This document shows, piece after piece, positions 1-64,000 of a stretch of 64,000 nucleotides of DNA (position 1 is the stretch's first letter; the number at the start of each line of letters is the position of its first letter). The DNA comes from Planctomycetota bacterium. GTDB taxonomy: Bacteria > Planctomycetota > Phycisphaerae > UBA1845 > UTPLA1. The position numbers were made by a program, and so were the translations under genes. A model generated the notes under the pieces. That model ran no database searches. It was not told where the DNA came from and worked only from the letters and a program-made list of their open reading frames with translations. Location: assembly GCA_003576905.1 (NCBI GenBank), contig QEVG01000006.1, positions 62,001 to 126,000 on the forward strand, written 5' to 3'.

Positions 1-1
1 T

Positions 2-1165
2 CCACTCTACCCCCAGGGAATCCCGATTCATCCGGAAATCGAACTGGAGGCGCTGATCCGCGACCTGAGGATTGACCTCGCCGTTTTCAGCTACTCCGAC
101 GTGCCCCATGCCTATGTCATGCACATGGCATCGCGCGTCAGCGCCGCGGGGGCCGACTTCGGCCTCATCGGCGCCGCCCGGACGATGTTCCCCTCCCGCC
201 GCCCCGTCGTTGCCGTCTGCGCCGTCCGCACCGGCTGCGGAAAGAGTCAGACCACGCGGCTCGTCGCTGGAGCGCTCCGCGCAATGGGCAAACGCATCGC
301 CGTCATCCGCCACCCCATGCCCTATGGCGACCTCCGCAGGCAGGCATGCCAGCGCTTCGCCACCCTTGCTGACATGGATCAGCACGAATGCACGATCGAA
401 GAACGCGAGGAATACGAGCTTCATATTGCGAACGGCAATCTCCTTTTCGCCGGAGTTGATTACCAGCGCATCCTCGCGGCCGCCGAAGCCGAGGCCGACG
501 TCATCCTCTGGGACGGCGGCAACAACGACACTCCCTTCTACAAGCCTGACCTGTGGATTACCGTCGCCGATCCGCATCGGCCCGGCCACGAACTTGCTTA
601 CTACCCCGGCGAGACCAATTTCCGCATGGCCGATGTAATCCTCATCAATAAGGTCAACACCGCGCGTCCGGAGGACGTCGCGACGATCGAATCAAACGCC
701 GCGGCCGTCAACCCGCGTGCAAGGGTCATCCGCGCCGACTCCGACATCCTCTGCGACGCCCGCGACCAGATTCACGGCAAGCGCGTTCTCGTTGTCGAGG
801 ATGGACCGACCCTCACCCACGGCGAAATGCGCATCGGCGCGGCCCACGTCGCCGCCCGGAAGTTCGGCGCGACCCGGATCGTCGACCCCCGCCCCCACGC
901 CGCGGGCTCCATTCGCGACGTCTTTCAAAAATACGGACACCTCACCGACATTCTCCCCGCCATGGGCTACGGGCGGTCGCAGATCGCCGACCTCGAGGCC
1001 ACGATCAACGCAACACCCTGCGACCTCGTGCTCATCGGCACCCCGATCGACCTGGCTCTCCTGATCAAGATCAACAAACCGGCCGTCCGCGTCGCTTATG
1101 AACTGGCGGGAGCCGGTGCCGCGACACTCACAGAACTCGTCCGCGCGCATCCGCGGCTGCTGTGA
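2..1165 (+). CDS. CpgS-like P-loop enzyme (COG2403), 5' end outside the window
   Basis: The reading frame is open from base 2, so the gene begins upstream; the GTG at 101 is internal because the residues before it (IPIHPEIELEALI, FSYSDVPH) already read as family sequence. The protein belongs to the COG2403 group that includes cyclic 2,3-diphosphoglycerate synthetase. A P-loop, AVRTGCGKSQTTR, lies about 75 residues into the visible part and is followed by VIRHPMPYG and by ILWDGGNNDTPFY, which could serve as the acidic metal-binding segment. The stop is the TGA at 1163-1165. Archaeal CpgS makes the osmolyte cyclic 2,3-diphosphoglycerate; the role of bacterial homologues is not settled, so the substrate is left open. 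The family call is fairly safe and the exact reaction is not. Nothing in the following 250 bases suggests co-transcription with the next gene. Confidence 0.75.
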   Translation, partial: PLYPQGIPIHPEIELEALIRDLRIDLAVFSYSDVPHAYVMHMASRVSAAGADFGLIGAARTMFPSRRPVVAVCAVRTGCGKSQTTRLVAGALRAMGKRIAVIRHPMPYGDLRRQACQRFATLADMDQHECTIEEREEYELHIANGNLLFAGVDYQRILAAAEAEADVILWDGGNNDTPFYKPDLWITVADPHRPGHELAYYPGETNFRMADVILINKVNTARPEDVATIESNAAAVNPRARVIRADSDILCDARDQIHGKRVLVVEDGPTLTHGEMRIGAAHVAARKFGATRIVDPRPHAAGSIRDVFQKYGHLTDILPAMGYGRSQIADLEATINATPCDLVLIGTPIDLALLIKINKPAVRVAYELAGAGAATLTELVRAHPRLL

Positions 1166-1332
1166 CGAAGGGCCGCCGCCCCCTTGCTGCTCCCATCGAT
1201 AACGCCCTTTTCTCCACCCTCCCGGCGCGGGCTGGCCACGATAAAACGGCGACTTTACCCATTTTCCCCGCCCGTTCCGGCCGGGCTCAACGCTCTCCGT
1301 CCATGTAGCAGGGTGCGCTGCCGTGCGGCGGG

Positions 1333-1341
1333 TGGTATAAT
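1333..1341 (+). promoter_or_regulatory. extended -10 promoter of the dockerin gene
   Basis: TGGTATAAT at 1333-1341 is a consensus -10 hexamer (TATAAT, 1336-1341) with the TGn extension. No good -35 is visible 17 bases upstream, which is usual for extended -10 promoters. Transcription would start near 1348, giving a leader of about 70 bases before the ATG at 1419. Confidence 0.6.
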
Positions 1342-1418
1342 GGGGTCGGTCGGGCCCAACTCCCGCGCAGAGCGTCCCCGGTAACTCCGCCTCGCCCGTC
1401 CATTGGAAGGAGTTGTCA

Positions 1419-3827
1419 ATGTCGGCCAATAGGATCACTTTCGCCTTTGTTGCGCCCCGCCGCGTATTCTTCCATGGCTACGCGGCCATGATTGCGTGCA
1501 TCCTCTCCGCTCCCGCCGCCGCTCAGGTTCGCTTTCAGATCGTCAACGCAAATGCAGGCATCAACGGCCAGGCCTGCGCCGACGAATGGACCTGCACCGG
1601 CTTTGCCACGCCCCTTACCCAGCCCTGCGCACAGGTCGGCTTTTCGCCCAGCGTAGCGGGCCATGAATATGGCATCCAGTGCTGGGCGCACGTCAAGGAC
1701 TGGCAGAATCCTCCCGGCCCGTTCTGCCCGAATCCGCCCACTTTTATGGAATCCGACATACTCGCGCATGCATTCATCGACGGCGACAATACCAGCCAGG
1801 TCCTCTTCGAATGGCGAAATCTCGCACTCTCTCAGAGCTTTGACGACACCGAATTCGCCTCGTCCGACATCACCCTCAACGCCGCCATCGACCTCCAGAT
1901 CGTTGACCCCAGCGCTCCGCCCGGAAGTCCGGTCATCGTCTATTACTCGTGGAGCGCCTTCGGCGGTGCGAGCCCCGAGCACGATTGTCCGAGCTTTCCG
2001 GTCCCGCCAGGCCACGTCGCCTGCCCGCCGCGCCTCAACATGGAGGACCTGGCGTGCGCCACCAACTCGCTCTTTGTTGACGGGCTCGAAGTCCTGGCCG
2101 GCCGCTTCAACCTCGGCTCCGGAATCCTGCTCGAGGACTGCAACCTCAATCCCATTCCGCCGATCGGGTGTCCCGCCGGCATTCCCGGCTTCAACTCCAA
2201 GGACGATCAATCCGGCGTCATATGGTCCGCCGTCGGTAGCCAGATCAACATCTCCCTCCTCTCCGCCGTGGAGGCCCATCTGCGCGATCCCGTTCGCGCG
2301 GGCGTCCCTCCGCATGTCGGGCGCAGCAACGCCATCTTCCAGGGCAAGCTGCGAATCACAGTCGGCCATCCGCCGCCCCCGCCGCCCCCGCCGCCCCTTA
2401 ACCTCCAGGCCGCGGAGTTCTCCGTCGACATCGGCTCCGACATGGAAATGAGCGACACCCTCACGCCCGGCGGAGCGCAACTCTTCGACCCCGGCGACGC
2501 CTACACCTGGGGCGGCCCGCCCCTCGCCTGCGCCGAAAACGGCGTCCGCGACGATGCCGCCATCTTCGGCGCCGATCCCTGGCCCGTGCCGCCGGTGCCC
2601 GCTCCCGGTTGCCTTACGGTTCTTACCGGCGCGCCCGTCTGCTCAGGCATCTGGAACCCCAGCGGCTACTTCGACCTTGACGGGCACGACAATCTCGACG
2701 TGTCGCTCGCGCCCGCGCTGGGCGCCAATCTGGGGCCGATCGGGGTCTTCCCGTCACAGTGCATCACCACGACCGAAAGCCTCGCCGTTTCCTTCGATGA
2801 CGACGGCGCGGAGTTCTACGCCGACCCGGTGTGCGAAATCCCCACCCAGTCCGATTCGCCGAACTTCTCGAACATCTACGGCACCCTGCTTGGCCGCGAC
2901 GAGGTGCTCGCCATCGACGCAATGGGTCTCGTTTCCCCGCCGCGGGCCATTCCGCTGGGGCCCTATCCGATCGCGTTGGAGAGCATGGTCCACCCCAGCC
3001 TCGCGCCCGATCCCGATTTTCTGAACCCCGCCTTTGACGACGACGTCGACTCACTCGACATGATGGCCGACGCCACAGTGTGCGACGTCTTCTATTTCTC
3101 CTGCGACAACGAGGCCGCCAGCTTCGATCCGAACACCGGAAATATCCTCGACCCCGGCAACATCTACCAGGCCGTGGCCGGCGGCTCGCCCCTCGTCGTT
3201 GTGGACCACGCCCTGCACATGGGCCTGCCCGACGGCGTCGACATTGACGCATTCCACTTCGCGTGGCTCTACAACGACCGCCATAACGCCGTTCAGCTTG
3301 TCCTCCTCTTCAGCGTCGACGACAACGACCCGATCACCCCGGAAGACGAGTCCGCCGGCCTCGACCCCTCAATGGTATATGCCTCGTTTCTCGACGGCGG
3401 GTACTACGAATTCTTCACCAGCCCCCTTGGCGAGGATATCGACGCCATTTCGACCTGGCGGCGGGAATCTGCCCCGCCGCAGACAATGGGCGCATGCTGC
3501 CTCGCGTCCGGCGGGTGCGCCGTCATGACCCAGGCCAATTGCGTGACCGTTCGCAACAACGTCTGGCGCGGCGCCGGCACCGACTGCTCCGACGCCAACC
3601 AGAACGGCGCCCCCGACGTCTGCGAATGCCGGTTCTGCAAGGGCGACGTGAACGGTGACGGACAGATCAACGGCCTCGACATCCGGCCCTTCCTCGACTG
3701 CCTCATCGCCGGCATCGGCCCGAACTGCGGCTGCCTCGACATGGACGGCAACGGGACGGTCAATCAGGCCGACGTCGAACTCTTTGCCGCCACCCTGATT
3801 CTCGGTCCGCTCCTGCCGTGCCCCTGA
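1419..3827 (+). CDS. secreted dockerin-type protein
   Basis: The ATG at 1419 is chosen because GGAAGGAG lies at 1405-1412, six bases upstream; the frame also allows a TTG at 1413. The product is 802 residues. An N-terminal signal peptide ends near PAAAQ. The long middle part is Cys- and Asp-rich, has a nine-proline stretch near residue 320, and matches no enzyme I recognise. The C-terminus reads GACCLASGGCAVMTQANC, then DANQNGAPDVCEC, then two EF-hand-like segments, GDVNGDGQINGLDI and LDMDGNGTVNQADV. These form a type I dockerin-like calcium-binding repeat typical of planctomycete secreted proteins. No cohesin or glycoside hydrolase lies nearby, so the dockerin is probably a cell-surface or stability module rather than part of a cellulosome. 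It is a single-gene unit with its own promoter. Confidence 0.8.
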   Translation: MSANRITFAFVAPRRVFFHGYAAMIACILSAPAAAQVRFQIVNANAGINGQACADEWTCTGFATPLTQPCAQVGFSPSVAGHEYGIQCWAHVKDWQNPPGPFCPNPPTFMESDILAHAFIDGDNTSQVLFEWRNLALSQSFDDTEFASSDITLNAAIDLQIVDPSAPPGSPVIVYYSWSAFGGASPEHDCPSFPVPPGHVACPPRLNMEDLACATNSLFVDGLEVLAGRFNLGSGILLEDCNLNPIPPIGCPAGIPGFNSKDDQSGVIWSAVGSQINISLLSAVEAHLRDPVRAGVPPHVGRSNAIFQGKLRITVGHPPPPPPPPPLNLQAAEFSVDIGSDMEMSDTLTPGGAQLFDPGDAYTWGGPPLACAENGVRDDAAIFGADPWPVPPVPAPGCLTVLTGAPVCSGIWNPSGYFDLDGHDNLDVSLAPALGANLGPIGVFPSQCITTTESLAVSFDDDGAEFYADPVCEIPTQSDSPNFSNIYGTLLGRDEVLAIDAMGLVSPPRAIPLGPYPIALESMVHPSLAPDPDFLNPAFDDDVDSLDMMADATVCDVFYFSCDNEAASFDPNTGNILDPGNIYQAVAGGSPLVVVDHALHMGLPDGVDIDAFHFAWLYNDRHNAVQLVLLFSVDDNDPITPEDESAGLDPSMVYASFLDGGYYEFFTSPLGEDIDAISTWRRESAPPQTMGACCLASGGCAVMTQANCVTVRNNVWRGAGTDCSDANQNGAPDVCECRFCKGDVNGDGQINGLDIRPFLDCLIAGIGPNCGCLDMDGNGTVNQADVELFAATLILGPLLPCP

Positions 3828-3881
3828 TTCGGCCGCCGCCGAGTTCCGTTAACAAGGCGACCCCGAAGCGGCCGCTAGGAC

Positions 3882-3935
3882 ATGAAAACTCTCGCCACCG
3901 CGCTGAAGAAGAAAAGGCGGGCGCGCAGGCAGTAG
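3882..3935 (+). CDS. candidate 17-residue basic microprotein
   Basis: ATG at 3882 opens a 17-codon frame ending at TAG 3933-3935; the product is MKTLATALKKKRRARRQ. Its C-terminal half is almost entirely Lys/Arg. It lies 55 bases after the dockerin gene and just before a strong intrinsic terminator, so it would be the last frame of that transcript. The AGGA at 3877-3880 is too close to be a good ribosome binding site. It could be a real small RNA-binding or ribosome-associated peptide, or chance. No homologue is recognised. Confidence 0.25.
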   Translation: MKTLATALKKKRRARRQ

Positions 3936-3946
3936 ATGATTCAATG

Positions 3947-3980
3947 AATCCGGCTCACGACTGCGTGAGCCGGATTTTCT
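3947..3980 (+). terminator. intrinsic terminator after the dockerin gene
   Basis: A perfect 13-base-pair stem, AATCCGGCTCACG (3947-3959) against CGTGAGCCGGATT (3964-3976), has a four-base loop ACTG and is followed by TTCTTGCT. It ends the dockerin transcript. Confidence 0.85.
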
Positions 3981-4193
3981 TGCTGGAAGCCCCTCTTACC
4001 ACCCAAATGGATTGGCTCCGGGTAGACCCGTGCCCAAGTAGCCAGAACGGCTCATCGACGGGAGCAGTATCTGCAACATTCCCGAGTAGATTCAGTCAAA
4101 CGTAACGCGCCATTTGCCCTCCGCGCGCCAATCTCTTTGCCAACCCTTGTGCCGACCATGAGTTAACGCCGCATCACGGCAACAGAAAACATG

Positions 4194-4208
4194 TGGCACA
4201 GATCGTGC
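4194..4208 (+). promoter_or_regulatory. sigma-54 (RpoN) promoter of the DUF3141-pta-fabI-ackA operon
   Basis: TGGCACAGATCGTGC matches the RpoN consensus TGGCAC-N5-TTGC at every position but one (first T of the -12 element is G), with the obligatory GG at -24 and GC at -12 at exact spacing. The start of transcription would fall near 4220. This excludes the in-frame ATG at 4191 as the start of the next gene and supports the ATG at 4275. An activator (enhancer-binding protein) would be needed; its site was not identified with confidence. Confidence 0.7.
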
Positions 4209-4274
4209 GAGCCTTTACCATGCGAGGACTACAATGCCGGAGGGGTTGCGCGTCTTTCTTCGCTGGAAATCGCC

Positions 4275-6443
4275 ATGTCAACGACTGAGCAATTGAGTGG
4301 TTTGCCTGCGTTCGGTCACATGTCCGCCGGACTTGAATACCTGAACGACACCTTTCAGCGGTCCGTTCTTTTCTGGGATGTACTGCGCCGGCGAGGTAAC
4401 AACTATCTGAAGCACAAGGAACGGGGACAACCGCCGGTGCTCCAGTTTGAGTATGAAACCGTGATTGATGGGAGAACCCTCGAACGGCCCGTTAATTACG
4501 CCCTGCTCAGGATCAAGGCCCCGCCGGGCCAGGCCGTCGATCCGTCCAAAAGACCCTACGTGATTGTCGATCCTCGCGCAGGCCACGGCCCCGGCATAGG
4601 TGGCTCGAAGCATGATTCGCAGGTAGGCGTCGCCCTGCGCGCAGGACACCCCGTTTATTTCGTAACGTTCTTTCCCCAGCCCATGCCCGGCCAGAGGCTT
4701 CGTGATGTCGCTGCGACCGAGGCAATGTTCATTGAAGAAGTGGCTCGCCGGCACCCGGAAGCGCAGGGTAAACCCTGCGTAATCGGTAACTGCCAGGCCG
4801 GCTGGGCGGTGGCAGCGCTGGCCGCAGTCAGGCCGGAGATCATGGGGCCGGTCATTCTCAACGGCGCCCCGCTCTCATACTGGGGCGGCGCCTCGGGTCA
4901 AAACCCAATGCGTTACGCCGGCGGCCTGTTGGGCGGACAGTGGCTTGAATCCCTGGCCTGCGATCTGGGTCACGGCCTGTTCGACGGCGCCCATCTGGTC
5001 GCTAACTTCGAGAATCTCGACCCGGCAAACACGCTGTGGAAGAAGTACTACAACCTGTATTCGAAGATTGACACGGAGCCGCCGCGGTTTCTGGCGTTCG
5101 AAACCTGGTGGGGCGGCTTCTTCATGATGAATCGGGAAGAGATAGACGCGATCGTTTCCGAGCTTTTCATCGGAAACAAGCTTGCGGCCGGGCAAATCGC
5201 CGCCACCGACGGCCCGACTGTCAATCTGAAAAACGTTCGTTCGCCGATCGTCGTATTCGCGTCGCGAGGCGACAACATCACGCCTCCGCAACAGGCGTTG
5301 AACTGGATCGAGGACGTCTACGGCGACGAACAGGCGATCATCGCCAACGACCAGGTAATCGTTTATCTGCTGCACGAAGACGTCGGACATCTCGGCATTT
5401 TCGTTTCCGGGCGGGTTGCCGCCAAGGAACACACCGAGTTGGTCGGCACACTCGATATGATTGATGCCCTCCCGGCAGGACTCTACGAAATGATCATCGA
5501 GCGAAAGGACGCCAATGAGAAGCTCGGCGATCTGGAATCAGGCGAATACCTCGTGCGATTCGAAGCCCGAAGGATGGACGACATACGCTCGCTGGATGAT
5601 ACGCGAAAGGATGAAGATACCTTCCAGACAGTTGATGCGGTATCGCGGGTCAATGACCAGCTATACAAGACATTTGTGAGCCCGTGGGTACGCGCGATGG
5701 CCACACCCCAATCCGCAGCGATCCTTCGCGAGTTCCATCCCCTCCGATTCCAGCGTGAATGGCTGTCCGATCGCAATCCTCTGATGGCCCCGCTGGCTCT
5801 TGTGGCCGACGCCGTACGAGAAAACCGCCATCCCGCGGGCGCGGACAACCCGTTCGTCGCGATCGAGAAGCTGGCCTCGGACGCAATCGTTCAGGCGCTC
5901 GATTCCTTCCGGGATATTCGCGACACATGGAGTGAGGGTGTCTTCAATTGGATGTATGGCCCCTTCGGCTTCGGCGCGATTTTCCCGCCTCAACCGCGGC
6001 GACCGGCGAGCGAATCCCCGCCGCCGGAGAAGGGCGCCCTCGACGAAAGGTGGTTTGAATCCGGCGGCATCCTGGCCGCTATCCTGCGGATGATTGCCGC
6101 CGCCGTAATCGAAGTCGGCGTTTTCGACCGACGATCAGCCAAAGTCTTCAATGCGCTGCTTGCAAGAAGCCAATTCAAGGCAATGAAGACCGAAGAGGTT
6201 CGACGACTCTTCAAACAGCAAGCGCGGCTGCTGCGCCAGGATCGCGAACGGGCCCTGAATGCCCTGGCCGCGATGATGCCAAGGCAAGAGCAGCGACGCA
6301 TCGCCGTCGACGTTGTCCGGCAGATTCTGCTGCTTGATCCTGAGGACATTCGCGTAGACGCCCCCTTGGCCAAGAAACTCTCAGAGGTCCTGCAGCTGGA
6401 CTTGCGTGAGTTGCCCCGGCCGGCTGAAGTCGCCACTACCTGA
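4275..6443 (+). CDS. DUF3141 family PhaC-like alpha/beta hydrolase
   Basis: The 722-residue product carries the DUF3141 signature: SVLFWDVLRRRGN near residue 30, YVIVDPRAGHGPGIGG near 95-110 and a nucleophile motif VIGNCQAGWAV around Cys173. That motif replaces the usual lipase Ser with Cys, as in polyhydroxyalkanoate synthases. FASRGDNITPP and HEDVGHLGIFVSG later in the domain probably supply the Asp and His of the triad. About 300 further residues follow with no recognised fold. The start at 4275 is preferred because the likely transcription start is near 4220; its ribosome binding site is weak. It is the first gene of an operon with phosphate acyltransferase, FabI and acetate kinase, an arrangement also known around DUF3141 genes in proteobacteria. 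A role in acyl-CoA or hydroxyalkanoate turnover is likely; the reaction is unknown. It is not a standard PhaC. Confidence 0.85.
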   Translation: MSTTEQLSGLPAFGHMSAGLEYLNDTFQRSVLFWDVLRRRGNNYLKHKERGQPPVLQFEYETVIDGRTLERPVNYALLRIKAPPGQAVDPSKRPYVIVDPRAGHGPGIGGSKHDSQVGVALRAGHPVYFVTFFPQPMPGQRLRDVAATEAMFIEEVARRHPEAQGKPCVIGNCQAGWAVAALAAVRPEIMGPVILNGAPLSYWGGASGQNPMRYAGGLLGGQWLESLACDLGHGLFDGAHLVANFENLDPANTLWKKYYNLYSKIDTEPPRFLAFETWWGGFFMMNREEIDAIVSELFIGNKLAAGQIAATDGPTVNLKNVRSPIVVFASRGDNITPPQQALNWIEDVYGDEQAIIANDQVIVYLLHEDVGHLGIFVSGRVAAKEHTELVGTLDMIDALPAGLYEMIIERKDANEKLGDLESGEYLVRFEARRMDDIRSLDDTRKDEDTFQTVDAVSRVNDQLYKTFVSPWVRAMATPQSAAILREFHPLRFQREWLSDRNPLMAPLALVADAVRENRHPAGADNPFVAIEKLASDAIVQALDSFRDIRDTWSEGVFNWMYGPFGFGAIFPPQPRRPASESPPPEKGALDERWFESGGILAAILRMIAAAVIEVGVFDRRSAKVFNALLARSQFKAMKTEEVRRLFKQQARLLRQDRERALNALAAMMPRQEQRRIAVDVVRQILLLDPEDIRVDAPLAKKLSEVLQLDLRELPRPAEVATT

Positions 6444-6474
6444 AACACGACAAGACGTCCGTAAGGAGATTGAC

Positions 6475-7449
6475 ATGAGTGCCACTGCAACAACCAACGC
6501 GCCGCCGGAACGCCGCACCGACGCCTACATGGAACTGCTGCGCCGTTGCAAACCGCTGGAACCCGCAATAACGGCCGTGGCGTTCCCCTGCGAGGAGTCG
6601 GCACTGGCCGGCCCCGTAGAAGCAGCCAAGGCAGGTCTCATTAGTCCTATTCTTGTCGGGCCGCGCCAGCAGATTCGCGCCGTCGCCACGTCCGTCGGGC
6701 TCAACATTGATTCCTATGAGATCGAAGATGTACCGGACGCCCATGCGGCCGCGGCCCGGGCGGTTGAGCTCGTGCGAACCGCCCGCGCCGAGATCCTGAT
6801 GAAGGGAAGCCTGCACACCGACGAACTCATGGGCGCGGTCGTCGCCTCCGCGACCGGGCTGCGCACCGGGCGGCGGATCAGCCATGCGTTCGTCATGTCC
6901 GTTCCCACGTATCCCAAGCCACTGATAGTCACCGATGCGGCAATCAACATCGCGCCAACCCTCGATGAGAAGCGGGACATCTGCCAGAATGCGATCGATC
7001 TGGCCCACAGCCTCGGACGGGACATGCCGAAAGTGGCGATCCTCTCCGCGGTGGAGACCGTCACGACTCGGATTCCCTCGACCATCGAGGCGGCGGCATT
7101 GTGCAAGATGGCGGAGCGCGGCCAGATAACCGGCGCGCTCGTTGACGGGCCGCTGGCGATGGACAACGCGATCAATCTCGAGGCCGCCCGGACGAAGGGA
7201 ATCGATTCGCCTGTGGCAGGCGACGCCGACATTCTCGTCGCCCCGGACCTTGAGGCAGGGAACATTCTTGCCAAGCAATTGACATTCCTTGCGAAGGCGG
7301 ACGCCGCCGGGCTGGTGCTCGGCGCGCGGGTGCCGATCATCCTCACCAGCCGTGCCGACAGTGTGCGCGTGCGCATGGCCTCTTGCGGTGTGGCTCTGCT
7401 GGTTGCACATGCACGACGGACCGGACAGAGCGAGAACAAGAGAACATAA
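6475..7449 (+). CDS. phosphate acetyl/butyryltransferase
   Basis: The ATG at 6475 has TAAGGAG eight bases upstream and starts a 324-residue protein; the longer frame from 6406 would overlap the previous gene. The sequence follows the phosphate acetyl/butyryl transferase family: early LLRRCKPLEPAITAVAFPCE, then ISPILVGPRQQI, MKGSLHTDELMGAVV, GRRISHAFVMSVP, and near the end LVDGPLAMDNAINLEAAR and DILVAPDLEAGNILAKQL. It moves an acyl group between CoA and phosphate in the cytoplasm. It lacks the N-terminal MaoC hydratase domain found in some fused proteobacterial versions. Its place between DUF3141 and FabI and upstream of acetate kinase suggests acyl-CoA to acyl-phosphate to ATP. Acetyl versus butyryl preference cannot be read from the sequence. 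Confidence 0.85.
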   Translation: MSATATTNAPPERRTDAYMELLRRCKPLEPAITAVAFPCEESALAGPVEAAKAGLISPILVGPRQQIRAVATSVGLNIDSYEIEDVPDAHAAAARAVELVRTARAEILMKGSLHTDELMGAVVASATGLRTGRRISHAFVMSVPTYPKPLIVTDAAINIAPTLDEKRDICQNAIDLAHSLGRDMPKVAILSAVETVTTRIPSTIEAAALCKMAERGQITGALVDGPLAMDNAINLEAARTKGIDSPVAGDADILVAPDLEAGNILAKQLTFLAKADAAGLVLGARVPIILTSRADSVRVRMASCGVALLVAHARRTGQSENKRT

Positions 7450-7473
7450 CCGACGCGAAAAGGAGGAGCGACC

Positions 7474-8253
7474 ATGGCGGACATACCATCGCCCCCGCTT
7501 CTGGGAAAAAAGGCACTTGTGCTGGGCGTAGCCAATGAACATTCGATTGCGTTTGGCTGTGCCCGCGCGTTTCGAAAGGTCGGCGCAGAGCTGGCCATCA
7601 CCTACTTGAACGAAAAGGCAAAGCCCTTTGTCGAGCCACTGGCGCGGCAGCTGGAAGCGCCCATCTTCGAACCGCTTGATGTTCAGAAGCCGGGACAGCT
7701 CGAAGCCGTCTTCGACCGCGTCCGCCGGACATGGGGCCGATTGGACATCGCACTTCATTCGATTGCATTTGCGCCGAAGGAAGATCTCCAGGGCGGACTA
7801 CTCAACTGTTCGGCGGAGGGATTCGCGCTGGCCATGGACGTGTCGTGCCACTCCTTCGTGCGGATGGCAAGAATGGCCGCTCCGCTGATGACCGAAGGCG
7901 GGACCCTCTTTGCGATGAGCTACCACGGGGCGAACAAAGTCGTCGCCAACTACGCGGTCATGGGGCCGGTGAAGGCGGCCTTAGAGGCCACGGTACGCTA
8001 CCTCGCTCACGAGCTGGGACCCCGGGGGATCAGGGTCCACGCCATCTCGCCCGGCCCGATCAAGACACGCGCCGCATCCGGCCTGAAGGATTTTGACCTG
8101 CTGCTGAACAACGCGGCGGATCGAGCACCGGTCGGAGAGCTTGTTGATATTGATGACGTGGGCATGGCCACGGCCTATCTCGCGACGGAGTACGCTCGGC
8201 GGATTACCGGCAACACGACCTACGTTGACGGTGGCCTGAGCATCATGGGTTAA
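7474..8253 (+). CDS. fabI: enoyl-[acyl-carrier-protein] reductase (NADH), FabI type
   Basis: AAAAGGAGGAG directly precedes the ATG at 7474. The 259-residue protein is a short-chain dehydrogenase with the FabI cofactor motif GVANEHSIAFG (18-28), the core IALHSIAFAPKEDLQG (92-107), the catalytic pair Tyr150/Tyr160 and Lys167 (YAVMGPVK), and the substrate-loop segment ISPGPIKTRAASGL. FabI reduces the enoyl thioester at the end of each fatty acid elongation round. Placement in a sigma-54-controlled acyl-phosphate operon is unusual for the only FabI of a cell, so this copy may serve a special purpose, such as reducing enoyl-CoA linked to storage polymer metabolism. Other copies elsewhere cannot be excluded. 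Confidence 0.92.
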   Translation: MADIPSPPLLGKKALVLGVANEHSIAFGCARAFRKVGAELAITYLNEKAKPFVEPLARQLEAPIFEPLDVQKPGQLEAVFDRVRRTWGRLDIALHSIAFAPKEDLQGGLLNCSAEGFALAMDVSCHSFVRMARMAAPLMTEGGTLFAMSYHGANKVVANYAVMGPVKAALEATVRYLAHELGPRGIRVHAISPGPIKTRAASGLKDFDLLLNNAADRAPVGELVDIDDVGMATAYLATEYARRITGNTTYVDGGLSIMG

Positions 8254-8300
8254 GGCACCGCCCCCGCGCCCGACGGCTGGGTCGTCGAGGGTTTAAGCAA

Positions 8301-9575
8301 ATGCGTGAAGCAATCATTGTTCTAAACGCCGGTTCTTCGAGCCTCAAGTTTTCCGTCTATGCGATTGCCGATCTGCGGCTTGACCTCCAGGCCCGGGGAC
8401 AGATCGAGGGCCTGGGGACCTTGCCGAAGTTTAAGGCGAAGGATCAACAGGGCCGTCCTCTTGCGGAGCTCGTACTCGAAACTTCCGAGGAGCGATTCGG
8501 CCATCCCGAGGCATTCAGCTACCTCGCCCGCTGGATTCGCAGTGAATTCGGCAACGAACTGAGAGCCGCGGCGGTGGGCCACCGCGTCGCGCACGGCGGG
8601 GCCGAATTCGCCGCCGCCACGCTTGTCGATGCGGGTGTCATAGCCAGTCTGGAGAAGCTCATTCCGCTCGTCCCGCTGCACCAGCCACACAACCTGGCGG
8701 CAATCAAGGCAGTGGCCAGGATGCAGCCCGATCTGCCGCAAGTCGCCTGCTTCGACACCGCGTTCCACCACGGCAGAGCGCAGGTTACCGAGCGGTTCGG
8801 CCTGCCCGATGAATTGTTTCAGAGAGGAGTCCGCCGCTGGGGCTTTCACGGGCTGTCGTATGATTTCATCTCCCGCCGCTTTCGAAAAATTGCGCCGGAA
8901 ACCGCTTCCGGTCGCGTGATCGTCGCGCATCTGGGCAGCGGCGCGAGCCTGTGCGCAATGAAGAACGGCCGAAGCGTGGACTCCACGATGGGGTTCTCAG
9001 CCCTTGATGGTTTGCCCATGGGGACGCGCTGCGGCAGCCTGGATCCCGGCGTCATTCTTTTTCTCCTACGGGAAGGATGGGATCGCGATCGCATTGAGGA
9101 TCTGCTCTACAAAAGATCAGGACTTCTGGGGGTCTCCGGGATCAGCAACGATGTACGCGATCTTCTGGCCGCGAAAGAGCCGCGTGCCGCTGAGGCCGTC
9201 GAGTACTTCGTGTACCGCGTTGTTCGGGAAGTTGGATCACTCGCCGCCGCCTTGGGCGGAATCGACGCCCTGATCTTTACCGCGGGCATCGGTGAAAACG
9301 CCCCGCTGATTCGCGAAAGGGTGTGTGACGGGCTTGGCTGGCTGGGAATCCGCATCGATGCAGCGGCAAATCAATCGAATGGCCAATGTATCTCGCGGCC
9401 GGGCCGAGGGCCGTCGGTGTGGGTGATCCCGACGGACGAAGAGGGCGTAATCGCCGAACAGACGCAAGACGTTCTGCGATCGCGATCTGGATCGACCGCC
9501 GCCGCGCCCGCCGGCTCCGGTGGCGAGGTTGAACATGCTGTCAGGGGCGATCCACCCGGATGCCGGGAGGGGTGA
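8301..9575 (+). CDS. ackA: acetate kinase
   Basis: The 424-residue protein has all acetate kinase landmarks: N-terminal VLNAGSSSLKFSVY, CFDTAFHHGR, WGFHGLSYDF, AHLGSGASLCAM, STMGFSALDGLPMGTRCGSLDP and FTAGIGENAPLIRERVC. It makes ATP from acetyl phosphate (or a related acyl phosphate) and closes the operon begun by DUF3141. Start at ATG 8301; a GAGG lies ten bases upstream. The enzyme core ends near residue 395; the last 25 or so residues (rich in Ala, Gly and Pro) are an unusual tail. Only 47 bases separate it from fabI, consistent with one transcript. Confidence 0.93.
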   Translation: MREAIIVLNAGSSSLKFSVYAIADLRLDLQARGQIEGLGTLPKFKAKDQQGRPLAELVLETSEERFGHPEAFSYLARWIRSEFGNELRAAAVGHRVAHGGAEFAAATLVDAGVIASLEKLIPLVPLHQPHNLAAIKAVARMQPDLPQVACFDTAFHHGRAQVTERFGLPDELFQRGVRRWGFHGLSYDFISRRFRKIAPETASGRVIVAHLGSGASLCAMKNGRSVDSTMGFSALDGLPMGTRCGSLDPGVILFLLREGWDRDRIEDLLYKRSGLLGVSGISNDVRDLLAAKEPRAAEAVEYFVYRVVREVGSLAAALGGIDALIFTAGIGENAPLIRERVCDGLGWLGIRIDAAANQSNGQCISRPGRGPSVWVIPTDEEGVIAEQTQDVLRSRSGSTAAAPAGSGGEVEHAVRGDPPGCREG

Positions 9576-9586
9576 AAATTTCACGC

Positions 9587-9622
9587 CGCCGTGGGCAGGC
9601 TCCGCTCCGTTCGCCCACGGCG
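9587..9622. repeat. inverted repeat at the ackA / kinase convergent junction
   Basis: CGCCGTGGGC (9587-9596) and GCCCACGGCG (9613-9622) form a perfect ten-base-pair stem with a 16-base loop between two convergent genes. No T-run follows on either strand, so it is at best a non-canonical terminator or transcript-end stabiliser. Confidence 0.4.
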
Positions 9623-9711
9623 TGTGCTACGAACGGTGGTGGACTAACATAGCAACTGGACAAAGCCTTGGGGAAAGGTCAGGTCGGCGAAACCAGCATG
9701 CCACCTCCGTC

Positions 9712-12336
9712 TTAGCGTTCGTTCCCGCTGGTCACGGCGCGTTCATACTCCGCAAGTCGTTGTTGCATCTCGGAGCGATACCCCTCCCCAATCGCCGGGA
9801 GAATCCGGACCGCCTCCCGCTGGGTGGCCGCCGCCGCCCCCGAGTTGCCGTTGCGTTGCTGCGCCAGGGCCAGTGTGTCTAGGTATCGCCAGAGTTGTAC
9901 GCCTCCCGTCGATCTCTCAAGCTCGCACGCGCGGGTCGCCGCATCCAGCGCAGCCCGGTAATCCCGAAGTGATTCGGGCTTAACGGCAAGCATGTGCCAG
10001 GCGCAGTCGTTCAGCATCTGGGGTGTGGCATCGGCGCGCGCCGCGGCGGCCTTTACACCAACCAGCACGGCTCCGGTCTGCTCACGCCTGGACTCGGGCC
10101 AACCCAAAGCACCGTAAAGCCCCAGGAGGTTCGAAGCCGTCGTCACCGTGTCGGGGTGGCTCCCGCCGCGCACCTGCGCGGAGAGCTGCCATGCCTGGAT
10201 GAACAGCGGCTCTGCCTCCGAGGTCCGGCCTAAGGCCCTGAGCGTGTCGGCGAGATTCGACATCGTGGCCAGCGTTTCAGGGTGGGCCTCGCCGAAGACC
10301 CGGGTGCGAGCCGCGAGGACCCGGCGCTGGACCGCCTCAGCCTCCATCGCACCTCCCTGTGCCAAGTGCACGCCGGCTAGGGAGCTTAGTGCCAGAAGTG
10401 TGCCGGGATGCTCGTCCCCACGGGCCTTCCGCCAGCCCTCGACTGCTTCTTCGAGCAGGGCCTTTGCGCCGTCCAGCTGGCCTAGTTCTACGCGCATCAC
10501 CGCCAGGTTCACCATGGCGCCCAGCGTGTCGGGGTGCTCCGGACCTTGCACCCGGCCCTGTCCGTCGAGTACGCGTGATTGCAGCCGCTCGGCCTCGGCC
10601 AGGCGCCCCTGGCGAACATAGACCTGCGCCAGATTGTTCATCATCCCGATTGTTTCGACGTCCTCGGGTGCGCCGGAAGCGCGTTTGGCGTCCAAGGCGC
10701 TTCGAAATAGACCTTCAGCTTCCTGGTACCTCCCCTGCTGAAAACGCATCGAGGCCACGTTCCCCAACGTCGTGATCGTGAGGGGGTGTTTGTCGCCCAG
10801 CACACGCCGACGGATGTCCAGCGACGTCGTCAGATGCGCTTCGGCTTGCTCCCATAAGCCTAGAGCGACGTATGTGTTCCCGATGGTCCGGCGCAGCCGG
10901 GCCTCGACGAGCGGACGACCGGATAATCCCGTATCGATCGACTTGGCGGCGCTGTCCAGGACGTCGCGGACGCGCGTCTCGCGCCCGGATTCGGAAGGGT
11001 CCACCGACTCGAACATGTCGGAGAGAAACGATGTGACTGCCTCGGCCTCCTCGGCGTGAGACTGGGCGAGAAGGCGTTGCCGCTCGGAGCGGACCAGCCC
11101 GGCTATCGTACCCGCGACGCCCATTGCGAGGAGCACGCCGATGACGGCGCTGGTGAGCACGCCCGCGCGGTGGCGGCGGACGAACTTCCGCAGCCGGTAC
11201 ACCGCGCTCGGCGGCGCTGCGAGAATGGGCTCGCCAACGAGGTACCGGTGGATGTCTATCGCGAGATCATTAGCCGTCTCGTACCGCCGCATGCGTTCCT
11301 TATCCAGGCACTTCATGACGATCCAGTCGAGTTCGCCCCGGACCGTGCGGAGCAGTGTCGATGGGTCCGTGCGCCGGTATTGAGCCACGTCCTCAAGCGA
11401 CGAGCCGTGGTCATCATTCCGCGGCTGAGCGGTGTCTGGTCTTCCGTGGGTGTGTTCCTGCCGGCTGGGCGTCCGCGGCGGGGACCACAAGCCGCTGAGG
11501 CGAAGGCTCGGTTTCAGAGGCTCGACTTCACGGATGATCCGCTGCATCTCCACGTAGGCGGCCGAGCGTAGGTGCTCCGAGGCAAAGGGCGGCGCGCCGG
11601 TCAGCAGCTCATAGAGTAGGACGCCAAGCGAGTAGATGTCTGTCCGCGTGTCGATGTCAGGCGATCCGCCGGCCTGTTCGGGGCTCATGTACTCCGGCGT
11701 ACCGATCATCTGGTGGAACGCGGTGAAAAGCGTCTTCTCGGTCAAGCGGTGGTCAGTCGCCTTGGCGACGCCGAAGTCGATGACCTTCGCCACGTGACGT
11801 CCGTCTACCATGCCCACCAGTACATTGGACGGCTTGATGTCGCGGTGGATCACGGCCTTCTGGTGGGCGTGCTGGACCGCGCCGCAGACCTGCGCGAAGA
11901 GGTCCAGCCGCTCGGCGACGCTCAGTTTTTCCCGGTCGCAGTACGCTGTGATCGGCTCACCCTTGACGAGTTCCATTACGAAAAACGGCCGGCCGCTCTC
12001 CGTCGCCGACGCATCCAGCACACGGGCGATGTTGGGGTGGTCCATCATCGCCAGGGCCTGCCGCTCGGCCTCGAAGCGGGCGATGACCTGCCTCGTGTCC
12101 ATGCCGAGCTTGATGATCTTGAGGGCTACGCGGCGGCGGACCGGCTCCTGCTGCTCGGCCATGTACACGTCGCCGAAGCCGCCCGTCCCGATTTGCTGAA
12201 GCAGCTTGTACGAGCCGACCCGCCGGCCGCTCAGGTTGTCGTCGGAGCCGGCGGGAGGCTGAAACAGCGGCCCGAGCTTGTTGGCCAGGGCTGCGTGCAA
12301 CCGGTCCAGAGACTCAGTCGGCAGTTCGTCTTCCAT
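9712..12336 (-). CDS. membrane Ser/Thr protein kinase with TPR repeats
   Basis: An 874-residue receptor-like kinase. The kinase domain spans about 43-370: glycine loop GTGGFG (50-55), Lys73 in VALKII, catalytic HRDIKPSN with Asp166, DFG at 187-189, and TPEYMSPEQ closing the activation segment. About 35 Pro/Arg/His-rich residues near 288-322 interrupt the C-lobe. One membrane helix follows at 391-414, then tetratricopeptide repeats ([28 protein letters not shown] and others) on the far side of the membrane. This layout is common in planctomycetes. The start overlaps the end of the upstream sigma factor gene by 23 bases, so the two are translationally coupled and presumably form one signalling unit in which the kinase acts on or with the sigma factor. 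The signal sensed is unknown. Confidence 0.9.
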
Positions 12337-12913
12337 GGTTGTGTTCTCCGGAAAGCCGCGCCCGCAGCCAGCGTTTCGCCTCGCGCAGGTCGTTTTCGAC
12401 GGTTGTGTGCGACAGGCCCGAGAGTTCCGTGATCTGCGCCTGGGTCAACCCGGCGAAATAGTGGAGCTGGATGAACTCATGCCCGCGCGGATCCGACGCC
12501 GCGAGCTCTACGAGTGCGTCGTTGAGGTCCAGCACGTCGATCCCGGACTCCTCAAACACCGCCAGCACGTCGTCGAGCGGTACCCGGCGGGCGTTTCCAC
12601 CGCGCTTGTGCGTCGTCTTCGCGCGGGCGTGATCCACCAGGATTCTCCGCATGGCCTGAGCGGCGGCATTGAGGAAGTGATTTCTGTTTTCAATCGTGTG
12701 GAGCGCTTCCTCGTCGAAGAGCCGTATGAGTGCCTCGTGCACCAGGGCCGTCGGCTGGAGCGTGTGACCCGGCCGCTCGGCCCCCATGAGGCCCCCCGCC
12801 AACGGACGGAGTTCATCGTAGACCAGTGCGACCAGCCGTTCGCGAGCAGCGCGGTCGCCCGCCCGTACGGCCGCGAGGAGGACCGTTGCGGTAGCACGAC
12901 GACCGGTGTCCAT
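12314..12913 (-). CDS. ECF RNA polymerase sigma factor, TIGR02999 type
   Basis: A 199-residue ECF sigma factor. Region 2 includes [12 protein letters not shown] and [11 protein letters not shown]; the loop [20 protein letters not shown] is characteristic of the TIGR02999 group. Region 4 is [26 protein letters not shown] followed by [14 protein letters not shown] sits nine bases before the ATG. No anti-sigma factor is present; the overlapping kinase gene is the usual partner of this group. The gene is divergent from the lipoprotein at 13034, and an inverted repeat occupies the space between them. Confidence 0.9.
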
Positions 12914-12936
12914 CAGGGCATGCCTCCAGGGTGAAT

Positions 12937-12975
12937 TGCGAGAAAAGCCTTGGGGCTCCCAAGCTGATTCTCGCA
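12937..12975. promoter_or_regulatory. nested inverted repeat between divergent sigma factor and lipoprotein genes
   Basis: An outer perfect eight-base repeat TGCGAGAA (12937-12944) / TTCTCGCA (12968-12975) encloses a perfect six-base-pair hairpin CTTGGG (12949-12954) / CCCAAG (12958-12963). It lies 24 bases upstream of the sigma factor start, so it would be in that leader RNA or act as a two-sided operator. Function not known. Confidence 0.4.
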
Positions 12976-13033
12976 GTTAGATGCGCGGCCGGCAATGGGG
13001 CCACCGCTTTTCAGACGCAGAATGGAGAATGAC

Positions 13034-13663
13034 ATGACGTCGCGGAAATCATCGGTCTGTTTGGCCACAATGAGCTTGCTTCTCGTGGCCGGCTGTCCCA
13101 TGGACGGCCTCGGAGGTATGGACCCGCTCGCCTACGCGATCCCAGACGGGACATACGCAGGAAGATTGAGCCTGACGGCATCGTTCTGGCAGTACGGCGT
13201 AGCCGACGGACAGGACTTCGACGAGTGGGATGCCACGAGAACCTTCAAAACCGGCGACCTGATCAATAAGGTGACGGGCGACTGGTTCTATCCCGGCGAC
13301 CGGGACACGCTCGATCTCGGATCTTTTCAGGTCGCTCGCGTTGTTACGGATGTGGAGCAGTTCGACTGGGGCTACCACGTACTGTTCGAGGTGGCGGGAA
13401 GTTGGTACGACGTCCCGGTGTCCGGAATGCAAGAAGCCGATTACATCCTTGAGAACGACGGCAGCGTCTCGGTCCAGGACACAATGGAACTGTCTTCGCT
13501 AACGCAGTACGACGGCGGGGCCTGGGAGATCGAGGTCTACGTCGAGGGCAACCTGATCCGCTCCGAAGGCGGAAGTGGTGGCGATGCCGGCGACGGCGGA
13601 AACGACGTCGGAAATGGGCTGCCGCCATGGTTCGACGAAAAGTCGGGCAAGGTTCGGCAATAG
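13034..13663 (+). CDS. hypothetical lipoprotein
   Basis: ATG 13034 is preferred over the in-frame ATG at 13022 because GGAG at 13024-13027 is well spaced. The 209-residue product begins with a lipoprotein signal, MTSRKSSVCLATMSLLLVAGC, whose Cys would be lipidated. The remainder is Asp-, Gly- and Tyr-rich with beta-strand-like segments (AGRLSLTASFW, YHVLFEVAGSWYDV) and ends in a Gly/Asp-rich tail. No family is recognised. It is divergent from the sigma factor/kinase pair and could be one of its targets; that is only inferred from position. Confidence 0.6.
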   Translation: MTSRKSSVCLATMSLLLVAGCPMDGLGGMDPLAYAIPDGTYAGRLSLTASFWQYGVADGQDFDEWDATRTFKTGDLINKVTGDWFYPGDRDTLDLGSFQVARVVTDVEQFDWGYHVLFEVAGSWYDVPVSGMQEADYILENDGSVSVQDTMELSSLTQYDGGAWEIEVYVEGNLIRSEGGSGGDAGDGGNDVGNGLPPWFDEKSGKVRQ

Positions 13664-14106
13664 CACCCGACTGTTCGCATGATTGCATTCGAGCCGCGGA
13701 AGATCAACGCTCGGTCGCGAGTCTGGCAAGCGACGAGAACTTCGAGATCTGCCTTGATGTACCGCTTCATGAGAGATCTAGGCGATACGCTTCCAGGCGG
13801 ATTATCGCAGCGATCGTACTGAGCCAAGGGGGCCTCGGCGATCGAGCGTTTCCCGCAGCGAGACTGACTTGTGAAAAAGGGCGAGGAAACCGTGGCCCTG
13901 CGGGCGGGCGTTGCCCACGTGCCGGCACACTTGGCGCGTTTTGAAGCGCCGGAGACGCGACGAGAATGACGACATCGTCGCTGATGAGGGGCTTCACAAA
14001 TGGACATTACGACATCGCCACGAGCGTCGAAGCGGCCTCTCGCCGCCCACCGGACCGACGCCAAATTAACGAAGGGCGTGGGAGGTGGGACATAAGGCCA
14101 TCACGC
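13664..14106. other. non-coding or decayed region
   Basis: About 440 bases with no convincing gene on either strand. Short frames exist but none resembles a known protein or has a ribosome binding site. Together with the pseudogene that follows it looks like eroded sequence. Confidence 0.5.
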
Positions 14107-14493
14107 ATGCGGCTGACCAACGGCTCTCGCGTCGCAGTGATCGGCGGCGGCCCCGCGGATTCACTGACCAGTTACTTCCTGCTGGTCATGGCAGGGCGAG
14201 CCGGCATCAAGCTGGCAGTCGACGTATACGGACCAAAGGAGTTCCACAAATCCGGCACCGGAAGATGCAACATGTGTGGGGGCGGGGTATCCGAATCGCT
14301 CGTTCAGGCGCTGGCGGCCGAAGGGATCAGGCTGCCCGACAATGTCGTGCGTTGCGGCATCGACTCATTCGTGCTTCATACGGAGCAAGGGGATGTCCGC
14401 ATCGACACTCCCACTCGGGAGTAGCGGATCGCGTCGGTGTATCGTGGCGCCGGACCGCGCGGAGAGGGACAGCCATCGATGAATGGGCACTGA
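14107..14493 (+). pseudogene. remnant of an FAD/NAD(P)-dependent oxidoreductase (geranylgeranyl-reductase-like)
   Basis: From 14107 the frame reads RVAVIGGGPADSLTSYFLL, a Rossmann FAD-binding start, then GTGRCNMCGGGVSESLVQAL and SFVLHTEQGDVRIDTP, matching the N-terminal part of a flavin oxidoreductase family. A TAG at 14422-14424 interrupts it, but the same frame then continues with RIASVYRGAGPRGEG, which still looks like family sequence, before a final TGA at 14491-14493. The Rossmann motif also carries Asp where the family has Gly (GGGPAG to GGGPAD). The remaining two thirds of the enzyme (about 300 residues) are missing. An in-frame stop, a damaged motif and truncation together indicate a dead gene. 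Confidence 0.75.
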
Positions 14494-14887
14494 CATTGAC
14501 GAGAGTCGGTAGGGCGGCTTGGCCTCGGCTTTGTGCGGCCAGACTCTCTCCCCTTCGATGGTTGCATGTTTCGACGTTTCCCCTGCGCGCACACCGAGCA
14601 AGCAGTACGGTCATAACTCGCGAGAACGAGCCGGCGATTGCGCGGACGCCCCCGCGTCCATTGCCCCGCCCGCTCCGCGCCCGGAGGGCGCCGGAATGTT
14701 TCTCACACGAAATCCGAGAATCACCGTTCGCGCCCCGCACTGTACCAAACCTGAGAGCGTTCAGGTTGTTCAGGTTTCATTCAGCCTTCCTGCGCAAAAA
14801 ACGCGGTTTTTCAGGATAAAAATAATTTGTGCATGCCCCCGTTCAGGTTTGCTTATCCGGGACCAGCCGCCCGGGCGCCGCGGCCCG
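14494..14887. other. non-coding region with TTCAGGTT repeats
   Basis: No gene is seen. Three exact TTCAGGTT copies (14760, 14769, 14842) and one TTCAGGAT (14810) fall within 90 bases, around an AT-rich patch (GGATAAAAATAATTTG near 14814) that is unlike the surrounding GC-rich sequence. The next gene is on the minus strand and ends here, so any promoter in the patch would have no obvious target. Confidence 0.5.
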
Positions 14888-15853
14888 TCATCGAACCGGC
14901 ACGCCCGCCTCCGCGACTTCGACTTCGTCCGCGATCTCCGCGTGCGTTGCCAGCGTGTGCGCCGCCATCGCCAGGAAGGCCGGGTATAGCTTCTTCACCG
15001 CCCGGCGGAACTCGTCCGTGTCGATCTGCTTGATGATTCCGGCGACAGGCAGGAAGTCCTCCTTCCGCACGACCTTCTCGTCGGAGAGAAGCGACCGCTC
15101 GGCAAAGTGGTATCCGATGGCATCGCCTTTGGTCACGCGAAGAATCGACCATTTCTCGATCGAGGCGAACTGGCGATAGACGCTGACGCGGAACCGCACC
15201 CGAAGCGCGACGTCGGCGCCGATCTCCTCGATCAGCTCCTTTTCCACCTGCTCAACAGTCCGACCGTCGACCGTGCCGAGGATTAGGCCCGTGTCGCTCG
15301 ACGGCTCGATGACAAGCAGCCGGGGAACACCGACGTCCGTCCCCGCCACGTTGAAGGCGTGGGCGAGGTCTGTGTGACCCGGTTCGCCGAACTTGAGCTT
15401 GCCGAACGCCTTGGCCGACCGGACCTTCTCCTGCGGAACGAGTTCGAAGCCCTCGTCTTTCAGCCGATCGACGAAGTACCGGTGCATGTCATCGGGCAGT
15501 TCCTTCCGCAACGCTTCGTCGATCTGGATGCGGATGCGCCCCGCACCTGCCATCGACGCCGCGAAGCCGATGGGGATGAACTCGTGAATCACCACGCCCG
15601 GCTGATTGTCGGCGAGCGATTCCAGCTTCTCGGTGACGTACTCGACGGCAAACTCGACGAGTGCGACCTTGCGGAAGCCCCTGGCCGGCGGCGCCTCGGG
15701 TTGATGCTCCCAGTAAGTTCCAGCCGCGGCCCTGACGCTGGCCGGATCCGTCAGCTTGGCCTCGCTCAGCTTGACCGGGGGCGCGTGGCAGCCGGCCGAA
15801 AGACTCGAAACAACCAGGATCATCCATGCCGCATTCCGATTCCGTATGGCCAT
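14888..15853 (-). CDS. hypothetical lipoprotein
   Basis: ATG at 15853 is preferred over the GTG at 15874 because GGAG lies nine bases upstream of it. The 321-residue product opens MAIRNRNAAWMILVVSSLSAGC, a lipoprotein signal. The body alternates charged helices and strands: VALVEFAVEYVTEKLESL, ELPDDMHRYFVDRLKDEGFELVP, PRLLVIEPSSDTGLILGTVD, RFRVSVYRQFASIEKWSILRV. The N-terminal part resembles in outline lipoproteins that build multi-strand sheets on the inner face of the outer membrane, but no family can be named. It is a single gene, divergent from argF. Confidence 0.6.
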   Translation of the reverse strand: MAIRNRNAAWMILVVSSLSAGCHAPPVKLSEAKLTDPASVRAAAGTYWEHQPEAPPARGFRKVALVEFAVEYVTEKLESLADNQPGVVIHEFIPIGFAASMAGAGRIRIQIDEALRKELPDDMHRYFVDRLKDEGFELVPQEKVRSAKAFGKLKFGEPGHTDLAHAFNVAGTDVGVPRLLVIEPSSDTGLILGTVDGRTVEQVEKELIEEIGADVALRVRFRVSVYRQFASIEKWSILRVTKGDAIGYHFAERSLLSDEKVVRKEDFLPVAGIIKQIDTDEFRRAVKKLYPAFLAMAAHTLATHAEIADEVEVAEAGVPVR

Positions 15854-16155
15854 TCGAAAGAACTCCGTTGTCACAGGTCGGCGGCGAAAACCCGCCGACC
15901 ATGCATGCGTACCGTCCTATGGAAATACCGTTGGCCGCGAGCCCTCGACCCGCGCGCCCCGGTCGTCGCGCTCACGCAATGGGAATGAGTTGGAACCCCT
16001 CCCCGAAAAGAGCGTTGTACCACGCATCATTCCCGGCGCACAGACCGCCGCTCCGCCCTCTCGACCGCGCGCCGCCCCTTTCGTAATATATCGGCCGCCA
16101 GGTTGGGGATTCGACAAGCCCTTGGCACGATGACACACCCCCGGGAGACCGCACC
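15854..16155. other. divergent intergenic region, lipoprotein / argF
   Basis: About 300 bases between two divergent genes, which must hold both promoters. No strong promoter, repeat or terminator is recognisable. Confidence 0.5.
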
Positions 16156-17091
16156 ATGCCCAGTCCGCTCAAAGGCCGCCATTTCGTCAACATGAACGAT
16201 TTCAACCCGGACGAACTCAGGCTCGTCCTCGCGACCGCCGCCGACGTCAAGAAGAACCCGGGCGCTTACCGCGACAAGTTCTCCGGCAAGACGCTGGCGA
16301 TGATCTTTCAGAAGCCGAGCTTGCGGACACGCGTCTCTTTCGAGGCGGGCATGACCCGCATGGGCGGCCATGCCATCTACCTGTCCCCGAACGACATCAG
16401 CATCGGCAAGCGCGAGATCACCGAGGACATCGCCATCGTCCTTTCTCGCATGGCCGACATGATCATGGCCCGCGTCTTCGGGCACGACATCGTCGAGGAC
16501 CTCGCGAAGCACTCACGTGTGCCGGTGATCAACGGCCTCTCGGATCACGAGCACCCGTGCCAGATACTCGCCGACCTCCAGACGATCCACGAGCGCAAGG
16601 GCAAGCTCGCCGGACTGCGCTGGGTCTATTGCGGCGACGGCAACAACGTGGCCCACTCGATCATGCTCGGCGGCGCGCTCGCCGGCATGCACGTGACGAT
16701 CATCAGTCCCGATGGCTACAAGCCCGCCGGGAAGGTCGTGGAAGCGAGCCAGTCCATCGCGAAGAAGACCGGGGGGAGCGTCAGCGTCAGCGGCGACATG
16801 CCCGGCGCGGTGAAGGGGGCCGACGTGCTCTACACCGACGTCTGGGCGAGCATGGGCCAGGAGGCCGAGGCGGCGGAGCGCAAACGCGTCTTCTCGGGTT
16901 ACACGATCGACATGAAGGTGTTGTCGTTAGCAAACCCCGACTGCGTCCTGCTCCACTGCCTTCCGGCGCACTACGGCGACGAGATTACCTACGACGTGAC
17001 GCGCACGAAGAACTCGGCCATCTTCGACGAGGCCGAGAATCGAATGCACGCCCAGAAGGCCCTGATGCTGCACCTCGCCGGCGCGGTCTGA
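16156..17091 (+). CDS. argF: ornithine carbamoyltransferase
   Basis: A 311-residue protein with the full ornithine transcarbamylase set: carbamoyl-phosphate binding FQKPSLRTRVSFEAG, then HEHPCQILADLQTI, CGDGNNVAHS, YTDVWASMGQE and the ornithine-binding HCLPAHYGDEI. It joins carbamoyl phosphate and ornithine to citrulline in arginine synthesis. GGGAG is present about eight bases before the ATG. Length and motifs are normal. No other arginine gene is adjacent. Confidence 0.95.
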   Translation: MPSPLKGRHFVNMNDFNPDELRLVLATAADVKKNPGAYRDKFSGKTLAMIFQKPSLRTRVSFEAGMTRMGGHAIYLSPNDISIGKREITEDIAIVLSRMADMIMARVFGHDIVEDLAKHSRVPVINGLSDHEHPCQILADLQTIHERKGKLAGLRWVYCGDGNNVAHSIMLGGALAGMHVTIISPDGYKPAGKVVEASQSIAKKTGGSVSVSGDMPGAVKGADVLYTDVWASMGQEAEAAERKRVFSGYTIDMKVLSLANPDCVLLHCLPAHYGDEITYDVTRTKNSAIFDEAENRMHAQKALMLHLAGAV

Positions 17092-17416
17092 TCGAACCGC
17101 ACTGTCGAATCTCGCCTACAAGGGCGGCTTTCGGCATCGCCGCGTGTTGCACGGCGGCTCGTCGGACGAACAGCCGTTCCAACCCGCTCGGGGGGCAGGC
17201 TTTGCCCGAGCCGCACAGACCGACCCCGTTTTCGGACGGCCCGCCCAAGGCACTGCGTGTGCAAAGGCTTGTTCCGCCGTGACTTTGGAGCATGAGCCAT
17301 CGACTCGGTTCCCGCACGAATCGGCCCGGCCGCCCCGCGTAGAATAATTGGAACGCCCCGTGCCCACTATTGCGGGCAAGAGCGTTCAGTGTCTCGAGCG
17401 AGTGGGGGAGGGAGAG
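17092..17416. other. intergenic region after argF
   Basis: A seven-base-pair hairpin, GCTCGGG (17186-17192) / CCCGAGC (17205-17211), follows argF but has no T-run. TAGAATAAT near 17340 could be a -10 element for the lipoprotein gene at 17417. No gene is seen. Confidence 0.45.
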
Positions 17417-17737
17417 ATGGCCAAGGCATTCCTGGGGCTTACCAGCCTTGCACTACTGGCGTCGATGGTAATTGGCGCCGGGTGCGCCGAGCCGGAACCG
17501 CCGCCCCTGGTGGCCCCGACAACCAGTTCCCTGCTTTTCGGCCGGGAGCGATCTGCCCCGATGGCCACCCAGATGGGCCGCAGCAACTGGCCCTCGACCG
17601 AGGGGGCCTTCGAAAGCCCTCAGGACACCTATTTCGTCGAGTATTACCGCGATATTTTCGGCGGAAACCTGTTCAACGAGCAAAACTACCCCCGCCGCCA
17701 GTTCACGAGCTTCCGCGTGGGTGCCACACAGAAATAG
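17417..17737 (+). CDS. small hypothetical lipoprotein
   Basis: GGGGGAGGGAGAG precedes the ATG at 17417. The 106-residue product starts MAKAFLGLTSLALLASM followed by VIGAGC, a clean lipobox. The mature part is short, with PEPPPLVAPTTSSLLFGRE and a C-terminal FVEYYRDIFGGNLFNEQNYP. No family recognised. It is a single-gene unit closed by a strong terminator. Confidence 0.65.
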   Translation: MAKAFLGLTSLALLASMVIGAGCAEPEPPPLVAPTTSSLLFGRERSAPMATQMGRSNWPSTEGAFESPQDTYFVEYYRDIFGGNLFNEQNYPRRQFTSFRVGATQK

Positions 17738-17814
17738 CCGCGATCTTCCGAACCCCCGTCCCTGGCGGGCGTATGAAGATTGCTCCTGATCCTTGGTTGC
17801 TTCTTTCCTGCGAG

Positions 17815-17854
17815 CGGGCCCGACCGGCAAGACGCCTGTCGGGCCCGTTTTTTT
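17815..17854 (+). terminator. intrinsic terminator after the small lipoprotein gene
   Basis: CGGGCCCGAC (17815-17824) pairs perfectly with GTCGGGCCCG (17838-17847) and is followed at once by seven T. This ends the lipoprotein transcript and separates it from the YmdB-like gene. Confidence 0.9.
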
Positions 17855-17953
17855 GCAACGCGCCGGGGCGGGCCTTTGATCCTGCCTTACCGGTGGCGTA
17901 TATTTCCCCATCAAGGTTTCCACCCCGCGAGTACGCGGCTAGAAAGCACATAC

Positions 17954-18769
17954 GTGGATATCTCCATCCTCTGCATCGGCGACGTGGTCGGCAAACCGGG
18001 CCGATGTGTTGTCTCGCAGGCCGTTCCCAGGCTCGTCAAGGAGCGCGGAATCGACTGCGTCATCGCCAACGTCGAAAACGCCGCCGCCGGCTCGGGCCTC
18101 ACCGAACTGCTGTACAACAAGTTTCTCCGTTACGGCGTGCATCTTATGACGCTTGGCGATCACATCTATCGCAAGGGCGAAATCATGCCGCTGCTGGAAA
18201 AGAGCGCGTGCGCCGTCCGCCCGGCCAACTATCCTGCTGAGTCCGTCGGCCACGAGGTGGCGATTCACCAGACGGCCAAGGGGCCGAAGGTCGCGGTGAT
18301 CTCGCTCATGGGCCGCCTGTTCATGCGTCCGCCCTGCGACTGTCCGTTCCACGCGGCCGACCGTGTGCTGGCAAAGCTTCCGCGCGACGTGAACATCGTC
18401 GTGGTCGACATGCACGCCGAGGCGACGAGCGAAAAGGTGGCGATGGGATGGTATCTCAACGGTCGTGTGAGCCTTGTGTTTGGCACGCACACGCACGTGC
18501 CGACCGCGGATGAATGTATCCTCGATCGCGGCACCGGCTATATCACCGACGTCGGAATGTCCGGCCCCTATGACAGCGTGCTGGGACGCCGGAAAGACCG
18601 GATTCTCAAGTACCTCATGTCCGGACTGCCGTCCCCGTTCGACGTCGCCACCGACGACCCGCGGATGTGCGGCGTTCTTGTGACAGTGGACAGTGACACA
18701 GGAAAGGCACATCGCATCGAACGCATCCGCGTCGATGGAACACCGGGCGCCGGCGACGACGGCGATTGA
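17954..18769 (+). CDS. YmdB/TIGR00282 family metallophosphoesterase
   Basis: The GTG at 17954 is the family start (first residues DISILCIGDVVGKPG); the longer frame from 17780 would run through the upstream terminator. The 271-residue protein keeps the dinuclear metal-site motifs GDVVGKPGR, NVENAAAGSGLT, VVDMHAEATSEK, FGTHTHVPTAD and YITDVGMSGP. Bacillus YmdB is a cyclic-nucleotide phosphodiesterase needed for biofilm and stress programmes. One difference stands out: the usual GNH motif is LGDHIYRK here, so the bridging Asn ligand is Asp. It probably heads the unit with the GNAT, xseA and xseB genes that follow with little or no spacing. Confidence 0.85.
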   Translation: MDISILCIGDVVGKPGRCVVSQAVPRLVKERGIDCVIANVENAAAGSGLTELLYNKFLRYGVHLMTLGDHIYRKGEIMPLLEKSACAVRPANYPAESVGHEVAIHQTAKGPKVAVISLMGRLFMRPPCDCPFHAADRVLAKLPRDVNIVVVDMHAEATSEKVAMGWYLNGRVSLVFGTHTHVPTADECILDRGTGYITDVGMSGPYDSVLGRRKDRILKYLMSGLPSPFDVATDDPRMCGVLVTVDSDTGKAHRIERIRVDGTPGAGDDGD

Positions 18770-18801
18770 CGACCGTGCAACGGGAAAACTTTTCGAGTCC
18801 A

Positions 18802-19278
18802 ATGACGGCTCCTTACGAAATCGCCCCCTACTCCGACGTCCATCGCGACGCGATGATCTCCGTCGTGCAGACGGTCTACCGGGAGTACGGCTTCACCTGG
18901 GAGGCCGACGGCTACCATCGCGATCTGTACGCGGTCGAAGAACACTACCTTCGCCCCGGAGGAATGTTCTGGGTGGCGCTGCACGGGGCGCGCGTCGTCG
19001 GTTGCGCCGGCGTGACGCTCCACGACCGGGAATGCGAGCTTCACCGTCTCTACCTGCTCCCCGAGTGTCGCGGCCATGGCCTTGGGCGCCGATTGCTGGA
19101 AACGACAATGACCTACGGCCGCGAAAAGGGCTGTCAACGCATGATTGCCTGGAGCGACGTGCTCCTGAAGGACGCACACCGCCTTTACCTGAAGATGGGC
19201 TTCGTGCAGGAAGGGACGCGCATCTGTGACGACCCGGACCAGGCGACCGAGTACGGCTTCTGGAAGGAGCCGCTGTGA
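18802..19278 (+). CDS. GNAT family N-acetyltransferase
   Basis: A 158-residue acetyltransferase. Acetyl-CoA binding motif A is LHRLYLLPECRGHGLGRRLLE (RxxGxG); before it come the strands WVALHGARVVGCAGV, after it LYLKMGFVQEGT. The ATG at 18802 is used; a TTG at 18766 would overlap the stop of the previous gene and is a possible coupled start. The end overlaps the xseA start by four bases (GTGA). The substrate cannot be inferred. Confidence 0.8.
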   Translation: MTAPYEIAPYSDVHRDAMISVVQTVYREYGFTWEADGYHRDLYAVEEHYLRPGGMFWVALHGARVVGCAGVTLHDRECELHRLYLLPECRGHGLGRRLLETTMTYGREKGCQRMIAWSDVLLKDAHRLYLKMGFVQEGTRICDDPDQATEYGFWKEPL

Positions 19279-20936
19279 GCAAGCGAAAGCCGCCGGGACG
19301 ACCTCCCTTCGACCCCCGTCGCGCCAAGGGCGCGCCGACCGAGCCGATCTTGTTCTCGCAGCCACCTGCCGACGTGTCACCGACTTCCGGCGCTTTGCCC
19401 CCCGAGGCCGCCGCCGGCGCTCGCGCCCCCGTCGCGGAAGAGCCGTTGGTGCTCTCGGTGTCGGACCTTACGCGGCTTGTCCGAGACGCCATTAAGCGTC
19501 AACTACCCGGCACCTTGTACGTAGTCGGACAGATATCAAACATTTCCCGGCCCGCGGGCGGGCACATCTACCTCACCCTCAAGGACGAGGAGAGCGAGGT
19601 ACGCTGCGTGATGTGGCGATCGGACGCCGCGTTGCTCAAGTTCGCCCCGGCCGACGGGCTGGAAGTCATTGCCACCGGAGAGGTCGATGTCTACGAGCCG
19701 AGGGGGCAATATCAGTTCTACATCCGGCGACTTGAACCACGCGGCGTCGGCGCGCTCGAGTTGGCATTCCGACAACTTAAGGCCAAGCTTGAAAGGGAAG
19801 GCCTGTTCGACCCGGCCCGAAAGCGGCCGATCCCCGCAATTCCGCGGCGTGTGGCGGTCGTCACCAGCCTCACCGGGGCCGCAATTCGCGACATCCTGCA
19901 GACAATCAACCGGAGATTTCCCTGCATTACCGTGTACGTGTATCCGGTCAAGGTGCAGGGCGAAGGCGCGTCTGCCGAGATTGCCGACGCAATCCGAAGG
20001 CTGAATGCCGCGCGTGAGTCACTCGGCGGGATCGACGTGATGATCGTCGGGCGGGGAGGCGGCTCGCTCGAAGACCTCTGGGCGTTCAACGAGGAAGCCG
20101 TCGCCCGCGCGATTCATGCCAGTGCGATACCGATCATCAGTGCCATTGGGCACGAGGTGGACTTCACGATTGCTGATTTCGTCGCCGATCTGCGGGCGGC
20201 AACGCCGACCGCAGCTGCGGAACTCGTGGCGCCGCTCCTCGTGGACCTGATCGGCGGCCTCGATACGCAGGCCCATCGGCTGATGCGGGCCGTGCTGGGG
20301 CGCGTGGAGACCTGCCGGGCGCAACTTGCGGTCGTCGAGCGGTGCGAGTGGTTCCGCGATCCCCTCAGTCGCCTCGGCCAGAAGCATCAGCGACTCGACG
20401 AGACCACGGGGCGCCTCCGCCTGGCCATGTCGAAGCGGCTCGTGGCATGCCGCACAACGCTTCACGACACGGAGGTCCGACTGACGCGCGTGCGTCCGGA
20501 GGTGCAGCTCGCCCAGCGCCGCGAGCGCCTTGCAAAGATTGAACATCGCCTTCGCTGGGCTCTGGGTCATTGCAATCTGATGAAGGAGCGCAGCCTCGCG
20601 GCCGCCGAACTGCGGCTCAAGGCATCTTCGCCCGATCGCCTGACCCACACCGGGCGACTCCTTCTCGGCGAACTCGACGGCCGGTTGACGCGGGCGGTGG
20701 CCAGAGCACATGCGGACCGCGAACGGCTCGTATCCGGCATGGAGGCTCGCCTTGCCGCGGGAAGCCACGAGGCGATCCTGAATCGCGGTTTCACCATCAC
20801 CCGACGGCGCGAAGATGGTAAGATCGTGCGATCTTCGGCCGATGCCGCGCCCGGTAACCGACTCGTGACGCGCACGGCGCGCGGGGAGATCGAAAGTCGG
20901 GTAGAATCGACGCCCTCACCCGAGAGTACCGAATGA
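19275..20936 (+). CDS. xseA: exodeoxyribonuclease VII large subunit
   Basis: Starts with GTG inside the GTGA overlap with the GNAT gene. The 553-residue protein has the OB-fold domain (VSDLTRLVRDAIKR, GQISNISRPAGGHIYLTLKD), the hallmark FDPARKRPIPAIPRRVAVVTS, and the nuclease core GRGGGSLEDLWAFNEE with IGHEVDFTIADFVADLRAATPT. A coiled-coil C-terminal region follows. It is about 100 residues longer than the E. coli protein; the extra part is mainly a Pro/Ala-rich N-terminal extension of some 55 residues, which may be disordered or may mean that translation begins further in. It degrades single-stranded DNA with XseB. Confidence 0.93.
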   Translation: MSKRKPPGRPPFDPRRAKGAPTEPILFSQPPADVSPTSGALPPEAAAGARAPVAEEPLVLSVSDLTRLVRDAIKRQLPGTLYVVGQISNISRPAGGHIYLTLKDEESEVRCVMWRSDAALLKFAPADGLEVIATGEVDVYEPRGQYQFYIRRLEPRGVGALELAFRQLKAKLEREGLFDPARKRPIPAIPRRVAVVTSLTGAAIRDILQTINRRFPCITVYVYPVKVQGEGASAEIADAIRRLNAARESLGGIDVMIVGRGGGSLEDLWAFNEEAVARAIHASAIPIISAIGHEVDFTIADFVADLRAATPTAAAELVAPLLVDLIGGLDTQAHRLMRAVLGRVETCRAQLAVVERCEWFRDPLSRLGQKHQRLDETTGRLRLAMSKRLVACRTTLHDTEVRLTRVRPEVQLAQRRERLAKIEHRLRWALGHCNLMKERSLAAAELRLKASSPDRLTHTGRLLLGELDGRLTRAVARAHADRERLVSGMEARLAAGSHEAILNRGFTITRRREDGKIVRSSADAAPGNRLVTRTARGEIESRVESTPSPESTE

Positions 20937-21166
20937 TGTCCAAGGCTGAACCGAGCTTCGAAGATGCAATGAAACGGCTGGAAGCGATCGTCCAGTCCAT
21001 CGAACAGGGAAAGATCGGGCTGGAGGAATCCATCAGGCAGTATGAAGAGGGAATGGCGCTCATCAAACGCTGCCGAACAGTCCTCTCAGAGGCCGAGATA
21101 AAGATCCAGCATCTTCAGGCGTCCGGCTCCGACGGCGTTCAGCAGGCTCCACCCGCCGCTCACTAG
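20933..21166 (+). CDS. xseB: exodeoxyribonuclease VII small subunit
   Basis: A 77-residue protein of normal length whose ATG overlaps the xseA stop (ATGA). FEDAMKRLEAIVQSIEQGKIGLEESI and the following YEEGMALIKRC are the XseB helical hairpin. It pairs with XseA, and the overlap fits the fixed subunit ratio. Confidence 0.93.
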   Translation: MMSKAEPSFEDAMKRLEAIVQSIEQGKIGLEESIRQYEEGMALIKRCRTVLSEAEIKIQHLQASGSDGVQQAPPAAH

Positions 21167-21388
21167 CGCCGACCTGCCGTGCGAAAGGCCGTCGAGCTTC
21201 ATTCGATTCCCGGGGCACTTTCCACTGGCACCGCCAGGGCCGTTCGTTCGTTTTTTTTGAAACTTCCGACACCTCCAGTCCTTGATGACGGATCGCGCCG
21301 CTTTCCGCTAGAATGCACTGCTGCTATCGTACGCCCCCGGCGTTGGTTGCGGCCACATGGCCGCGGGGAGTTTCTGGAGCAGCCCGAA

Positions 21389-22285
21389 GTGAGCGTCGCC
21401 GCGCGTGTCGACATACCACATGATCTCGACCGGGCCGCCCGGTTGGTCAACGCGGCCATGATTCGCTGGCTTCAAGGTCCCGCCGAAACGCCGCTGCGGC
21501 TCCTTGAGGCAATGCGATACAGCCTTGAGGCGGGCGGTAAGCGGTTGCGGCCGGCACTGGTTCTGTGGTCCTGCGAGCTGTGCGATGGCGACTCGGCAAG
21601 GGCCCTGCCCGCGGCCCTGGCGATTGAGTGCGTGCATACGTTCAGCCTGATACATGACGACCTGCCGGCGCTGGACAATGACGACTTTCGCCGCGGCCGG
21701 CCGTCAAGCCACCGTCAATTCGGCGAGGCGACGGCGATTCTCGCGGGTGACGCTCTGTTGGCACTCGCCTTTGAAATCATCGCGACCGACGTCACCGATC
21801 CGGCGGCCTCGGTGGTCATGATTCGCGAACTGGCCGAGGCCACGGGCTGGCGCGGCATGATCGGCGGCGAAGCGGCGGACATCGACGGGGAGGCGCGGCC
21901 GCCCGAAGCCGCCCTGGTCGGCACGATTCACGCGGCGAAGACCGCCCGGCTGATTGAAGCGGCTTGCCGGCTGGGGGCCATGGCGGCCGGGGCGGACAAG
22001 GATTTGACGGACTTGCTCGGAAGGTACGGCCACGAACTGGGTCTTGCGTTTCAGGCGGCCGACGACCTGCTCGATGCCACCGGGTCCGCGGAGGTACTTG
22101 GAAAACCGGTCCGCCGGGACGCGGAATCCGGCAAACAAACGTACCCGAGAGCCGTAGGACTGGAGGCCGGCCGGCGCATCGCCGAGTCCGCGGCCGAACG
22201 GGCCATCGCGGCCGTCGCCCCGCTGGGAGATCAGGCAGCCAGGCTCTCGGCCCTTGCCCGATTCGTCGTGGAGCGCAACAGGTAA
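21389..22285 (+). CDS. ispA: polyprenyl diphosphate synthase (farnesyl/geranylgeranyl type)
   Basis: GTG at 21389 is chosen because GGAG lies about nine bases upstream and the protein then has the usual length (298 residues); a frame from 21179 would add non-family residues. Motifs: GGKRLRPALVLWSCEL, first Asp-rich motif LIHDDLPALDNDDFRRG, FGEATAILAGDALL, GWRGMIGGEAADID, and the second motif FQAADDLLDATGSAEVLGK. It extends isoprenoid diphosphates. It directly precedes dxs, a common bacterial isoprenoid pairing. Chain length cannot be fixed by eye. A T8 run at about 21250, after a weak CTGGC/GCCAG hairpin, lies between xseB and this gene. Confidence 0.9.
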   Translation: MSVAARVDIPHDLDRAARLVNAAMIRWLQGPAETPLRLLEAMRYSLEAGGKRLRPALVLWSCELCDGDSARALPAALAIECVHTFSLIHDDLPALDNDDFRRGRPSSHRQFGEATAILAGDALLALAFEIIATDVTDPAASVVMIRELAEATGWRGMIGGEAADIDGEARPPEAALVGTIHAAKTARLIEAACRLGAMAAGADKDLTDLLGRYGHELGLAFQAADDLLDATGSAEVLGKPVRRDAESGKQTYPRAVGLEAGRRIAESAAERAIAAVAPLGDQAARLSALARFVVERNR

Positions 22286-22349
22286 GATCGTGTCCGGGCC
22301 TGGCGAAACAGGGCCAATCGGCCGGCACGTGGAGAACGGATTTCCATAT

Positions 22350-24302
22350 ATGACGCGAATTCTTCCGACCGTGACGGGACCCCAGGACCTCCGAACGCTG
22401 ACGCGCGATCAGCTTGTTCAGCTCGCCACCGAAATCCGAGAGCGGATCATCGAGGTCGTGGGTCGGAACGGCGGCCACCTCGCCAGCAATCTCGGCGTGG
22501 TCGAACTGACCATGGCCCTGCACTGCGTCTTCGACTTCAAGACGGACCGCCTGTTGTGGGACGTCGGTCACCAGGCGTATGTTCACAAGCTCCTGACCGG
22601 GCGAAACGCGCGGTTTGACACGCTGCGAAAGGCCGGCGGAATCAGCGGCTTTCCCAATACTGCGGAGAGCGAATACGACCTGTTCAACGTGGGCCACGCG
22701 GGAACGGCAATTCCGACCGCGGTCGGCATGGCCCGCGGCGCGTCCCTTGTGGGCGAGGATCGTCGCGTCGTCGCGGTTGTCGGTGACGCAAGCATTTTCA
22801 ACGGGGTCGCTTTCGAGGGGCTGAACCAGGCGGGCACGCTGCGGCGTCAGCTTCTCGTCGTGCTGAACGACAACAGTATGGGCATTGCGCCGACCCAGGG
22901 CGGAATGGCCGAGTACCTCGCGAAATTTCGCGTCAGCACAGTGTACGAGGACCTCAAGCGCGGCGTGAAGCGATACCTGCCCCAGGTGCCGGTCATCGGA
23001 AAGCCCGCATTCAACGCCCTTGACCATCTCAAAGATGCCTTCAAGGCGACACTGTCTCCTCACCAGATCTTTGAGCAACTCGGATTCGTGTATGTCGGAC
23101 CGACCGACGGCCATGACCTTGAGCACATGATCGAATTGCTTCAGCTTTTGAGAGACGTGCAGCACCCGGTCCTGCTGCATGTCCACACGCAGAAAGGAAA
23201 GGGAGCGGAATGGGCGCTGGCGGATCCGACCAAGTTTCACAGCCCCAAGCCATTTAAGGTCGAAGGGTGCCGGGTCGAGATTCAGAAAGGCGGCGTCAGC
23301 TACACGGCGGCATTCGCCGACGCGCTTATCAAGCTCGCTCAGGAGGACACGCGCGTCTTTGCGCTCACTGCGGCGATGCCCGACGGCACCGGGCTGAACA
23401 AGTTTCAGCAGTTGATCCCCGAGCGCTTCCTCGACGGCGGGATTGCCGAGAGCGCGACCGTGGACATCGCCGCGGGGATGTGCAAGGCGGGGGTGCGTCC
23501 GGTTGCCGCCATCTACTCCACGTTCCTCCAGCGCGCCTTTGACCAGGTCTTTCAGGAAGTAACGCTCCAGGGGCTTCCGGTCATTTTCGGGATCGATCGC
23601 GCCGGGCTGGTCGGGGGCGATGGACCGGTTCACCATGGGTTTGCTGACATTGCGTATCTGCGCGTCATGCCCAACATGGTCCTGATGGCGCCCGGCGACG
23701 GACCTGAAATCGAGGCGGCGCTTCGACTGGCGCTGAGCCTCGACACGCCCAGCGCGGTTCGATACCCGCGCGACACCGTGCCCGAGCCGCTCTTCAAAGA
23801 CGGAGCGACACCGCCATTCGAGCTTGGCAGATCGGTTCGACTGCGCGAGGGGCAGGATGCGACAGTCCTTGCCTACGGTTCGACATGTCGCGCGGCGATG
23901 GAGGCAGCGGGCCAGCTCGCGGCCCAGGGTATCGAAGTTCGGGTGGTCAATGCGCGGTTCGCGAAGCCGGTCGATCGGGTGATGGTTTCAGAATCAATGA
24001 CGCGCGGCGGACCGGTGGTCACGGTTGAAGATCACTCGGTCGCCGGCGGATTCGGCTCCGCCATTCTTGAGGCGGCGCGCGATATTGGCCTCGCGGCGAA
24101 TCACGTAGTCCTCCTCGGTATTCCGGAGAACCGATTCATCGCGCACGGCTCTCGCGCCGGGCAACTGGCCGAAGTCGGCATCGATGCGGACGGGATTGCC
24201 CGGGCCGTCCGCGAAGCGCTCGGTGCCCCGCCGACTGCCGGCGGCGCGACTCTTCAGAGACACCGCGATCTTTCCTATGTTCCCACGGTGGACGAGACGT
24301 AG
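22350..24302 (+). CDS. dxs: 1-deoxy-D-xylulose-5-phosphate synthase
   Basis: ATG at 22350 gives 650 residues; the frame is open further upstream but that part overlaps ispA. Landmarks: His43 in GGHLASNLGVVELTMALH, His74 in LLWDVGHQAYVHK, thiamine diphosphate motif from GDASIF (145) to LNDN (174), GFVYVGPTDGHD, and the transketolase pyrimidine domain with IYSTFLQRAFDQ and FGIDRAGLVGGDGPVHHG. It makes DXP, the first step of the MEP isoprenoid pathway. Two motifs differ from the E. coli form: GDGALTGG is GDASIFNG, and the active-site EQHAV is ESATV at 367-371, keeping the catalytic Glu but losing the next two residues. This may be a lineage trait; the neighbouring ispA supports the function. Confidence 0.9.
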   Translation: MTRILPTVTGPQDLRTLTRDQLVQLATEIRERIIEVVGRNGGHLASNLGVVELTMALHCVFDFKTDRLLWDVGHQAYVHKLLTGRNARFDTLRKAGGISGFPNTAESEYDLFNVGHAGTAIPTAVGMARGASLVGEDRRVVAVVGDASIFNGVAFEGLNQAGTLRRQLLVVLNDNSMGIAPTQGGMAEYLAKFRVSTVYEDLKRGVKRYLPQVPVIGKPAFNALDHLKDAFKATLSPHQIFEQLGFVYVGPTDGHDLEHMIELLQLLRDVQHPVLLHVHTQKGKGAEWALADPTKFHSPKPFKVEGCRVEIQKGGVSYTAAFADALIKLAQEDTRVFALTAAMPDGTGLNKFQQLIPERFLDGGIAESATVDIAAGMCKAGVRPVAAIYSTFLQRAFDQVFQEVTLQGLPVIFGIDRAGLVGGDGPVHHGFADIAYLRVMPNMVLMAPGDGPEIEAALRLALSLDTPSAVRYPRDTVPEPLFKDGATPPFELGRSVRLREGQDATVLAYGSTCRAAMEAAGQLAAQGIEVRVVNARFAKPVDRVMVSESMTRGGPVVTVEDHSVAGGFGSAILEAARDIGLAANHVVLLGIPENRFIAHGSRAGQLAEVGIDADGIARAVREALGAPPTAGGATLQRHRDLSYVPTVDET

Positions 24303-24371
24303 GCCTGGACCTGCGTGAACACGGGCGAAGCCGCAAGCCAAGTAAATCGACGAGCCAGCCTTCCGGCGCAT

Positions 24372-24400
24372 AAAAAAGCCGAGGCCTTGTGGGCCCCGGC
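24372..24400 (-). terminator. minus-strand intrinsic terminator
   Basis: On the minus strand GCCGGGGCC, loop CACAA and GGCCTCGGC are followed by TTTTTT (plus-strand A-run 24372-24377). It faces away from dxs and cannot end the dxs transcript. Confidence 0.65.
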
Positions 24401-24690
24401 CTGGTGGGAAGACCGCTCGGGCACCCTTGGTTGGTGCCCTTGCGGGTTGTGGGCATGGACCGCGGACGCATTCTCGACGCAGGTCCGCATTCGACCCCTC
24501 CATTCGGACCGTTCGAAACTGGGCTTGATAAAATTCCGACCTACCTGGCGCGGGCCCGCAACTCCTGCTGACTCGAAGGACCGGGTCCGAAATAATGGCC
24601 CTCGGGACATGCCCCGGCGAGGGGTTCGGCCATCCCGGGGGGGCAGCCGTGGCGTAGCGAAGGACAATCCAGTAGTATCCGGTGCGACAC
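24372..24690 (-). ncRNA. candidate structured RNA with its own terminator
   Basis: Read on the minus strand, the segment carries a chain of hairpins and ends in a nine-base-pair GC stem followed by six T, a textbook intrinsic terminator, although no minus-strand gene lies upstream of it. The 5' end near 24690 is a guess. The conserved cores of RNase P RNA, tmRNA and SRP RNA were looked for by eye and not found; 6S RNA is not excluded. Confidence 0.3.
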
Positions 24691-24711
24691 TGCTCAGGGA
24701 GGATTTTTGAA

Positions 24712-25938
24712 GTGCAGGGTTCGGGCTCTTTCCTCGCGGAGTTCGGCTCGTCAATCTGGATGGTTATCTCGCGCAACTGGGCGCTGGTATCCATCCTTGC
24801 GACACTTCTTCTGCTGGTGGTCGTCCCCGCCCTGATCCTCGGCAAGTACCTTCGCATCTGCCTCAACATCATCAGCGACACCCTTCCCCCCCTTTCGGTG
24901 CCGCAGGTGGGTTTCCGGCCCATACCGGGCGAGGAGCGAGACTTCTACGCTTCTGACGGCGTCCGGCTTCGCGGTATCTTCATGCACCCGCCGCCGACCG
25001 TGGAGCGACGCGGGCTTGTCATCTTCGCGCCGGAGTTCAAGAGCAATCGTTTGAGCTGCGCGCGTTATTGCCGTCCGCTCATCATGGCGGGTTACGACGT
25101 GTTCTCATTCGACTTTCGAGGACACGGAGCGAGCGCGGCGGAGGAGGGGTATACGCCCCGGCAGTGGGCCAGCGATCGGGAAGTTGCCGACATGCTCGGC
25201 GCGATTTCCTTCGTTGAGCAATGGCTCGAGGAACAGGGCCGGCCGATCGAGATCGGGCTGTTCGGCATCTCGCGGGGCGGCTGCGCGGCGATCCTGGCGA
25301 GCGAGCGCTGTGCGTCAGTCTCGGCGCTGATCACGGACGGCGCGTTTTCGTCAGACTGCACACTGGAACACCTGATGAAACGCTGGGCCAAGATCTTCGC
25401 GAAAGTGAAGTTTGTTTATGAGAATCATCCACCCGAGTTCTGGCAGTTTCTACGGTGGGCTCTGTTCCTGACCTGCCGGTTCAAGTTCAAGTGTACGTAT
25501 CCGTCCGTTCGCAAGGCGCTCACACGCATGATTCCGCGCCCCATGCTGTTTATTCATGGCGAACGCGACAGCTACATCCCGGTCGAGCTATCGCGGCTGC
25601 TTTATGCACTCTCGGCTCAGCCGAAGTATCTATGGGTCGTCGGCGGGGCGAAGCACAATCAGTCGGTGGACATCCAGCCCGAGGAGTATGCCCGAAGAAC
25701 CGTCGAGTTCTTCGACCGCTACCTTGCCCGGCGCGAAGACACCGGAAACATGTACGCCGAGGGCCGATTCGTCGAGTTCGCGCTCGGCAGGCTGGCCCGG
25801 CGCAACCGCCTTGCCGCCACCGACGAAACCGGGCACGAAACCGAGCGAGAGCCGCCGCGGCGCTCGCCCCACGCCGATGAGGCTCCCGCAGAGCGACCGC
25901 CGGCACTGGCGGCGACCGAAGAAGCCACCGTAAACTAG
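24712..25938 (+). CDS. membrane-anchored alpha/beta hydrolase
   Basis: GTG at 24712 has AGGGAGG nine bases upstream. The 408-residue protein has an N-terminal membrane helix (LVSILATLLLLVVVPALIL, about residues 25-43) and then an alpha/beta hydrolase fold: GYDVFSFDFRGHGAS, nucleophile elbow IGLFGISRGGCAA, the Asp in LFIHGERDSYIP and the His in GGAKHNQS. The last 60 or so residues are Glu/Arg/Pro-rich and probably disordered. The enzyme is likely tethered to the inner membrane. The substrate is unknown. The next gene begins 39 bases on, in the same direction. Confidence 0.8.
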   Translation: MQGSGSFLAEFGSSIWMVISRNWALVSILATLLLLVVVPALILGKYLRICLNIISDTLPPLSVPQVGFRPIPGEERDFYASDGVRLRGIFMHPPPTVERRGLVIFAPEFKSNRLSCARYCRPLIMAGYDVFSFDFRGHGASAAEEGYTPRQWASDREVADMLGAISFVEQWLEEQGRPIEIGLFGISRGGCAAILASERCASVSALITDGAFSSDCTLEHLMKRWAKIFAKVKFVYENHPPEFWQFLRWALFLTCRFKFKCTYPSVRKALTRMIPRPMLFIHGERDSYIPVELSRLLYALSAQPKYLWVVGGAKHNQSVDIQPEEYARRTVEFFDRYLARREDTGNMYAEGRFVEFALGRLARRNRLAATDETGHETEREPPRRSPHADEAPAERPPALAATEEATVN

Positions 25939-25977
25939 CGACGCCACAACGAATCACTCTCGGAGGACGACGCCGGC

Positions 25978-27672
25978 GTGCCGCATCGATCGCTGCTGGA
26001 TTCCATTTTTGCCCGCATTGGAAAGCTCCACGCGGGAAGCGTCGCGCGCCGGTTCTTCAAGGCGGTAGGCCGGGCGCGGGCGGTCCAGGAGGAGCTGCGC
26101 GCGGCGCTTGTCGCGCGGGCGGCCGAAACAGCGTTTGGAAGGGACCGGCACTTCGCCCGAATCCGCAGCTACGCCGACTTCCACGCGAATATTCCCGTGC
26201 TCAATTACATGGATTTCGCGCCCTATATTGACCGGGTGCGCCGCGGGGAGACGACGGCATTGATTCCCGCCGGCGAGCGCGTGCTGATGTTCGCACTGAC
26301 CAGCGGCACAACCGCGCAACCCAAGTACATCCCCATCACCCAGGGCGTCCTTGCAGAATGCCGGCGCGGATGGAACATCTGGGGGCTGAAGGCGATTCTA
26401 GACCATCCGCCCTCACTTCTGCGGCACATTCTTCAGGTCACCAGTTCGATGCACGACCATACCGCGCCGTCGGGTGTTCCGTGCGGCGCGATTACCGGGC
26501 TGCTCGCGGCGACCCAGAAGAAGCTGGTCCGCCGCTATTACACGTCGCCCGCGGCCGTGGCGGGGATTGAAGATCCGACGGCGAAGTACTACACGATCAT
26601 GCGGCTCGCGGTCGCGCGGGACGTGTCGTGGGCCGTGACCGCAAGCCCGGCAACGCTGCTGCTCCTGGCAAAGACGGGGGACGAACACAAGCGCCAGTTG
26701 ATCCGCGACATACACGATGGCACCCTTCGAGAGGATATCGAAGTCCCGCGGGAAATCCGCGAATCGCTGCGTCCGCGGCTTGCGGCCGATGCGGCGGCGG
26801 CGCGGCGGCTGGATGCGATCGCGTCGCGCAGCGGCGTCCTTTACCCGAAGGACTACTGGCGGCTCGATTTCCTCGCCCATTGGACCGGCGGAACGATGGG
26901 GCTGTATCGCTCACAGTTTCCGCGCTATTACGGGAGTCCACCGGTGCGGGACATCGGGCTCATCGCCAGCGAGGGGCGCATGTCGATCCCCGTCGCCGAC
27001 GAAACGGCGTCGGGCATCCTCGCCGTCACTTCCCACTTTTTTGAGTTCATTCCCGAGTCGGCCTACGGCGGTCGGCAGCCCGCAGTTCTCCGTATGCACG
27101 AACTCCGCGAGGGCGAGACCTATTTCGTGCTGCTTACCAACGCGAGTGGGCTGTATCGATATGACATCGGTGACCGCGTGCGGGTCACTGGGTGGGTCGG
27201 CGAAGCGCCCCTGATTGAGTTCCTGTCGCGCGATGCCCACACGTCTTCGATGACGGGCGAAAAGCTGACGGAAGATCAGGTCGTCGGGGCTATGAAGGAC
27301 GTTTTTGGGGAGGTGGACCCCATCGCAGAGTTTGTGCTCGCACCGCGTTTCGGCGAACTGCCGTGGTACCGGCTCTACCTGGAGACCGCGGACGCAACGC
27401 GGCGGCCGGGCCTCGCGGAAAAGTTCGATCTTGCGTTGTGTCGCGTGAATCCCGAGTACGATTCGAAGCGAAAGTCGCTTCGACTTGGGCCGGTGGAGGT
27501 GGTCCCGCTTCGGGATGGAACCCTTGCCGAGCGCGATCGACGCCTGCGCGTGCAGCGGTCGCGGACCTCCGAACAATTCAAGCATCAATACCTGCTGGCA
27601 TCGCCGGGCGCCGATCGTGATCTTGAATCGCGCGCGCTTCATGGAAAGAAAGATGAGCCGGTGAACGGCTGA
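25978..27672 (+). CDS. GH3-like acyl-adenylate/amide synthetase
   Basis: GTG at 25978 follows GGAGG. The 564-residue protein is a GH3 auxin-responsive-promoter family member: ATP motif ALTSGTTAQPKYIPIT, later HWTGGTMGLYRSQFPRYYG, LTNASGLYRYDIGDRVRVTG and DAHTSSMTGEKLTEDQV. Plant GH3 enzymes adenylate carboxylic acids and couple them to amino acids; bacterial members are mostly uncharacterised. Its partner appears to be the membrane hydrolase just upstream, so the pair may make and break acyl amides or esters; that is inference. Confidence 0.88.
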   Translation: MPHRSLLDSIFARIGKLHAGSVARRFFKAVGRARAVQEELRAALVARAAETAFGRDRHFARIRSYADFHANIPVLNYMDFAPYIDRVRRGETTALIPAGERVLMFALTSGTTAQPKYIPITQGVLAECRRGWNIWGLKAILDHPPSLLRHILQVTSSMHDHTAPSGVPCGAITGLLAATQKKLVRRYYTSPAAVAGIEDPTAKYYTIMRLAVARDVSWAVTASPATLLLLAKTGDEHKRQLIRDIHDGTLREDIEVPREIRESLRPRLAADAAAARRLDAIASRSGVLYPKDYWRLDFLAHWTGGTMGLYRSQFPRYYGSPPVRDIGLIASEGRMSIPVADETASGILAVTSHFFEFIPESAYGGRQPAVLRMHELREGETYFVLLTNASGLYRYDIGDRVRVTGWVGEAPLIEFLSRDAHTSSMTGEKLTEDQVVGAMKDVFGEVDPIAEFVLAPRFGELPWYRLYLETADATRRPGLAEKFDLALCRVNPEYDSKRKSLRLGPVEVVPLRDGTLAERDRRLRVQRSRTSEQFKHQYLLASPGADRDLESRALHGKKDEPVNG

Positions 27673-27684
27673 AGGGCCGGCTCA
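27654..27684. terminator. bidirectional terminator between GH3-like and rpiB-deoC genes
   Basis: TGAGCCGG (27654-27661) and CCGGCTCA (27677-27684) form a perfect eight-base-pair stem that spans both stop codons. On the plus strand it is followed by GTACTTTTCC and on the minus strand by TCTTTCTTTCC, so it can end both convergent transcripts. Confidence 0.7.
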
Positions 27685-29172
27685 GTACTTTTCCCTGGAG
27701 GACGGCGCGCCTGCGGTGGGATTGCCCTCGGCGGGCTGTCCCCCTTTGGCCTCCTTGAGGATCTGAACACCCGCGCTGGCGCCGATGCGCGTGGCCCCCG
27801 CTTCGACCATCTTCTTGAAGTCGTCATAGCTGCGAATGCCACCGGCGGCCTTTACTCCCATTCGCGTGCCCGCGACCGCCTCGCTCATTAGGGCCACGTC
27901 GTGGGAGGTCGCGCCGGTCGAGGCGAAGCCGGTGCTGGTTTTGACGAAATCCGCCCGGGCCCGCTTGGCGAGGTGACACGCCCGGACTTTTTCGTCGTCG
28001 CTCAAGAGCGCGCACTCAATAATCACCTTGCAGATGGCGCGGCCGTCGTAACAGGCGTCGACCACGGCCTTGATATCGCGGTAGACCAAGTCATCATCGC
28101 CGCTCTTCAGGGCGCCGATGTTTATCACCATGTCGATCTCGCGCGCCCCGTCGCGGATTGCCTTGCGCGTCTCGAAAGCCTTGACTTCCGCTACGTGCGT
28201 CCCGAGCGGAAAGCCCACGACCGTGCACACCGCCACGCTCGATCCCTTGAGAACATCCGCCGCCGGCTTGACCCAATTCGGGTTGATGCACACGGACGCA
28301 AATCCAAACTCCAGCGCTTCGCGACACAGCTGCTCGATCTGCTGCCGCGTCGCTTCGGGCTTCAGAAGCGTATGGTCGATGTACTTTGCCACGTCCCTGG
28401 GAATCGGTCCGCCGCCCGGCCCCATGCCGATGCGATCGGCGCCCATGCCGATCAATCCCCGAACCGTGTCCGGTCCCTTCTCGGCGCATCGGCCGTGGCA
28501 ATGTTCCCCGCAGCAGGAACACGAACTTCGCGCGGGCCAGCCGTCCCGGCCAAGCAGTTGTGCGATGCGATCCGCAATCCGCTCGAGGTCGGCGCTGGAA
28601 AGCTCCTTGAGATCAGGAATCCGGCGAAGTACATCGGGGGTCATGGTGTGAGGTTCCTCGGGGCGTGCTTGCGGCGGCGGCGTCATGCCGGGGATCGCGC
28701 CCGTACCGATGATACCGCGCTCGACCTCCTCAATCATGGCCACGCGGCGAACGTGGCGATCCACGGTGCAGTCTACGCTCAAAAAGGTCTCGACGATCTG
28801 CTCGGCCAGGCTGGGTCCGATTAAACCGGCCCCGAGCGTCAGAATGTTGGCATCGTTGTGTTCCCGGCTGTTTCGAGCCGATGAAACGTCGTAGCACAGC
28901 GCCGCCCGGACGCCCGGAAACTTGTTTGCGACCATCGAAGAACCGATGCCCGCCCCATCGATGATGATGCCCCGGGGGCACTTGCGCTCCGAAACGAGCC
29001 GGGCGACGGACGCGGCGATTCGAGGATAGTCGGCCGGGTTCTTGTCTTGCGTGCCGCAGTCCTCGACGGACCAGCCCTGGCCGACGAGGCGCTTCTTCAG
29101 ATGCTCTTTGAGGTCGAAGCCTCCGTGATCCGATCCGATCGCGATGCGCCTGTCTGTCACCTTCGAACTCAT
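27682..29172 (-). CDS. RpiB-DeoC fusion: sugar-phosphate isomerase plus deoxyribose-phosphate aldolase
   Basis: A single 496-residue frame with two enzymes. Residues 1-150 are RpiB/LacAB-like: [45 protein letters not shown]. The usual catalytic Cys before GxGIG is Asp72. Residues 260-475 are a complete Deo[12 protein letters not shown], Schiff-base Lys411 in FVKTSTGF, and Lys441 in GVKAAGGIR. The 110-residue bridge has a Pro-rich part, an amphipathic helix ([19 protein letters not shown], 191-209) and a Cys/His cluster (C218, C220, C221, H224, C225, H226, C229) that could bind metal. DeoC splits deoxyribose 5-phosphate into acetaldehyde and glyceraldehyde 3-phosphate. RpiB and DeoC are the signature enzymes of sugar-phosphate-utilising microcompartments, but no shell gene is in the window. 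GGAGG lies 11 bases before the ATG. Confidence 0.92.
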
Positions 29173-29284
29173 CCGCTCAAAAGCCTCCGAAACGCGCCAA
29201 TCACGCTATTACCAGCCGTGCCGACACGGGCGTCAAGGTCGTGGTCGCACCAGCTTTTTTGGCATTCGCAGGACAAAAAGCGAT

Positions 29285-29290
29285 TATACT
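29285..29290 (+). promoter_or_regulatory. candidate -10 element of the glycosyltransferase gene
   Basis: TATACT at 29285-29290 is a near-consensus -10 in a locally AT-rich stretch 76 bases before the start at 29366. No good -35 is visible. Confidence 0.35.
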
Positions 29291-29365
29291 GGAACGGGTA
29301 TCGGGCCGAAGCAGAGCGAAGTGGTTCGGAGTCACGAGCCGCCGTCCTTTTAGGAGCAGATCGCA

Positions 29366-30550
29366 ATGTCGGGGCCGCACGGTGAGCATGCTCAGCGCCA
29401 GGTCGTGTGCCTGGTGACTGACGAAACGGCGACCGATCGAATTCCCTCGGCCCTGCGCTACCTTCAGATAGGACTCATTGACGAAAACATCGAGGTTCTG
29501 CTGGTGGCCCCGCGCGACGAACGCAGCGATTCAGTAGCAACCGGGCCGACCACCCTGATCACCTATCGGCGCCCGGCGTGGCCCCTGGAAACCTGGTCGC
29601 GTCATCGAATTACTGAGATAGTTGTCGAGAAGGCTCAGTCGCTCAAGCCACCCACGCCGTTGCTGGTGCATTCGCTCAGTTCGAGTTGCGCCCCGCTGGC
29701 GGCGGGAATTGCCGCCGCCCTCGAAGGGCAACTCATCATGACCGTGTGGTCCCCTTCCGATGCGAGCCTCCCGCAATTGCAGCAGTCAGTTGATCGCGCC
29801 GCGCTCCTGATCGCCCCTTCGGCGGCCGTGGCGCGCGGCATTCACGGCCGGCTGCCCGTGCAGCGTCCCGTGGAAGTCGTACCGCTGGGCGTTCCGGTCG
29901 CGTCGGGCGCGGCCGCCTTTCGCAGCGACGATCGCTCGCCGACGCTCCTGTTCGCAGGCACGATCAACGACGACGAAGGGATCGAATCCATGCTTCGAGC
30001 TGCGCGGATCGTCATGCAGAAGCACCCCAACCTGCTCGTATTTCTGGTAGGCAAGGGGCCGGGCGAGATCGCCGTGAGGCACCTCGCGACGAGCCTCGGG
30101 ATAGAGGACCAGGTCATTTTTACGGGCCGCCTGGAGTACCTTCGCCGCGCCCTTGAAGCCGCCGACATTTTCTGCCTTCCGAGTGCGGCAGAGCCGTTTC
30201 GGGAGGAGATTCTCCATGCCATGGCATGCGGGCTTGCCATCACCGCCGTTGAGGCAAGCCCGTACGACGGCCTTGAACACGGTCGCACTGCACTGCTTTA
30301 TCGCGAAGGGGCCGACGACGCCTTGGCAGACCACCTGCTTACCCTGCTGGACGGCCACGAACAGGGCCGCCAGCTCGCCGCCGGCGCCCGGGCTCACGCG
30401 ATTTCACAGAACTCAGTCGCCAGAATGGTCGCGGGCCACACGCGAATCTACCGGCAGCTTGATCGCCGCGAACGAACGTTCTCGATCGCCGCGGGCGGCG
30501 GCGGCGCCGAACCCAGCCGCGTTGACGGAACAGCTCCGCCGCCTTATTGA
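29366..30550 (+). CDS. GT4-like glycosyltransferase
   Basis: TAGGAG precedes the ATG at 29366. The 394-residue protein has a GT-B fold: LIAPSAAVARGI and VEVVPLGVPV at the domain junction, PTLLFAGTINDDEGIESML, FLVGKGPGE, and the nucleotide-sugar site FCLPSAAEPFREEILHAMACGLA with the EX7E pattern. It probably transfers a sugar from a nucleotide donor to a surface glycan or glycolipid. The C-terminal 20 residues are Gly/Ala/Pro-rich. Its end overlaps the convergent STN gene by seven bases. No other glycan genes are adjacent. Confidence 0.85.
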   Translation: MSGPHGEHAQRQVVCLVTDETATDRIPSALRYLQIGLIDENIEVLLVAPRDERSDSVATGPTTLITYRRPAWPLETWSRHRITEIVVEKAQSLKPPTPLLVHSLSSSCAPLAAGIAAALEGQLIMTVWSPSDASLPQLQQSVDRAALLIAPSAAVARGIHGRLPVQRPVEVVPLGVPVASGAAAFRSDDRSPTLLFAGTINDDEGIESMLRAARIVMQKHPNLLVFLVGKGPGEIAVRHLATSLGIEDQVIFTGRLEYLRRALEAADIFCLPSAAEPFREEILHAMACGLAITAVEASPYDGLEHGRTALLYREGADDALADHLLTLLDGHEQGRQLAAGARAHAISQNSVARMVAGHTRIYRQLDRRERTFSIAAGGGGAEPSRVDGTAPPPY

Positions 30551-31686
30551 TCCGGGGCGTCAGGAGACGACATTGGCGTGGATGGGGAAATGTCCTTGCG
30601 CATTTTCTGAATGATCTCTTCGATCATCTGGTCGCGCGATTCGAGTATGTCCGGGGGCAATTCGTCGGCGCGAATAAGAAACTCCAGACTGTAGCCGCCG
30701 TCCGCCCCCGGCACCACAATCTTTCCGACATATGGCGACGAGCGACCGGCGGCGCGCTTGCCGCCCTCCTGTAGCGCATCCGAAAGCCCGATGCGCACGA
30801 CCTCGCGTTCGATTTCGTATTTCAGCCCTGTTTCGGCGCAAATGAGCTCGAGGGCCTGCCGTATGGAGGCGGACTGAAGCAGCAGCGAGTAACTCTGCAC
30901 GGTGGACTGCGGAAGCTTGAGCATCATGCCGGGCTCAAGAACGAACTGCGTTTCCGCCTTTTCGGAGAGATCGAGCAGGACGCGGGCCAGCGGCATGTTT
31001 GCATACCGCGCGGAAATCCTGCGGGCGAGGCGATTGGCGATCTGGGCCTGCTGCGTGCGAATCACGACGGCATCGCCGTTTGGAAACCACACCCAGCCCA
31101 GGGCCCCGGTGGCCACTTCGAGCATTTCGGCCACGCTTCCGCGCCCGCTGCGCGAAAGCTGATGCTCAAGCATGTTCGCGGCGTCGACCTTGCTCGTGAT
31201 GCGGAACTGAAGCTTGAAGTTGCGAAAGGTCTCGGGGGAAAACTGCGTCTCGTTGCACCGCTGGAGGAGCTTGAGATCGTCCCAGTTCGCCCGGCGATTC
31301 ATTCGCTTCAAGGGATCGGTCGCGAAGACGAACACGCCGCCATCGCGGATGTCATACGTCATCCCGAGAGGCGCGAGGACCTGCGGAAGAATCTCGCGCA
31401 GGCTGGCGTGCGACACCGTCACCTTGGCCAATCGCGTCTGCGCACCCCAGGGAAGCAGCTCGAGTGAGGGCTCATCCGCGGAGATCCTGAGCCCGGTCTG
31501 GCGGCCGATGTCTGCAAGGGCATCACCCACGGCCATATCGCTCACGCTGAGCGACTCGATCTTCTGATCGAGGGCCTGGGCAACCGCGGCGTCAGCGGAT
31601 GTGGCAGCAACGGGAAGCGGCGCCTGCGCGGAAACCGGACCCGCAAATACGAGTAAGGCGAGCAGAAGTGTGAGGAATCGCGTCAT
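30544..31686 (-). CDS. secreted protein with two STN-like (secretin/TonB short N-terminal) domains
   Basis: The 380-residue protein begins with a signal peptide, MTRFLTLLLALLVFAGPVSA. Two domains of STN type follow: about 47-125 (VGDALADIGRQTGLRI, VTVSHASLREILPQVL, YDIRDGGVFVFA) and about 225-305 (ARVLLDLSEKAETQFVL, ASIRQALELICAETGLKYEI). No secretin barrel or TonB receptor follows, so the protein is probably periplasmic and binds a ligand or partner. It is the last gene of an ECF sigma / anti-sigma-like / STN unit, and so is a candidate sensor for that sigma factor, an arrangement that recalls FecI-FecR-FecA with only the STN part kept. Confidence 0.7.
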   Translation of the reverse strand: MTRFLTLLLALLVFAGPVSAQAPLPVAATSADAAVAQALDQKIESLSVSDMAVGDALADIGRQTGLRISADEPSLELLPWGAQTRLAKVTVSHASLREILPQVLAPLGMTYDIRDGGVFVFATDPLKRMNRRANWDDLKLLQRCNETQFSPETFRNFKLQFRITSKVDAANMLEHQLSRSGRGSVAEMLEVATGALGWVWFPNGDAVVIRTQQAQIANRLARRISARYANMPLARVLLDLSEKAETQFVLEPGMMLKLPQSTVQSYSLLLQSASIRQALELICAETGLKYEIEREVVRIGLSDALQEGGKRAAGRSSPYVGKIVVPGADGGYSLEFLIRADELPPDILESRDQMIEEIIQKMRKDISPSTPMSSPDAPDQ

Positions 31687-31772
31687 CCATGCCTCCGTCG
31701 GTGAAATCGGGATCCATCCCGGGCCAACGCGCGCGGCCCGATCGCAATTGCCCGGCCGCCCTTCGGAGGGCG

Positions 31773-32534
31773 TCAGTATAGCAAAGCCGCGTCCACGGCG
31801 TCTCCGTTTGGAATCGGCTGCCCGCCCGAGGCGATCACCAATCCAGGTCCATCGTCAATCTGTTCGACACTGGCCGAAGAGGACATGTCAAAGGAAATGG
31901 AGACCTTGCCCTCGGACTGCGGAGCATCGAGCGCCACGCGGACAAAGGACTGCGCCGAACCGGGCGGATGGCCGACCGGCAGCATACTCTCCGTGCCCGG
32001 CTGGCGAAGTATCAGAAACAGCGCGGCCGCCGCAGCGAGGGGAATTCCCGCGCCGACGACCCAGCGCGTCCAGCGCCCGCGCCGCAACGTCCGCGCTTCC
32101 TCGCGAACGGCGCCGGAGACCCGGGAGCGAAAGGCGTCCCAGTTCACCGCGGGCATGGGTCGCAGCGAATCGTGCAGCCATTCGTCGACTTTTTCGAACT
32201 GGCGGCGAAGAGGCTCCATACGCGGGCCGCTCATGATCAGTTCGCCGGCGGCGGCGGGATCAATAGCCGAGTCGGCGGCCAGGGAAGCCTGGTACGCGGG
32301 TTCGTCACCTACTCGCCGTGAGACAGATTGCCGAAAGGAGTTCAGATCCACCGTCTCAGGCAAGGCACGGAAGCCGGTAAGGATCCGGGCCAGCTTCTCG
32401 TACTGCCGCGACAGCGCGGCCGCGTCTTCGCTTGAAGCCAGGGCACGAGTCAACTCGGAGAGCTGGTCGGGCGGGAGGACGCCGTCCAGACGGTCGACAA
32501 TCAGTCGTTCAAGATGTTCGGGCACTCCCGACAT
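31773..32534 (-). CDS. anti-sigma-factor-like membrane protein
   Basis: A 253-residue protein that starts three bases after the sigma factor stop. The cytoplasmic N-terminal half is helical and Leu-rich (HLERLIVDRLDGVLPPDQLSEL, ALSRQYEKLARILTGF). It has one membrane helix near 160-180 (WVVGAGIPLAAAAALFLIL) and a periplasmic tail ending GGQPIPNGDAVDAALLY. No zinc-binding HxxxCxxC motif is seen. Size, topology and position directly behind an ECF sigma gene make an anti-sigma role likely though not proven. Confidence 0.6.
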   Translation of the reverse strand: MSGVPEHLERLIVDRLDGVLPPDQLSELTRALASSEDAAALSRQYEKLARILTGFRALPETVDLNSFRQSVSRRVGDEPAYQASLAADSAIDPAAAGELIMSGPRMEPLRRQFEKVDEWLHDSLRPMPAVNWDAFRSRVSGAVREEARTLRRGRWTRWVVGAGIPLAAAAALFLILRQPGTESMLPVGHPPGSAQSFVRVALDAPQSEGKVSISFDMSSSASVEQIDDGPGLVIASGGQPIPNGDAVDAALLY

Positions 32535-32537
32535 GAC

Positions 32538-33164
32538 TCACTCTTCCAGGTATTCAGCCAGCCGGGCCTTCAGGGCCTTGCGGGCCTGGAATACATTCCA
32601 CTTCACCATTTCCACGCTGCATTCCATGATCTCCGCGACTTCCTTCTGAGGCAGTTGCTCGATGGAAAAGAGCGTAAGGGCCAGCCGCTGCTGGGGCGGA
32701 AGCTCATCAACCGCTTTTTCGAGGAGCTCTCGCAACTCCTCGTTCATAAGTGCTTCGTCACCCGTCCGTTCTCGACGCCCCTCGTCGGCAAGCTGGGCGT
32801 CCTGCGGACTGGACTCGTCGTCACCCATCGAGAGCGAGAGATTCTGTTTACGCCCTCGGCGATAATTCAGCGACAGGTTGCTGACGATTCGCATCAACCA
32901 GGGGCCGAATCGCTGGGTCTCCTGTAGCGTGGCGAGCGACCGGAACGCCCGAAGGAACGCATCTTGGCAGACATCCATCGCATCGCTCATGTTTCCCAGA
33001 AGGCGGTACGCCACGGAGACGGCGCGTCGCTGGTACTTTTCGATCAATCGGTCATACGCCGCCGTGTCCCCCGCCAGAGTCCTGGCCACCGCCTCGGCGT
33101 CCTGCCGCTGCGACGAATCATCCTCATTTCTCGGGGCGGCGGTTCGATCCATCGGTTTAGACAA
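32538..33164 (-). CDS. ECF RNA polymerase sigma factor (RpoE-like)
   Basis: A 208-residue sigma-70 family protein. Region 2: YDRLIEKYQRRAVSVAYRLLGN, DVCQDAFLRAFRSL, FGPWLMRIVSNLSLNYRR. Region 4: AVDELPPQQRLALTLFSIEQLPQKEVAEIM and VKWNVFQARKALKARL. Differs from the TIGR02999 factor at 12314, so the window holds two ECF groups. It heads a three-gene leftward unit with an anti-sigma-like protein and an STN protein. Confidence 0.92.
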   Translation of the reverse strand: MSKPMDRTAAPRNEDDSSQRQDAEAVARTLAGDTAAYDRLIEKYQRRAVSVAYRLLGNMSDAMDVCQDAFLRAFRSLATLQETQRFGPWLMRIVSNLSLNYRRGRKQNLSLSMGDDESSPQDAQLADEGRRERTGDEALMNEELRELLEKAVDELPPQQRLALTLFSIEQLPQKEVAEIMECSVEMVKWNVFQARKALKARLAEYLEE

Positions 33165-33248
33165 TCTGAATCGGGCGCGCGTTAGCTGAAAAAGGGGCCA
33201 TCACGGCCTATTGGCTCGGTCATTCGCCATAACTCGCGGACGGCCCTT

Positions 33249-33277
33249 AGCTTAGGGTCGGACACCATTTATATCAA
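33249..33277 (-). promoter_or_regulatory. candidate promoter of the ECF sigma operon
   Basis: On the minus strand TTGATA (33272-33277) and TAAGCT (33249-33254) are 17 bases apart, giving a start about 80 bases before the sigma gene. The -10 match is weak. Confidence 0.3.
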
Positions 33278-33324
33278 TCGAGAACATTTACGGACGTGAT
33301 CGGAAAGCCCGAATCGGCCACGCA

Positions 33325-33789
33325 TCAGCTGGCGGGCTGGGTCGAGACCCCCAAAGCCTCTGCCTTTGCCTTTCGAAGCCATTCGACGAACACTTCCACC
33401 GAGGGCACGGGATTAACGGATATGGGCGTAGAAACGCGCTCGCCCCGTGAATTGCACACGACGCAGACCTGGGGGCGCTGAACGCCGTACTTCTGGCGCT
33501 GTTCGGCGAAGTAGGCGAATTCAAGCTCGACATTGACCATGTCAACGAGCTCGCGCTTCACGGCCGAGTTCTCCAGCACCTCGAGCTTCATATTACGATG
33601 AAGCGAGGAATCCCACACCTTAAAGTAGATGAGCATCGGCTTGTTTTTTTCGGCGGCGAGGCGCTCACCGAAATCCGGGTCGAGATACCAGACCGGCCCG
33701 CAGCCGACGGCACTAAAGGCCGCCGACGCGAGAACGATCAACAATCCGGCTCGGATCGCATCCCTGCGTCGATTCCCGTTCGCTCTCAA
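33325..33789 (-). CDS. lipoprotein with thioredoxin-like fold lacking the CXXC pair
   Basis: The start is TTG at 33789 with GGGAG eight bases upstream; there is no in-frame ATG before the lipoprotein signal (IRAGLLIVLASAAFSAVGC). The mature part resembles the thioredoxin-like DUF family that reads KPMLIYFKVWDSSLHRNMKLEVL followed by VNVELEFAYFAEQRQKYGVQRP. In redox-active members the segment after the first strand carries Cys-x-x-Cys; here it is Trp-Asp-Ser-Ser. The 154-residue protein is therefore probably structural or regulatory. It follows rng by 71 bases and may be the last gene of that unit. Confidence 0.6.
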   Translation of the reverse strand: MRANGNRRRDAIRAGLLIVLASAAFSAVGCGPVWYLDPDFGERLAAEKNKPMLIYFKVWDSSLHRNMKLEVLENSAVKRELVDMVNVELEFAYFAEQRQKYGVQRPQVCVVCNSRGERVSTPISVNPVPSVEVFVEWLRKAKAEALGVSTQPAS

Positions 33790-33860
33790 ATCGATGGCTC
33801 CCGGCGCGGCGTCCGTCCGCCCCCATCGTCCGCCCCATCATACTCGGGCGCGGCCGTGTG

Positions 33861-36395
33861 TCAGCGTCCCCGTCCGCGTCGACGGCGTCCGCCTCGGCGA
33901 CCGCCGCCTCCGGACTGGCCGTCCGTCCGGCCACCCGTTCCTTGTCCCTGTGGGGGCCGCGAGCCCGCGGCGGGAGGCGCCGTTGCGGGCCTGCCCGTTG
34001 TATCGGCATTCCCCGTGGCGACAACCTCTCGCCCGCGACGATCCGTGCAGGAAATGCGCACCTCGTCGGCGCCGAGCATCGGGTCCGGGTGGATGCGAAT
34101 GACATGGCCCTTTGCCCGCTCAAGATCGGTCAGGTAGTGGCGTTTCCGGTTGAGCAGGTCGTCGGCCACGGCGTTGCAGACAGTCACATCGATGCTGGCC
34201 ACCCCGTCGCGCTGGCTGGCCAGTCGAATGTCGCGCATGACATCGAGCGCCACGGTTTCGGTGGCCTTGACGCGGCCGCTGCCCGAACACCGCGGGCACT
34301 CCATGAACATGCTCTTGGCGAACGAGGGCCGCTGACGCTGCCGGGTCATCTCGAGGATGCCGAACCGGCTAATGCGCAGGAGCTTGGCGCGCTCCTTATG
34401 TTTGCGCAGCGCATCGGAGAGGCGCCGCTCCACCGTGCGCTTGTGCTTTTCGACCATCATGTCGATGAAGTCGCAGATGATGAGCCCACCGAGGTCGCGC
34501 AGGCGAAGCTGCCGGGCGATTTCGTCCGCGGCCTCCATGTTCACGCGAAACGCCGTCTCCTCGGGGTTGTCGTGCACGCGGAATCGGCCCGAGTTCACGT
34601 CGATGGCGACGAGGGCCTCGGTCTGCTCGATGACCAGTGACCCGCCGCACGGAAGCGGCACATGCTTTGAATACAGCTTGTCGATTTCGCTCTCGATACC
34701 GTGCCGGTGGAACAGGGGTTTCGGCTCGTCATACAGCTCGACGACTTCCTCCGCGTTGGGGCTGGCAATCTGGAGAAATTCCCTGACGCGGGCCGCGACG
34801 GTCGGGTTGTCCACGATGATTTTCTGGTAGTTGGAGTCATAGACGTCGCGGATCGTGCGGATGACGAGATCGGACTCCTTGTACAGCGTCGCCGGCGCCG
34901 GCTCCTTCTTGATGCGGACCTGAACCTTGTCCCAGAGCCGGCAAAGATAATTCAGGTCTCGCTGGAGATCCTTTCTGTTTCGATCGATGCCGGCCGTGCG
35001 AACGATGAAGCCGAATCCCTTGGGCAGCGATAACTGGTTCAGGATGCCGCGCACTTTGCGCCGGGTCTCTTCGTCTTCGATCTTTCGCGAGACGCCAAGC
35101 TGGTCCATGCCCGGCATCATGACCAGGAACCGCCCGGGCAGCGAAACATAGGTTGATAAGGTCGGCCCCTTGGTGCCGACGCCCTCCTTGATGACCTGGA
35201 CGATCACCTCCTGTCCGCGACGCAGGCAGTTCTGAATCGGCGGGCGGGCGCGCCGAGGCGTCTTGCGGCCGACCAGTTCCGGCTCGCCCTTGCTCTCGGG
35301 GAAATAGTTCGGGTGCAGATCGCTGATGTGCAGAAACCCCTGCATGGGCAGGCCAAAATCGATAAACGCCGCCTGAATGGACGGCTCCACGTTCGTCACC
35401 CGGCCCTTGTAGATGTTGCCTACATTTGAGATGTTCGCCGCGCGCTCGATGTAAAGTTCATCGAGGCGGCCGTCACGCAAAAGGGCAATGCGTACTTCGT
35501 CCGAGTCCGACACATTGATAAGCATCTCGCGCCGGGCCGTGTCGACCGGCTCTGACGCTGCGCCCTGTTCGCGGTCGGCTTCGGCCTCCTCGTCGCGCCC
35601 GTAGCGATCGGTGTCCTCCCCAACGGCGCGATCGTCCCAATCGGCCGCGGGCTCCCGATTGCGCTCCTCGCGCGACGAAAAACCCCTGCGCTCCCGACGC
35701 GCGGGCTCGGCCCGCGGCGCGCGAGTCTCCGCGGCCGCCTCCCCCTCACGCTCGGCCGGCTCCTCTTCTCGGCCTCGCCGGCCACCACGCCGACCGCGCG
35801 AACCGCGCCTGCGGCGGCCGCGCCCTTCGGCCGGCGCTGGCTCTTCCGTTGTCGACTCCGAGGCAGTGTGCGCTTCAGGCGGCGCCACTTCCTCCGGCTC
35901 GGCCTCCGATTGCATCTCTATTTCCAAAGGCGCATCGTCGAAAAAGTCATCCGCGGGTTGAGGCTCGTCTTGACGCGATCGGGGTTCGGCGCGGCGATCG
36001 CGCAACCGCACCGATTCCTCGCGTGCCTCCGCGAGGTGGTCGTCTTCGTCAGGCTCGACCACGAGCGGCTCTTTGTGCTCGTCCTCTACAACCTCTTCCA
36101 CGAAGGACCTGGCAGGCGAGGATTGCGGCTCGAAGACGTGCGTTTCCACGTCGAAGATCCCGGCGCTGAAATCTGACACCTCGACCGGAGGCGGGGCGTT
36201 CGCCGGCTTGCTGGGCGGCGGTGCGGCAGGGACTACCGCCTCCACCTTCGCCGATTCCGGCAGCGCCGGCGGTTGCTCGAGCACGGCGGTAGACTGTCCG
36301 CTCCGTGACGGGCGGCTCCGCGAGGCGGTCTTTTTCTTGCGAGGGGTGGTTTGCGCGGATTTGCCGCCGCGCGACGGCTTCTTTGAAGTACTCAA
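33861..36395 (-). CDS. ribonuclease E/G with long N-terminal extension
   Basis: TTG at 36395 is the start, with GGAG nine bases upstream. The 844-residue protein has a low-complexity N-terminus of about 289 residues, acidic with a Gly/Arg-rich patch near 191-210. The RNase E/G core starts at MLINVSDSDEVRIALL: S1 domain (YKGRVTNVEPSIQAAFIDFG), catalytic Asp599 (ALVAIDVNSGR) and Asp642 (LIICDFIDM), and the zinc-link Cys700/Cys703 (CPRCSGSG). A short Gly/Arg-rich tail ends the protein. It cuts single-stranded RNA in mRNA decay and rRNA maturation. In E. coli the scaffold for the degradosome is C-terminal; here the disordered part is N-terminal. The upstream DUF2344 gene is a frequent neighbour of rne/rng. 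Confidence 0.93.
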   Translation of the reverse strand: MSTSKKPSRGGKSAQTTPRKKKTASRSRPSRSGQSTAVLEQPPALPESAKVEAVVPAAPPPSKPANAPPPVEVSDFSAGIFDVETHVFEPQSSPARSFVEEVVEDEHKEPLVVEPDEDDHLAEAREESVRLRDRRAEPRSRQDEPQPADDFFDDAPLEIEMQSEAEPEEVAPPEAHTASESTTEEPAPAEGRGRRRRGSRGRRGGRRGREEEPAEREGEAAAETRAPRAEPARRERRGFSSREERNREPAADWDDRAVGEDTDRYGRDEEAEADREQGAASEPVDTARREMLINVSDSDEVRIALLRDGRLDELYIERAANISNVGNIYKGRVTNVEPSIQAAFIDFGLPMQGFLHISDLHPNYFPESKGEPELVGRKTPRRARPPIQNCLRRGQEVIVQVIKEGVGTKGPTLSTYVSLPGRFLVMMPGMDQLGVSRKIEDEETRRKVRGILNQLSLPKGFGFIVRTAGIDRNRKDLQRDLNYLCRLWDKVQVRIKKEPAPATLYKESDLVIRTIRDVYDSNYQKIIVDNPTVAARVREFLQIASPNAEEVVELYDEPKPLFHRHGIESEIDKLYSKHVPLPCGGSLVIEQTEALVAIDVNSGRFRVHDNPEETAFRVNMEAADEIARQLRLRDLGGLIICDFIDMMVEKHKRTVERRLSDALRKHKERAKLLRISRFGILEMTRQRQRPSFAKSMFMECPRCSGSGRVKATETVALDVMRDIRLASQRDGVASIDVTVCNAVADDLLNRKRHYLTDLERAKGHVIRIHPDPMLGADEVRISCTDRRGREVVATGNADTTGRPATAPPAAGSRPPQGQGTGGRTDGQSGGGGRRGGRRRRGRGR

Positions 36396-36443
36396 GGTTT
36401 TGTTCTCCGGGGATCGCCGGAAGGATGCGATGGGGCGGGACGG

Positions 36444-37079
36444 CTACGCCTGGTAGGCGACTTTTTCGCGCCGCACCCGATGAAGATACTCGCCACTCGG
36501 TAAACCGAGGACATCGAGCACTTCGGGGACGCGTGCCGTGCCGGCCTGTGATACCGTTTGCCGCCAGCGTGTCTCGCCCTCGTCGACCTCGATGGACAGG
36601 ATAAAGGGCCGGATATCGACCGATTTTCCCCGAGAGTCGGCGCCGGGCGTGTCGCGGGCGACGATCACATGCGGCGCGGCGAGAAACGCCGTCGCGTGGC
36701 TGGCGACACGGTCACGCTCAGATGGCTCAAAACGCACGGCGTAACACGCTTCGCTCGGCAGTCGACGATCTCTGTCGTCGAGGATTTCCGATCCGAGCAG
36801 TGTCACACCAGTTGGCATTTGAGGCGTCAAACGCGTCAGGGCGGCTGAAGGGTCCAGAGGTTCCGTCAGTTCGATCACGAGCAGCTCATCGCGAGAGGCA
36901 ACGCCGACTGGGCGCGGCAGGGCGAGCGATAGTCGCGGCCGCGGATTAAAGCCCTCGGAGTAGCGAAGCGGCACGGCCGCACGGACCAGTGCCCGCTCGA
37001 ATAGTCGCAACGAATCGTGATGAGATATGAACCGCAGGTCGCCTTCAACAGCAAACCGAATCGCCAAACGATTTCGCAA
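36444..37079 (-). CDS. DUF2344 / TIGR03936 family protein
   Basis: Starts with TTG at 37079. The 211-residue protein has the family opening RFAVEGDLRFISHHDSLRLFERAL then VPLRYSEGFNPRPRLSLALPRPVGVAS. This domain is found fused to, or next to, B12-binding radical SAM proteins and next to RNase E/G; its function is not established. Here it stands alone, 48 bases upstream of rng, with no radical SAM partner in the window. Confidence 0.85.
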   Translation of the reverse strand: MRNRLAIRFAVEGDLRFISHHDSLRLFERALVRAAVPLRYSEGFNPRPRLSLALPRPVGVASRDELLVIELTEPLDPSAALTRLTPQMPTGVTLLGSEILDDRDRRLPSEACYAVRFEPSERDRVASHATAFLAAPHVIVARDTPGADSRGKSVDIRPFILSIEVDEGETRWRQTVSQAGTARVPEVLDVLGLPSGEYLHRVRREKVAYQA

Positions 37080-37255
37080 TCCGTTTGCGATCCCTCACAA
37101 ATACTCTTCTACCCGGTGCTGACCGCATCCACACGACGCGTAGGACCGGGATATTCATCCAGTCACTCGCCGGTTACAGCAAGTGGCGGTCGGGCACGGT
37201 CGGATTTCTGTTTGAATTCAGCCGACAATGCCCTGCCGCGACTCGCCCGCGAGGA

Positions 37256-38995
37256 TCAGATATCCCCCCAGACTTTTCGGGTCTCGTCCCGGAGGTAGTT
37301 TAGCACCTCTCGCTCCGTTTCAAAGGACAAAACCCTGCGCTTTACCCGTTCAGCATCGGCCATCGTGATACTTCGGATGATCTTCTTGATGACCGGGACG
37401 TGGCTGGCGGACATGGAAAGTGTCCGTAATCCTAGTCCGACCAAGAGGATAGTGAAGATCGGGTCGCCGGCCATTTCGCCGCAAAGGCTCACCGACGCCC
37501 CCCCTCGGGCGGCATCGCGAACCACCCCGCGGATCAGGCGGATGATGGAGGGATCGGCCGGCGTATAAAGTTGCGCGACCCGCTCATTTCCCCGGTCCAC
37601 GGCAAGCGTGTATTGAATCAGATCGTTGGTTCCAATGCTCATGAAAGCGCATTCCTGCGCCAATTCACGGGCACAAATGGCCGCGGCCGGAGTCTCGATC
37701 ATGACTCCCACCGGGATCGAGCTGCGGAACTCGTATCCGGATTCTTCAAGCTCCTCCATCACGAGATTCAGGACGAACTTCGCCTGGCGCAACTCCATGA
37801 TGCGGGAAATCAGCGGGAACATGACGCGAATATCGCCGAGCGAACTGGCTCGGACGATCGCGCGAAGCTGGGCGCGGAACATGGACAGATTCTGAAGGCT
37901 GTATCGAATGGACCGCAGCCCCAGAAATGGATTCTTCTCCGCCTCCCATGCGCCGCCCGCGTGCAGCTTGTCGCCGCCGAGGTCCATCGTGCGGATGACG
38001 AGCGGTCTTCCACCCACGGCCACGACGGCCGCCTTGTACACCTCGTACTGGGCGTCCTCGTCCGGCATGGGACCGTCCTGAAGAAACAGAAACTCGGTGC
38101 GAAAAAGACCGATGCCTGTCGCGCCCTTTTCAAGGCAGGCCGCAATCTCATAGGGAAACTCAATGTTGCCCAGCAACTCGATCTTCGTGCCGTCGCGCGT
38201 CTCCGCGGCGACGTCCCGAAGTTCATCCAGGGTGGCGCGCACCTCAATCAGGTGGGCCATCTGCGTGTCATATTCTGCCCTTTGCGCGGGATCGGGATTG
38301 ATGACCACCACGCCATGCAGGCCGTCGATGACGAGCGTGTCGCCGCTCGATACGTGCGCGGTTATGTCCTCCAGGCCGACCACGGCGGGGATTCCGAGCC
38401 CGGCCGCCAGGATGGCGGTATGCGACGTGGAACCGCCGGCATCGGTCGCGAACCCGAGGACGCGCTTGGTCTTCTCAAGCATCACAAGCTGCGTCGGTGT
38501 CATGTCGTGTGCGACGATGATCACCGGCTGCTCGAGCTCGGCCAGCTCCGAGCGAACCTCGCCCCCGACGTGATGAAGCAGGCGGCGCTCAATGTCGAGC
38601 ACGTCTTTGGCCCGCTCCTGGAGATACGGACTGTTCATCTCCTGGAAGCGCCGGCGGTACTTGCGCATGAAAACGCTGATGGCATACGCGGCGCTGTACA
38701 GCCGCGATTCGATCAGCTGCGATATTTCCTTGCGCGGTTTGGGATCGGCCAGCCACCGCTCATGAAAGCCGAAAATGTCGGCAAGCTCGTTGCCGGCGCG
38801 CGCTGCCAGGGCCGCGCGCTCCGGACCGATCTCGGTCCGCGCCGCTTCAAAGGCGCGGTTCACGAGGTCTATCTCGTGCGGCACCTCGTCGGGAGGGACC
38901 GTGCGGCGTGGGACGCGGGTTTCCTCGGTGTCGAGAACGACCGCGTCGCCGATGACCACGCCCGCCGATACGCCGATGCCGCGTTTCAGGGGCAT
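37256..38995 (-). CDS. ptsI: phosphoenolpyruvate-protein phosphotransferase (enzyme I)
   Basis: ATG at 38995 matches the family start (PLKRGIGVSAGVVIGDAV), with a G-run eight bases upstream; a longer frame from 39040 is possible. The 579-residue protein has His192 in GGSTSHTAILAAGLGIPAVVG as the phosphorylated residue, the PEP-binding FRTEFLFLQDGPMPDE, PVGVMIETPAA, MSIGTNDLIQYTLAVDRGN and the catalytic Cys in VSLCGEMAGDP. It passes phosphate from PEP to HPr. With ptsH and ptsN just upstream and no sugar-specific EIIB/EIIC, it most likely feeds a regulatory relay. Confidence 0.95.
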   Translation of the reverse strand: MPLKRGIGVSAGVVIGDAVVLDTEETRVPRRTVPPDEVPHEIDLVNRAFEAARTEIGPERAALAARAGNELADIFGFHERWLADPKPRKEISQLIESRLYSAAYAISVFMRKYRRRFQEMNSPYLQERAKDVLDIERRLLHHVGGEVRSELAELEQPVIIVAHDMTPTQLVMLEKTKRVLGFATDAGGSTSHTAILAAGLGIPAVVGLEDITAHVSSGDTLVIDGLHGVVVINPDPAQRAEYDTQMAHLIEVRATLDELRDVAAETRDGTKIELLGNIEFPYEIAACLEKGATGIGLFRTEFLFLQDGPMPDEDAQYEVYKAAVVAVGGRPLVIRTMDLGGDKLHAGGAWEAEKNPFLGLRSIRYSLQNLSMFRAQLRAIVRASSLGDIRVMFPLISRIMELRQAKFVLNLVMEELEESGYEFRSSIPVGVMIETPAAAICARELAQECAFMSIGTNDLIQYTLAVDRGNERVAQLYTPADPSIIRLIRGVVRDAARGGASVSLCGEMAGDPIFTILLVGLGLRTLSMSASHVPVIKKIIRSITMADAERVKRRVLSFETEREVLNYLRDETRKVWGDI

Positions 38996-39056
38996 GGCAG
39001 CCCCCTGACGCCGCGCGGCCGGCGCCTCGTCGGCACGCAAGCGTCACATGAGTGGG

Positions 39057-39341
39057 TCATTCCTCGCCGAATCCGGAGTTGATCAGTTCGGCAAGGGCGG
39101 ATACGGCGCGATGCGCGTCCGCGCCCTTTGCCCGGAGCCTGAGGACCGTGCCCTTCGTGGCCTCGAGGAGCATCATCTCCATGGGGCTCTTGCCGTCCAC
39201 CTTCCGGCTCCCCTTGCACACCTCGATGGCGCTTTGAAACTGCGAGGCCAGATCGACGAAGCGCATGACGGGTCGGGCGTGCAGTCCCTGCACGTTCGAG
39301 ATAGTGACCTCGATTTCCGATTGTCCGTCGTTCGGTTCCAT
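39057..39341 (-). CDS. ptsH: phosphocarrier protein HPr
   Basis: ATG 39341 gives 94 residues. The phosphorylated His21 is in VQGLHARPVMRFVDLA, and the regulatory Ser52 is in KVDGKSPMEMMLLEATKG. The gene lies 61 bases before ptsI. No HPr kinase gene is present in the cluster although the Ser site is kept. The open frame runs further upstream to 39707, but that part overlaps ptsN and is not HPr. Confidence 0.95.
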   Translation of the reverse strand: MEPNDGQSEIEVTISNVQGLHARPVMRFVDLASQFQSAIEVCKGSRKVDGKSPMEMMLLEATKGTVLRLRAKGADAHRAVSALAELINSGFGEE

Positions 39342-39477
39342 CCTGTCCGTCCATGGAGGCGTCCCGGCCTGTTGTTTGATAGCAAGGTGATTCTGCTTCG
39401 GGGTGCTTCCCGCCCATTCGAATCGTCCCACGCGCCTTCGCCATCGAATCACCGCGAAGCGCCGAAAGATTGCCGAT

Positions 39478-39951
39478 TCAGCCGGCGGGCGTCTCATCCG
39501 CCTCCTGAATGAGATCCCAGATTGCGTCGGCGGTCTCGGATTGCCTGAGAAACCGCCGGAAATTATCACGCTGAAGATGACGGAAAATGTTCTCCATTGC
39601 CTGGAGATGTCCGTCGGGATTGTCGGGTGGCGAAAGCAGTACCACGATCGTATAGACCGGGGCCCGATCCAGGGCCGCAAAGTCGATGCCGGTGGCGCTT
39701 CGGCCAATGGCGGCCATGATCTTCGGCACCTTCGCGTGTTTCACGTGCGGAACGGCGACACCCTTGCCGAAGCCGGTGCTGCCCTGGTTTTCGCGCTGGA
39801 TGACGGCCTTGGCGATGGTCTCGCCGTCTTCCGCCGAGAGGCCATTTACTTCGGCCACTTTGCGGACCAGTTCACGAATGGCGCCGTTGCGATCCGTGGC
39901 CTCGAGATTGGAAATGACTGCGTCGCGAATGACGAAATCGGTAAGCTTCAT
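39478..39951 (-). CDS. ptsN: nitrogen-type phosphotransferase EIIA (PtsN)
   Basis: A 157-residue EIIA-Ntr protein: LTDFVIRDAVISNLEATDR, GSTGFGKGVAVPHVKHAKV with phospho-acceptor His69, and VVLLSPPDNPDGHLQAMENIF. Its ATG overlaps the hpf stop by four bases (ATGA). It receives phosphate from HPr and in other bacteria adjusts potassium transport and stress responses; trkH-trkA occur 17 kb away in this window. Confidence 0.94.
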   Translation of the reverse strand: MKLTDFVIRDAVISNLEATDRNGAIRELVRKVAEVNGLSAEDGETIAKAVIQRENQGSTGFGKGVAVPHVKHAKVPKIMAAIGRSATGIDFAALDRAPVYTIVVLLSPPDNPDGHLQAMENIFRHLQRDNFRRFLRQSETADAIWDLIQEADETPAG

Positions 39952-40334
39952 GACGGCTGCCCCCCACTCTCTGCGTCAAAGGTCGTGCCGAAGGAGCGAC
40001 CGCCCGACATCGGCTCGTGATTCGATCGGCCCGCGTCCGTATGCTTGCGATTGCGGAACTTCTCCTTGTGGCGATTGAGCTGCCGTTCAAGATCCTTGAC
40101 GGCGGCATCCAGCGCAGCAAAGGCTTCGGCGTGCAGTTCCTTGGCCACAAAGGTTGTATGATGGTCGGCCCGGGCGATCATTTCGCAGCGCTGCTGCCCG
40201 GCGTCCACATCGAAAACCACATCCACCGTTTGTACCCGATCGTAGAATCGCTCGAGTTTGGCCGACTTCTCCTCTGCGTAGCTGCGCAGGGCATCCGGCA
40301 CGTCTGTGTGACGGCCTGTCACCGTGATCCGCAT
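39948..40334 (-). CDS. hpf: ribosome hibernation promoting factor (short form)
   Basis: ATG 40334 (first residues RITVTGRHTDVPDALRSYAEEK) has GGAG eight bases upstream. At 128 residues it is an HPF/YfiA protein: KLERFYDRVQTVDVVFDVDA, ADHHTTFVAKELHAEAFAALDAAVKDLERQL, followed by a short basic tail. It lacks the dimerisation domain of the long form. It silences idle ribosomes. The overlap with ptsN is the conserved hpf-ptsN pairing. Confidence 0.93.
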   Translation of the reverse strand: MRITVTGRHTDVPDALRSYAEEKSAKLERFYDRVQTVDVVFDVDAGQQRCEMIARADHHTTFVAKELHAEAFAALDAAVKDLERQLNRHKEKFRNRKHTDAGRSNHEPMSGGRSFGTTFDAESGGQPS

Positions 40335-40476
40335 CTCATGCACTCCAGGCGCGCGAATTTCTCGCGGCGGCCCACGGAGACCGACGGCCTCCAACCGGGC
40401 GTACCGGATCGCGCCAAACCACGTAACACAAAAGAGAATAAGCACTTAGGATTCATGCTGTTCGATAGCTCGAAGT

Positions 40477-41352
40477 CTATGCGGCTTTTCCGGCCGGGTC
40501 AACCCCTGGGTGGACCGGCTCGTTTCCGCCGGCGCGTGCCAACACCGCCACGCTGATCGCCGCCGCCCCCGCGTCCCGAAGAACCCGTGAGGCCTCGCCG
40601 ATCGTGGCACCCGTGGTCATCACGTCGTCAATCAGGCAGATGTGGAGTCCCTGGACGTCGGCGGCGCGGCGCATCTGCATCTTGCCCCGAATCTGTTCGG
40701 CACGTTCCTTCGCCGACAGGCCGGGCTGCATATGAAACGGGCGGACGATGCCCGACATCTTCAGCACCGGCTCGACGCGGCCGCCCCAGGCTCGGACGGC
40801 GGCCCGCGCCAGGAGGTCGGTCGGCTGGTACAGCGTCGAGACCCTTCGCGTCCAGTGCGAAGGGATTGGCACCCAGCAGTCGACCGCCCTTACATCCATC
40901 ATCCCCAGAATTGCCGAGGCGAGAAGGTCGCCGAGCAACCGGTCCAGCACGAAAGACGTTTTGAACCGGAGAATAAGCGACTTCAGGACACCGTCGTATT
41001 TCCCGACCCGGGCAAAACCGTGAAATCGCCGGAGAGACTTGCCGAGCACACAGCGCGTACAACGGCCGTCGTGCAGGAGATGTTCGCCGCGGTCTTCGCC
41101 GCAGGTACGGCAATATGACCCGCCCGCGCCGGCGGCAAGCTGCCTCGCGCAGGTCTCGCACAGGTCCTTGTCGCTCAGGTCGATCGAGGCGCCGCAGGCA
41201 GCGCAAGTGCGCGGCAGAATGAGGTCCGCCAGCATCATGCCGGCGCGTGAGATAAGCGAGGTGGCACGCATTCCCATTTTGCATGGCCGCCAAAGGCGAC
41301 CGGACCCGGAAATCACCGCCGCGACCGGCCTGCCCGGCGGGCGCGGCGTCAC
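40477..41352 (-). CDS. ComF family phosphoribosyltransferase-like protein
   Basis: A double zinc-ribbon start (RTCAACGASIDL, LCETC, YCRTCGED, CTRCV) is followed by a phosphoribosyltransferase fold with the PRPP motif ICLIDDVMTTGATIGEASRVL. ComF proteins act in DNA uptake in competent bacteria; elsewhere the role is unclear. The GTG at 41352 overlaps the gyrA stop; translation may instead start at an ATG about 25 codons further in, which would give a more usual length than 291 residues. Confidence 0.85.
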   Translation of the reverse strand: MTPRPPGRPVAAVISGSGRLWRPCKMGMRATSLISRAGMMLADLILPRTCAACGASIDLSDKDLCETCARQLAAGAGGSYCRTCGEDRGEHLLHDGRCTRCVLGKSLRRFHGFARVGKYDGVLKSLILRFKTSFVLDRLLGDLLASAILGMMDVRAVDCWVPIPSHWTRRVSTLYQPTDLLARAAVRAWGGRVEPVLKMSGIVRPFHMQPGLSAKERAEQIRGKMQMRRAADVQGLHICLIDDVMTTGATIGEASRVLRDAGAAAISVAVLARAGGNEPVHPGVDPAGKAA

Positions 41353-43976
41353 GCCGCCGGTCCTTCGTTCTCTTCGGAGCCGGCGGAGTCGTCCGCTTCG
41401 CCGGCGGAGGCGCCGGATTCTGGGGCCGGCGCGGCGCCTGCGTCGTCGGGGCGATCGCCGGACTCATCGTCATCTTCCCGGGCGATCCGAGCGACCGAGA
41501 CAACCTTGTCGTTTTCATCCGGCTTGATAAGGCGCACACCCTGCGTCGCCCGCCCGATCTCGCGCAACTGCGAGACGGCGGTGCGAAGCATGATTCCCTG
41601 GGCGGTGATGCACATCAGTTCGTCAGCATCGGTCACCGAGCGAAGGGCGACGACCAGTCCGTTGCGCTCGGTCGTGCGGATATTGATGACCCCGCTTCCG
41701 CCGCGCTTCTGGAGGCGGTATTCCTCGATGTCCGTCCGCTTTCCGAAGCCGTTCTCGCAGACAGTCAGCAGACTCATGCCCGGCCGTATGACGGCCATGT
41801 CGACGACCTCATCCTCCCTGTCGAGGCTGATTCCGCGGACGCCGCCGGCCGCCCGGCCCATGGCGCGGACGTCGGTATGCTTAAAGCGGATGGCCATTCC
41901 CTTTCGCGTGCCGAGTACGACCTCGTCGTCATCGGCGACGAGCTGCACGTTAATGAGCGAATCGGCCGGATCGAGACTGATGGCGATAATTCCGCTGGGC
42001 CTCGGACGCGAGAACGCGGCGAGCGCTGTCTTCTTGACGGTCCCCCGCGCCGTGGCAAACAAGACGAACTTCTCCTCGAACTGGGACACGGGGAGCACGG
42101 CGGTCGGCGTCTCGTTGTCCTGAAGCTTGAGCAGATTCGCGATCGAGCGGCCACGGGCGGTCCGCGCCATCTCGGGAATGTCGTAGACCTTCATCCAGTA
42201 CACGCGCCCGCGGTTCGTGAAGAAGAGCAGGTAGTTGTGCGTGCTGGCGACAAAGAGGTTTTCGAGGAAGTCGCCTTCCTTTGTCTCGCTCGCGCGGATG
42301 CCGCGGCCGCCGCGGCCCTGGCTTCGGTAGGTGTCGACCGGAACGCGCTTGATGTAACCCTGGTGTGAAATGGTTACGATCATCGGCAGGTCTTCAATGA
42401 GCTCCTCCATGCGGAACTCGCCGACCGCCGCGGTAATCTCCGTGCGCCGCTTGTCGGCATACCTGGCCTTCATCTCGTGTAGGTCTTCGCGAATAATGTC
42501 CTGCACAAGGGCCGGATCGCGCAGGACCGCCTGGTAGCCGTCGATCTCCTCGACGAGGCCGCCGTACTCCCTGGCCAGCTTCTCGACCTCAAGACCCGTC
42601 AGCCGCTGAAGCTGCATGGCGAGGATCGCCTGGGCCTGCACACCGGTCAGGAATTGATCGCTCGATGCGGCCTTCTTCGCGAATTGCTCCGGCAGGAGCT
42701 TCGACAGGGCAGCCGACTCGGGCAGTCGAAGCGCGCGGGCCATGAGCCGCTGCCTGGCCACCTCGGGGTTCTCCGACTTTTTGATCAGCTCGATGATCGC
42801 GTCGATGTCGCCGACCGCGAGGATCAGACCCTCGATGATGTGCGCGCGCTGCCGCGCCTTGCGGAGAAGGAAGCGCGTCCGCCGCGTGATGATGTCGCGG
42901 CGGTGCTCGAGGTAGTGCTCCATGAGCTGCTTGAGCGACAGCGTCTGCGGCTGCTTGCCGACGAGGGCGATGTTGATCACTGGAAAATTCGTCTGAAGCG
43001 GCGTGTATTCAAAGAGCTTGTTCAGCACGACCTCGCCGCTGACACCGGACTTGCACTCCACGACCAGCCGGACCGCGTGGTTGCGGTCGGATTCGTCGCG
43101 GACATCGGACACTTCCGGCAGTCGACCGTCCTTCACGCACTCGGCGATCTTTTCGGTGATCGTGTTCTTGATGATGTTAAAGGGAATCTCGTCGACGACG
43201 ATGCGCACCCGATCGCCCTTCATCTCCTCGAAGTGCGTCCGCGCCCGCATGGTCAGCGAGCCTCGACCACGCGTGTAGGCGTCGATGATGCCCTGCCGAC
43301 CGCAGATCATGCCCCCGGTCGGAAAATCCGGACCGGGCACGTACTTCATGAGGTCCTGAATCGTCAGGTTGGGGTTGTCGATCAGAGCTATCAGGGCATC
43401 GCAAACCTCGCCGAGGTTGTGCGGCGGAATGCTTGTCGCCATGCCCACGGCGATCCCGGTGGTTCCGTTAACGAGAAGATTGGGGAACTTGGCGGGCAGA
43501 ACGACCGGCTCGGTCGTCGTTTCGTCGTAGTTTGGAACGAAATCGACGGTTTCCTTGTCGATGTCCTCCAGCATCTCCATGGTCGGCGCGGCCATTCGCG
43601 CTTCGGTATAGCGCATGGCCGCGGGCGGGTCGCCGTCGATCGAACCGAAATTGCCCTGACCGTCGATGAGCGGGTACCGCATCGCGAACGGTTGCGCCAT
43701 CCGCACAAGCGTGGGATAGACCACCGCCTCGCCATGCGGATGGTAGTTTCCGGAGGTATCGCCGGAGATCTTCGCGCACTTTCGATGGGCGCTGCGCGGC
43801 GTCAACTTGAGATCGTTCATCGCCACGAGGATGCGCCGCTGGGAGGGCTTCAGACCGTCGCGCACGTCGGGCAGCGCCCGCGCGACAATCACGCTCATGG
43901 CATAACGCAGGTAGGAATCCTGCATCTCCTCGACGATCGGGAGGTTTCTGATGGACTCGGGTTGTGATTCGCTCAT
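41349..43976 (-). CDS. gyrA: DNA gyrase subunit A
   Basis: An 875-residue protein. The breakage-reunion domain has [32 protein letters not shown], the catalytic Tyr123 in [10 protein letters not shown], and [22 protein letters not shown]. The GyrA-box of the C-terminal wrapping domain reads QGRGGRG, so it is gyrase rather than ParC. The tail is Asp/Glu-rich. At the positions equal to E. coli Ser83 and Asp87, the main quinolone contacts, this protein has Ala84 and Pro88. gyrB is not in the window. gyrA is the first gene of the long leftward cluster. Confidence 0.96.
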
Positions 43977-44165
43977 GGGTGCCTGTCACATCCTGAACAG
44001 TCTCAGGCAGGGCGATCCTCCGCCCCGGCCGCGCACACGGCTGATCCGGCCGCCGCCGTGTGTCGGGATTGTATCGCCGAATCGACTCCGGGGCGAGCAG
44101 CCTACACAAGGCCGATTCGCTCGTACGGGGCCGATTACCCGCAAGCCGAACCGTGATCGGCGGGC

Positions 44166-44471
44166 TCAAAGCGAAGCCAGCAGGTCTTCCATTTCCCCCT
44201 TGGCATGAAGTTCGCCGCACGCCGCCGCCTGGGCGATCCCGCGTTTCAATTGCTCCTTCGCGGTTTCATCGTCGCCCATCGCAAGCAGGGTCCGGGCTTT
44301 CTGGAAATAGGCGGCGATATAGTTCGGGTCGATGGAAATCGTCTTCTCAAACTGGGCAAGGCTCTCGTCAAAGCGCTGCACTTTTGCCAGCTCCATCGCC
44401 AGACCGAAGTTCAGGAACGCGTCCTCCGGCTCGGTCGCGAGCAGCTTCTGCAACTGGTCAATGCGGGACAT
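44166..44471 (-). CDS. small tetratricopeptide repeat protein
   Basis: GGAGG lies five bases before the ATG. The 101-residue protein is built of two to three TPR units (NFGLAMELAKVQRFDESLAQFEK, AAYFQKARTLLAMGDDETAKEQL) and has no signal peptide, so it is cytoplasmic. It presumably acts as a protein-binding adaptor. It lies 190 bases upstream of gyrA on the same strand. Confidence 0.75.
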   Translation of the reverse strand: MSRIDQLQKLLATEPEDAFLNFGLAMELAKVQRFDESLAQFEKTISIDPNYIAAYFQKARTLLAMGDDETAKEQLKRGIAQAAACGELHAKGEMEDLLASL

Positions 44472-44611
44472 TCACGCCTCCGAGGTTCGGCCGCGTTTCT
44501 CCGCACAACACGGGAAGCCAACCGGACGACCGTATCATCGCCAAGCCGGACAGAGATTCAACAGCCCTGTGTTCCCGGAATTGGCCCCACGGCCCACCCT
44601 GGTCTGGCGGC

Positions 44612-44652
44612 CAGAAGAAAGGGCCGCGCGATCAAGATTGACCGCGCGGCCC
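44612..44652 (-). terminator. terminator of the PEP-CTERM gene
   Basis: GGGCCGCGCG (44621-44630) and CGCGCGGCCC (44643-44652) pair perfectly, and the loop itself contains TCAA/TTGA. On the minus strand the stem is followed by TTTCTTCT, 36 bases after the stop of the PEP-CTERM gene. Confidence 0.8.
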
Positions 44653-44687
44653 GGAAAATCACTGTGATTACTTTTGCCCGCCTTGAA

Positions 44688-45995
44688 TCAGCGGCGTCGC
44701 CGAATCAGTGCGAACGCACCCAGGGCCAGCAGGCCGAGCGTGCCGGGCTCTGGAATCGCCAACCGGATCACGGCCTGGATTTCATCGCCGCCGGCGACAG
44801 GCGTCATGTCTACGTGAACATGGATGAAGCCGTCTTCCGCCAGTTCGATACCGGGACCAATGGTGCCGCTGGCGTTAAAGTCGGTAAGCAGCCAGTCGGC
44901 GATCGTATCACCGTCGGAATCAAGAGTATCGCCGACACTGAGCAACCGGACCGAGTCGTACAGGGTATCACCCGCGCCGAAGAACAGGTGTTCCTGGGCG
45001 GTGCTGCCGCTGCCCCATCCCCAGATGTGAGCCACCTGGCTCTTGTTATTAATGCTGGCCGCCCGAAGCGATGCGCCGGTAGCGAGTGTAACGCCGTCGA
45101 TCGTGTCGCCTTCACGGACCTTGATCTCGCCCTTGAACGCCACGAATTCGTCGGTCGCGGTGTTACCCGTCGTGTCGCCCGTCAGGATCCAGTCGCCGAT
45201 GTTGTTAATTGCGACGATGTCCAGCCCTTCCCAGTTGGTGCCGTCGCCAACGGGGCTGCCCTCCTGAACGACAAACGAACCGTTGCGATACACGTGCAGG
45301 TTGTTCGCCGATGATCCAGTCACCATGTCCAGAATATGGACATGATGCGATCCGTTGTCGGAAATGTCGTAGTCGAAGTTCGAGGCCGACGTGCTGATCG
45401 CCTTGCCCTCGATGATGTCACCGCCTCCGAGGATGCGCGTGATGCTCATCGGGTTCGACACGTCGGTCGCCTTGAACAGGTGCCGGTTTGTCGAAGTCGA
45501 ACTTCCCTGCGTCGGGGTCGAGCCGCCGATCCAGTATGCCGTCCCGTTCGGGATCATCGTCGGGCGGCTGCTGAACGTGCTGAAAAGTCCCGGAAGCGGC
45601 GGCAATGGATCGCCACCCGCGAGAAGCTTGCCGGCGTGCGTAAATACCGCGTCTTCGCCGTTGAAGGACGGGCTGTAAATGAATCCGCCGGCGTTGCTGA
45701 CACCCATGGTGCTTTCACCGCCGGTGACACTGTCGGGCAAAGCGCTGCTGCTGTTGAAAATAAATCCGGAACTGTGCCAGATGCCGCGTGTCGAATCGCT
45801 GAAGGAGGCGACGAATCCGACCTTTCCGAATCCATCGGTAAACGGCGCATTGACCGTGCTCACAGTCCGCGTACCGAAGATGTCCCCCTGTTTGACAATC
45901 ACACTAACCGGCACCTGGCCGAAAGCGGCGACGGTAAAGCTCGAGAACAGTGCCGCCGTGGCGCTCATTAAACTAACCCTGTTGCGAGGCTTCAT
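44688..45995 (-). CDS. PEP-CTERM sorting domain protein
   Basis: ATG 45995 follows GGAGG and starts a signal peptide (MKPRNRVSLMSATAALFSS, then FTVAAFGQ). A second GGAGG-ATG pair 18 codons upstream (ATG 46049) is in the same frame. The 435-residue protein is rich in Gly, Ser, Thr and Asn with repeated beta-type motifs (GGESTMGVSNAGGFI, GDTIDGVTLATGASL). It ends in IPEPGTLGLLALGAFALIRRRR, the PEP-CTERM sorting signal: PEP motif, membrane helix and Arg cluster. It is probably exported, processed by an exosortase and placed on the surface or in extracellular matrix. No exosortase gene is in the window. Confidence 0.85.
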   Translation of the reverse strand: MKPRNRVSLMSATAALFSSFTVAAFGQVPVSVIVKQGDIFGTRTVSTVNAPFTDGFGKVGFVASFSDSTRGIWHSSGFIFNSSSALPDSVTGGESTMGVSNAGGFIYSPSFNGEDAVFTHAGKLLAGGDPLPPLPGLFSTFSSRPTMIPNGTAYWIGGSTPTQGSSTSTNRHLFKATDVSNPMSITRILGGGDIIEGKAISTSASNFDYDISDNGSHHVHILDMVTGSSANNLHVYRNGSFVVQEGSPVGDGTNWEGLDIVAINNIGDWILTGDTTGNTATDEFVAFKGEIKVREGDTIDGVTLATGASLRAASINNKSQVAHIWGWGSGSTAQEHLFFGAGDTLYDSVRLLSVGDTLDSDGDTIADWLLTDFNASGTIGPGIELAEDGFIHVHVDMTPVAGGDEIQAVIRLAIPEPGTLGLLALGAFALIRRRR

Positions 45996-46047
45996 ATCAT
46001 TCCTCCGATTGCCAATATGACCTGATGCGAGTGAGGTGGAGTGACCC

Positions 46048-46069
46048 ATCAATCGTTCCTCCGATTGAT
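46048..46069 (-). promoter_or_regulatory. perfect palindrome enclosing the upstream ribosome binding site of the PEP-CTERM gene
   Basis: On the minus strand ATCAATCG, loop GAGGAA, CGATTGAT: eight perfect base pairs with the Shine-Dalgarno sequence in the loop; its second arm runs into the upstream ATG at 46049. The 12-base TTCCTCCGATTG is repeated exactly at 46000-46011 and 46056-46067. It could be an operator or a translation-control hairpin. Confidence 0.4.
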
Positions 46070-46255
46070 CCCTCCCCTCGGCCCATTTAACAAATACCGC
46101 ACTGTTAACCTTAACGGTAACGATTTTACACGCCAATGTCAACGATTCGCGGACCGAACCCGAGGGAATGTCGCGGATTGAAACACCTCGCGCCGCGGCG
46201 GGTGATTCGTAAACGTCGAACCGCTTGGCACTTGCTGCGATTGGCCCGCCAATTG

Positions 46256-46307
46256 CCTAGGCGGCCGGAAGGAACGGACGGAGCACCCAAGTTTTCGTCC
46301 GCCTAGG
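46256..46307. repeat. inverted repeat with competing inner stem downstream of hslV
   Basis: CCTAGGCGG (46256-46264) pairs with CCGCCTAGG (46299-46307). A second perfect stem, CGGACG (46275-46280) / CGTCCG (46296-46301), shares three bases with it, so the two cannot form together. It lies 26 bases beyond the hslV stop. No T-run. Confidence 0.4.
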
Positions 46308-46332
46308 TGCGGTGCGTCACGACCGCCGACCG

Positions 46333-46878
46333 CTAAAGGGTCTCGATTGTGACGTTCTGATTTGCGTAAACATTGATTGCCCCAGCGATCTTAAGGGAGG
46401 CCTCAACGATCTGCCCTGCCGTCAGGCTCGTGTGGGCAAGGAGAGCTCGTGACGCCGCCAAGGCACAGGTCCCGCCGCTGCCGATCGCCAGAATACCGTC
46501 CGTCGGCTCGATGACATCACCGTTGCCCCCGATGATGAGGCTGGTGTCCCCATCCGCCACGGCCAGAAGGCTTTCCAGCCTGCGAAGGGCACGGTCGGTG
46601 CGCCAGTCCTTGGCCAATTCGATGGCCGCCCGCTTGGTGTTGCCTTTGAATTCTTCCAGCTTGCCCTCGAATCGCTCCAGGAGTGCGAACGCGTCTGCCG
46701 CGGAGCCGGCAAAACCGGCAAGGACACGGCCCTTATGAAGCCGACGAATCTTTATTGCGTCCGACTTGAGAATCGAGTCGCCGAGCGTGACCTGTCCGTC
46801 CCCACCCATGGCGACCGAGCCATCGCGGCGTACCGAGAGAATTGTGGTTGACCGGATTCGTGGATTGCGTTCGGACAT
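46333..46878 (-). CDS. hslV: HslV peptidase subunit of the HslUV protease
   Basis: A 181-residue proteasome-beta-like protein. After a ten-residue leader ([10 protein letters not shown]) comes [23 protein letters not shown]; Thr11 would be the N-terminal nucleophile after processing. Further motifs: [55 protein letters not shown]. HslV needs the HslU ATPase, which is not beside it here, whereas hslV-hslU is the common order. ATG 46878 is used; a start at 46893 would add five residues. Confidence 0.92.
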
Positions 46879-46968
46879 TTTTCGAGACCTCACCGGACGG
46901 GTAGGGTATCATCTCTTTGAGCCCCCCGCCATTTACTCCGCTACGGCGGCCCCGCGCGAGGCCCAACC

Positions 46969-47445
46969 ATGCTGCGTTTCCGCTTCGTCATCTCCGTCAT
47001 TGCAGCGGCAAGCCTTTTTGCCACATGCCGCCGTGAGGTGACGCCAATGCCCGCCCCGCGGGATACTCCGACCTCGCGGCCCGCCGACTCCCAGCCGGCC
47101 GCGACCCAGCCGGTCGTTGCCGAAAAACCCAAGCCCGCGGAGCCTCGCCGCCCGGCCCCGACGTGGGGCATATTCCGCGAGGCCTTCGAAGACGAGGCCG
47201 ATGCGGACCTCACATGCCGGTGGACCGGCGAGAAGCGGCTCGAAGTGATCAGTCAGAACGTCCGCCGGTTCACACTCGATCTGAACAAGCTCCCGCCGGA
47301 CGCTCCGCAGACCGGACCATGGATCCTTCAGATCGACAAACAGGGCATTTATATCACCGGGCGGCGCGGCAAGGTAATCGAAATGGTGCGATCACCCAAC
47401 GGCGTATGGTCGGTGGATACCGACCGCATGCCGGGCCCGAAGTGA
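46969..47445 (+). CDS. hypothetical exported protein
   Basis: The 158-residue product starts with a membrane-targeting segment, MLRFRFVISVIAAASLFATC, whose Cys may be a lipidation site, then a Pro/Ala/Thr-rich stretch (about 25-65), then a small domain with ILQIDKQGIYITGRRGKVIEM. No family is recognised. It is divergent from hslV and is followed four bases later by an STN-like protein, so the two are probably made and work together. Confidence 0.6.
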   Translation: MLRFRFVISVIAAASLFATCRREVTPMPAPRDTPTSRPADSQPAATQPVVAEKPKPAEPRRPAPTWGIFREAFEDEADADLTCRWTGEKRLEVISQNVRRFTLDLNKLPPDAPQTGPWILQIDKQGIYITGRRGKVIEMVRSPNGVWSVDTDRMPGPK

Positions 47446-47449
47446 CCCC

Positions 47450-48265
47450 ATGAAGACATCCAGACGCACAATGCTGGCACTTCTATTCGCAACATTGAGT
47501 CTCGAAACAGTTCACGCCGCACCACCTTCCGGAGCGGACGCGCACGGGCCGCCCGCGACGCAGCCCGCGGAGGGCGGAAGCAGGACAGCCAGACGCCCCC
47601 GCGGCCTGGCCTTCAAGGCCCTGCGCACGGTCGTTGAGGACGCGAGGCTGGACGATATGACATTGGAGGAATTCGCGGAGTGGATCGAACGCGCGAGTGG
47701 CGCCAATGTCGTCGTGAAGTGGAAGGTTCTCGAGGCCGCGGGCGTCGAGCCGGACGCCATGATAAACCTGAAACTCAAAAACGTAACGATGCGCAAGATC
47801 CTCGAACTCGCCTTTAAGCAGGTAACAGCGGAGATGGATGGCGTCGAGCTGGCTGCGAAGGCCGACGACAACACGCTGATCATTTCCACCCGGAAAGACC
47901 TGAACAGCGAACTCGTTACGCGCATCTACGATGTGCAGGCCCTGCTGATTACCGTCCCGAACTTCGCCGGCCGGGGGATGGGAGACCCCACGGCGGGCGG
48001 AAGATCCCGCCTGTCGCTCAGTGGTTCGGGCAGCACCCGCGTGGGCAGCGACCCTGACAACGAACAACTGGCAAAACAGCTCATCGACACCATCACGTCG
48101 TCGATTGAGCCGGAAAGCTGGGCCGTCAACGGGGGCAAGGGCACGATCAGCTATTACAAGGGACGGATCGTCGTGCGAAACAATCTTGAAGTCCACCAGC
48201 TTCTGGGCGGCGCCGGCCCGACCGATGTGAAACCCTCCCCTCAGGCTGATTCATCCACCCCGTAG
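47450..48265 (+). CDS. secreted STN/secretin-N-like protein
   Basis: The 271-residue protein has a signal peptide (KTSRRTMLALLFATLSLETVHA), a Pro-rich linker, and an STN-like domain at about 60-145 (LEEFAEWIERASGANVVVKW, VTMRKILELAFKQVTAEMDGV, NTLIISTRKDL). Then comes RIYDVQALLITVPNF, the strand motif that leads into secretin-N type domains, and a C-terminal part with IDTITSSIEPESW and GTISYYKGRIVVRN. No pore-forming secretin domain is present. It follows a short exported protein by four bases. Its last 25 bases overlap the convergent DUF167 gene. The function is unknown; it is of the same kind as the protein at 30544. Confidence 0.65.
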   Translation: MKTSRRTMLALLFATLSLETVHAAPPSGADAHGPPATQPAEGGSRTARRPRGLAFKALRTVVEDARLDDMTLEEFAEWIERASGANVVVKWKVLEAAGVEPDAMINLKLKNVTMRKILELAFKQVTAEMDGVELAAKADDNTLIISTRKDLNSELVTRIYDVQALLITVPNFAGRGMGDPTAGGRSRLSLSGSGSTRVGSDPDNEQLAKQLIDTITSSIEPESWAVNGGKGTISYYKGRIVVRNNLEVHQLLGGAGPTDVKPSPQADSSTP

Positions 48266-48555
48266 TTCAGCCCAAGCGCCATTGCCACCGCCGCCTTGCT
48301 TCCTCCGCGGATCATCAGCACTTTTTGAGGAGAGGTCCGGCCGCGCACGATGGAAACGTCGCGCGCGGAAAGCCCGAGCGCCCGGGCGATCAGTGCCATT
48401 ACGGAAGCATTAGCCTTTCCCCGCTCCGGCGCGGAGGCCACCTGCACCTTCAGTGCGTCTCCCAGCAGGCCTGCGATCCGGTCGCGCGAAGCCCCCGGCA
48501 CGACCTTTACGCGTAACTCCACGCCGCCGGGCACCTCTGCAATTACGTCGGCCAT
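48241..48555 (-). CDS. DUF167 (YggU) family protein
   Basis: A 104-residue protein with the family core LRVKVVPGASRDRIAGLLGD, LKVQVASAPERGKAN and SIVRGRTSPQKVLMIRG. The fold is known for the E. coli homologue but the function is not. It is normal in length and convergent with the STN-like gene. Confidence 0.9.
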   Translation of the reverse strand: MADVIAEVPGGVELRVKVVPGASRDRIAGLLGDALKVQVASAPERGKANASVMALIARALGLSARDVSIVRGRTSPQKVLMIRGGSKAAVAMALGLNYGVDESA

Positions 48556-48607
48556 CCGACACGCTGCCCATCGAGAACAATCTGGATCGCCCCACTCTGA
48601 TGAATGC

Positions 48608-49438
48608 CTAATTGCCCTTCCGGGCAGGCACTTCCGAAATCAGCGATTCATACTCGGCCACTTTCTCCGGCTTATCCCAGGATTTGTAGAGCGCGAACAC
48701 GCGCTCGAGAGCCTTCAGTGTCTCAAAGGCGTCCGGGCCGCGCATTCTGCGAAGTTCCGCATACCCGATCACGATCGGATCCTCGGCCTCGGCGAACCGT
48801 CCCTGCTGAAGCAGACATTCGCCTACGTCGCTGGCCAGCATGGGCGTCTCCCAGTGCGACGAACGATTTGCTTCGAACCAGTACAACGCCTCGAGCAGCA
48901 CCGGCTCGGCCGGCTCGGTCCGCCCGCTGCGCATGAGAATATTCCCAAGCACCCATGCCGAACGGGCTCTCTCCTCGCTTCCCACCGGATAGACATCAGG
49001 GGGAAAAACTTCCTTCATTTCGGCGTAGGACTCGATCGCAAAGGCCTCAGCCTCAGCCTCCTGGCCCTGGTCGGCAAGCACCATGGCGAGGACCCGTTTG
49101 CATGACGCCGTCGAGACCGAGGCGCGTTCCGGGCCGCCCCTGGCCAATTTGTCGATCTGCCCGCGCAGCATCTTTTCCGCCATCAAGAAGCGCGATTCGT
49201 CGCGGAGCTTTTGCGCCTGTTTGATTACGAGGGCAATCTCGTCCGACGGTTGCGTCGCCGCCGTGCCGATCGCATTCTGCGTGCTTGGTACGGTGCCGGC
49301 AGCGCCTTGCCGGGAAGGACGCGTGGTGGGCGCGCCGGCCTGCGTCGCCGCGGGCGGACGGGTCGGCGTGGGCGGAGAGGCGCCAACCCATATCAACGCG
49401 GGCAACAACAGCAGGATTGGAACGCACGATCTCGCCAT
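48608..49438 (-). CDS. exported TPR-like protein
   Basis: ATG 49438 gives a clear signal peptide, MARSCVPILLLLPALIWVGA; a TTG at 49456 is the alternative. The 276-residue product has a Pro/Thr/Ala-rich linker and then helical pairs of TPR character: FLMAEKMLRGQIDKL, AEAEAFAIESYAEM, SGRTEPAEPVLLEALYWFEANR, QGRFAEAEDPIVIGYAELRRM, FETLKALERVFALYKSW. It resembles the TPR half of the Ser/Thr kinase at 9712 without the kinase. The role is unknown, probably periplasmic protein binding. Confidence 0.7.
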   Translation of the reverse strand: MARSCVPILLLLPALIWVGASPPTPTRPPAATQAGAPTTRPSRQGAAGTVPSTQNAIGTAATQPSDEIALVIKQAQKLRDESRFLMAEKMLRGQIDKLARGGPERASVSTASCKRVLAMVLADQGQEAEAEAFAIESYAEMKEVFPPDVYPVGSEERARSAWVLGNILMRSGRTEPAEPVLLEALYWFEANRSSHWETPMLASDVGECLLQQGRFAEAEDPIVIGYAELRRMRGPDAFETLKALERVFALYKSWDKPEKVAEYESLISEVPARKGN

Positions 49439-49643
49439 GATCTTGCACCGCGACAATGCGGGACCGAAAACAACGCGGCCGGGGTCTCGTCCCGAGGCGA
49501 TGCCTCTCGCTCCTTAATGATAACTCGCACTGACGGCGCCCGCACCGGCAATTGCATCCTCTGGACGCACCCGCTTCCAATCTCTATCCTCCCGGAAGCG
49601 ACAAGCTCGCATTGCGCAGCTGCCGGGGAAGGCGCGAGTGGCC

Positions 49644-50837
49644 ATGAAATACGCCATCATTCTACCTGACGGCGCGGCGGACGAGCCGCTCGCCTCGCTC
49701 GGCGACCAGACGGTGCTCGAGGCCGCCCGAACTCCAAACATGGATGCGGTGGTGGAACAGGGGCGCATCGGCACCGTGCGGACCGTTCCCGACGGATTCG
49801 CACCGGGGAGCGACGTTGCCACGATGTCCCTCTTCGGCTACGACCCCCGGGCGCATTACTCTGGCCGCGCGCCGATCGAGGCGGTTGCCCGGGGGATTTC
49901 TACCACGGCCGATGACGTCGTGTTTCGCTGCAACCTCGTCCATATCGATAACGGCGTCATGACCGACTTTACGGCCGGGCATATCCGCACACAGGAGTCG
50001 GAATCGATCCTCCGCGACCTGAACGCCGCCTTTGCCGGAGAGCCGCTTCGATTTCACGCCGGCGTCTCCTACCGAAACCTCCTCGTCATTTCCGATCCCG
50101 AGGCCATCGACGTTGCATGCATGCCGCCGCACGACATTCCCGGCGAGCGAGTTGAAGAGTATCAACCCAAGGGCAAGGCCGGCCGGCGCATTCGCGAAAT
50201 CATGGAACGGGCTCGGCCGATAGTGACCGGACACGACGTGAACCAGGTGCGCATGGACCTGGGGGAGCTGCCGGCCACCGACATATGGCTCTGGGGCCAG
50301 GGAGTCGTGCCGATCCTCAAGCGCTTCAAACAGCGGTTCGGCGTACGCGGCGCGGTCATCGCGGCGGTTGACCTGATTCGCGGTCTTGGAAAACTGATTG
50401 GCTGGACGCAAATCGAAGTGCCCGGCGCCACCGGCTACCTCGACACGGACTACGCCGGAAAGGGCCGCGCGGCCGTGGAGGCTCTCGATGATTTTGATCT
50501 TGTCGCCGTTCACATCGAGGCGACCGACGAGGCAGGACATCAGGGCGACGCGCGGGCCAAGATCGACGCCCTCGAGAAGATCGATTCCTTGATTGTTGAG
50601 CCGATCCTGGAGAGGCTCCAGGCGTTTGACGAATGGCGCATCCTCATTGCGCCGGATCATCCGACCCCCGTCAGCCAAAAAACCCACACTGCGGACCCGC
50701 CCCCTTTTTGCATGGCGGGAACCAATGTGCCCCGGGGTCCCTCCGGGCAGAACCGTTTCTGTGAACGCGTGGCCCGCGGCGGCGGACTTCACATCGACGC
50801 GGGCTATGAGCTCATGGAGTACTTTCTACGGCGATAG
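49644..50837 (+). CDS. apgM: 2,3-bisphosphoglycerate-independent phosphoglycerate mutase, archaeal type
   Basis: ATG 49644 begins KYAIILPDGAADEPLASLG; a GTG at 49638 would add two residues. The 397-residue protein carries PNMDAVVEQGRIG, the nucleophile region PDGFAPGSDVATMSLFGYDP, EATDEAGHQGD and DHPTPVSQKTHTADPPPF, the metal-binding motifs of the alkaline-phosphatase superfamily. It interconverts 3- and 2-phosphoglycerate. Related sequences have also been proposed as homoserine kinases; the pyruvate kinase gene 26 bases downstream favours the glycolytic role. Confidence 0.9.
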   Translation: MKYAIILPDGAADEPLASLGDQTVLEAARTPNMDAVVEQGRIGTVRTVPDGFAPGSDVATMSLFGYDPRAHYSGRAPIEAVARGISTTADDVVFRCNLVHIDNGVMTDFTAGHIRTQESESILRDLNAAFAGEPLRFHAGVSYRNLLVISDPEAIDVACMPPHDIPGERVEEYQPKGKAGRRIREIMERARPIVTGHDVNQVRMDLGELPATDIWLWGQGVVPILKRFKQRFGVRGAVIAAVDLIRGLGKLIGWTQIEVPGATGYLDTDYAGKGRAAVEALDDFDLVAVHIEATDEAGHQGDARAKIDALEKIDSLIVEPILERLQAFDEWRILIAPDHPTPVSQKTHTADPPPFCMAGTNVPRGPSGQNRFCERVARGGGLHIDAGYELMEYFLRR

Positions 50838-50863
50838 CCGATCACGGGGATGAGGCACCCGAC

Positions 50864-52315
50864 ATGATTCGCACCAAAATCATCGCGACAATCGGTCCCG
50901 CGTCCGATTCCCTCGAAGCCCTGGGGCAGCTTCTCGACGCCGGCGTGGACGTCTTCAGGCTCAATTTCTCGCATGGCACGCTGCAGCAACACGCCATCGT
51001 CTATGACCGCATTCGTTCCGTCTGTCGGCAGCGCGGCGTCCCGGCCGCAGTCATGGCCGACCTGTGCGGGCCAAAGATCCGGGTCGATCCAGTGGAAGAC
51101 GACTTGTTTGAGATCGTGGCGGGCGATCATATCGACATCGTCGCCGGTCACGTCGTCGGGGACGCTCGGCGCATTTCAACGAATCGACCGGAACTCGTCG
51201 GGGAGGTTCCTGTCGATCACCGCGTGCTGATCGACGACGGCCAGGTGCGGCTGCGCGTCGTGGAGGTCGCGCCGGATCGCCTGCGCTGCCTTTGTGAAGT
51301 CGGCGGCCTTATCAGCACCCGAAAAGGAGTAAACCTCCCGGACAGCCGGCTTGCCATGTCCGCACTGACCGAAAAGGACCGCGAAGACCTGGCATGGGCG
51401 GTTGAACATGGAGTGGACTACATAGCCATGTCGTTCGTCCGAACGGCATCGGACCTTCGCGAACTTCGGGAGCGGCTCCCGCTATCCGAGGATCGGTGCC
51501 GCGTGGTCGCAAAGATCGAGACGACCCAGGCCATCGCCCATCTTGATGAAATCATCGAATCGGCAGACGTGGTGCTTGTAGCCCGCGGCGATCTCGGCGT
51601 GGAGATGGACCTGGCCCGCGTACCGCTCCTGCAGAAAGACATTGCCCGGCGCTGCCGGCTGGCAGGCAAGCCCGTGATCATCGCCACGCAGATGCTTCAA
51701 TCGATGGTGGATTGCCCGACGGCGACGCGGGCCGAAGTCAGCGACGTCGCCAATGCCATATTCGACGCGGCCGACGCCGTCATGCTCAGCGCCGAGACCT
51801 CGGTCGGCAAGTATCCCGTTGAGGCCGTACGAATGCTCACGCGGATCGCCGAGCAGACCGAGCAGTACCTCGACCGGTCCGCGCCGGCGACCGCGCTGGA
51901 CCGAAATGCAATCCTTCCTCGGGTGCCGACGGCCGTCGCTCACGGCGCAAATCTCCTCGCCCGCGACCTGGAGGCCCGACTCGTCGCGGTCTGGACCCAG
52001 ACTGGAAACACCGCGCGGCTTCTGTCCAAGTGCCGGCTGCCAATGCCCGTCCTGGGCCTCTGCCCCGAGGAGCATGTCTGCCGCCGGATGGCGATGTTTT
52101 ACGGCGTCGAGCCCGTGCAACTCGAACGCGATGACGAAGTGCTTGCGATGCTCCGGGACGTAGACGCCCTGTTGCTTGATCGCGGACTTGCCGCGCGCGG
52201 GGACATGATCGTCGTCATCGCGGGCACCCGGCTGCACCAGGTCGGATCCACAAATGCCCTGCTGATACACCTCGTCGGCGACGCGCCCAGCGGCGGCCCG
52301 GAAATCACCGGCTAG
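50864..52315 (+). CDS. pyk: pyruvate kinase
   Basis: A 483-residue protein of normal length. Motifs: TKIIATIGPAS, FRLNFSHG, MADLCGPKIRV, substrate-binding VAKIETTQA, VARGDLGVEMDL, IIATQMLQSM, DAVMLSAETSVGKYPVEAV. The allosteric C-terminal domain is present. The usual DLQGPKIR or DTKGPEIR motif is DLCGPKIR here. It makes pyruvate and ATP from PEP, and so draws on the same PEP pool as enzyme I. It is paired with apgM in a two-gene unit. Confidence 0.96.
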   Translation: MIRTKIIATIGPASDSLEALGQLLDAGVDVFRLNFSHGTLQQHAIVYDRIRSVCRQRGVPAAVMADLCGPKIRVDPVEDDLFEIVAGDHIDIVAGHVVGDARRISTNRPELVGEVPVDHRVLIDDGQVRLRVVEVAPDRLRCLCEVGGLISTRKGVNLPDSRLAMSALTEKDREDLAWAVEHGVDYIAMSFVRTASDLRELRERLPLSEDRCRVVAKIETTQAIAHLDEIIESADVVLVARGDLGVEMDLARVPLLQKDIARRCRLAGKPVIIATQMLQSMVDCPTATRAEVSDVANAIFDAADAVMLSAETSVGKYPVEAVRMLTRIAEQTEQYLDRSAPATALDRNAILPRVPTAVAHGANLLARDLEARLVAVWTQTGNTARLLSKCRLPMPVLGLCPEEHVCRRMAMFYGVEPVQLERDDEVLAMLRDVDALLLDRGLAARGDMIVVIAGTRLHQVGSTNALLIHLVGDAPSGGPEITG

Positions 52316-52463
52316 GCCGAGATTGCCCCTGCGCATTGGCAATTTCCGCGGAAAGGCGCATCGGGGCGACCGCTGGACCATTGGCCCTTTCGCTGCCGAT
52401 AACTACTTGTCGAACAAATGGTTCCATCGGAATGCCCAGTGCGGATAACCCCTCGGCGCTGCA

Positions 52464-53678
52464 ATGAATCGTTCCCGCCTCGCAATGTCAGACCGATTGC
52501 CCATTAGTGCCGCTGTCACGTCACTACGCACTCGGGGCGCGCTGGTCACCGTCTGCCATCCGGTAGCAAGCCTGGAGTCCGGGGGCCTCGAGCGCCAGCT
52601 CGCGCAGGCCGCCGCGCTTCTGCCGCGCGACCGGTTTCGGCACGTGATCGTCACGCGTGACGCGGGCAATCCAGGCGAAAGTCCCGTTCCACTGCCCGAC
52701 GGTGTTCGGCTTGTACGACTCGCCGGTTCAGGGCCGGACCCGCATTGGGCTTCGGCCCTGGCCGAGGTGATTCGCGCCCATGGGTCGCAGGTGCTGCACA
52801 TTCGGGGGTTTTCCATGCTGCTCGATGCCGTGTTCGCGGCGGAGAGCGCCGGCCCGGTGACCCTTGCTTTCAGCTTTCACGGCTTCGAGGAATATCCGCC
52901 GCGGTGGTCCGCCTTTCGACGGGCGATGCTCCGCGCGGCCGCACGCAATTGCGCCGCGCGATGGGCCGTGAGTCGTGCCGCGGCCGATTCGGCCGCCGCC
53001 GAGTTGCGGATGGATCCCGCCGAATTCAGCGTGCTCCCCAATGGCGTTGACACGGCGCACTTTGTGCCGGCCGAAGACCGGCAGAGCATACGCGCCCCGC
53101 TGGGTCTCCCGCCGGACCTGCCGATCCTGCTGACAGTGGGAAACCTGAAGCCCGTCAAAGGACACGACGTGCTGCTCAAGGCGCTGGCGATCGCCAGAGC
53201 GCGGGGCGGCGAATTCCGCGCCGTCTTTGTCGGCCGTGATTATCTCGACGGCGCCTTGCAGCGGCTGGCCCACGAGCTTCGCCTCGACGATTTCGTCTCC
53301 TTCGTCGGAGCTCATGACGACACGCGAATCTGGCACCAGGCGGCCGATATCTTTGTGCTGCCCTCCCGATGGGAGGGAATGTCGAACGCCCTCCTCGAAG
53401 CTATGGCCTGCGGCGTCGCATGCGTGGCGACGGACGTCGGAGGAAACCGCGAGGCGATTGACGACGGCGTGACCGGGCGGCTTGTTCGACCCGGATGCGC
53501 CGATTCGCTTGCATGCGCACTGGCGGAACTGCTCTCGGAATCGCACGTCCGGAAGCAACTCGGCGCGGCGGCGCGCGCGTTTGTCTGCGCGCACCATTCA
53601 ATCGAAAACACCTTCCGCCTACTCGCGGACAGATACCTGTGTCTTGCCGGACAGCGAACGAGCGGAGAGCCGTTATGA
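52464..53678 (+). CDS. GT4 family glycosyltransferase
   Basis: A 404-residue GT-B enzyme: TVCHPVASLESGGLERQLAQ at the donor domain start, FSVLPNGVDTAHFVP, ILLTVGNLKPVKGHDVLLKAL, VGRDYLDGAL, and the EX7E motif PSRWEGMSNALLEAMACG. ATG 52464 is used; ATG 52485 is also possible, and neither has a good ribosome binding site. The stop overlaps the start of an ABC-2 permease (ATGA), so the two genes act together, probably in making and exporting a surface polysaccharide or glycolipid. Confidence 0.9.
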   Translation: MNRSRLAMSDRLPISAAVTSLRTRGALVTVCHPVASLESGGLERQLAQAAALLPRDRFRHVIVTRDAGNPGESPVPLPDGVRLVRLAGSGPDPHWASALAEVIRAHGSQVLHIRGFSMLLDAVFAAESAGPVTLAFSFHGFEEYPPRWSAFRRAMLRAAARNCAARWAVSRAAADSAAAELRMDPAEFSVLPNGVDTAHFVPAEDRQSIRAPLGLPPDLPILLTVGNLKPVKGHDVLLKALAIARARGGEFRAVFVGRDYLDGALQRLAHELRLDDFVSFVGAHDDTRIWHQAADIFVLPSRWEGMSNALLEAMACGVACVATDVGGNREAIDDGVTGRLVRPGCADSLACALAELLSESHVRKQLGAAARAFVCAHHSIENTFRLLADRYLCLAGQRTSGEPL

Positions 53679-54538
53679 CGACACTGACAATCAGCCCTTC
53701 CGCGACGCGTCCAAAGGCGCTTGGCCGGGCGGCGCTGATATGGCGCTTTCGCGAGCTTGCATGGATGCTGGCATGGCGGGACATCCGTGTCCGGTATCGC
53801 CACACGCTTCTCGGTGCGGCCTGGGCCGTCGTGCCGCCGCTTGCCATGATGGCCGTGTTCAGTTTCGTATTCGGATCCGTCACGGAAATCGACCGCCAGC
53901 GGCTCACCGGGCATCCGCATCTGCCGTACCCGCTTTTTGCATTCAGCGGCCTCGTGCCGTGGATGCTGCTGGCCAATGGCCTGACCGCCGCGACGACGTC
54001 GCTGATCGCGAACCGTCAACTCGTCACGAAGATCTACTTCCCGCGCGAAGTGTTTCCGATCTCGGCGATTCTGAGCTGCGTTGTTGATTTCATGATAGCG
54101 ATGGCGCTCGTCGTCGCGCTCGCGGCCTGGTATCACTTTCAGGGCGAAGCGTGGCGGCTCGAGCTGAACGCTTTCATGCTCTTCGTGCCGATTGTGTTCG
54201 CGGTGCAGCTCGTCTTCATGCTCGGCATGGGAATGCTCCTGTCGATGGCCACGCTTTTTTACCGCGACGTCAATTTTATCTTCCGCGCCGCCGTCCAGTT
54301 ATGGATGTTTGCATCGGCCGTGATCTACAACCTCGACGCAACGACCGGGTGGAAAAGGCTCATCATCCACCTGAACCCCATGACGCCGATCCTTCGAGCG
54401 TACCGGGACTGCCTCCTGCTCGGACGCTCCCCGTTCGATGCGCCCTTCCTCGCCGCCTCCGCTGTGTCCGTGGCGATTCTGCTTCTCGGCTGGCGATGGT
54501 TCCGCGCGCGCGAGGACGATTTCGCCGAGTTCATCTGA
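53675..54538 (+). CDS. ABC-2 type polysaccharide/polyol phosphate exporter permease
   Basis: The ATG at 53675 overlaps the glycosyltransferase stop and has GGAG seven bases upstream. The 287-residue protein has the family opening LAWMLAWRDIRVRYRHTLLGAAWAV and about six membrane helices, with FAFSGLVPWMLLANGLT and KIYFPREVFPISAILSCVVDF between helices, ending HLNPMTPILRAYRDCLL. It is the membrane part of a Wzm/KpsM/TagG-like exporter. The ATPase partner (Wzt/KpsT-like) is not beside it; the next gene is a different P-loop protein. Confidence 0.9.
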   Translation: MTTLTISPSATRPKALGRAALIWRFRELAWMLAWRDIRVRYRHTLLGAAWAVVPPLAMMAVFSFVFGSVTEIDRQRLTGHPHLPYPLFAFSGLVPWMLLANGLTAATTSLIANRQLVTKIYFPREVFPISAILSCVVDFMIAMALVVALAAWYHFQGEAWRLELNAFMLFVPIVFAVQLVFMLGMGMLLSMATLFYRDVNFIFRAAVQLWMFASAVIYNLDATTGWKRLIIHLNPMTPILRAYRDCLLLGRSPFDAPFLAASAVSVAILLLGWRWFRAREDDFAEFI

Positions 54539-54654
54539 GACCCTGCCCGGCGCGATGAATTGTGGTCTGGAACGCGGCGATTCACGCGCCGGCGGCTGCT
54601 CGACTTGCGCGCCAGGCTCCACTAAACTCCCCCGCCGAAAGGGATCTGGTCACC

Positions 54655-55719
54655 ATGAAGTTCGCCTTAGTCGGCCCGCCCCAGTCGGGCAAATCCACGC
54701 TCTTCTCCGCCATTACGGGGCAGCCCATCGACCCATCGCACGCCCCTGCCGAGCGACTCGCGACGGTAATGGTGCCCGATGCACGACTCGATTTTCTCGC
54801 GGAGTTGTACAAGCCCAAGAAATACACCCAGGCCCACCTGGAGTTCATCGATATCCCCGGCGTGGCCCTTTCGGAACCGGGTGGCCCGGCGGAGTTTCGC
54901 AAGGCGATGAACACCGTTCGTCGATGCGACGGCATCGTCATGGTCGTTCGCGCCTTCGAGTCGGACAGCGTCGTCAGGTATCGCGGGCGAATTGATCCGA
55001 AGGCCGACCTTGACGAGCTTCACAGCGAGCTCATTTTCGCCGACCTTGAACAGGTCATGACCCGCATCGACAAGCTGGAGAAGTCGACGCTCAAGCCCAC
55101 CAAGACACGGGACGCCGAGCTGCGCGAATTGGCGATGATGCGCCGCGTCAAGGATGCCCTCGAAAAAGAAGCCCCCGTCTCCAGCGCCGTTCATAACGAC
55201 GAAGAGCGCGGCATCGCGACGAGCTTCGGCTTCCTGACGCAGAAACCCATCATCGTCGTGGTCAATGTTGGCGACGCGAACGTCGGCAAGCCCCCTCCCT
55301 TCGAACACCCCCACGCCCGCGCCACCGTCGCCCTCGCTGCCGAGATCGAAATGGAGATCTCCCAGCTTGAAGAAAAGGACCGCCCGGCCTTTCTCGCCGA
55401 CCTTGGCATCAGCGAGCCGGCCAGGACACGGCTCATCCGCACCTGCTATGAGGCCGTCGGGCTGATTTCGTTCCTGACCTGCGGAGAGGATGAAGTGCGT
55501 GCATGGACGATTACGCAGGGCATGACCGCCGTCGAGGCCGCAGGAAAGATTCACAGTGACATTCAGCGAGGATTCATTCGGGCCGAGACCGTGGCTTTCG
55601 CCGACCTTAAGGCCGCCGGAGACATGCGGTCGGCCAAGTCCGCCAATAAAGTGCGGCTTGAGCCCAAGCATTACGTGGTCCACGACGGCGATATCATCAA
55701 TTTCCGGTTCAATGTCTGA
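54655..55719 (+). CDS. YchF-like P-loop NTPase with TGS domain
   Basis: ATG 54655 begins KFALVGPPQSGKSTLFSAITG, a Walker A P-loop. Switch II is EFIDIPGVALSEPGGPAEF, and a helical hairpin (ELIFADLEQVMTRIDKLEKS) and a C-terminal TGS-like domain (LISFLTCGEDEVRAWTI, GFIRAETVAFADL, YVVHDGDIINFRFN) follow, as in YchF/OLA1. The 354 residues are close to YchF length. The nucleotide-base motif (NKxD in GTPases, NxxE in YchF) reads VVNVGD here, so base preference is unclear. It may be a paralogue rather than the universal YchF. Confidence 0.85.
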   Translation: MKFALVGPPQSGKSTLFSAITGQPIDPSHAPAERLATVMVPDARLDFLAELYKPKKYTQAHLEFIDIPGVALSEPGGPAEFRKAMNTVRRCDGIVMVVRAFESDSVVRYRGRIDPKADLDELHSELIFADLEQVMTRIDKLEKSTLKPTKTRDAELRELAMMRRVKDALEKEAPVSSAVHNDEERGIATSFGFLTQKPIIVVVNVGDANVGKPPPFEHPHARATVALAAEIEMEISQLEEKDRPAFLADLGISEPARTRLIRTCYEAVGLISFLTCGEDEVRAWTITQGMTAVEAAGKIHSDIQRGFIRAETVAFADLKAAGDMRSAKSANKVRLEPKHYVVHDGDIINFRFNV

Positions 55720-55856
55720 CGCCGGCGGGGTTTGCTGCCGGGAATAGTGGATTCCCACTGGCCGCCCGGGAATCACTGGCAAGCCACTCCCATCGCCGTT
55801 ATATATCCCCGCTTCAGCCTGACCGACCAACGGAGTGACAGGCGGGCGAAATAACG

Positions 55857-57224
55857 ATGGCCAGCCCCTATCGACCGGTACTCTTCTTTTTTGAACGCCC
55901 CGAAAGCGTACTCGCCGGGTCGTTTGCCGGCTTGATTCTCCTCGGCGCGGTCCTTCTAGCCCTCCCGGTTTCCCATGCCGCACAGCCCGTCGGGTTTATC
56001 GATGCCCTTTTCACGTCAACCTCGGCGGTCTGCGTGACCGGACTGATCACCGTCGACACCGGCACCGCCTACAGCCGATTCGGCCAGGTCGTGATCATCG
56101 TCCTGATTCAGCTTGGCGGGCTGGGAATAATGACCTTTGCCGCACTGGGCCTTCAGCTTCTCGGCGGCAAGCTCTCATTTCGTTCGCAGGCGATGATTGC
56201 AGACACCTTCTGGCAGGGCGACGCAGCCACTGCGGTTCGACGCGACCTGAAGCACATCGTGGCGATGACGGTCATCATCGAATCCATCGGAATGCTCCTT
56301 CTCTATCTTCGCTTGCGCAGCATGCCCGGTCCGCATCCGCCTTTTTTCTCCGCCGTATTTCACTCCATCTCTGCGTTCTGCAACGCCGGTTTTTCGCTGT
56401 ACTCCGACAACATGATCTCTCTTCGCGCGAGCCCGCTCGTCATGTTTGTCATCATGGGGCTGATCATTGTGGGCGGGCTGGGTCATGGAGTCGTACTGGA
56501 AGCTGCGCGGCGCGCCCTGAGCGGCCTGATGCGAAGGGAAGACGGCCCGGTGAACTGGACGCTGCACTCGCGCGTTGTGCTGACCACGAGCGGTATTCTG
56601 ATTTTTGGCGGAACAGCGGCCATGCTCCTTCTTGGCCTCGGCGACCGCGGCGACACCCTTCCACAGCGGGTCATGAACGCGCTTTTCCAGTCGATCTCCG
56701 CAAGGACCGCCGGCTATAACACCGTCGATCTCGCTTTCACGCCCACCGCCTCGCTGCTCATTCTTATCATGCTCATGTTTATCGGCGGCTCGCCGGCTTC
56801 CTGCGCCGGCGGAATCAAGACCACATCGGCCGCCGTCTCTTTCGCGGAGGTCCGTGCCCGGCTCATCGGCAGTCCGGACGTAAACCTCTTCGGGCGGCGG
56901 ATTTCGCAGGACGTGGTGGCCAAGGCCACGCTCGTCATCGGGCTCGCCGTAGGCTGGAACCTGTTTGGCTGCATGTTCCTGACCCTCTCTGAGCTGCCCG
57001 TGCAGGGAATGCACCTCGAACACCTGCTTTTTGAGCAGATCTCCGCGTTCGGAACGGTCGGGTTGTCGACCGGTATTACTCCCAGGTTGTCCGTCGCGGG
57101 CAAACTCTGGATCATATTAACCATGTTCATCGGACGCGTCGGGCCGTTGACCGCCGCGCTGGCCGTGCTTCCGCGCGGGCCTGCCGGCATCCGCTACCCC
57201 GAAGAGCGCGTGATGATCGGCTAG
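55857..57224 (+). CDS. trkH: Trk/Ktr-type potassium channel subunit
   Basis: A 455-residue membrane protein with four pore-loop repeats: TSAVCVTGLITVD, AFCNAGFSLYS, ARTAGYNTVD and AFGTVGLSTGI, each carrying the selectivity-filter Gly. It moves K+ (or Na+/K+) across the inner membrane with the cytoplasmic regulator encoded ten bases downstream. By length it is nearer to KtrB than to E. coli TrkH; either name is defensible. Confidence 0.92.
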   Translation: MASPYRPVLFFFERPESVLAGSFAGLILLGAVLLALPVSHAAQPVGFIDALFTSTSAVCVTGLITVDTGTAYSRFGQVVIIVLIQLGGLGIMTFAALGLQLLGGKLSFRSQAMIADTFWQGDAATAVRRDLKHIVAMTVIIESIGMLLLYLRLRSMPGPHPPFFSAVFHSISAFCNAGFSLYSDNMISLRASPLVMFVIMGLIIVGGLGHGVVLEAARRALSGLMRREDGPVNWTLHSRVVLTTSGILIFGGTAAMLLLGLGDRGDTLPQRVMNALFQSISARTAGYNTVDLAFTPTASLLILIMLMFIGGSPASCAGGIKTTSAAVSFAEVRARLIGSPDVNLFGRRISQDVVAKATLVIGLAVGWNLFGCMFLTLSELPVQGMHLEHLLFEQISAFGTVGLSTGITPRLSVAGKLWIILTMFIGRVGPLTAALAVLPRGPAGIRYPEERVMIG

Positions 57225-57234
57225 GAATAGGCAC

Positions 57235-57894
57235 ATGCGACAGGTCGCCGTCATCGGTCTGGGACAGTTCGGCACGCACCTCGCCCGCGCGCTGACTAAG
57301 ATGCACTGCGAGGTGATGGCCATCGACTCCAGCGAGGCGCGCGTCGCCGACCTGCGCGATGATGTGCACCGCGCGGTCATCGGCGACGCCCGCGACATGG
57401 ACGTCCTCTCATCCCTGATCACCGCCTCTGTCGATGAGGCCGTCGTCAGCTTGGGCGAAAGCATGGAGGCGAGCATTCTCTGCACGCTTCATCTCAGTCA
57501 GATCGGCGTAAAGCGCATCCGCACCAAGGCCGTGAACGAAGACCACGCCCTGATTCTCAAGGCCGTCGGCGCACACGAGTTGATCTTCCCCGAACGTGAA
57601 ACGGCGGAACGCACCGCCCGGCGGATCGCCCATCCGACCCTGCTCGACTATTTCCCGTTCGCCGAGGACCACCGCATCATGGAAATCGCCATGCCGCGCC
57701 CGCTCGTCGGAAAGACGCTGGGCGATTCGCAGTTGCGCGGAAGCTTCAACCTGTTGGTGCTGGCCACAAAGTCGGCTTCGACCGGGCAGTTTCGGTTCAT
57801 GCCGGCGGCCGACGACGTCCTGAAGGAAGATGACATCCTGATCGTGCTGGGCCGCGAAGTGGACCTCGCCCGGTTCTCAGTGCTCGAAGAATAA
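57235..57894 (+). CDS. trkA: Trk/Ktr potassium uptake regulator (RCK/TrkA)
   Basis: A 219-residue protein: N-terminal RCK domain VAVIGLGQFGTHLARAL with the nucleotide-binding Asp/Glu strand MAIDSSEARV, GDARDMDVL and RTKAVNEDHALIL; C-terminal TrkA_C domain ending KEDDILIVLGREVDL. It gates the channel in response to adenine nucleotides. One RCK unit, as in KtrA, not the duplicated form of E. coli TrkA. It forms a tight operon with trkH. Confidence 0.93.
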   Translation: MRQVAVIGLGQFGTHLARALTKMHCEVMAIDSSEARVADLRDDVHRAVIGDARDMDVLSSLITASVDEAVVSLGESMEASILCTLHLSQIGVKRIRTKAVNEDHALILKAVGAHELIFPERETAERTARRIAHPTLLDYFPFAEDHRIMEIAMPRPLVGKTLGDSQLRGSFNLLVLATKSASTGQFRFMPAADDVLKEDDILIVLGREVDLARFSVLEE

Positions 57895-58010
57895 GGGTCG
57901 ACGCCGGCCACCAAGAAGACTTAGAGCTGTCCCGCCAAGCGCTTGCATACTGGCATTGCGAGGCCTCGCCGTCGCAAAGTTCTATTCAAGCCCCGGAGTT
58001 TTCAACGGAA

Positions 58011-58559
58011 ATGATCCATCACCCCAACACCATCCCGCCGGGCACCAACATCCCGTCGGTAGTGAACGCCATAATCGAGATTCCCAAGGGACGCCGCAGC
58101 AAATTCGAAATCGACAAGAAGACCGGGCTCTTCCGCCTGGACCGCTATCTCTTTTCCTCCAGCCATTACCCCGGCGATTACGGCTTCATCCCCCAGACGC
58201 TCGCCGAGGACGGTGACGCCCTTGACATTCTCGTGATGGTCAACGAGCCAACCTTCACCGGCTGCCTGATCGAGGCCCGCGTGATCGGCCTCTTCAAGAT
58301 GAAAGACAAGGGATTCAACGACTACAAGGTATTCGGCGTGCCAAACTCCGATCCGCTCTTCGCCGAGTACCGCGATCTGTCGTCCGTTCCGCCTCACTTT
58401 CTGCGCGAAGTCGAACATTTCTTCGGCACCTACAAGCAGCTTGAGGGGCACCACACCGAGATCCAGGGCTGGGCGACCGCCGAGGCAGGAATCGCCGAAG
58501 TGCAGGCCTCGGTCGATCGGTTCGTCGACCACAACAAACCGCGCATCCCAGGCGCATGA
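58011..58559 (+). CDS. ppa: inorganic pyrophosphatase (family I)
   Basis: A 182-residue soluble pyrophosphatase: IEIPKGRRSKFEIDKKTG, YPGDYGFIPQTLAEDGDALDILV with the metal-binding Asp residues, and DKGFNDYKVFGVP. It removes the pyrophosphate made in polymer synthesis. Length and motifs are normal. GGAG lies 12 bases upstream of the ATG. Confidence 0.95.
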   Translation: MIHHPNTIPPGTNIPSVVNAIIEIPKGRRSKFEIDKKTGLFRLDRYLFSSSHYPGDYGFIPQTLAEDGDALDILVMVNEPTFTGCLIEARVIGLFKMKDKGFNDYKVFGVPNSDPLFAEYRDLSSVPPHFLREVEHFFGTYKQLEGHHTEIQGWATAEAGIAEVQASVDRFVDHNKPRIPGA

Positions 58560-58640
58560 GCCGCCGGCTCGCGGAAGAGCTTCCTGGCGGAGGTCCCGTT
58601 CAATTGACACGCCGACCCGCCCCCGACACGATTTCGATCT

Positions 58641-59741
58641 ATGTCACCCCGGTGTTTCATACCGCTGAGCATCCTTGCCTTTTGCGTGCTGGTCGGCGGG
58701 CCCTGGGCCTACCTGTCACTTACCGACGAGCGCTCGCGCTTGCCCCCCAGGGAGCCATCCGTCGATCTTCTCGATCGCCTCGATTCGGTAGCCCAAGAGA
58801 TGAGCCCGGGGTCGGTCGCGCACCCGCCAACCGACGGCGCTCGGGGCCCGCAAAGTTCACCGGGTGATTCGATCATGTCATGGCGACATGACTCTCAGGC
58901 CGCCGCGTCCCCGCCCATTCGCGAAAAGCCTGCGCCGGGCATTCTTGATCGCCTCGATGAAACCTCGGTTCGCCTTCGCAGCCAGGCCGACCGGTCCGCC
59001 GCCGTACAGTACGGCCGCGCAATCGCCGCCGCGCACGCCGGCCGACTGGAGGAGGCCGTCGAGCATCTCGATCGGGCACTCACTGCCGACCCGCGAAACG
59101 CCGACCTCCTGCGCGAGAGCGCCGCGGTGCATGTGGCCCTGAGTCGTTTCGCCGACGCAGATACGATTTATGAAGAACTGCTCAAGGTGAATCCAGGAGA
59201 CGCGGCCGCACGCTACAACCGGGCCGTCGTGCTGTTCCGCCTCGCGCGGTTTTTTGAGGCCGCGCAAGAACTTCGCGAAACAGTCCGCCTCGAGCCCGAT
59301 CATGCCGAGGCGTGGTACAACCTCGCGAGCCTCGCCCAGCGCGAGGGCCGCTTATCGGAGGCCCGCGAAGCACTCGAGGCCTTTACGAGGCTGCGTCCTG
59401 AGGCTGCCGGCGGCTGGTTTCAGTTCGGCGTCGTTCACATGGACCTGGACGCCCCCCACGCCGCCTCGGCATGTTTCCTCGCCGCAGTGGAGGCCGACCC
59501 ACGGGATGCCGCCGCCCTTCTGAACCTGGGCATTTCCTATGCCCACACGGGAGAGTACGAGCTTGCCCTGGCCGCCGTGGAGAAAGCCAACACGCTGACA
59601 CCCTGCGACGAAACAATACTCCGCCACCTCGCCGCATTGCATGATCTCCTCGCTGACCGCGACGGTCCGCGCTCCGATGAACATCGGCGCCTCGCCACCG
59701 CGTTTGCCGAACAGGTAGATGCCATTGACGCGCAGCCGTGA
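58641..59741 (+). CDS. membrane-anchored TPR protein
   Basis: The 366-residue protein has an N-terminal signal-anchor (CFIPLSILAFCVLVGGPWAYL), a Pro/Ser-rich spacer to about residue 95, then five or more TPR units: AAAHAGRLEEAVEHLDRAL, ALSRFADADTIYEELLKVNP, LFRLARFFEAAQELRETV, LAQREGRLSEAREALEAF, SYAHTGEYELALAAVEKA. It probably organises protein complexes in the periplasm. It lies between ppa and ndk; no specific role can be assigned. Confidence 0.8.
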   Translation: MSPRCFIPLSILAFCVLVGGPWAYLSLTDERSRLPPREPSVDLLDRLDSVAQEMSPGSVAHPPTDGARGPQSSPGDSIMSWRHDSQAAASPPIREKPAPGILDRLDETSVRLRSQADRSAAVQYGRAIAAAHAGRLEEAVEHLDRALTADPRNADLLRESAAVHVALSRFADADTIYEELLKVNPGDAAARYNRAVVLFRLARFFEAAQELRETVRLEPDHAEAWYNLASLAQREGRLSEAREALEAFTRLRPEAAGGWFQFGVVHMDLDAPHAASACFLAAVEADPRDAAALLNLGISYAHTGEYELALAAVEKANTLTPCDETILRHLAALHDLLADRDGPRSDEHRRLATAFAEQVDAIDAQP

Positions 59742-59888
59742 GTATTTCCCTCCATCACCGGATTCGTCGGCGGATTCGGCCGCCCGGCACGCCGGCGCCT
59801 TTCACGGTTCGCGGCCCATCCGTTACAATCCCGCCCGGATTTCGGACAGGCCGTAAACCTCAACTGGATATTTTCAAGAGAGACAACC

Positions 59889-60359
59889 ATGGAAAAGACG
59901 CTCATCATCCTCAAGCCCGACGCCCTTCAGCGCGGACTCGCCGGCCGGATCATCACCCGCTTCGAGGAAAAAGGATTCCAGGTCGTTGCCATGAAGCAGA
60001 TGCTGGTATCGCGCGAGCTGGCGGAGAAGCATTATGCTGTTCACAGGGAAAAGCCGTTTTATCCCCGCCTTGTTTCCTACATCACCAGCAGCCCGGTGAT
60101 CGTGATGGTGCTTCAGGCCATCAACGCCATCGCCGTCTCGCGAAAAATGATGGGCGCGACCTTCGGCTCAAAGGCCGAGCCGGGCACGATCCGCGGCGAC
60201 TTCGGTCTCTCCAACAGCTTCAACCTTATTCACGGCTCCGATTCGCCGGAAGCCGCCGCCTTCGAGATCGGTCTCTACTTCAAGCCCGACGAACTGCTCC
60301 GCTTCGAGCGCGCCGGCGAACGCTGGATCTATGACATGAGCGGGTCCACGCCGGAATGA
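59889..60359 (+). CDS. ndk: nucleoside diphosphate kinase
   Basis: A 156-residue protein: EKTLIILKPDALQRGLAG, MVLQAINAIAVSRKMMGAT, GTIRGDFGLSNSFNLIHGSDSPE with the phosphorylated His in NLIHGSDS. It exchanges phosphate between nucleoside di- and triphosphates. Slightly longer than the usual 140-150 residues. GAGAG lies eight bases before the ATG. Confidence 0.96.
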   Translation: MEKTLIILKPDALQRGLAGRIITRFEEKGFQVVAMKQMLVSRELAEKHYAVHREKPFYPRLVSYITSSPVIVMVLQAINAIAVSRKMMGATFGSKAEPGTIRGDFGLSNSFNLIHGSDSPEAAAFEIGLYFKPDELLRFERAGERWIYDMSGSTPE

Positions 60360-60398
60360 CGGCGGCTGACGTTTCTGCGGCTCATGACCCCGCCGTCA
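60357..60398. repeat. inverted repeat spanning the ndk / spermidine-synthase-like convergent stops
   Basis: TGACGGCGG (60357-60365) and CCGCCGTCA (60390-60398) pair perfectly over nine bases and include the stop codons of both convergent genes. There is no T-run, so it would be a non-canonical 3'-end structure. Confidence 0.4.
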
Positions 60399-63300
60399 GC
60401 GGCGCGCGGCGGCGACGGACTCCAGCTTTTCCCGCGCGCGACGAGCGGCTTCCGACGTCGCCAGTTCGCCGGGAAGTCGCTTGAGCAGCTCCAGATTGCG
60501 AACCGCCGCCGGTCCGTTGGCGGCCGTCGCCCGAAGCAGCATGGCCGCCTCGTGAAGCGATCCGAGGACGCCGAGGGGCTCCCCGGCCGCTTCGAATGCC
60601 TCCGCGCGAAGCTGGTAGTCCTCGGCCGTTCCGAATCGCGCGGCGAATGTATCAATGATCGCCGCGGCCTCGCGGGCGCGATGCGCGTCGCCCGACTGCA
60701 CACGCCATCGGGCGCGCAGCCGCTGTGCATCGGCGTGCCAATCATCCGTCACTGTGGCTGCGGCGAGCCTCTCCTCGAGTGCTTCCAGGCTTGTCCACTG
60801 TTTGGCCAGGGTCAGCTTCCACCCTTCAAATACCGCGCGCTCCGGGTCCGGCGCCTCCGCCGCGAGGGCCGCCAATCGGCTATCGCCCCGCAAGTAGTCC
60901 GCGGCCCCGGCTCGAATGAGCCCGAACCGCGCCGCCCGCGATTCAGGCGCGGCTTCGAGCGCCTCGTGATACGCGCCGGCGGCCTCGGCCAGCCTTCCCT
61001 CCCACGCATGAATCTGCCCCGCAAGCACCAGGCGGTCCGCGCCAGTAGCGGCATCCGCCACGCGCCGGGCTCGCCCGACATTTGATCGGGTCAGTATCCG
61101 CGCGACGAGATAGGATCGGCGCGATGTCGCCTCCGTCGCCAGCGCCGGGTCTGCTCCGGCAAGCGTCGCATCGGTCATCTTCCACGAGGAAACGGCCGCT
61201 TCCTCGGAACGTCGGGATCGGAGCTGCAAAAGGTTGAAATCGTCGGTGATTAGCGGGCCCCCGCTAAACCGCCGCGCCGCCGGCGTATCGAGTTCCAGCG
61301 ACGCCAGCACGTCCTCCGCCGCCACGATGCCCGCGGCGTAAAAATCCCTCGGCCGCTCCGCGATCGTCTTTGCCGCGCGCTCCCAGATGCGCAGCGGTGT
61401 ATTCGAGCCGAGAAGGAGCACCGCGCCGGGGTACGGCGCATACACCTCGACTTCGGCGAAGACATCGGTCATCGTGGCGATGAGGCTGCGATAGAGCGCC
61501 TCGTCCACGAACGACAAGAGCATCCATTGAAGCAGCACGCCGTCGGGCGCGAGCCGCTCCCGGGCGAGCGTCATGAACTCGCGCGTGTAAAGATGCGAGG
61601 CCCCCGCCGTCCACGGATGCGACGGCTGCGAGATGATGATGTCGTACCGATCGGGCGCAAGCAGAAGCGCGTTGCGGGCGTCGTTGACGATAACCCGGAC
61701 GCGAGGGTCTGCGAGCGGATCGATTGCCCGCTCCCCCCCCACCGAGCGATTCGCGGCGACGACTTCTTCTTCGATCTCAACGACGTCAATCCGCTCCACA
61801 CTCAATGGCACCGACTCCGTCGCCACTCCCCCGCCGAGCCCCACAAACAGCATGCGCTTCGCGTGCGGACGCGCCAGCACCGGCAGCGCGCCTTGCCATT
61901 GCTGAATCGCGACGCGACCCGGCGGAACGCCCTTCCGGCGAATGTTCGCCTCGGGCAGGCCATTGGTGCGGATGTCCCAGCCTATCCCGTCGTCCGTCAT
62001 AAGCACCGTCGCCCCTCGGCCCACGGCGTAGTACGTAATCTCTCCGCCCGCCGGCCGGCGCCCCAGCGCCGACGCCCGCAGAACCGCCCAGGGTTCGTCG
62101 GGGTGAAGCGCGAACAGGGTTACGAGGACGGCGCCGCAAACCGCCATCGGCAACCGTACAGCGGGACGAATCATGGCCGTGGCAGCCAGACACAGGAGCA
62201 CGTTTACTCCGACGGCCGCGCTGAGAGAGCCGGCGTACTTCAGCGAAGGAAGCACCACAAATCCCGCGGCGGTTGCCCCCGCGATCGCCCCCACCGTGTT
62301 CCACGCGTAGACCCGCGCGCTGGAGCGCCCCACGTCCGACTCATCGCGAGCGAGGATTCGCACGGCAAGAGGAAATGTGCTGCCGATGCACATGGCGCCC
62401 GGCAGGAGAATTAGTGCTGCGACGGCCGCGTTGGTCCACAGCCCTGCGCCCGCCCCCGCGCCGATTCCGCGCGCCATGTCAGGCACCAGGTCTATCAGGA
62501 GATATGCCCCCAGCGACGTCGCCGCGGACAGCGCCTGCACCCACGCAAATCCGCGCAGGCTTCCCGCCAGGTGACGCGCCGTCCGTGATGCGATGGCCGC
62601 GCCCAGCGCGATGCCGAGCAGAAAGCTGGCGAGCATCGTGGCAAATGCATACACGCTCGCGCCCAGAATATGCCCCAGCAGCCGCGTCCAGAGCACTTCA
62701 TAAGTGAACGAGACCGCGCCGGAGATCAGCATCATCGGCAGGATCAGCCCTTGCCCACGCGGCATCGACTCCGCCGATCGATCCGCCGCCGTACCGCGGT
62801 CGGCGACGGGGGACTGCGGCTGCGGGCGACGTGCAACCGCCACTGCCGCCGCAAACACGATGAAATTGATAAGTACGCCGACCCGGATGGTTTGTGTCAG
62901 GCCCAGCGCGGGCAGAAACGTGAACGCCGCCATGACCGTTCCAAGCACGGCCCCGACCGTGTTCAACGCATAAAGTAGACCCACGCGCGGCCCGACCTGT
63001 TCGTTCGTCGATACGGCGTATCGCGCCAGGAGCGGAAGCGTCGCGCCCATCATCGCTGTGGGAACCAGGAGAACGGCAAATGAGCACGCGAGATAAAAAA
63101 CGGCCGTTGTCAGACCGCCCGTCTCCATGGACCCATGCCTTCCGCCGAACCACGCCACGTAAAGCCCCGTGGAGGCGCGAATCCACAGCGGCATCGCCAG
63201 CGCGGCCAGTGCGATGCCCGCTTCGAGGACGCCGTACACCAGCACGGGCCGCCGGATGCGCGCCGCCCATCGCCCCGCGACCGCCGCGCCGATTGTCAGG

Positions 63301-63533
63301 CCGCCGAAGTAGCCCGCGAGTACGGTCGTCACCGCCAGCTCAGATGTCCCGAAGACAAATGCAAATTGCCGTGTCCACGCCGTCTCGTAGAGGAGCCCTG
63401 CATACCCCGACAGAAAAAAGCAAACAAGGATGATCGACAGGTTGCCGTTGCCCGAAGCGGCCCGGTTGCCCGGGCGCACCCTCTGCGTGGCGCCCTGCGC
63501 ATCGCGATGTGCTCGCCGGGTCCTGTTCGCCAT
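60396..63533 (-). CDS. membrane protein with fused spermidine-synthase-like domain and TPR tail
   Basis: A 1045-residue protein. The first 500 or so residues hold about 14 hydrophobic helices in two similar halves (each opening with FFLSGYAGLLYETAWTRQF or ISGAVSFTYEVLWTRLLG). A Rossmann methyltransferase/spermidine-synthase-like domain follows from about 520 to 760: MLFVGLGGGVATESVPL, IDVVEIEEEVVAANR, DARNALLLAPDRYDIIISQPSHPW. The last 280 residues are helical TPR-like repeats. Such fusions are common and uncharacterised in planctomycetes and other bacteria; the aminopropyltransferase activity has not been shown for them. The Asp that follows the polyamine-binding motif in true spermidine synthases appears as SQPS here, which argues against spermidine synthesis. 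Confidence 0.85.
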   Translation of the reverse strand: MANRTRRAHRDAQGATQRVRPGNRAASGNGNLSIILVCFFLSGYAGLLYETAWTRQFAFVFGTSELAVTTVLAGYFGGLTIGAAVAGRWAARIRRPVLVYGVLEAGIALAALAMPLWIRASTGLYVAWFGGRHGSMETGGLTTAVFYLACSFAVLLVPTAMMGATLPLLARYAVSTNEQVGPRVGLLYALNTVGAVLGTVMAAFTFLPALGLTQTIRVGVLINFIVFAAAVAVARRPQPQSPVADRGTAADRSAESMPRGQGLILPMMLISGAVSFTYEVLWTRLLGHILGASVYAFATMLASFLLGIALGAAIASRTARHLAGSLRGFAWVQALSAATSLGAYLLIDLVPDMARGIGAGAGAGLWTNAAVAALILLPGAMCIGSTFPLAVRILARDESDVGRSSARVYAWNTVGAIAGATAAGFVVLPSLKYAGSLSAAVGVNVLLCLAATAMIRPAVRLPMAVCGAVLVTLFALHPDEPWAVLRASALGRRPAGGEITYYAVGRGATVLMTDDGIGWDIRTNGLPEANIRRKGVPPGRVAIQQWQGALPVLARPHAKRMLFVGLGGGVATESVPLSVERIDVVEIEEEVVAANRSVGGERAIDPLADPRVRVIVNDARNALLLAPDRYDIIISQPSHPWTAGASHLYTREFMTLARERLAPDGVLLQWMLLSFVDEALYRSLIATMTDVFAEVEVYAPYPGAVLLLGSNTPLRIWERAAKTIAERPRDFYAAGIVAAEDVLASLELDTPAARRFSGGPLITDDFNLLQLRSRRSEEAAVSSWKMTDATLAGADPALATEATSRRSYLVARILTRSNVGRARRVADAATGADRLVLAGQIHAWEGRLAEAAGAYHEALEAAPESRAARFGLIRAGAADYLRGDSRLAALAAEAPDPERAVFEGWKLTLAKQWTSLEALEERLAAATVTDDWHADAQRLRARWRVQSGDAHRAREAAAIIDTFAARFGTAEDYQLRAEAFEAAGEPLGVLGSLHEAAMLLRATAANGPAAVRNLELLKRLPGELATSEAARRAREKLESVAAARR

Positions 63534-63749
63534 GCTCGCCCTGGAACGCTCTCACGCGGTCCGGATCATCGCCGCCGCGCCGCGAATGTACGCAAAACGG
63601 CAGTCGATGCAGTGTCTCACCAGCGTCGCGCGCGGCCACCCTTGCCCCGCATACGCCGGAGATGCCCGCACTATAGCAATGGCGCGAGTCGGTCACAAAC
63701 GCCGCCCGGAGTTGCGGCCCGGCTACGAACGGTATACGTTACATCCATC
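63534..63749. other. divergent promoter region, spermidine-synthase-like gene / thrC
   Basis: 216 bases between divergent starts. GGTATACGTTAC at about 63731 may contain a -10 (TATACG) for thrC; no convincing -35. Confidence 0.35.
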
Positions 63750-64000
63750 ATGAGATTCGTCTCACGTCTTGTATGCGTCGCCTGCGGAAAGTCAGCCGAA
63801 GCCCCCCGGTCGGCGGGCACCTGCCCAGCCTGCAACGATCCCTTCGCTATACTCGATATCGAGTTTGACATGGTGCGCGTGGCGAAGAGCATGACGCGCA
63901 GCTCACTTGAGAGCCGGCCGCTCAATCACTGGCGATACCATGAACTGCTGCCGATCGAGCCGAACGAAGAAGCTTTTGCATGGCCCGTCGGCTGGACCCC
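63750..64000 (+). CDS. thrC: threonine synthase, 3' end outside the window
   Basis: The ATG at 63750 opens a frame that runs to the window edge (83 codons). The N-terminal zinc ribbon C9-x2-C12 ... C25-x2-C28 (LVCVACGKS, TCPACNDP) and the following DIEFDMVRV, then SLESRPLNHWRYHELLPIEP and WPVGWTP, are the start of a threonine synthase of the longer, Cys-containing type. The enzyme uses pyridoxal phosphate to convert O-phosphohomoserine to threonine; the catalytic Lys lies beyond the edge. Confidence 0.85.
   Translation, partial: MRFVSRLVCVACGKSAEAPRSAGTCPACNDPFAILDIEFDMVRVAKSMTRSSLESRPLNHWRYHELLPIEPNEEAFAWPVGWT

Follow-up and report, generated by a model that had tools for sequence, protein, structure and literature searches.

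The bacterial microcompartments closest to the locus described here are those of the sugar-phosphate-utilising (SPU) type. In the accessible text of PMC4207490 (2014), a fusion of aldolase and isomerase was already reported in the SPU loci of Marinimicrobia, and PduL was found in all SPU loci except these. The accessible text of PMC8217296 suggests nucleoside breakdown as an SPU function and also describes the HO-type compartment of Haliangium ochraceum, in which a BMC-P triplet and BMC-Tdp occur with a DeoC encoded elsewhere in the genome; some HO-type DeoCs have an N-terminal extension resembling an encapsulation peptide.

We analysed an RpiB–DeoC fusion gene within a 64,000-nucleotide stretch of a Planctomycetota genome (the window; Table 1). 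From the observed gene content, co-occurrence, operon split, helix similarity and residue signatures, we conclude with a probability of roughly 0.85 that the fusion serves as the signature core enzyme in a metabolosome of the SPU type with a split operon, whose encapsulation, activity and pathway we infer. Both SPU signature domains, the DeoC-type aldolase (pfam01791) and the RpiB-type isomerase (pfam02502), are present in the fusion, and the genome shares with SPU microcompartments, as far as PMC4207490 and PMC8217296 describe them in their accessible text, these enzymes, BMC-H and BMC-P shell genes and an acylating aldehyde dehydrogenase (AldDH). As in Marinimicrobia (PMC4207490, same limit), the aldolase and isomerase are fused and PduL is missing. 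The system differs from the SPU type in that one clade encodes the signature enzyme away from the shell locus, and from the SPU type as described in those texts by an Asp/Ala signature in RpiB and a Cys motif in the fusion. It resembles the HO type in its BMC-P triplet, its BMC-Tdp and the location of DeoC elsewhere in the genome, but differs from it, in a comparison made with the published description only, by the fusion of RpiB to DeoC and by the existence of unsplit relatives that reveal its origin. We therefore assign it to a known kind, the SPU-type compartment, here in split form; the accessible text of PMC8217296 hints at such an arrangement for HO genomes.

Table 1. Features of the fusion gene and its two neighbours, in window coordinates
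Feature	Position	Strand	Remarks
RpiB–DeoC fusion gene	27682..29172	(-)	496 aa, ATG start; both flanking genes on opposite strand
RpiB-type isomerase domain, residues 10-147	28732..29145	(-)	PF02502 (LacAB_rpiB), E 1.6e-49
DeoC aldolase domain, residues 261-473	27754..28392	(-)	DeoC E 4.3e-25; passes TIGR00126 deoC with 282 bits (cut-off 117.3)
Variable Pro-rich linker, residues 152-190	28603..28719	(-)	Unconserved in alignment A1; low pLDDT
Encapsulation-peptide-like helix, residues 191-211	28540..28602	(-)	Predicted helix 193-208; rank 2 of 127,887 with AldDH-peptide profile
Cys/His cluster, residues 218-229	28486..28521	(-)	C218-x2-C221-x3-C225-x3-C229 plus C220, H224, H226
D72 codon, in place of catalytic Cys	28957..28959	(-)	Aligned to solved RpiBs; A74 and S78 belong to the same signature
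Divergent glycosyltransferase-family gene	29366..30550	(+)	Adjoins fusion in split and unsplit relatives
GH3-family gene	25978..27672	(+)	Other neighbour of fusion

The fusion gene and the shell locus of its genome

The open reading frame and both domain models bear out the original prediction that one frame joins RpiB to DeoC, and the domain limits agree with the predicted bridge of about 110 residues. An AlphaFold2 model contains two confident domains and a low-confidence bridge with a single helix. The N-terminal domain matches ribose-5-phosphate isomerase B (1nn4, 3he8) over its whole length and keeps the positions of the ring-opening His and the phosphate-binding Arg, but has Asp in place of the catalytic Cys and Ala in place of the Thr/Ser two residues further on. 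The aldolase half matches the entire barrel of deoxyribose-phosphate aldolase (8qps, E 1e-83; 5dbu) and differs from it by an N-terminal extension with a targeting-like helix and a Cys motif. Its Lys pair and Asp (K411, K441 and D347) are invariant in alignment A1, which comprises the window fusion and 21 further fusion loci of the order out of 29 retrieved; by analogy with E. coli DERA, we take these residues to be the catalytic Lys pair and the catalytic Asp. The nearest named full-length relative among the matches listed in a scan of bacterial species is a Planctomycetota metagenome-assembled genome, at 59%.

The flanking GH3-family and glycosyltransferase-family genes are not obviously related to the fusion, and the latter is probably outside the compartment system. 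The GH3 family is best known for plant hormone conjugation; the member found here is a three-domain protein and lies beside the fusion in only one (G112) of ten relatives searched.

No shell gene occurs among the neighbours of the fusion, so the predicted absence of a nearby microcompartment stands for the adjoining genes. It does not hold for the genome: the proposed genome-wide search with PF00936 and PF03319 found shell genes, all of them on another contig, C22. This locus encodes, on one strand and in open frames, BMC-Tdp, BMC-H, BMC-P, an acylating aldehyde dehydrogenase (identified by NF011927), BMC-Ts and two further BMC-P, that is, six shell proteins and one enzyme; the BMC-Tdp is CcmP-like (NF053796, 341.8 bits against a cut-off of 340). 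The scanned frames neighbouring the C22 shell genes include no recognisable aldolase, isomerase or PduL, and PduL (PF06130) has zero matches across the genome. A whole-genome search with the fusion protein returned the fusion as sole DeoC match, together with a second RpiB, a separate gene on contig C43 with the ordinary Cys and Thr. The signature enzymes that SPU loci hold within the shell locus are thus on a different contig here and inside it in other genomes of the order.

Co-occurrence with shell genes and the split operon

Within the order, the fusion is present in 34 of 114 genomes, 33 of them clear and one (G008) with a fragmented, partly masked gene; all 34 have PF00936, and the fusion has no match in the 60 genomes that do not (Fisher p 2.7e-15, kinship ignored). 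In another 20 genomes PF00936 is present but the fusion has no match; we looked at the contigs of three of them. In G007 the same shell set is present and the contig stops about 150 bases past the last BMC-Tdp frame, and in G029 part of the set lies on a 3.2-kb contig; because these contigs end near the shell set or are short, the missing fusion may reflect an assembly gap. The third, G066, has a DeoC without the extension. In G008, one RpiB frame (L198, G008:C54:1-4000) begins like the Asp-containing type and goes on like another RpiB, with DeoC fragments in different frames. A second such fragment (L197, G008:C156) adjoins a BMC-Tdp; the gene is either a broken copy or a chimaeric assembly.

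The association extends to other phyla. Among the best 80 loci of the bacterial-species scan, 44 have RpiB and DeoC together. Twelve of these are fusions, from several phyla besides this order, and all twelve are ordered fusion, Tdp, H, P, AldDH; the other 32 have separate genes, 18 of them with shell genes in the stretch examined. Shell genes thus lie alongside in 30 of the 44, and the genomes of the remaining 14 have PF00936 elsewhere. A whole-genome search of genomes with such stranded enzymes, comprising these 14 and two with an extended DeoC alone (L095 and L122; L097, L116 and L145 were left out), found PF00936 in 16 of 16.

Unsplit members of the window's own family (G104, G105 and G111) also show the order fusion, Tdp, H, P, AldDH, with the fusion immediately preceding BMC-Tdp; a DeoC at a contig end occupies the same place in G107. 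In nine genomes of the family, that of the window included, the fusion lies away from the shell locus, at a distance of about 1.0 Mb (G112), 1.26 Mb (G108), 0.73 Mb (G109), 36 kb (G098) or 22 kb (G102), or on a different contig and not at a contig end (the window genome, G000, and G113, G103 and G106). Both enzyme and shell are retained in all nine, and seven of the nine keep all seven genes of the C22 type; the last BMC-P in G106 and the last two in G103 were not detected in the stretch examined. A tree built from 34 fusion proteins separates the nine split genomes from all others at one branch (support 100/99), with one change of state. The glycosyltransferase-family gene adjoins the fusion in five of eight split relatives and in both unsplit relatives searched (G111 and G105). 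Since the fusion kept this upstream neighbour, the break lies between the fusion and BMC-Tdp.

We propose that an ancestral operon of fusion, BMC-Tdp, BMC-H, BMC-P, acylating AldDH, BMC-Ts, BMC-P and BMC-P was broken once, between the first two genes, in the ancestor of the nine genomes, with the two parts now 22 kb to 1.26 Mb apart or on different contigs. The fusion of one unsplit family member (G104, L037) stands apart from its own family on the tree, among other families, which suggests a transfer or a misplaced contig. An RpiB with the Asp also lies with DeoC in 13 genomes (L235-L247) of the phylum, family f45 accounting for 12, with no shell gene detected in the 3 kb examined; among the matches listed for these genomes, PF03319 is found on a different contig or, for G284, on the same contig at a distance of 5.4 Mb. 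Enzyme and shell may have separated more than once in the phylum.

That the fusion arose by chance or is a relic, with no tie to any compartment, would fit the lack of shell genes among its neighbours. We consider it extremely improbable given the open frames of the shell locus in the same genome, the occurrence of the fusion across 34 of the order's genomes and, among the best 80 loci, in several other phyla, and the invariant sites in both halves. The idea was dropped, being contradicted by the C22 locus, by the spread of the fusion within the order and by the fusion-headed operons elsewhere. The original prediction had listed a relic among its options; conserved sites in both halves and the persistence of enzyme and shell in nine of nine split genomes speak against that option. 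Its alternative of a compartment core enzyme is strongly supported by the C22 shell locus, the 34 of 34 co-occurrence, the fusion-headed shell operons and a bridge helix like that of the AldDH.

The bridge between the two enzymes

The amphipathic helix that had been placed at residues 191-209 is recovered by structure prediction at 193-208, with flanks of low confidence. When residues 180-496 were modelled from a deeper alignment, the mean pLDDT was 81 for residues 190-199, 61 for 200-209 and 62 for the Cys block at 220-229. Among the 479 18-residue windows of the protein, those starting at 194 and 195 rank 4th and 6th by moment and that starting at 191 ranks 36th. The predicted helix thus has the form of an encapsulation peptide, an amphipathic helix of about 15-20 residues on a flexible linker. 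Encapsulation peptides are described as terminal in the accessible text of PMC8217296, and this one is internal, between two enzymes; the proposed likeness therefore stands for the form of the helix and its similarity to the AldDH peptide, and not for its position. Alignment of the bridge across homologues, proposed as a check, gave a divided outcome as well: the helix is conserved and the Cys motif partly so, whereas the Pro-rich linker, although present as predicted, is not conserved among relatives (alignment A1) and is ruled out as a conserved element. In six fusions (L018, L041, L031, L035, L038 and L039) the variable linker contains, before the helix, a second stretch rich in Cys and Gly.

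A profile built from ten AldDH peptides of relatives ranks the window helix second among 127,887 21-mers, drawn from 102 kb of six-frame open reading frames, after the genome's own AldDH peptide; in the reverse search, with a profile of the bridge helix, the AldDH peptide ranks second. In 22 of 22 fusions the bridge helix is the best match to the AldDH profile within the protein, with weaker scores in L026 and L040, which are exceeded by 15 and 8 background 21-mers, respectively. HMMER models of the two 21-residue peptides recovered only their own family among the top six hits, with no cross-match. By sequence the bridge helix is similar to the targeting peptide on this genome's AldDH, and we predict a targeting role for it. 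Relatives without a shell (G099, G100, G101 and G110) have a DeoC without the extension. Because the unfused SPU-type DeoCs of other phyla carry, as judged by eye, a helix-like stretch, often with Cys, before the barrel, the bridge is best read as an N-terminal targeting extension of the aldolase. The helix would then be the aldolase's former N-terminal targeting peptide, made internal once RpiB joined in front, and should still bring the fusion into the shell, in trans from the split locus.

Alternatively, the fusion could have become a cytosolic bifunctional enzyme since the operon split, with the helix a leftover and the C22 shell housing the AldDH alone or another enzyme. The separate loci of fusion and shell and the want of a signature enzyme in the C22 locus are consistent with this, but the split clade retains a recognisable helix, and all nine of its genomes keep both enzyme and shell, which makes a cytosolic role improbable. 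If the fusion is instead a core enzyme inside the shell, its aldolase would yield glyceraldehyde-3-phosphate together with acetaldehyde, which the co-packaged AldDH would convert to acetyl-CoA. Models for DeoB and for pyrimidine-nucleoside phosphorylase had zero matches in this 97%-complete genome, so these two genes lend no support to nucleoside breakdown here; a different kinase or mutase might serve instead.

The Cys/His cluster comprises, as predicted, seven such residues within residues 218-229: C218, C220, C221, H224, C225, H226 and C229, five Cys and two His in twelve residues. Shuffling the protein gave seven Cys/His in twelve residues in 2 of 20,000 cases and five Cys in 48 of 20,000. 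At least four Cys precede the barrel in 21 of 28 fusions of the order, 3 of 11 fusions of other phyla, 21 of 31 DeoCs encoded separately next to RpiB and 3 of 29 DeoCs found alone, a count that leaves out 11 rows without the anchor motif, among them L019 and L021, which share the window's Cys motif. In alignment A2 (the window and 48 of 50 stretches, L038 and L098 being left out), C225 is found in 46 of 49 rows and C229 in 44 of 49; the set was partly chosen for Cys, and its counts outside the order are biased because the rows from other phyla were picked mostly for Cys-rich extensions. The motif recurs across phyla without being universal; it is widespread yet dispensable. As a guess, the cluster is a putative metal-binding site. 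We found no mention of a Cys motif in SPU aldolases in the accessible literature text, supplementary files excluded.

An altered RpiB active site

Residue D72 aligns with the catalytic Cys of solved RpiBs, including E. coli 1nn4, which confirms the predicted Asp at this position. In the mechanism given by the accessible text of PMC4783025 and PMC3755991, the Cys takes the C2 proton, a Thr shuttles a proton between O2 and O1, and His102/His99 opens the ring; the last corresponds to H105 in the fusion. Asp stands at position 72 in 30 of 30 fusions from the order, and likewise in 44 of 44 RpiBs that adjoin DeoC or are fused to it among the best 80 loci; 21 of 21 separate RpiBs of the order (20 from its genome list and the window genome's own) have Cys. 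The change extends to position 74, which is Ala or Val in all 74 DeoC-associated RpiBs as opposed to Ser or Thr in the 21 separate ones, and to position 78, which is Ser in the former and Met, Ala or Val in the latter. All 95 RpiB rows keep H105, R139 and R143; D15 is kept in 94 (with one gap) and H140 in 93. In DeoC-associated RpiBs the isomerisation pair is thus altered and the ring-opening His kept.

The signature can be used as a tag, D-x-A-G-I-G-S. Across 392 genomes of the phylum, 124 of which have PF03319, an exact DNA pattern for it hits 36, and 33 of these are PF03319-positive (Fisher p 3.6e-15, kinship ignored). Of 37 hits we checked 30: 27 lie within an RpiB, all in PF03319-positive genomes, and three do not. 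The control, the same pattern reversed, gave hits in five genomes, so a few of the tag hits can be expected to arise by chance. We read the RpiB with Asp at position 72 as a candidate compartment-specific subfamily. The literature searched, in its accessible text and outside supplementary files, held no description of the Asp/Ala signature, and the Asp plus Ala/Val signature of DeoC-associated RpiBs is apparently new.

Granted that the fusion is a compartment core enzyme, there is about an even chance that its RpiB half is an ordinary sugar-phosphate isomerase, using Asp72 as base on ribose-5-phosphate or another sugar phosphate. M. tuberculosis RpiB works with Glu75 as base instead of Cys, at another position (PMC4783025, PMC3755991, accessible text), the ring-opening and phosphate-binding residues are retained, and the domain passes TIGR01120 rpiB with 142.8 bits against a cut-off of 138.65. 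Yet both proton-transfer residues are changed together without exception in 74 rows, and the genome's separate RpiB keeps the ordinary Cys and Thr. A more tentative proposal, rather less probable than the ordinary isomerase, is that RpiB in SPU compartments acts not as a ribose-5-phosphate isomerase but as a dedicated ring opener (anomerase) that would hand the open-chain aldehyde to the fused aldolase within the shell; 2-deoxyribose-5-phosphate is no normal aldose–ketose substrate, as it has no O2. If true, this would explain why an isomerase is common to the SPU subtypes though unneeded by the proposed pathway.

Compartments are typed by the genes beside their shell genes, and here neither the shell locus nor the signature enzyme can be read separately. 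That the C22 locus and the fusion are halves of one operon follows from the relatives in which both are joined. Together with an extended DeoC, the D-x-A-G-I-G-S tag can locate missing compartment halves and provides a lead on HO-type shells, the function of which is called enigmatic in the accessible text of PMC8217296. Through the Asp/Ala active site, the part played by 'RpiB' in SPU compartments becomes directly testable, and the altered site may explain why such compartments keep the RpiB half.
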